IMG/VR virus record: IMGVR_UViG_3300017783_000228
Span: 1 to 22,670 of that record
DNA: 22,670 bases
Direction: 5' to 3' (one strand)
From: a virus
The translations under genes and the position numbers were made by a program. The notes beneath the pieces are model-generated. The model made no database searches. It was not told the origin of the DNA and worked only from the letters and a program-made list of their open reading frames with translations. The stretch's first letter is position 1; the number at the start of each line of letters is the position of its first letter. Of this stretch, positions 1-22,670 are shown in pieces.

Positions 1-1
1 A

Positions 2-145
2 GGAGAGAAAAGAGGTAAGTATCCTAAGTGTGTGCCTTCTGCTAAAGCAAGAAGTATGTCTGCTGGTAAGAAACGTGCAGCAGTTAAACGTAAACAATCT
101 AAAGATAATTCATCTAAGGGTAAACCTGGGTACGCAAGAACATAA
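2..145 (+). CDS. C-terminus of a small basic phage protein with a YPKCVP motif (partial)
   Basis: An open frame enters from the left edge and ends in the TAA that overlaps the next start (TAATG), so only the last 47 residues are visible. They are very rich in Lys and Arg and contain K-Y-P-K-C-V-P followed by a short S-A-K-A-R-S-M-S segment and a basic A-V-K-R-K stretch. From memory, this YPKCVP-then-basic arrangement recurs in small phage proteins of unknown function, often near structural genes. The TAATG junction suggests translational coupling to the tail gene. The function is unknown; a nucleic-acid-binding or virion-accessory role would be a guess from charge alone. The start lies outside the window. 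Confidence 0.6.
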   Translation, partial: GEKRGKYPKCVPSAKARSMSAGKKRAAVKRKQSKDNSSKGKPGYART

Positions 146-2538
146 TGGCATCAATTAAAGTAACAAATTTTTTAGGTGAGTCTCCAAAATTTTCTTCGGA
201 GTTGTTACCTACTACTGCAGCACAACTAGCTTATAATGTGAAGCTGTATTCTGGAGACCTTATACCATATAGGATACCTAAAATTATAGATAGCACTGAA
301 AGGTTAGGTACAGTAGAAACTATATATGCTCTAAAGGATCCAAGTACTAATGCATTAGTATGGCTTAGTTGGCCTATTGACGTTGATGTGTTACAAGCTT
401 CGGACTCGTCAGATAACGAGCAAAGATTTTATTTTACAGGTGATGGAGTACCTAAAGTTAGTAATTATGATTTAGCTACAACAGGTTCAGAACCATATCC
501 TGTATCAAGCGGTTATTATGATTTAGGTTTAGATGTACCAGCAACTACAGTAACAGGCACAGCAACATCTTTTTCTGTAGTAAGTGCTACGCATTACGAA
601 AGAGATTCTGGTAACACAGCTACTTTTTATGGGTCTGGCAACCATAATTTAAGATCAGGAAATGTAGTAACTATAAGAGATTTCGGTACTTCAGACGAAG
701 CAAAGTCTTTTAATGGTACAAATGTTGAAGTAACAGTTGTTAATACTACAGATTTTCAATACTTTAGCCCAGGAGATACAGTATCAAAAACAGCTAACAC
801 TACTGGTAGAGCTGATATGGCTGGCAATACACAGATAAGAACTTACATATACACACACATTACACCTTGGGGTGAGGAATCTATACCGTCTTCTGTATCT
901 AATGAATTGTTTATAAAAGAAGGTCAAACAGTGACTGTATCTAACATACCACAAACTAAACCGAGTGGTGCTAATTTTGTAAGGGGTATAAATTTATATC
1001 GCAGTGTTACATCTGCTGCTGCATCAGATTTTTTTCTACTTGATACTTTATGGTTTCCAACAGCGACAGCTACGTTGTCACGTGTCGGGTCTACTAATAT
1101 AGCTACAGTTAAATTAGCTTTTCCTCATAATATGATAGCTGGTGACAGATTTAAATTATCAGGAACTACAACTGATAGCGGAAATTTTAATGTAACTGGT
1201 GGGATAGTACTTAGTGTTGTTGATAGATTAACATTTACTTATAGTAATACAGGTGGAGATATATCATCTACAGCAGATGCTAATGGAACTTTGTTTCACG
1301 ATGTTGCAGAGTTGTTATCTCTTACAGCTAGGTACTGGGGTGACGGGTCTTATAATTTTACAGACGATTTTTTAGTATCAGGATTATCCACAATAATAGA
1401 GTCCGAAGATTATGATAAACCAAAATCTACTATGAAAGGTTTAACAAATGTAAACAACAATATGTTGGCAGGTTTCTTTGATAATCAACTATGCTTCTCA
1501 TTCCCTGATAAACCACATGCTTGGCCTATAAAATTTAGGCTAACATTTGATGAAAACATTGTTGCTGTAGCGTCTACAGATTCTTACATATTAGTTCTAA
1601 CAGAAAAATATCCATATATAGTTACAGGTAGTACTCCAGAAGTTATGACTTCACAAAGGATTGATACTGAATATCCGTGTATTAACAAAAAATCTGTAGT
1701 CAATATGGGTTATGGTGTTGTCTGGGCTACACATGGTGGTTTAGCAGCATATAAACCAGGAGCTGGTATAGCTTTATTAACAGGAAGTGTTCATGATTGG
1801 GATACATGGTCAGAAAATTTAGACCCTACAACAATAGTAGGTCACTACTATAATGGAAAATATTTTGGGTCACACTCTACAGGATCATTTATATTTGAAC
1901 GAGGAGATAAAGTACCTTACTTAACTACTTCTCAATATACGTTTACATCTGCGTTTACAGACAGCATAGCAGGTACTATGTATTTTACAGATAATACGTC
2001 TAGTGATATTTTAACTAGTATAAAAGAATGGGACAATGAAGGGGAAATTTTTTCTCCTCTAGAGTGGAAGTCTAAAACTATAGTTACAAAAAACTATATG
2101 AACATGGGTGCTGCTAGAGTTGTTGCAGATTATACAGATATAACTGATGAGAACATAAACGAAACATCATATAATAATGCTGTGCCTACATTCAATGCGG
2201 CAGTGTGGGCAAAGAGCCAACAATTAGGTTGTTTGAATGGGCCTACAGACTATACTGTCAGCGGTAATAGAGAAGTAAATATAGGAACTCTAAACGCTTT
2301 TCCAGTAAATGGAGATGGTCAAACACAAACCTTAAAAGTTTTATCAGGAACATTACCTGTTACGTTTAAGCTATTTATAGATAAAGAAATAGTATTTCAA
2401 GGAACTATACAGTCAAGTGATATATTTAGATTACCTTCTGGTTATCGCTCAGACACGTTTGAAGTCGCAGTATCAGGATCAGCTAGAATTAGGTCAATAC
2501 ATCTAGGTGAAACACCTAAAGGATTAAATACAATATAA
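145..2538 (+). CDS. Virion tail protein, probably nozzle/tube protein in the T7 gp12 position
   Basis: This 797-residue protein is rich in Thr, Ser, Gly, Asn and Tyr and predicted to be mostly beta, as expected for a tail component. Its N-terminus (about residues 5-45) has the pattern F-x-G-x-x-P, then L-L-P, then A-x-N-x-x-L-x-S-G-x-L-x-P, which I recognise from podovirus tail nozzle/hub proteins. Two internal modules, about residues 158-228 and 318-384, share the order His-Asn, Gly-D/N, hydrophobic beta strands, F-N-G/V-T, then T-F-x-Y or D-F-x-Y, and look like duplicated beta-sandwich insertions. The region from residue 430 onward (W-P-I-K-F, then T-E-K-Y-P-Y) resembles the propeller-like body of such proteins. 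It is followed by the ejection-type proteins, which fits a T7 gp12-like place. It overlaps its neighbours by one base at both ends (TAATG). The nozzle assignment is inferred from position and pattern. Confidence 0.65.
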   Translation: MASIKVTNFLGESPKFSSELLPTTAAQLAYNVKLYSGDLIPYRIPKIIDSTERLGTVETIYALKDPSTNALVWLSWPIDVDVLQASDSSDNEQRFYFTGDGVPKVSNYDLATTGSEPYPVSSGYYDLGLDVPATTVTGTATSFSVVSATHYERDSGNTATFYGSGNHNLRSGNVVTIRDFGTSDEAKSFNGTNVEVTVVNTTDFQYFSPGDTVSKTANTTGRADMAGNTQIRTYIYTHITPWGEESIPSSVSNELFIKEGQTVTVSNIPQTKPSGANFVRGINLYRSVTSAAASDFFLLDTLWFPTATATLSRVGSTNIATVKLAFPHNMIAGDRFKLSGTTTDSGNFNVTGGIVLSVVDRLTFTYSNTGGDISSTADANGTLFHDVAELLSLTARYWGDGSYNFTDDFLVSGLSTIIESEDYDKPKSTMKGLTNVNNNMLAGFFDNQLCFSFPDKPHAWPIKFRLTFDENIVAVASTDSYILVLTEKYPYIVTGSTPEVMTSQRIDTEYPCINKKSVVNMGYGVVWATHGGLAAYKPGAGIALLTGSVHDWDTWSENLDPTTIVGHYYNGKYFGSHSTGSFIFERGDKVPYLTTSQYTFTSAFTDSIAGTMYFTDNTSSDILTSIKEWDNEGEIFSPLEWKSKTIVTKNYMNMGAARVVADYTDITDENINETSYNNAVPTFNAAVWAKSQQLGCLNGPTDYTVSGNREVNIGTLNAFPVNGDGQTQTLKVLSGTLPVTFKLFIDKEIVFQGTIQSSDIFRLPSGYRSDTFEVAVSGSARIRSIHLGETPKGLNTI

Positions 2539-2885
2539 TGGCTAGATTTGTAGCAGTACCTGGATTACCAGAAGAAGGACTTAGTGATGCTCAAAGTATA
2601 CTAATTACTGCTGTTAAACAGAATGTAGAGCTTTTAGCTGGTCTAAGAGACGAAGCAGATTTACAAAGTAAAGCTGTTACAAAAGGTGACATTACTGTAA
2701 ACATTCAACCTTTACAGAATTTACGACAGACTTCAGCTAAGGGAGAAGGCTTTACAATAAGTGGTCAAGATGTTGTTAGCTTAGAAGATTATGGTAAACT
2801 ATTGACAGATGTACAAACATTAGCAAATGATTTAGCTTTTACAAGAGCTGTATTAAATGCTTTAATAGAACAGATAAAGGGATAA
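2538..2885 (+). CDS. Conserved small phage structural-region protein, unknown function
   Basis: This protein has 115 residues. It starts at the ATG of a TAATG overlap with the tail gene, so translation is probably coupled. The N-terminus has Gly and Pro (V-P-G-L-P-E-E-G-L), followed by two likely helical segments: residues 17-45 with a V-E-L-L-A-G-L-R-D-E-A-D core, and residues 83-115 with a D-V-Q-T-L-A heptad-like run. A short beta-prone stretch separates them. No enzymatic motif, signal peptide or membrane span is visible. Small coiled-coil proteins of this kind commonly lie between tail and internal virion genes in podoviruses. A fibre-attachment or tail-assembly role is possible but not shown. 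Confidence 0.6.
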   Translation: MARFVAVPGLPEEGLSDAQSILITAVKQNVELLAGLRDEADLQSKAVTKGDITVNIQPLQNLRQTSAKGEGFTISGQDVVSLEDYGKLLTDVQTLANDLAFTRAVLNALIEQIKG

Positions 2886-2888
2886 TAT

Positions 2889-3689
2889 ATGGACAACAAC
2901 GAATTTAAAACTCCTATGGAAAGTATTGATACTTCAGCTTCTCCTTCTTTAGACTTACCCCCTCAGATACAAGCTTTAGTAGACATGCCTGAACAAGGAA
3001 ACTTTGATCTACCACAAAACCAAACAGCTACATATCAAGAAGGTGGTATGGTGCAACCAGCTGGTATACAAATGCAACAACAAGGCCCAAGGGATAGTAG
3101 AGTTATTGATGCAGAAATTAATCAAATGGCATCACAGAATCCAGAAGTTATAGCTAGAATTAGAGCGGGTATAGAAGCAGGTTTACAAACAGGTGAACTA
3201 AACATGGAAGAACTAAACATGGCAGTTGAGTTAGCAAAAGTTGTATTACAAAACCCTGCTATGTATCCACAGATTAGACAGTTTGCTATACAAAAAGGCT
3301 TAGCTACAGAACAAGACTTACCTGTTGAGTATGATGAAGGTTTAGTTATTGCATTAATTACAGCAGGAAAAGCAATGGACGCTGATGTACAGTTTCAGCC
3401 AGCTCAACAAATGAAAGATGGCGGGCTACTAGAAGTACCTCAAGGTAATATGGGTCTATCTAAATTACCTGAGAGCGTAAGAAATAAAATGGGCTACATG
3501 CAAGATGGTGGCGTATTGAAAGGACCAGCACATAACGATGGTGGTATACCAGTTAAAGTAGCTGGCGTTAACAACGCTGAGATGGAAGGCGGCGAGTACG
3601 TTATACCTAAGAAAGTTGTTATGGCTAAAGGCACAGAATTTTTTGATAAGATGCTAGCTAACTATGAGGATAAGCCAGATGTTACATGA
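2889..3689 (+). CDS. Phage virion-region protein with repeated D/E-G-G motifs
   Basis: This protein has 266 residues. The N-terminal 70 residues are Pro/Gln-rich and low in complexity. Residues of about 75-150 look helical (M-N-Q-M-A-S-Q-N-P-E, then E-E-L-N-M-A-V-E-L-A). The C-terminal third has repeated turn motifs: K-D-G-G-L-L, Q-D-G-G-V-L-K-G-P and N-D-G-G-I-P-V-K-V, after an earlier Q-E-G-G-M near residue 53. It ends in an A-E-M-E-G-G-E-Y-V-I-P-K segment followed by K-G-T-E-F-F. Glycine-turn plus G-E-Y/F-V-I-P endings occur in several phage structural proteins whose role is not settled. A GGGATAAT stretch precedes the ATG. The next gene starts inside its last 11 bases. A virion role is inferred from context only. 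Confidence 0.65.
   Translation: MDNNEFKTPMESIDTSASPSLDLPPQIQALVDMPEQGNFDLPQNQTATYQEGGMVQPAGIQMQQQGPRDSRVIDAEINQMASQNPEVIARIRAGIEAGLQTGELNMEELNMAVELAKVVLQNPAMYPQIRQFAIQKGLATEQDLPVEYDEGLVIALITAGKAMDADVQFQPAQQMKDGGLLEVPQGNMGLSKLPESVRNKMGYMQDGGVLKGPAHNDGGIPVKVAGVNNAEMEGGEYVIPKKVVMAKGTEFFDKMLANYEDKPDVT
3667..3670 (+). promoter_or_regulatory. Shine-Dalgarno site (AGGA) deciding the start of the GNAT-like gene
   Basis: AGGA lies 8 bases before the ATG at 3679, whereas the upstream in-frame ATG at 3664 has no purine-rich sequence before it. I therefore place the start at 3679, inside the end of the preceding gene. Confidence 0.5.
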
Positions 3690-4149
3690 GGTAAAAAAAG
3701 AAGAACTTAAATACGAACCTCAATTATTATCATCGAAAGAGCTATTAGATAAATACTGGGGTCAATGCACACCGCTATTTCAAAAATGTATTGATAAACA
3801 AATGGACGGAGAGCTAGGCATAGAAGATATATACTCTAAAGCTTTAAAAGGTGAAATGTTTATTATAGCAGTTAAGAATGATAGCACTGAAATACCTGAC
3901 GTAAAGTTAGCTTTGGCATTAGAATTAGTATATTATCCAAAGTATACAGCTATGAATGTAGCAGCTTTAGGTGGTAAAGATTTAAAAAATATGATTAGCA
4001 TGTTCTGGAAACATGTTTGCGGTTGGGCAAAGATTTGCGGGATAAAAAAGATGGAGTGTTCTGTACATCCAGCGATGCAAAGAGTTCTAGAAAATGTTGG
4101 GTTTAAGCAACAATACATTAAACTAAAGCAAGATTTATCGGAGGGTTAA
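3679..4149 (+). CDS. GNAT-like protein in the T7 gp13 (internal virion protein A) position
   Basis: This protein has 156 residues from the ATG at 3679; an in-frame ATG at 3664 lacks a ribosome-binding site. The second half has the shape of a GNAT acyltransferase fold. A strand region (F-I-I-A-V-K, then L-A-L-A-L-E-L-V-Y-Y) leads to a loop ending in G-G-K-D-L, a helix (M-I-S-M-F-W-K-H-V-C-G-W-A), and the ending M-E-C-S-V-H-P-A-M-Q-R-V-L-E-N-V-G-F, which resembles the typical 'R-x-L-x-x-x-G-F' end of GNAT proteins. T7 gp13 ends in a similar R-F-L-K-T-I-G-A segment and also sits just before the gp14-15-16 genes. Whether it keeps acyltransferase activity cannot be judged; the acetyl-CoA-binding R/Q-x-x-G-x-G/A loop is not clear. 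Gene order makes a virion-assembly role the better guess. Confidence 0.6.
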   Translation: MLHEVKKEELKYEPQLLSSKELLDKYWGQCTPLFQKCIDKQMDGELGIEDIYSKALKGEMFIIAVKNDSTEIPDVKLALALELVYYPKYTAMNVAALGGKDLKNMISMFWKHVCGWAKICGIKKMECSVHPAMQRVLENVGFKQQYIKLKQDLSEG

Positions 4150-5511
4150 ATGTCTACAGAATTAAATCCATTAGCAGTTTCAATTAAAAATTACAGTCAA
4201 CACACTATACATCCATTGCATCCGACAATGCATGGTGGAAGCGTAGGTAGAGTCATTGGGGTAGTAGCAGCAATAGCAATACCCATAGCCGCACCTACAA
4301 TTGCTGCGTCACTAGGTGTGTCTGCGGCTGTGTCCACTGCAACAGGAATTGCGGCTGGGGCTATTACTACAGGAATTGGTAGTGCAATTACAGGTGCGGC
4401 TATGGGTGCTATATCGGCGGCTGTTACAGGTCAATCAATATCCAGAGGTGCTTTAACAGGTGGTTTAACAGCTGGTTTAGCTGGTGGTATACAAGAATAT
4501 ATGAATCCAGGGTCGCTTACTACAGCTACTACAGGAGAGCAGATAGTATCAGCAGGACCAAATGTAAATCCAACTGCTGCTACACCAGCAGAACAGATAT
4601 TTCCAACAAGCACTGGTCCAGGTGGGTTAACAACAGCAGATCTTGGAGTTCCATCAAGTTTAGGTGCACCAGGAGTACAAACCGCAGTTGGAAGAAGTGC
4701 AGCAGCAGAAGCAACTGGTAAAACTTTAACAGATGTAATAAAAAGTACGGGTGAAAAAATTTATGATAAAGTAACTAGTCCAGATGTTTTAGCTTCGGCA
4801 ACACTACAAGCTGTAGGGCAACTTACTGCATCAGCTATGGTACCTGAAGCAGGCCTTCCTGGTTTCTCACCTGAAGAACAAGAACTAGTAGAAGCTAGAA
4901 GACAAGAACTAGAAGAATTAAAAACTAGAGATATTGAGAAATACAACCAGCAGATAGAATTATCTAAACAATATCTAACTCAAGCTGGTTTTGTAGACCC
5001 TAACTACTACGCATTACAAAGTGCTAATAGGTCACTAGTTTTAGGTGCTCGTCAGGATAGAGAGCAAAGGGCAAGAGATGCTTTTGACCCTCTAGGAGAC
5101 GGCAGAACCGCTGGTGATCAATCTAGATTAGATATAGCTAGACAAAAAGCAAGACAAGAAGCTTTTGATACAGGGTTTTTACAAGGTGTAGGTTTACAAA
5201 ACCAATACCTAAATGCGTCAAGCACTGCACTACCAACTAGCAATCCTAATTACGCAGCTGGTTTAGTGGGATTACAGAATACTTTTGAGACAGCTAGACA
5301 AGAAGGAGATAAAGACAGGACTCTTATTTATGAAAACCTAGCTGGTTTAAATACTACAACAGGTAGAGATGAAGAAGAACAGAAAAAAATAGATGATGAG
5401 ATTGCAATGGTAGGTCGTCAGTCACAAACTATGATAAATGATGCAGACGAAAACATAAGACCGTTGTTAGGTACTAATCAGTATAACGCAGGACTTATTA
5501 GAAACACATGA
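4150..5511 (+). CDS. Internal virion protein with membrane-active N-terminus, T7 gp14 position
   Basis: This protein has 453 residues, with a strong GGAGGG ribosome-binding site 4 bases before the ATG. Residues of about 32-105 form a long Gly/Ala/Ile-rich hydrophobic stretch (G-V-V-A-A-I-A-I-P-I-A-A, then A-I-T-G-A-A-M-G-A-I-S-A-A) able to span or insert in membrane. Residues of about 240-285 are a charged coiled coil (E-L-V-E-A-R-R-Q-E-L-E-E-L-K). The C-terminal part is helical and Arg/Gln/Asp-rich (R-Q-D-R-E-Q-R-A-R-D-A-F). Hydrophobic N-terminus plus coiled coil, followed by two larger coiled-coil proteins, is what T7 gp14 shows; gp14 forms an outer-membrane channel during DNA ejection. 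It is much longer than T7 gp14 (about 196 residues). The role is inferred from layout. The last codons overlap the next start (ATGA). Confidence 0.6.
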   Translation: MSTELNPLAVSIKNYSQHTIHPLHPTMHGGSVGRVIGVVAAIAIPIAAPTIAASLGVSAAVSTATGIAAGAITTGIGSAITGAAMGAISAAVTGQSISRGALTGGLTAGLAGGIQEYMNPGSLTTATTGEQIVSAGPNVNPTAATPAEQIFPTSTGPGGLTTADLGVPSSLGAPGVQTAVGRSAAAEATGKTLTDVIKSTGEKIYDKVTSPDVLASATLQAVGQLTASAMVPEAGLPGFSPEEQELVEARRQELEELKTRDIEKYNQQIELSKQYLTQAGFVDPNYYALQSANRSLVLGARQDREQRARDAFDPLGDGRTAGDQSRLDIARQKARQEAFDTGFLQGVGLQNQYLNASSTALPTSNPNYAAGLVGLQNTFETARQEGDKDRTLIYENLAGLNTTTGRDEEEQKKIDDEIAMVGRQSQTMINDADENIRPLLGTNQYNAGLIRNT

Positions 5512-7268
5512 GTATATTTAAAACAGGCTTAACATTAAGCCCAGATGCTTATCTAAGAGGTGCTAAGTCTGCAACTGATTTAAGAGCATTACAAGACGCT
5601 AATCAAAGACGTATAGATGCTACAGAAGTTCTTGAAAGAACTGAAGCCAAACGAGGTGATTTTGTAAACCAAGCTCCAGATTTATCTGCTCCTGACTCAG
5701 CAGGCTTGCGAAGGATGATGGATAGAAATGTTGACGGTAGTTATGGTACAGACGCTAGTGAAATTAAAGCTCCTGAATTTGAACCAAAAGCACCTACAGC
5801 TTCTGTAGCTGCTATTAAAACAGCAGATAACCCAATTCAAGCGGAAAAAGAAAGAGCAGGTTTAAAATTTTCTGGAGTATTTGGTGACTTTGCTTTTCCA
5901 GGACAAGACCCATCTAAATTTTTAAGGACTAAAGATGGCGATGCTATCTCTATGTATGATTACTATGCACCTAGTTTTTTAGGTGGAGGTCAGCAACCTT
6001 TTGACCAAACACGAGGAGGGTATTTTACTCCAGGTGCGGGAGCTGCTAGTCAGCAATTTTCAACAGATTATGCACCTGAAGTTGGTTTTAATCCTGTTAA
6101 CCCAAAGACTGTGCCTTCTGGAACAGATTCAACTATTAATAGAAATACACTAGATGATAGAAATTACAAAAGAATGGATAACTTAATATCTCCTGAACTT
6201 AGAACGGGAGCTATAGAACAAGGTATTGCTGATAGAGCAGGTATTTTGTATGAAAATGAGAACAGAGCAAAAAGAGAATACGAACGAAAGCTAAAAGATT
6301 TTCAAGAAAAAACTCAAGTAACAATAGATAATACAGGTAGAGTTACGAAAGCTGATTCCGAAGGTGAGTCTACTGGTGTAGAAGTTGGTAGGAGAAGAGC
6401 TGATAGTCTACTTTTGTTTGAAAGAGAGTCGCTAGCATCTGGTATTGAATTAGAGCAAGCAATAAGAAAAGCAACTAATGAAAAAATACTTAATGATAAT
6501 TACTTTAAAAAAGCAGCTGACGTTGGAAAAGAAGTAAAAGATGTTTTAGAAGACAGAAGAGACTTAGCCTTTAGTGCTCAGCAGTACTATGCTTTAGCAC
6601 AAGTAGCTTTAAACACTGGCGGTGTAGAAGATTACAGAAAAAATATGGAGATTGCAGAGGCATATAAAAGTGTTTTAAAGAAAACAGATGACCAGATAGT
6701 TTATCTTGAAGGTATGCAATCATTAAACGAATTAAAACAAGGGAGAACGGGGCGTGCTTCTAAAGTTGCTAGTCTTTATAACGGCGTAGATACACAAATA
6801 ATTAAAAGAGATGACGGTAAGTTTGATATAGTTCAGATGGGTGATGATGGATTACCTACAACTATAGAAGCTGCTTTAAGTCTTGATAATGTATCTAAAA
6901 CATTAAGACTTTTATTTGATAGCAAGCACAGAAGTGCATTAACTCAAGCAAATATTGAAAATGCTAAATTAGCATTTAAGAGCCAATTAAAAACAAAAGA
7001 AGAATTAAGCAAGATTTTAGCTGAAACTAAGAAAGAAGCTATGTTAAAAAGATATGACGCACTATTAGACGATATGAAGAGGGCTGATCCAAAGCTTGAA
7101 TTTAGTACATTTGACGGTAAAGTATTTGTTAAAAGAGGTGAAGCGTTATCAATAATAAAAGAAGTAGAGTACCTAAATTTAAATGGAAAACCAGAAACAC
7201 GACTTGTAGAAGAATCATTAACACCAGGGTCTACAGGATATGAACGAGCATATAGTACTACTCAGTAG
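5508..7268 (+). CDS. Internal/ejection-type virion protein, T7 gp15 position
   Basis: This protein has 586 residues and starts in the ATGA overlap with the preceding gene. No enzymatic motif is visible. Residues of about 60-210 are a flexible region rich in Pro, Gly, Asp and Ser with many aromatic residues. From about 230 to the end the protein is largely charged helix and coiled coil, for example N-E-N-R-A-K-R-E-Y-E-R-K-L-K-D-F near 250 and L-A-F-S-A-Q-Q-Y-Y-A-L-A near 350, then Lys/Glu-rich helices at 480-530. It has no signal peptide or membrane span. Its place between a membrane-active protein and the giant protein corresponds to T7 gp15, which with gp14 and gp16 builds the ejection conduit. 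Homology to gp15 cannot be shown from sequence reading alone; structure comparison would be needed. Confidence 0.55.
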   Translation: MSIFKTGLTLSPDAYLRGAKSATDLRALQDANQRRIDATEVLERTEAKRGDFVNQAPDLSAPDSAGLRRMMDRNVDGSYGTDASEIKAPEFEPKAPTASVAAIKTADNPIQAEKERAGLKFSGVFGDFAFPGQDPSKFLRTKDGDAISMYDYYAPSFLGGGQQPFDQTRGGYFTPGAGAASQQFSTDYAPEVGFNPVNPKTVPSGTDSTINRNTLDDRNYKRMDNLISPELRTGAIEQGIADRAGILYENENRAKREYERKLKDFQEKTQVTIDNTGRVTKADSEGESTGVEVGRRRADSLLLFERESLASGIELEQAIRKATNEKILNDNYFKKAADVGKEVKDVLEDRRDLAFSAQQYYALAQVALNTGGVEDYRKNMEIAEAYKSVLKKTDDQIVYLEGMQSLNELKQGRTGRASKVASLYNGVDTQIIKRDDGKFDIVQMGDDGLPTTIEAALSLDNVSKTLRLLFDSKHRSALTQANIENAKLAFKSQLKTKEELSKILAETKKEAMLKRYDALLDDMKRADPKLEFSTFDGKVFVKRGEALSIIKEVEYLNLNGKPETRLVEESLTPGSTGYERAYSTTQ

Positions 7269-7276
7269 GGAGAGTC

Positions 7277-10200
7277 ATGGTTGATTCTACTAGAACAACA
7301 AGTACAAGATTAGGCCTAGGAGATTTAGAGCCACTTAATAGTGGTAGCATTGGTGAAGCACAACAGATAGATGTACCAGGGAATCCTTTTGTTGTTAGAG
7401 ATTCAGCTGGTCTTATAGACCAAGAAATAAGTAACTTAAATAGACTTCAAGACGTAGTCACAGATCCGTCACAATTTGAAGAACCTGAGCAAGTAGACTT
7501 AGGCCCTCAAGTATTATTTAGTCCATCAACTAAAAAATTATTTATCAACGGTGCTACTATGGACGTTGATGACTATCAGTCAGCACTTGATTCAAAAGAA
7601 TATTTAAATAGACCTGCAGCTTCAGCTCCGATGGATGTAGCACAAGACTGGATTAAAGTAAGTCCTGAAAGTTTTACTACTTATATACAAAGTATAAAGA
7701 ATCCTACTACAAGTAATCTAATGGCTAGAAACTTTGGGATTGGTGTTGATAATTTAAAGCTACTTGTTGGTAGAGGCTTACAATTCTACGGTAAAGAAGA
7801 GACAGGTAAAGAGTGGGTTGACGAAGCACTAGCAGATTTATATAAAAACCAACCATTCCAAAGAGAATTTCAAAACGAAACAGGTGAGTTTGTATCTAAC
7901 GGTTTAGTCGACTGGTTTGTAGCAAACTTAGCACAACAAGGCCCTATGATCTTAGAGTCTATAGCTGTAGCTTTAGCTGGTGGACTAGCAGGTGGACTAG
8001 CTGGTGGGGGTGCAAACCCATTTACAGCATTTGGTGGAACTGTGTCAGCATTGATGGGTAAAGAATCATTTAAGCAAGGTGTATTAGCTGCTGCTAAAAA
8101 ATATTCTTTAAATCAACCAATGACTGCTGGTGAGAAAAAACTTCTTCGTGAAGTATCAGGTATGGCTGGTGCAACAAAAGTTAAAAACGATGTTAAGTAT
8201 AACAATCCATTTACAGGTAAAAAGAATAGAGCTGATAGAGATGATGCTTTAGAATATGCTGGGTTTAAATTTGCAGAAAAAGCTGGTAGAGCACAAGGTC
8301 GTATAGGTGGTGCAGCGAGTACATCTATACTTGGAGCTCAACAATTAGGTCAAGCCGATATATACGGTGAAGTATTAGAGACTGGTGTTGGTGATAGAGG
8401 TACAGCTTTTCTAGGTTCGTTCCCTTATGCTGCAGCTGAAGTTATACCTGAGTTTTTCTTAGCGGGTAAAGTACTAGGTTTAAATCCAGCTAAGATGAAG
8501 ACAGGTGCTGATGTATTAAAACGTGGTCCTAAAAATATTTTTAGAAGAGCTGGTGAAGGTATTGCAGTTGGTGGTGCACTAGAAGGTGCTACTGAATTAG
8601 CACAAGAAAGTATACTACTAGGTGGCACAGACCAGCTAGGAGATGCTGGTACTTACAGAAGATTACTCAATGCGTTTGCAGCAGGCTTTGCAATTGGTGG
8701 TCCTATCGGTGGTATTGCAAATCTTAAAACAGATAAGACTGCTGATATATTAAATCCAGAAGGTAATAAAGAACCAGAGCCAACTAAACCTAAAACAGAA
8801 CCAGAGCCACCTGTAGGAACACAAGGTGAATTATTTGGTCCTGAAGTAACTTCAAGAACTAGAGACATTAGGAGAAATCCAACAGGAGTTCCAGAACCTA
8901 CTCCACCTATACCTCCAGTTCCTCCTCAACAATTAGATTTATTTGATGATAATCCAGTTGCACCACAACCTGTTCCCACACAACCAGAGGTATCTCCAGA
9001 CCAATTAGAATTAGATTTAGCTGGACAACAACCTATACCAACAGGGCAAGGAAGTTTACTTACACCAACAGGTCGTGCTAGAAATACAAGAAGGCAACAG
9101 CCTACTCCTGTAGCAGCTGCAGCACCTGTGCCTGTATCTAATTTAAATATTGCTGATACTGTGAATGCACCTATACCTGCACCTAATCCGATTTTACAAA
9201 CAGTTCAAGCTGGGCAGGGGACCCCTACACTCGACAGTACTCAAACAACTTCTGCTCAGCCCGAAATTAAACCAGAGACAGATATAAACAATGATTTATA
9301 TAAATTAAAAACAGGTAGAACTTTAAGTACTCTTGACCAACAAGAGTTAATAGCTCAAAGAGATAGACTAATAGGTAAGAAAAATTTAAAGACTAGAGAA
9401 GACAAAGACCTTCAAGCTATTACAGCTGCTATTAGTAGGCGTGAAGCTAATATGACTACAACAGCAGAACAAGATAATAGACTGCAACAAATTGTTAATG
9501 AACAAAAACAAAGAGATGAATTAAATAAACAAAATGCAAAAATTTTAAAACAAGCTGAAAGAAATGAAACTAAACGTAAGAAAGCAGAAGAAAAACTAGA
9601 AGCTGAAAGAGTAAAACAAGCCGAAGCACAAACTAAAATATTAGAAAATCAAGCTGCCGCTACAGCTGCAGCAGTAACAACAGGAGGTGCACAAGATGCC
9701 AATCAAGAGCAAAGCCCAGCTGAAGTGGCTGCAGAAGAATCGACCACAGATAGCGGAGGAGTTGCTGAGAGAAACCAGCAAGAATCAGAAGCTCAAGCTA
9801 CCGCAGAAAGTCAAGAAGACCAAGGACAAGTTGAAGATGGAAGCACGGTTACGAGACAAGAATCGAAAGCAGAACAGCTTAAAAGGGGTAGGCAAGATCG
9901 CAAAGAACAAGTTGCTGAATCAACCAATAGGTCGAGGGAAAATCGTGTAGCAACGCCTAAGCCTACTAAAGATCCAGCTACTGTGTGGGCATCTTTAGGT
10001 ACAGTTTTAAGTTACGATGCTGTATCACCAGAACTTAAACAACAGTTTGAAAGTGACCCATCATTTACAAAGCCTGAAATAAACAAGGCTAGACTACAAA
10101 GTAAATACAGCCAGCTCGCATTAAAAGAGTTTGATGAGCAGAAAGAAGGGCTATCAAATGCTGAGATTATAATAGATGCACAAGCTGAGATAGAAGGCTT

Positions 10201-13200
10201 ACAAGGTGAGACTACGTCAGACGTAGATAAACTTAGAGATGCTATAGCAGAGTTAGTTACCATTGGATACTTCGGTGATAATGCTAACCCAAATGCAAAT
10301 AGAGTTTTATTAAATAATAAATCAGAACGTCAGTTTGTTACCGACTTCTTACTAAATACACAGTTTACCGACCAGCAGCTAGACATTATAAGAGAAGAGT
10401 TTATAGCTGCGGCTATGCTAAAAGATAATTTAAGTATGCAAACAAAAGGAGTACCGTCTCAATGGGTTGGCATAGCTGAGAGACTAGATGCTATGGATGC
10501 AATTTTAAATCAAATGGGTAGTAGAGTTAGAAACAAACCTGCTAAATACCAAGCAGACCAAGGACCAGCTACAGATAAAGTTGGTCAAGACGACCAAAGT
10601 GCTACAAATCTAAATGAAGAAGTGGCTTCTAATAGATTAGTTGATTTAATAACTGAACATATTAATGGTAAGACTACTTCAATTACAAACTTAACTGTTA
10701 CTAGTGGTCAGAATAAAGGAGCTAAAAATTCTAAAATTGTTGAGCTAGAAAATTTATTTGCTGGTTCAGACCCAGGCTTTATTGTATCCAAAGGATTAAC
10801 ACTAGGAGATTTCTTTGACAAAGATGGTAACTTAAATTTAGGTAAATCAAATATAGATGGTCGTGAAAGATTTGTACCTAAACCGATAGACAAAGATGCA
10901 GGCCCTACTACTCAAGAGATAATAGATGAGGCTGATTCTAATACAGGTAGAAACTATAGGTATGATAGTGGACAAGAAATAAAAAACCCAGTACCTAAAG
11001 GTAAAGCAGAACTAATAGTTAAACAGATATTAAAAAAATTCAAAACAAAACCAACAGTAACTGTAGTTAGAAACAAACAAGAGCTGCGAGAAACTAATCC
11101 TAAACTATATGAAAGAGCAGCTGCAGCTAGAGACGACTTTGAAACTGTAAAAGCTTCAGGCTATTCTGTTGGCGATCAGATAATAATATTTACAGACTTT
11201 GTTAAAGATGAGCAAACGCTACGAAGTATTGTAGGCCATGAAGCATTAGGACATTTTGGTTTTAGTGCGTTTGTACCAAGGGCAAAATTAAAATTAATAC
11301 TTGATGATATATATCAAAGTGATCCAGCAATAAGAGCTTTGTCTGACCAGCGTATGAATAATGGTGAGGAGAGATACGAAGCTATAGAAGAAGTACTAGC
11401 TGATTATGCTTCGCATGTAGACTCTCACATACTCGCAAGATTTTGGAATGCAGTTAAAAACTTTATGCGTGATGTTTTTGGTAGAGAGTACCAAGATGAC
11501 ATGACAAGGTACTTAGTATTTCAATCTCGTAATAATCTACGCACGGGTGGTAGTGGTGTTGTATCAGTACAACAGATGGTTAAGAATTTAGAAAGATTAA
11601 AAAATGAAAGTACATATGGTCGTTACAATGCAGAGTCTAGTTCGGCTGCGGCTTATAAAAGTTTAACTAATCAAATAATAACACTTCGAGGAGAGCCTGG
11701 CGGTCTTCTTGGATATAAGTCTTGGTGGAACTCAGCTAAAAGAAAAGGTAAACAATTAACTGAAGGTGATGCATCAAGTTGGTTTGGTAAAGTACTAGAA
11801 GAATTTCAAACATTAGATAACATAGCATTGCGTAGTGAGGGCCTGTCCAAAATCTTTAGTTTGTTCCAAGGGCAAACAGCTAGAACAAGAAAGTTTCAAC
11901 AGATATATGCGGACATGACTAAGTTTACTCACAGTCTAGATAACTCTGTGTTAAATAAACTAGGCATCACTGATGGACCAACTCAACAAGAACTGATTCA
12001 GGCTGGAGAACTACTAGCTTTCTTTGCTTTATATAGAAGCAAAGTTCCTGCAACAAGAAATGAAAATGCAATTAACAATGCTGAGTCTTTAATTACAACT
12101 AACTCTATAGGTGAAAATGTTATAAATGAAGCAGCATTTGAAAGAATGAAAGCTGAAGGTATGATGACTAAAGAAGAATTAGCAGCAGGTTTTGAAGTTA
12201 CTTTAGATATACTACAAGACGGCACAGAAAATGTTAATGGTAATAAGCTAAACTACAAACCTAACTTTGTAGTGACTGATAGAATCTATACAATATTTGA
12301 AGAGAATAGAAATGCTGTAAACGAAGCAGCAAAAGATTTACTAGAGTCAAACTTAGAAGCAACTATATCAGAAAGGCAAGACATACTAAGTATTGTAAAA
12401 GACTTTGCAGAAAATAAAAGGGGTATAGGTGCTAGTGCTCAAGATCAAGCTGCGGCTACAGTAATAGTAAAAAAATACCAAGAGCTATATTCTGAAAATG
12501 CAAAACTAGAAGGTGTAGGTATAACTTATGACCCTGAGTCTCAGAAAAATGCTGAGTTATTTCTAAGAGATGCTAACCGTGCTTTGTGGGAACGAAAAAA
12601 ACTTGATGATTGGATTGCTGGTGACACTACAGAAGTTGGTATATTTAAAGTAAAAGGCACTGAAGATTTTACTGATGTAGTTAATAGCTTGCAACAACTT
12701 CATGAAGTATATGATGGTGAAAGATCAGGTGCTGACCAAGTTACTAAAACAATAGAAAATTTATTACTACTAGATTTAAAAAATGTAAACAATGAGTTCA
12801 ATGCTAAGCGTACAATACTCGGTGGGTATGTACCATTTACTAGACGTGGTAACTATCAAGTTACATTAAGAGCATTTGATGATAATGATAACGAAATAGA
12901 ATTAGATTCCCACACCAAAAATGTACTACCGTATTACCAAGTTGATTCTAAACAAGATGCAAGAGAGCTTTTTGATAGTCTTAAAGATGATTTTAAAGAC
13001 ACCAAATATAAATTTAAAGATAAAAACCTACAGGATGTAGAAGTTAATTTAAAACCAGAAACCAGTGAAGTTAGTTCTAGTGCACCACTATCCTCTGCTA
13101 TGAATTTAAATGAGTTTACAAGTATTCTTGTAAGGTTAAATGTAAATCTTAAACCAGAGCAAATGAAAAAAGTAACTACTGCTTTAACTAAACAATCAGA

Positions 13201-15301
13201 AAGAGCAAGAAAAAGTTTACAACGTTCAGGTACTGCTGGTTGGGATGCAGACGTAGTAAGAAGTGTATCAGAACATTTAGAGACTATGGCACATGCAGCT
13301 GGTAAAACTTTTTACTCACATAAGCTTAACAAATACACTACAGATGAAAAGCTTTGGGTTGGAAATAGAGATAAACTTAATAGACTTAAAGAAAGAATGG
13401 AAAAAGTTGAAGCTACAGGTAGCGATGAACAAATTAAAATAGCACAACAGCAATACGATAGTTATGCTAACCAGTATAGATACTCAGCTGGATTAACAGA
13501 CAGAACAATAACAGTTTATAAAGGTAGTGGTAAAAATAGAGAAGCAGTACAAGTAAAAACTGAAGGTCAAGGTAAAAGATATAGGTCTGTTGCTGGCGGG
13601 TTATTAGATTTTTATGGTAAAGCAGGAAACATAGATGTATCTACAGAAGACCTGTTATCAGGTGAGGCAGGCTCATTTATAAAACTACTAACAGTAACTT
13701 CTCAACTTGGTGGATCTGTTGCTACAGGTTTTGTTAATACTATATCAATGGTAAGCCATAGTATTCCATACCTATCTACATATAATGCTAAGACTGGTTA
13801 CGGTGGTGGGTTTGGCTTAACTAAATCTGCTGGTGCTATGACTAGAGCACTAAGACATATGAAGAACTTTAAGTTAGAGACACTAACTCACATGCAAGAA
13901 CTAACTGCAAAAGATTCTAAAGGTAATCCGACACCAGAAGCTTTAGCATTACAAACTAAGTACGGTATAACTCAAGACGAAGCTCAAGTATTACTTGAAG
14001 CTACTGAACAAGGTGTACTTCAAGCCGCACAGTTTAATGCTCTTGTTGGTACAGCTAGAGGTGGCTTAATGGCTAATAAAAATTTAGCTGGTGTAGTTAG
14101 AGGATGGATGAAAGTGTTCTCTTATACAGAGCAATTAAATAGAAGAACAACTTTCTTAGCAGCTTATAGATTACAAAGAGATAAGCTACAAGCAGCTGGA
14201 GATTTAACACAAAATGAGATACAGAAATCTGCAGAAGAGTTTGCGATAAGAGCTGTCAATACATCTCAGGGTGAGTATGGAATGTTTAATAGACCTGCTA
14301 TGGCTCGTGGTAATGTTCTTCAATACATCTTTATGTATAAACAATTTGTAATTATTACTGTAGAGCTTATGAAAAACCTAGGTCGGAAAGAACAATTAGC
14401 TATGCTAACACTACTTGTTTTAATGTCAGGTCTAAAAGGATTACCATTTGCTGATGACATTACAGATTTAATTGATACTTTAACGCAGAAGTTTGGTTTC
14501 AAAACTGCAACCGTAGAAAAAAATGTTGTTGATTTTATAGAAGAGATAGCTCCTGGTGCATCTCCAATAGCCATGAGAGGTTTCTTAGATTATTTTCTTG
14601 GAGCTACCGTGTCTACAAGACTAGGCTTCGGTGATTTAATACCTCTGACAGGTGTAGGTAAAGCAGGTGCAGATCCTTGGCAAGAAGCAAAAAACTTTTT
14701 AGGGCCTGTATGGTCAGCTGGTGAGCAGACAGCAGGCACGTTGAGTCTAGTTGCAGCACAAGGTGCAGAGGCTATTGGTTTAAAATCTGATACAACCACT
14801 TGGACTGATGTTCTAAAGAACCAACCATTCGGTGCACTAAGAGGCGTAACAGATGGAATAGATTATGCAACTAGCGGACAGGTTACAAATAAAGAAGGCA
14901 AAGTAATAATGGATGATGTGTCTACATTGCAGACTGTATTTAGATTCTTAAACTTCTATCCAGCTGGGGCTACTTATCAAAATGATATAATAAGAATGAG
15001 TAAACAAACTGACGGCTTTGCTAAAGCAATTAAAAAATCATACACTGACGCTTGGGTAAAAGCTAAGATAAGTAAAGATAGAAAGGCTATGAGACAAATA
15101 GAAAGAGAAGTTAAAGAACATAACCAAGACCACAGAGGAACTGAGTTTGAGTTAAAACGCTGGTTACCTTCAGCACAAAGAGCATTCAAAGCTTGGTCAA
15201 TGCCAGCTGCTGAAAGGTATAAAAAGTTTGCACCTAAAAACATTAGACCTGAAACACAATTTTTAATGGACGCTTACGAACAAGCTATCAACGACCACTA
15301 A
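7277..15301 (+). CDS. Giant polyvalent internal virion protein with zincin-like metallopeptidase signature (T7 gp16 position)
   Basis: This 2674-residue protein follows a GGGAGAG ribosome-binding site. The N-terminus is mixed. Residues of about 225-260 are an Ala/Gly membrane-like stretch with G-G-L-A repeated, and 325-460 are helical, with A-A-E-V-I-P-E-F-F and L-E-G-A-T-E-L-A-Q-E, typical of phage polyvalent proteins. Residues 498-660 form a Pro/Gln linker, 670-795 a Lys/Glu coiled coil, and 800-895 a low-complexity linker holding a nested gene. A zincin-like domain follows (about 1240-1390): a V-V-R-N lead-in, a strand I-I-I-F-T-D, H-E-A-L-G-H (H1321, E1322, H1326), then E1371-E1372-V-L-A-D. 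HExxGH plus a downstream EExxA(D/E) is the ligand pattern of dipeptidyl-peptidase III-like zincins. The C-terminal 400 residues carry E-Q-L-N-R-R, F-N-R-P, M-Y-K-Q-F and R-L-G-F-G-D-L-I-P, a conserved module of phage polyvalent proteins. I see no lytic transglycosylase motif like that of T7 gp16. The role is probably DNA ejection or host-cell entry; the peptidase substrate is unknown. It is the last gene of the late block. Confidence 0.75.
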   Translation: MVDSTRTTSTRLGLGDLEPLNSGSIGEAQQIDVPGNPFVVRDSAGLIDQEISNLNRLQDVVTDPSQFEEPEQVDLGPQVLFSPSTKKLFINGATMDVDDYQSALDSKEYLNRPAASAPMDVAQDWIKVSPESFTTYIQSIKNPTTSNLMARNFGIGVDNLKLLVGRGLQFYGKEETGKEWVDEALADLYKNQPFQREFQNETGEFVSNGLVDWFVANLAQQGPMILESIAVALAGGLAGGLAGGGANPFTAFGGTVSALMGKESFKQGVLAAAKKYSLNQPMTAGEKKLLREVSGMAGATKVKNDVKYNNPFTGKKNRADRDDALEYAGFKFAEKAGRAQGRIGGAASTSILGAQQLGQADIYGEVLETGVGDRGTAFLGSFPYAAAEVIPEFFLAGKVLGLNPAKMKTGADVLKRGPKNIFRRAGEGIAVGGALEGATELAQESILLGGTDQLGDAGTYRRLLNAFAAGFAIGGPIGGIANLKTDKTADILNPEGNKEPEPTKPKTEPEPPVGTQGELFGPEVTSRTRDIRRNPTGVPEPTPPIPPVPPQQLDLFDDNPVAPQPVPTQPEVSPDQLELDLAGQQPIPTGQGSLLTPTGRARNTRRQQPTPVAAAAPVPVSNLNIADTVNAPIPAPNPILQTVQAGQGTPTLDSTQTTSAQPEIKPETDINNDLYKLKTGRTLSTLDQQELIAQRDRLIGKKNLKTREDKDLQAITAAISRREANMTTTAEQDNRLQQIVNEQKQRDELNKQNAKILKQAERNETKRKKAEEKLEAERVKQAEAQTKILENQAAATAAAVTTGGAQDANQEQSPAEVAAEESTTDSGGVAERNQQESEAQATAESQEDQGQVEDGSTVTRQESKAEQLKRGRQDRKEQVAESTNRSRENRVATPKPTKDPATVWASLGTVLSYDAVSPELKQQFESDPSFTKPEINKARLQSKYSQLALKEFDEQKEGLSNAEIIIDAQAEIEGLQGETTSDVDKLRDAIAELVTIGYFGDNANPNANRVLLNNKSERQFVTDFLLNTQFTDQQLDIIREEFIAAAMLKDNLSMQTKGVPSQWVGIAERLDAMDAILNQMGSRVRNKPAKYQADQGPATDKVGQDDQSATNLNEEVASNRLVDLITEHINGKTTSITNLTVTSGQNKGAKNSKIVELENLFAGSDPGFIVSKGLTLGDFFDKDGNLNLGKSNIDGRERFVPKPIDKDAGPTTQEIIDEADSNTGRNYRYDSGQEIKNPVPKGKAELIVKQILKKFKTKPTVTVVRNKQELRETNPKLYERAAAARDDFETVKASGYSVGDQIIIFTDFVKDEQTLRSIVGHEALGHFGFSAFVPRAKLKLILDDIYQSDPAIRALSDQRMNNGEERYEAIEEVLADYASHVDSHILARFWNAVKNFMRDVFGREYQDDMTRYLVFQSRNNLRTGGSGVVSVQQMVKNLERLKNESTYGRYNAESSSAAAYKSLTNQIITLRGEPGGLLGYKSWWNSAKRKGKQLTEGDASSWFGKVLEEFQTLDNIALRSEGLSKIFSLFQGQTARTRKFQQIYADMTKFTHSLDNSVLNKLGITDGPTQQELIQAGELLAFFALYRSKVPATRNENAINNAESLITTNSIGENVINEAAFERMKAEGMMTKEELAAGFEVTLDILQDGTENVNGNKLNYKPNFVVTDRIYTIFEENRNAVNEAAKDLLESNLEATISERQDILSIVKDFAENKRGIGASAQDQAAATVIVKKYQELYSENAKLEGVGITYDPESQKNAELFLRDANRALWERKKLDDWIAGDTTEVGIFKVKGTEDFTDVVNSLQQLHEVYDGERSGADQVTKTIENLLLLDLKNVNNEFNAKRTILGGYVPFTRRGNYQVTLRAFDDNDNEIELDSHTKNVLPYYQVDSKQDARELFDSLKDDFKDTKYKFKDKNLQDVEVNLKPETSEVSSSAPLSSAMNLNEFTSILVRLNVNLKPEQMKKVTTALTKQSERARKSLQRSGTAGWDADVVRSVSEHLETMAHAAGKTFYSHKLNKYTTDEKLWVGNRDKLNRLKERMEKVEATGSDEQIKIAQQQYDSYANQYRYSAGLTDRTITVYKGSGKNREAVQVKTEGQGKRYRSVAGGLLDFYGKAGNIDVSTEDLLSGEAGSFIKLLTVTSQLGGSVATGFVNTISMVSHSIPYLSTYNAKTGYGGGFGLTKSAGAMTRALRHMKNFKLETLTHMQELTAKDSKGNPTPEALALQTKYGITQDEAQVLLEATEQGVLQAAQFNALVGTARGGLMANKNLAGVVRGWMKVFSYTEQLNRRTTFLAAYRLQRDKLQAAGDLTQNEIQKSAEEFAIRAVNTSQGEYGMFNRPAMARGNVLQYIFMYKQFVIITVELMKNLGRKEQLAMLTLLVLMSGLKGLPFADDITDLIDTLTQKFGFKTATVEKNVVDFIEEIAPGASPIAMRGFLDYFLGATVSTRLGFGDLIPLTGVGKAGADPWQEAKNFLGPVWSAGEQTAGTLSLVAAQGAEAIGLKSDTTTWTDVLKNQPFGALRGVTDGIDYATSGQVTNKEGKVIMDDVSTLQTVFRFLNFYPAGATYQNDIIRMSKQTDGFAKAIKKSYTDAWVKAKISKDRKAMRQIEREVKEHNQDHRGTEFELKRWLPSAQRAFKAWSMPAAERYKKFAPKNIRPETQFLMDAYEQAINDH
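9682..9688 (+). promoter_or_regulatory. Strong internal Shine-Dalgarno site (AGGAGGT) for the nested gene
   Basis: AGGAGGT sits 7 bases before the out-of-frame ATG at 9696, inside the 2674-residue gene. It is a near-perfect match to the anti-Shine-Dalgarno sequence and better than the sites of most genes in this window. A GTG at 9687 in the same frame overlaps the site and is therefore unlikely to be the start. Confidence 0.6.
9696..9950 (+). CDS. Nested (overprinted) KSKAQ-type small basic phage protein
   Basis: This 84-residue protein lies entirely inside the 2674-residue gene, in the +1 frame, with its own AGGAGGT site. It begins M-P-I-K-S-K-A-Q-L-K-W-L, continues K-N-R-P-Q-I-A-E-E-L and then K-L-P-Q-K-V, and ends in a very Lys/Arg-rich tail. 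From memory, small phage proteins with K-S-K-A-Q-x-x-W/F, then N-x-P-x-I/M-A-x-x-W/F, then L-P-x-K-V are common and usually have their own locus; their function is unknown. The enclosing frame is a low-complexity Glu/Gln/Ser/Ala linker here, which would tolerate a second coding frame. Counter-argument: GAA/CAA-rich sequence gives Lys-rich ORFs in the +1 frame by chance, so charge alone is no evidence. The specific motif order and the ribosome-binding site are what support a real gene. Confidence 0.6.
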   Translation: MPIKSKAQLKWLQKNRPQIAEELLRETSKNQKLKLPQKVKKTKDKLKMEARLRDKNRKQNSLKGVGKIAKNKLLNQPIGRGKIV

Positions 15302-18147
15302 TCCTTATCTAATACTTGTAGCTGACCGTATGATAAATCATCAGCTTCTACATCTGCATTATCAAGCAAGCTCTGGAATCTAGGATGTGTTAAGTTAAAT
15401 CCTACAACGTATGTCTGTGCTAATTTAACAGGAGTATCTTTACCTAGTGAAGCCTTCTCAGATTTAGGAGTTGCAACTACATTCTCATCCATAAGTTCTT
15501 GCTTAAATGTTTTATAGTCAGCACCACGTATGGATAACCACTTCCTAAAATGTGTTCTATCAATCATCATAGTTCCTTTATCAAATGGCTCAGCTGCAGA
15601 TTTCCTAAACACATCAAGTCTTATTCTTATATCACCTCTTGGTATTCTAGAGAAATCAGGTTGTGCTTTCTGCCCTGTTGTATGCATGATAGTAACGGAT
15701 GTATCAGCTGAATCAGCCATGTACTCTGCAACAAGATCGAATGCGTCTACTTGATTCTCTTGTACTGACCTGCGTATCGCACCTATTTGTGCTAGTACCC
15801 ATTCAGTAGACTGTCCATAGTCATAATCAATAAGACCCCACTCTTTAGCTAGGCTCATAGATAAGTCAGCAAGTATAATAGATTGCTCCCAGTATCTTTC
15901 TTGACCACCAAAGTTACATCTATATTTCTTAGCAAAGTTATCTGAAGCTTCAGCTATGATAGATTGAATACCTTCTTCACCCATCTCTACTAAGTTCTTT
16001 ATAAATATTTTGCCTGCATGTCCATAGTTTGTATGGATAGCTTGGTATATCTTCTTACCTACATCACTGTTCCTTGTAAATACATCAGTCTGAGGTACTG
16101 TTAATTCTAATAATCTAGCCATCTGTGCGTCAGTATCAAGACCAGAAGCTATAAGTTTACTTTGTAAAGACTTGTTGGTAGATACCAGTACAGGTGTAGC
16201 CCAAGTCTTAGCGTCCCTTTCTTCAGCATTTCTATTAAGCCTTGCCTTGTCACGCCCTTGTGACACCCAGTAGCAGAAGTCTCCGACCTCTTTATCACTC
16301 ATCATGGTTACTTCATCTATTGTAAGAGGTAGATTGCCATACGTACCAAGACGTGAGAACAAAGCCATCTGAGTATACTTAGCTGCAAAGTGTAGCTTCT
16401 CAGGATCTCCGTATATAGACTGAGCCCAGTACTGAGCTAATGTTTTACCACCACCTGTTGGACCATACAAAGATATCGTCAGTCCTTTGAGCCCTGTAAA
16501 ATTATATAGTGGTGCTGAGAATCCTACACCTAATGCAAACATGTGTGATTTTAAATGGGCTTTCTCCATTATAGACGTGAGGTTTACCCATTGTTCTAAT
16601 GAACCTTTAGTATTATATAAGTCCGCACCTTGTCTTTGTATTATAGACGCTAAGCTTATAGTCTCTTCTACTACAGAGCCGTCAGGCTTACGCTTGATTA
16701 ATGTGTTACCTAGTAGGAAAGATTTATTCTTTTCTTTCCACCCCATAGTTGAGTATAGATTCGTCATTGTGCGAATCTGTCTCAGCTCATCCATGTAAGT
16801 CCTTAACATAAGTTGAAAATACTCCGTTTGTTTCTTATTGTAAAGTACAATACCTTGATCTGCTATAGCACTAGGAAACTCTCTAGCCCCATCAGTAAGG
16901 TACGCTTGTCTTAAATTCAGTTCTTGCCACCCCATGTGTGGTCTATCCCAATGAAATCTAACTGTTTCATAGCCTAGTGATTCATCAAGACCATAGCCTA
17001 CGGGGTATATATCAAACTTACATACATCAATATCTGTGTCATCAATGGTTACTTTGATACCATCTTTAGTTCTTTTAAATGGTTTAGGCATGGGTACAGC
17101 GTTAGCTACTTTGTCAGGAGCCTGCTTTATTATAGGAGCTTCTTGATATTGCACACCTAGTCTAGCTGGTGAGCCTATCTTTCCCTTGTATTTACAACCC
17201 CTACAGCCTGTAGGTCTACTAGATTCAAACTTAGTACAGGTAGTGGGGCCTGACGCAGACTCTTTCCATTGATTTAACTTCTGCTTAGTTGACCTTTCAC
17301 TATACCCAGTATGCCCCTTAGACCACTCTATTGCTGTTGTTTCAGGGTCTTGGCAGAAAGCGGCTACCCCTATTAAACTGTACCATAACGGCTCATCTAC
17401 CTTATCTTGATTGTCTATAGCCCACTCTATCTGTTTACATTTCTTAGCAACCACTGAGCCGACAGCTGGTTGGTATTCATTCTTAGTGGCTAGGTTATCT
17501 AACAGCGAGTTGTCATGTGTGCTGCTCTTTTGATGATCACCCGCTACGTAGTAGTATGATAAGCGTTGCTTTAAAATCTCAGGGCTAGTTGCCTCAGACT
17601 CTACTAATACCTTAACTTCATTCCCATTCTTTGGATTGTGAGTGCCCACAGGTCGTAGTACTAGTGCACTATTTGCTGTAAGTCCTGCGTCTATCTTAAA
17701 TTCTTTTTGTATAGCGGCTTGTTTCATAGCCTCAGCTAATGGTTTCCACTGCTCAGGTGGTAGCTCTTCATCTAGTACCCAGTATACATGCAGTCCATTA
17801 CCTGAATGTACTATCATAGGCTTGGGTAACTTCAGGTCAGATACAAATTTACCTAGTGCTACTAGTCCTTCTTTCCATGAAGGGTATGGTTTATTACCAC
17901 CGCAATCTATATCTATAGCTACTACCTTAGTAGCTCTTACGTTATCTTGTTTCCTGTTACCCTTTTGCTTAAACGCAGATATTGCGAAGTAAGTATTGTT
18001 ATTAGTTTTGTCAAGTCTTTCACATACTTGTGCAAGTTCGTCCACAGACTTAAAGAATCCCTGCCGTCTACCGTCAGGATTGATGACAGTAGTTACATAA
18101 AACCCCTCAGCTGGTAAAACTTGCTGGAGAAATTCCAACATATTCAT
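15298..18147 (-). CDS. Primase-helicase: archaeo-eukaryotic-type primase fused to DUF927-like ATPase
   Basis: This 949-residue protein probably makes primers and unwinds DNA at the phage fork. The N-terminal primase domain shows I-D-I-D-C-G (about residues 78-83, metal-binding Asp pair), S-G-N-G-L-H-V-Y-W (about 115-123, nucleotide-binding His motif) and L-R-P-V-G-T-H-N-P-K, the three-motif layout of AEP/prim-pol enzymes. A Cys cluster at about 304-320 (C-T-K-F, then C-R-G-C-K) suggests a zinc finger. The ATPase has Walker A G-P-T-G-G-G-K-T near 560, Walker B L-T-I-D-E-V, an S-x-N sensor-like V-L-V-S-T-N, and Q-M-A-R-L-L-E-L as a possible arginine finger, matching DUF927-type phage helicases. 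The last 200 residues are probably DNA-binding. The start at 18147 has AAAGG 10 bases upstream; an ATG two codons later is an alternative. It is the last gene of the minus block and overlaps the giant gene by 4 bases. Confidence 0.85.
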   Translation of the reverse strand: MNMLEFLQQVLPAEGFYVTTVINPDGRRQGFFKSVDELAQVCERLDKTNNNTYFAISAFKQKGNRKQDNVRATKVVAIDIDCGGNKPYPSWKEGLVALGKFVSDLKLPKPMIVHSGNGLHVYWVLDEELPPEQWKPLAEAMKQAAIQKEFKIDAGLTANSALVLRPVGTHNPKNGNEVKVLVESEATSPEILKQRLSYYYVAGDHQKSSTHDNSLLDNLATKNEYQPAVGSVVAKKCKQIEWAIDNQDKVDEPLWYSLIGVAAFCQDPETTAIEWSKGHTGYSERSTKQKLNQWKESASGPTTCTKFESSRPTGCRGCKYKGKIGSPARLGVQYQEAPIIKQAPDKVANAVPMPKPFKRTKDGIKVTIDDTDIDVCKFDIYPVGYGLDESLGYETVRFHWDRPHMGWQELNLRQAYLTDGAREFPSAIADQGIVLYNKKQTEYFQLMLRTYMDELRQIRTMTNLYSTMGWKEKNKSFLLGNTLIKRKPDGSVVEETISLASIIQRQGADLYNTKGSLEQWVNLTSIMEKAHLKSHMFALGVGFSAPLYNFTGLKGLTISLYGPTGGGKTLAQYWAQSIYGDPEKLHFAAKYTQMALFSRLGTYGNLPLTIDEVTMMSDKEVGDFCYWVSQGRDKARLNRNAEERDAKTWATPVLVSTNKSLQSKLIASGLDTDAQMARLLELTVPQTDVFTRNSDVGKKIYQAIHTNYGHAGKIFIKNLVEMGEEGIQSIIAEASDNFAKKYRCNFGGQERYWEQSIILADLSMSLAKEWGLIDYDYGQSTEWVLAQIGAIRRSVQENQVDAFDLVAEYMADSADTSVTIMHTTGQKAQPDFSRIPRGDIRIRLDVFRKSAAEPFDKGTMMIDRTHFRKWLSIRGADYKTFKQELMDENVVATPKSEKASLGKDTPVKLAQTYVVGFNLTHPRFQSLLDNADVEADDLSYGQLQVLDKD

Positions 18148-18165
18148 ATTTGCTTTACCTTTATT

Positions 18166-18195
18166 ACGGTGGCTAGACCTTTATCTAACCACCAT
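18166..18195 (-). promoter_or_regulatory. 12-bp RNA hairpin before the primase-helicase start
   Basis: In the minus-strand transcript the arms GGUGGUUAGA and UCUAGCCACC pair over 10 bp with one G-U, enclosing the loop UAAAGG. An outer A-U and a U-G pair extend the stem to 12 bp. It lies in the 56-base gap between the helix-turn-helix gene and the primase-helicase gene, the largest gap in the window. No U-run follows, so it is not a standard intrinsic terminator. The loop repeats the UAAAGG of the ribosome-binding site just downstream. It could be an RNA-processing site, a translation control element or, as DNA, an operator for the neighbouring helix-turn-helix protein. The hairpin is seen; its function is inference. 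Confidence 0.5.
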
Positions 18196-18203
18196 TTGTT
18201 ATA

Positions 18204-18485
18204 TTATTCCTTTTTCTCTAAAACCTCAAGAAGGCTCTTGAACCTATCCTTCTGCTCTATAGCTATAATCCTAGGCATTGGCCACCCATCACCCATGATT
18301 GCTAGTAGTTGCCTAAGCATATCTCTAACTCTCTCATCATTCTTCTTACGGACAGGCTTACCTTTAACCCATCCGTAATAAGTCATGCGAGATACCTCTA
18401 AAAGCTCAGCCATGTTACTAGTAGTAAGTAACATATGTTTCCTAAGAGCTTCTACTTTCTTAAAGTCTAGAGGTAACTTAGCCAT
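18204..18485 (-). CDS. Small helix-turn-helix DNA-binding protein
   Basis: This protein has 93 residues, with GGGGAG before the ATG and a 3-base gap to the upstream gene. Residues of about 20-45 (T-T-S-N-M-A-E-L-L-E-V-S-R-M-T-Y-Y-G-W) look like the helix-turn-helix of Cro/XRE-type proteins: a first helix with A-E-L-L, a turn at V-S, and a recognition helix with T-Y-Y-G-W. A basic segment (K-G-K-P-V-R-K-K-N) follows. The C-terminal 45 residues are helical. It may control phage transcription or help at the origin. Its place between the ssDNA-binding and primase-helicase genes, beside a palindrome-like hairpin, makes autoregulation or origin binding plausible, but neither is shown. There is no lysogeny module nearby, so a true CI/Cro role is unlikely. 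Confidence 0.7.
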   Translation of the reverse strand: MAKLPLDFKKVEALRKHMLLTTSNMAELLEVSRMTYYGWVKGKPVRKKNDERVRDMLRQLLAIMGDGWPMPRIIAIEQKDRFKSLLEVLEKKE

Positions 18486-18488
18486 TGG

Positions 18489-19223
18489 TTACTCCCCAAC
18501 AAGCTTAGCTATCTCAGCAGCTAAGTCGTCGTCAGATGACACAACTGGTACATCTTCAGGCTCTTCAACTGGTACTGGTTTAGCTTTAGGTTTAGCTTTA
18601 GCTACAGGCTTTACTGGTTTGTCTTCCTCCGCAGCAGCTGCAGGAACGTTCACACTTATGTCAACTTGTTCTTCTGTGTCAGACTCTACTGAATCACTGG
18701 CTGCCGATACGTATCCATCTTCTTCCTCAAAGTTAAACTTGCCTGCTCCATCAGACCCCTCAACATATTGGATAACTTGTACTGCTCTAAGTCTTAGAGT
18801 AACACCTTGACCAATAGATGGTGAGCTATAGAAAGCTATAGCACCATTGACTTTAAGTTCTGAACCACCCCATATGTTATGGTTAACCATAGGGTTGTTC
18901 TTTGCGTCAAAGACAGATGGTTTGTACGCCGCTTTAGATTTAAACTTAATTAGAATGTTACCTGTTTCATTACCATCATCATCTTCTTCTTTAGAATAAG
19001 GTAACGGTGCACTCTTAAATTTAGTTTTAGGCTTAGCCTCTTTCAAAGCTTTTATCCCTGCTAGTAATTCAGCATTGATAAGATCAACTATAGGCTTAGC
19101 CTCCTCTTCAGGTACAGCAAGAGTAACTTTATATACTCCTTCTGCGTCAAATTGAGTGTCGGGTTTACTTATGTAAGGGTAATTTGCGACACCCACTGGG
19201 GTTGTAAATGTTTTATTAGCCAT
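18489..19223 (-). CDS. Single-stranded-DNA-binding protein, DUF2815-like, acidic tail
   Basis: This protein has 244 residues. The start is preceded by GAGGAAAAATAA, so the ribosome-binding site lies in the last codons of the upstream gene. Residues 1-165 fit the phage DUF2815/gp2.5-like OB-fold family: T-F-x-T-P-V-G-V-A at the N-terminus, Y-K-V-T-L-A-V-P, I-L-I-K-F-K-S-K, and then G-V-T-L-R-L-R-A-V-Q-V-I as a late strand. The rest is a disordered Asp/Glu-rich tail with a K-P-V-A-K-A-K-P-K-A-K-P Pro/Lys linker, ending in an acidic/hydrophobic segment (L-A-A-E-I-A-K-L-V). An acidic tail is the usual protein-recruiting feature of SSB and T7 gp2.5. It would coat unwound DNA for the primase-helicase and recombination nucleases beside it. 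The family assignment is by motif memory and fits the neighbours. Confidence 0.75.
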   Translation of the reverse strand: MANKTFTTPVGVANYPYISKPDTQFDAEGVYKVTLAVPEEEAKPIVDLINAELLAGIKALKEAKPKTKFKSAPLPYSKEEDDDGNETGNILIKFKSKAAYKPSVFDAKNNPMVNHNIWGGSELKVNGAIAFYSSPSIGQGVTLRLRAVQVIQYVEGSDGAGKFNFEEEDGYVSAASDSVESDTEEQVDISVNVPAAAAEEDKPVKPVAKAKPKAKPVPVEEPEDVPVVSSDDDLAAEIAKLVGE

Positions 19224-19901
19224 TTATTTTTCCTCAATATTAGTTATATAACCTACCTCAACAGAGAAACCGAAGTCCTCTGCGGTAGCTGATTGTCCAC
19301 TAAGCGTTGCAAGTTCTCCTGTAACATACTTTACTTCGTCAGTACCTGTATATGTATCAACATATTTCTGAGTATCCTCAGGTAAGAACCCACCAAACTT
19401 AAAAGTAAGTCTTGGGTAGTTAACGTTCTCATCAAAAGATAGTATCGTCCTACATATTTCAGGAACAATACCTCTCATAGATAATGTTTTATGATACGCA
19501 TTCAAGTTCTTTAATGACGAAGGTGTTATATGTAACAGACACACACCTCGCCTTGGTTTGTCCACAAGGATAACGGCTACTCTTTTTATATCAGAGCAAT
19601 CTTTAACCTTGAATCCTGATGGTGTTATCCTAGAACCCCATGCATTACGTGGACATAATACACAGATATCGTTCTGAGGTGACACACTATTCTTATTAGG
19701 TGTCTTACCATCAAGAGAAAAACAATCAGGTGATGTCGAATCTCTATCATCTGACCATTCACTTTCATACCACATCTTAGACACGTCAGGGTTTGCACCC
19801 ACGAACACCACCTCTAAACTTGTATCAGATAGAGTGTCGCATTCACCGTCCGTGATCACGCTGAAAGTAGAATTTTTTATAGAAAGCTTAGACCTGTTCA
19901 T
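19224..19901 (-). CDS. Conserved phage protein with PDC...DG...CxxCP...WGS motifs, unknown function
   Basis: This protein has 225 residues. It starts in a TAATG overlap with the upstream gene and ends directly before the ssDNA-binding protein gene. Residues of about 55-95 carry P-D-C-F-S-L-D-G-K, then C-V-L-C-P-R-N-A-W-G-S, then K-D-C, so at least four Cys are positioned to bind zinc or an iron-sulfur cluster. Later come I-T-P-S-S-L-K-N-L and Y-P-R-L-T-F-K-F. From memory this family is widespread in phages and often sits next to DUF2815-like ssDNA-binding genes, but has no assigned function. The partnership suggests a role in replication or recombination, for example as a mediator. No nuclease, ligase or helicase motif is visible. 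There is no signal peptide, so it is probably cytoplasmic. Confidence 0.65.
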   Translation of the reverse strand: MNRSKLSIKNSTFSVITDGECDTLSDTSLEVVFVGANPDVSKMWYESEWSDDRDSTSPDCFSLDGKTPNKNSVSPQNDICVLCPRNAWGSRITPSGFKVKDCSDIKRVAVILVDKPRRGVCLLHITPSSLKNLNAYHKTLSMRGIVPEICRTILSFDENVNYPRLTFKFGGFLPEDTQKYVDTYTGTDEVKYVTGELATLSGQSATAEDFGFSVEVGYITNIEEK

Positions 19902-20302
19902 TAGTCTTCCACTTTATTAGCTGGTTTCCTTACATTAATATCTATTCGTGTACCATAATTTACTCCTGATGGCACAACTTTCTCTTCTTCAATATATCCT
20001 TTTACTGCTCGCTTACTAACTCGTTTCTCTAGTAAATCATAAGCCTCATTATCTTTTATAAACTCAAGCACTGCGTCCCAATCAGCTACCTGTGCGTAGT
20101 CACTAGTAGTTAAGAATGCTGTACCTTTAGCTGTCTTAAACGAATCAACTCCCTCTTCGTCAGCTCTGTTTTTAATCCAAGCCTCAAGCTTAATCATTTG
20201 CTCTTTGATACCCATAACTTTTTCCTTAGCCTCAGACTCAATAGATTCTTTCTGACTTCTTAGTTTAAGGTATGCCTCTATAACTTTATTTACAGTCAAC
20301 AT
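19901..20302 (-). CDS. Conserved phage protein of unknown function (coiled-coil N-terminus)
   Basis: This protein has 133 residues from the ATG at 20302. An upstream in-frame ATG at 20317 exists, but GAGAGGA falls between the two and points to the later one. The N-terminal 55 residues are an amphipathic helix or coiled coil (K-E-S-I-E-S-E-A-K-E-K-V, then I-K-L-E-A-W-I). The core has G-V-D-S-F-K-T-A-K-G-T-A-F, V-A-D-W-D-A-V-L-E-F-I, L-L-E-K-R-V-S-K-R-A-V and P-S-G-V-N-Y, a pattern I recognise from a frequent phage family near replication or recombination genes without a firm function. The helical start recalls Gam-like nuclease inhibitors, but I would not assign that. The gene begins one base after the helicase stop and overlaps the next gene by one base. 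Confidence 0.65.
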   Translation of the reverse strand: MLTVNKVIEAYLKLRSQKESIESEAKEKVMGIKEQMIKLEAWIKNRADEEGVDSFKTAKGTAFLTTSDYAQVADWDAVLEFIKDNEAYDLLEKRVSKRAVKGYIEEEKVVPSGVNYGTRIDINVRKPANKVED

Positions 20303-20303
20303 A

Positions 20304-21854
20304 TTATTTCCTCTCATTTTTAATAAGGTCTAGTAATAAACCTTGTAGTTTTTGTTTACATTTAAGACGTTCATACATTTTATATTCAAGTTCGGTCGCC
20401 TCTATATGTATAATGTTTGATACGTGTTTCTTCCCTATCCTCTCTATCCTTCCATTCGCCTGAATGTATTGCTCATTACTAGTCACTGGTCCATACCATA
20501 TGATTGTGCTAGCCGCTGTCAACGTAAGCCCATGTGCCATAGTGGCAGGGTGGGCAATAAGGACACGAGGGTCTTTAGCATTTTGAAAGTCATAGAATAT
20601 CTTGTTTCTTTTTGTAGCTGATACTTCTCCATTGACTACCGCAACGCTCCATTGTTTAGAGAGAATCCTCTCCAACATTCTTAACGTACCTGTTAGTGGT
20701 ACAAATACTATTACCTTACCGTCAACTTGTTCTAATACTTCTTTAACAACATTGACTCGTGGTGTGCAATCTACTTCTATATGATCACCATCATCACCGT
20801 ATACAACACCGCAACTTATCTGTACAAGTTTCTGTAGTTTAACTGCCTCATTAACAGCAGTTATAGTTCCTTCTTCTTCTAGTTCTGTAACAAAATGTTT
20901 GAGCATTTTATTGTGATGTTTCTTCTGCTCTGTTGTAAGTTCAACCTTACGTGTTTGGAATACAGTTTCAGGTAGGTCAAAGCACTCATCTCTTGTGTAC
21001 CTGACAGCAGGATGTAGTACATGTTTAACTGTGTCTATTGATTCAGGTCGTGGTATCCACTTCCATTGACTTATCTTCATCATCACTGACTCTTTAAAAG
21101 CTGTATAAGTTTTAGAATTATACGGACTATCAACAAGTCTAGCTAAAGCCCATGCGTCTGTTGGGTCATTAGGTGTAGGTGTACCAGTCATTAACCAAAG
21201 TTTAATCTTGTCATGCTTAGCTATATATTTACGAAGTATCTTAAACCTGTTGGTAGATGGGTTACGTAAGACAGCCGCCTCATCAACTATGATTAAATCA
21301 AACATACCCATAGACTCTTCCGTTATAATAGGAAAGCCATCATGATTTATGATATAAAAATCTGCGTCTGTTTTAAGTAACTGCTTTCTTCTAGCACTAG
21401 TACCATGTAAAGTAACTGCTTGTCTATGTGGAAAGCTTTTAAATATACTATCACCCCATACCCTTTCAAGAGTAGACAGTGGTGATATAACTAAAACCTT
21501 ACGAATCTCACCTATGTCCATCAGGTAGTCACATGCCCATAAAGCTGATTGAGTTTTACCTGTTCCAATTTCATTAAGCACCAACGCCTTGTCATGTATA
21601 GTTAAAAATGCTGATGTCATTTTCTGATGGTGGTATGGTGTAAAGTCTCCAACCCAATCGTAGTAATATAAGATAGGACTTGGTGCCCTGATACCTACCT
21701 TCTTCAAAATTTGAACCGACTTAACGGTATGAGGTGTGACAACAAGTTCTCGGTTGTTATGCTTTAGTCGCCTGGACTCTGGTACTGTGTGTAGTATTTG
21801 ATTTGGGTGCTCAGGGTTTAGTGCTAGTGCCTTCGCTTGTTTTACTACTATCAT
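20304..21854 (-). CDS. SNF2-type superfamily 2 DNA helicase/translocase
   Basis: This protein has 516 residues from the ATG at 21854; AGAGAG lies 8 bases upstream, and a TTG two codons earlier is less likely. The two RecA-like domains are clear. Motif I N-E-I-G-T-G-K-T is near residue 92 and V-L-V-I-S-P-L-S-T-L follows. Motif II D-E-A-A (DEAD/DEAH-type) is near 190 and motif III is L-M-T-G-T-P. In domain 2, V-V-N-G-E-V-S, L-I-A-H-P-A-T-M-A-H-G-L-T-L and Q-A-N-G-R-I-E-R-I-G-K are the SNF2 motifs IV-VI. It lacks extra chromatin domains, as usual for phage copies. It overlaps the VRR-NUC gene by 44 bases; this helicase-nuclease pair is common in phages and suggests joint action in DNA repair, recombination or replication restart. 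Confidence 0.88.
   Translation of the reverse strand: MIVVKQAKALALNPEHPNQILHTVPESRRLKHNNRELVVTPHTVKSVQILKKVGIRAPSPILYYYDWVGDFTPYHHQKMTSAFLTIHDKALVLNEIGTGKTQSALWACDYLMDIGEIRKVLVISPLSTLERVWGDSIFKSFPHRQAVTLHGTSARRKQLLKTDADFYIINHDGFPIITEESMGMFDLIIVDEAAVLRNPSTNRFKILRKYIAKHDKIKLWLMTGTPTPNDPTDAWALARLVDSPYNSKTYTAFKESVMMKISQWKWIPRPESIDTVKHVLHPAVRYTRDECFDLPETVFQTRKVELTTEQKKHHNKMLKHFVTELEEEGTITAVNEAVKLQKLVQISCGVVYGDDGDHIEVDCTPRVNVVKEVLEQVDGKVIVFVPLTGTLRMLERILSKQWSVAVVNGEVSATKRNKIFYDFQNAKDPRVLIAHPATMAHGLTLTAASTIIWYGPVTSNEQYIQANGRIERIGKKHVSNIIHIEATELEYKMYERLKCKQKLQGLLLDLIKNERK
20310..20314 (-). promoter_or_regulatory. Shine-Dalgarno site (AGAGG) deciding the 20302 start
   Basis: AGAGG, part of GAGAGGAAA, lies 7 bases before the ATG at 20302 and inside the last codons of the SNF2 helicase gene. 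It supports the shorter 133-residue protein over the 138-residue form. Confidence 0.5.
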
Positions 21855-22152
21855 ATTCAATACTCTCTATATAATCTTTCACTTCATTAATGGTATCGTC
21901 ATCATAAACTACAAAACATTTACCATTAGCTCTTTCAATATCTTCCATACACCTAATCTGTAAAGCTGTAGGTTTCCTAGTTCTATCTGCTTTACATTCA
22001 ATACCTATGAATCTACCATTTGCTACAGCGATTCGATCAGGTATCCCTGACTTACCATATATGCCTGATTGTGGACTATAAAACCACACATCTAAAGACT
22101 TTAACATGGTGTCAAGTTTCTTTTTAATTTTACCCTCAGGTGTATTAGCCAT
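21811..22152 (-). CDS. VRR-NUC family nuclease
   Basis: This protein has 113 residues, about the usual size of a stand-alone phage VRR-NUC domain. The PD-(D/E)XK core is readable: G36-I-P-D39, I-E52-C-K54, and Q65 in T-A-L-Q, followed by a helix and a last strand C-F-V-V-Y. A tyrosine-rich region before the core (W-F-Y-S-P) and K-S-G-I-P-D are typical. The family cuts branched or structured DNA. No good ribosome-binding site precedes the ATG, whose upstream sequence is almost pure A/T, so translation may be weak or coupled to the upstream nuclease gene 29 bases away. The C-terminal 15 residues (Ser/Thr/Glu-rich) come from the overlap with the helicase gene. Confidence 0.85.
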   Translation of the reverse strand: MANTPEGKIKKKLDTMLKSLDVWFYSPQSGIYGKSGIPDRIAVANGRFIGIECKADRTRKPTALQIRCMEDIERANGKCFVVYDDDTINEVKDYIESIEYDSSKTSEGTSTKP

Positions 22153-22181
22153 ATTATATAGATTTACATATATGTCAAGTA

Positions 22182-22670
22182 TTAAGTTCTAGCATACTCG
22201 CACATTTTATTTGCTGGGCAATACCTACATAAACCACTAGGTCTTGCTGGAAAGTTGTTGGACTTATATGACTGGTTGATTCTCTCTATCCTTGATAGTA
22301 ACTCCCCCCACATAAGCTTGGTGTCTATTAATCTAAATGTTTCTGAGTCTGTCTTGCCCTCCTTTAACCATATGAAACTGGTCTTCACTTCTTCTATCTG
22401 TGGGTAGTGTACAAAAACCTGAAGGGCAAACAGTTCTAGTTGTGTAAAGTCAGGTCTCCTTTTACCTGTCTTCCAATCCATAACTATAGCTACCTTATCT
22501 TTTATAACTAACACATCAAGGATGGATCTGAGCCATGCGTCGTTGTCGTACCAACCTGTTGGTGTAAGGTTTGCATTTAAGCACAGCTTCTGCTCGAGGT
22601 ATAACTCTGAATTTTTAGTAAGTGATTCGATTGTTGTGCAAACTTGTTCGTGTTTGACCGACTCTTCAGG
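22182..22670 (-). CDS. PD-(D/E)XK nuclease, RecB/Cas4-like exonuclease (partial, N-terminus off window)
   Basis: The visible 162 residues continue open to the window edge, so the start is missing. A GTG within the frame (22514) is not the true start, because catalytic residues lie before it. Counting from the first visible residue, E26 (Y-L-E-Q), D52 (S-I-L-D-V-L), and D65 and K67 in V-M-D-W-K-T-G form the RecB-family active site; Q77-L-E-L-F may be the downstream Q motif. The end has C-R-Y-C-P-A-N-K-M-C, which with an N-terminal Cys outside the window would make a Cas4/AddB-like iron-sulfur site. It is probably the phage DNA exonuclease for recombination or degradation of host DNA. It opens the visible part of the replication operon. 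Confidence 0.8.
   Translation of the reverse strand, partial: PEESVKHEQVCTTIESLTKNSELYLEQKLCLNANLTPTGWYDNDAWLRSILDVLVIKDKVAIVMDWKTGKRRPDFTQLELFALQVFVHYPQIEEVKTSFIWLKEGKTDSETFRLIDTKLMWGELLSRIERINQSYKSNNFPARPSGLCRYCPANKMCEYART

Follow-up and report, generated by a model that had tools for sequence, protein, structure and literature searches.

A small gene with its own ribosome-binding site very likely lies out of frame in the linker of a giant phage gene

The stretch of DNA analysed here, referred to as the window, is an entire virus record of 22,670 bases. It contains a giant gene in whose +1 frame an 84-codon open reading frame (ORF) with its own Shine-Dalgarno (SD) sequence is found. The small protein is assigned below to a family termed SKAQ, and the place that it occupies in the giant gene is termed the slot. 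The following features are relevant:

145-2538, + strand: upstream gene with a match to phrog_511 (internal virion protein; E 4e-112)
7277-15301, + strand: giant host gene, an ORF of 2674 aa whose C-terminal part matches phrog_11358 and DarB-like/PLxRFG giants of isolated phages
9680-9960, no strand assigned: slot or seam of the giant, occupied in relatives by SKAQ, by a PHROG 2423-type gene or by neither of them; L169 and L133 have two genes in place of the giant, divided at this point
9682-9688, + strand: SD sequence of the nested gene, AGGAGGT, separated from the ATG by 7 bases (9689-9695)
9696-9950, + strand: nested small gene of the SKAQ family, 84 aa, net basic, supported by the ORF, homologues and a dual-coding signature
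9698-9949, + strand: the same DNA in the frame of the giant, a low-complexity hydrophilic linker that changes freely, as judged from the host-frame translation and change counts

The giant protein matches phrog_11358 with an E-value of 7.8e-54, and tblastn searches detect similar giants in 55 phage records, the resemblance being restricted to the C-terminal 14-20% (about 500 aa) at 23-30% identity. From this C-terminal part and its position, the giant is classified as a polyvalent or DarB-like protein. A sequence-only reading of the window had called it an ejection protein; injection together with the DNA is inferred from the late-gene context. Downstream of the slot, the giant protein displays a GHEALGH stretch, which we take to resemble the metallopeptidase HExxGH motif.

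The small gene starts with the ATG at 9696, ends with the TAG at 9948-9950 and encodes 84 residues in the +1 frame relative to the giant gene. The 84-codon ORF in this frame, the spacing of 7 bases to AGGAGGT and the residues reported in the sequence-only reading all held exactly. In 2000 synonymous recodings of the host segment, generated with the giant's own codon usage, the 84-codon frame survives in only 0.45%. The same test on 38 unique nested giants leaves a mean of 12.6% of the frames open (highest value 62%), and since the recoded frame often stays open, an open frame alone is weak evidence for some of these giants. The predicted structure of the 84 residues is all-helical, with a mean pLDDT of 77.8, a pTM of 0.43 and modelled helices at residues 6-15, 17-26, 29-33 and 43-74. 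A structural search of the PDB with the small-protein models gave no match at an E-value of 0.001 or better. As a single query, the 84-aa protein yielded nothing usable in PHROGs (no match at E up to 1), Pfam and NCBIfam or among 50,697 phage records, and no nuclease or recombinase match to the small protein was obtained in Pfam, PHROG, NCBIfam or PDB.

A scan of IMG/VR with the small protein of the window recovered 10 relatives, and a profile scan confirmed at least 91 SKAQ sequences, 80 of which were kept. Aligned relatives are 28-99% identical to the window protein, in which the N-terminal family motif MP.KSKAQ..W...N.P..A is present; M1, S5, Q8 and P17 are invariant in both alignments (A1 and A5), and A20 is invariant in A5. 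One of eight pattern matches in genome contigs (L098) gave no match to the family. The claim that the motif order matches known small phage proteins held only via distant family members, for which matches to PHROG 1375 were obtained: L008 (6.6e-7), L012 (4.9e-4), L016 (6.4e-4), L009 (7.1e-4), L058 (8.9e-4), L169 (1.7e-3) and L064 (5.6e-3). The PHROG 1375 profile does not match the window protein or its near relatives L004 and L006, and the membership of the window protein in this group of unknown function runs through the more distant SKAQ members. In comparison to PHROG 1375, the basic C-terminal part of the window protein is longer.

With repeated contigs taken out, the analysis classed 132 SKAQ loci. 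The small gene is found in giants of the window type (40 loci), in hosts at the scaffold position (49 loci, ORFs of about 290-440 aa), in six other long hosts (L010, L012, L058, L064, L100 and L169), at the 5' end of a terminase ORF (2 loci) and without a host ORF of at least 200 aa (35 loci). Two of the hostless loci, L039 and L079, are scaffold-type ORFs cut by contig ends, and three giant-nested copies with a GTG start (L132, L163 and L178) were left out of this table. The 393-aa host of L016 lies between a portal gene (phrog_6547, 5e-156) and a virion structural protein gene (phrog_13704, 2e-96) and is read as a scaffold-position host because this is the usual site of the scaffold gene. 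No nested gene was found in the scaffold-position homologue of the isolates Panino and elemoF or of the assembled genome ctfjg026. Among the other hosts, blastp detects no similarity to the window giant for those of L012, L058, L010 and L100, and the L064 host resembles it at the C-terminus only. The relative frame is identical in all 95 nested copies that were classed. The host-equivalent frame is open for 38 of 38 unique giant-nested SKAQ proteins versus 0 of 31 unique stand-alone ones, the latter count excluding the two cut scaffold pieces. Annotated stand-alone SKAQ genes exist in phage 023Pt_psg01, within a run of small genes from the connector gene to GroES, and in phage FlowerPower, between a peptidase and a holin; given the FlowerPower context, a role in the head cannot be uniform.

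In the shared frame relation, the third codon position of the giant is the second of the small gene, and the third position of the small gene is the first of the giant. The window was compared with L103, which is 69% identical over the host protein. Within the overlap, 22/15/6 of 83 codons differ at positions 1/2/3 of the giant, and outside it the corresponding difference rates are 0.215/0.156/0.331. The position-1/position-3 ratio of 3.29 in the overlap is equalled by none of the 240 other windows of this comparison, and suppression of host-synonymous change in this pair is confined to the overlap. The overlap is the whole-giant extreme of this ratio in 17 of 19 SKAQ pairs, which share members and are therefore not independent. 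The two remaining pairs lack the signature: L129/L146 has a ratio of 0.80 (reached by 132 of 219 windows), and L122/L138 has just 7 changes (71 of 225 windows reach its ratio). For 94 giant pairs whose small proteins are 55-97% identical, 1520 synonymous and 2179 non-synonymous codon changes were counted in the small frame, compared with 347 synonymous and 3374 non-synonymous changes in the host frame. These counts indicate purifying selection on the small frame, with the giant's linker following. Across 46 scaffold-type genes, the host differs at its wobble position by 0.07-0.18 over the first three 15-codon windows within the overlap, compared with 0.37-0.61 in windows beyond its downstream end. 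The ORF had been proposed to be a complete gene, a reading that would have been undermined by the absence of homologues outside this locus, by stops in the +1 frame of relatives or by unreduced synonymous variation of the giant over the overlap. All three checks were favourable: homologues were found, some of them as stand-alone genes, the frame is open in close and distant relatives, and synonymous variation drops. Even without protein or ribosome data, the 84-codon nested ORF is very probably a real gene.

The idea that the recurrent frame is simply the one most easily kept open was refuted. When giant-nested small proteins are encoded by random synonymous codons, the other frame opens more often (0.125 vs 0.003), and stop codons do not explain the recurrence. 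The charge per residue of the host-frame overlap is -0.29 in scaffold hosts and -0.06 in giants, while that of the small protein is +0.21 to +0.24. A compositional cause, in which a lysine-rich gene reads as an acidic or polar linker in the other frame, fits these charges and remains possible. As a control, the scaffold-position gene of Maribacter phage Panino contains a glutamate-rich acidic stretch that gives a K-rich +1 ORF of 54 aa (L202:6621-6782); this ORF has no SKAQ profile match and probably arises from composition alone.

Start signals were compared with those of control sites. An SD match of at least 5 nt precedes 41 of 43 SKAQ copies nested in hosts longer than 1400 aa, compared with 7% of 3277 control ATGs drawn from the corresponding frame of these hosts. 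The nested start region is also less structured, with a mean of -6.9 kcal/mol vs -9.9 kcal/mol at 1290 control starts, which were not composition-matched. The start codon is conserved as ATG, or as GTG with an SD-like sequence in L132, L163 and L178, and stand-alone relatives begin at the same residue as nested ones. A first formulation, that each giant holds exactly one SD-led out-of-frame ORF, proved too strong, as additional ones are listed for the giants of L143, L166 and L178; moreover, some genuine nested genes have a GTG start or miss the SD pattern. No SD match is present in 44 of 48 scaffold-nested copies. The portal adjoining one scaffold-type host is most similar to those of Flavobacterium, Cellulophaga and Maribacter phages and of one assembled phage. 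This bacterial group often does without SD sequences, and the missing SD would fit such SD-poor host bacteria, a suggestion that is put forward tentatively.

These signals bear on a rival explanation in which ribosomes frameshift from the giant gene and produce an N-terminal half with a basic tail, without internal initiation. In its favour, SD-like sequences can stimulate frameshifting, and in phage PBC5 the segment of a second nested family, MNLNNW (see below), lies in frame at the end of the upstream half. Against it stand the conserved start codon, the common first residue of stand-alone relatives and, in 28 of 43 nested copies, an in-frame stop no more than 12 codons before the start (4 codons in L007), which leaves little room for frameshifting. 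This rival is considered very unlikely.

The slot was followed through relatives of the giant. A C-terminal giant profile identified 80 giant loci (95 in all), 30 of which are 5'-truncated without a small-gene match, many being too short to show the slot. The counts cover 43 giant loci with the 5' end in view, some of them near-copies. SKAQ occupies the slot at 36 of the 43, in 35 cases inside the giant and in one (L169) in a split-off N-terminal half. A PHROG 2423-type basic gene is found in the same place and frame at four loci (L139, L155, L157 and L158; E-values of 2.3e-8 to 1e-7 for the three that were scanned), and neither small gene is present at three (L133, L148 and L161). Being absent from 7 of 43 loci, SKAQ is not indispensable. 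Among 23 whole records, 16 have SKAQ in a single copy each, and SKAQ is missing from the four records whose slot holds a PHROG 2423 gene; a weak PHROG 2423-type match was seen elsewhere in one of the SKAQ records (G018). Between L161 and L157/L158, the 1-kb flanks are 92-96% identical, and the cassette with its SD and ATG is swapped for an in-frame linker. L163, which stands beside L157/L158 on the giant tree, has the bases of L157 up to the SD, followed by a GTG-start SKAQ gene. On a tree of 51 giants, the slot state requires at least 11 changes, crowded in one 14-member clade, and SKAQ occurs to either side of the midpoint root. The slot is also the point at which the giant of L169 and L133 is divided into two genes. 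L002 and L003 differ by 2 codon changes in about 1790 codons downstream of the slot and by 0.11-0.16 per position upstream. Directly upstream of the SD, L001 and L007 contain additional sequence: stretches of about 100-240 aa in the giant's frame (L007 at about 9270-9990, L001 at about 9690-9985) that are missing in other relatives and may represent whole domains swapped in at the same seam.

Other giants were scanned for SD-led out-of-frame ORFs of at least 38 aa, using seven DarB/PLxRFG giant ORFs from six isolates, one of them 5'-cut. The giants of F116, Mel-JY34 and douglas 12A4 contain no such ORF. Two were found in the Y11 giant, the one that was checked having no PHROG match, and two in the Y7 giant, neither with a PHROG match below E 0.05. 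The longer +1 ORF of Pseudoalteromonas phage Y7 (98 aa; L206:3950-4243, + strand) has no relatives in the phage collection. The giant of Klebsiella phage SopranoGao holds one nested ORF of about 100 aa, the MNLNNW gene, which tblastn detects in 21 phage records corresponding to 12 distinct phages. Its frame relation is like that of SKAQ in 10 of 11 isolates examined. The exception is Sinorhizobium phage PBC5 (L215, 4001-4306), where MNLNNW is in frame at the end of the upstream gp22; here the giant consists of two annotated genes at MNLNNW, the host-equivalent frame is also open, and the arrangement could be a natural split or a frameshift in the record. In the gene tables of the 11 isolates, MNLNNW is never listed as a gene of its own. 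In Pseudomonas phage Itty13 (L213), long ORFs are annotated on the strand opposite to the open giant frame with the nested gene, and the strand was probably mis-called in this annotation.

In IMG/VR, an open host frame accompanies MNLNNW in 54 of 55 viral-contig loci, including those of PBC5 and other isolates; the lone exception, L310, is within a 245-aa open host frame and is probably a relic. Plasmids gave no MNLNNW match. The MNLNNW overlap is the extreme of its giant in 16 of 17 pairs, which share members, and the 17th has no changes in the overlap. An SD match of at least 4 nt precedes 47 of the 47 copies with ATG or GTG at the aligned start (at least 5 nt in 27), compared with about 30% of control ATGs taken from SKAQ giants; 8 of the 55 loci, and POI1126, have no ATG or GTG at the aligned residue. 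For the PHROG 2423 family, 80 loci were kept out of 373, of which 74 are hostless; the other six are nested and share the frame relation described above. In L251 and L252 (host at 3480-11087), a PHROG 2423-type gene lies in this frame inside an ORF of 2536 aa. The L251 ORF shows no blastp similarity to the giants compared, and the two loci may be a further and perhaps independent nesting. Two more clusters of SD-led +1 ORFs (L325:5032 onward and L325:4624 onward, + strand) are common to seven closely related DarB-type giants. Profile comparison gave no relation between SKAQ and the MNLNNW or PHROG 2423 types. At least three unrelated small families are nested in one relative frame in long phage genes.

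A conserved DNA or RNA element, for example for packaging or recombination, could be proposed instead, with the +1 frame open by chance and no small protein made. The break in similarity at the slot between L002 and L003 would agree with this. Against it, changes concentrate at the wobble position of the small frame in three unrelated proteins: difference rates at small-frame positions 1/2/3 are 0.253/0.189/0.364 for SKAQ, 0.045/0.045/0.203 for PHROG 2423 and 0.225/0.196/0.346 for MNLNNW. This explanation is all but excluded.

The sequence-only reading described the gene as overprinted, a wording that is corrected here: it implies birth inside the giant, yet about 33 family members stand alone. 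As a rival explanation, de novo overprinting would make the small frame new inside the giant, stand-alone copies having escaped later. It is supported by the presence of the nested gene in the giant family on both sides of the midpoint root, and by MNLNNW, with its almost always open host frame, its single exception likely to be a relic and its lack of plasmid matches; for that family, birth inside the giant is not excluded. However, hostless members are common (about 33 of 132 for SKAQ, 74 of 80 for PHROG 2423), nested SKAQ lineages are interspersed with stand-alone ones on a short and weakly supported small-protein tree, and the hosts of L012, L058, L010 and L100 lack blastp similarity to the window giant. 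Overprinting is regarded as unlikely for SKAQ. Since about 33 family members stand alone, the small frame looks old and the linker frame of the giant derived. The gene was probably engulfed rather than overprinted, a direction that rests on distribution, the tree being short and weakly supported.

A further possibility is that the small genes are selfish hitch-hikers whose loss would break the giant, without benefit to the phage; as to structure, this is compatible with the explanation preferred below. The turnover of the slot and the loci without SKAQ speak for it, as does an analogous hidden HNH endonuclease that has been described as selfish (PMC11855218). Against it are the lack of a nuclease or recombinase match, the single copy in each of 16 records and purifying selection on the small protein over deep divergence, and this reading is also judged unlikely.

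The best explanation, with a probability of roughly 0.86, is that an old SKAQ gene with its own ribosome-binding site occupies the +1 frame of the linker between two parts of the giant, its translation being inferred. Ribosomes would initiate at the internal SD on the giant's mRNA and produce a small, helical, basic protein in the late phase, and ribosomes translating the giant would read the same bases as a disordered linker. That the product is made, and that its synthesis is coupled to that of the giant, was already inference in the sequence-only reading and remains so. As to origin, the small gene would have stood between two genes, or been inserted at their seam, and the giant frame would have run through it; the slot may later have been refilled or emptied as a cassette. 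A putative role as a head-assembly or virion accessory factor, needed alongside head and ejection proteins, is only weakly indicated, from the neighbouring genes alone.

A bolder reading, toward which the evidence leans slightly, treats the linkers in giant phage proteins as gene slots of a general kind. Small genes would be lodged there together with their ribosome-binding sites, out of frame and always in one frame, whose host reading is a hydrophilic linker; they would be exchanged or lost as cassettes, and the slots would mark seams of giant-gene fusion. A conserved gene layer would be missing from the annotation of phages of many bacterial groups, long-sequenced isolates included. The customary explanation for nested same-strand genes is that the inner one arose anew within an older gene. 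Under the engulfment reading, old small genes occupy the linkers of giant genes and different small genes use the slot in turn, which hints at how giant modular proteins could fuse with a small gene between them and still keep it. Where a linker of a phage protein is variable, a second gene and not the host protein may be what shapes it. The arrangement is unannotated in the phage records examined, and cultivated phages appear to harbour conserved genes of this kind that are open to direct testing.

Nested genes of this kind were not found to be reported in the open-access literature searched; subscription papers were outside the scope, so their absence is unproven. The polyvalent and DarB-like proteins (PMC5512222) share with the present host a very long gene, a late region and a similar C-terminal part of about 500 aa; the word 'overlapping' is absent from the main text of that paper, and its relevant passages describe no nested genes. 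The relevant passages of the LASTA paper (PMC10052179) do not contain 'nested', 'PLxRFG' or 'DarB'. The iddB gene of phage P1, annotated inside the antirestriction gene ddrB, was considered as a parallel and rejected, as it lies on the strand opposite to ddrB. Gene E of phiX174 is similar in being a small gene wholly inside another, gene D, on the same strand and out of frame. E lies in the +1 frame of D. A review describes each overlap as presumably combining an ancestral frame with a de novo one that usually has no homologues (PMC8227390). SKAQ does not meet this description of a de novo frame: in contrast to the rule, the nested frames of SKAQ and PHROG 2423 have stand-alone homologues, and it is the outer frame that forms the free linker. 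Among published cases, the closest one found is the ShiLan domain and the Pacc40 gp60 insertion, an out-of-frame HNH endonuclease in phage methylases (PMC11855218). These cases differ in encoding an HNH endonuclease, in lacking a detectable ribosome-binding site and in a disjoint distribution that is ascribed to homing (PMC11855218), whereas SKAQ has no nuclease match, a strong SD in giants and conservation through a giant-gene family. The present genes further differ in involving several host genes and three or more unrelated families that share one relative frame. In both systems, a phage host gene contains a segment that its own frame reads through, and this segment holds an out-of-frame gene. 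The host-frame product of ShiLan/Pacc40 is predicted to be disordered or hairpin-like, and related phages have a gene similar to that of Pacc40 as a separate unit upstream of the host gene (PMC11855218). A further likeness to ShiLan, an in-frame host segment prone to gain and loss, is met by L157/L158 in comparison to L161.
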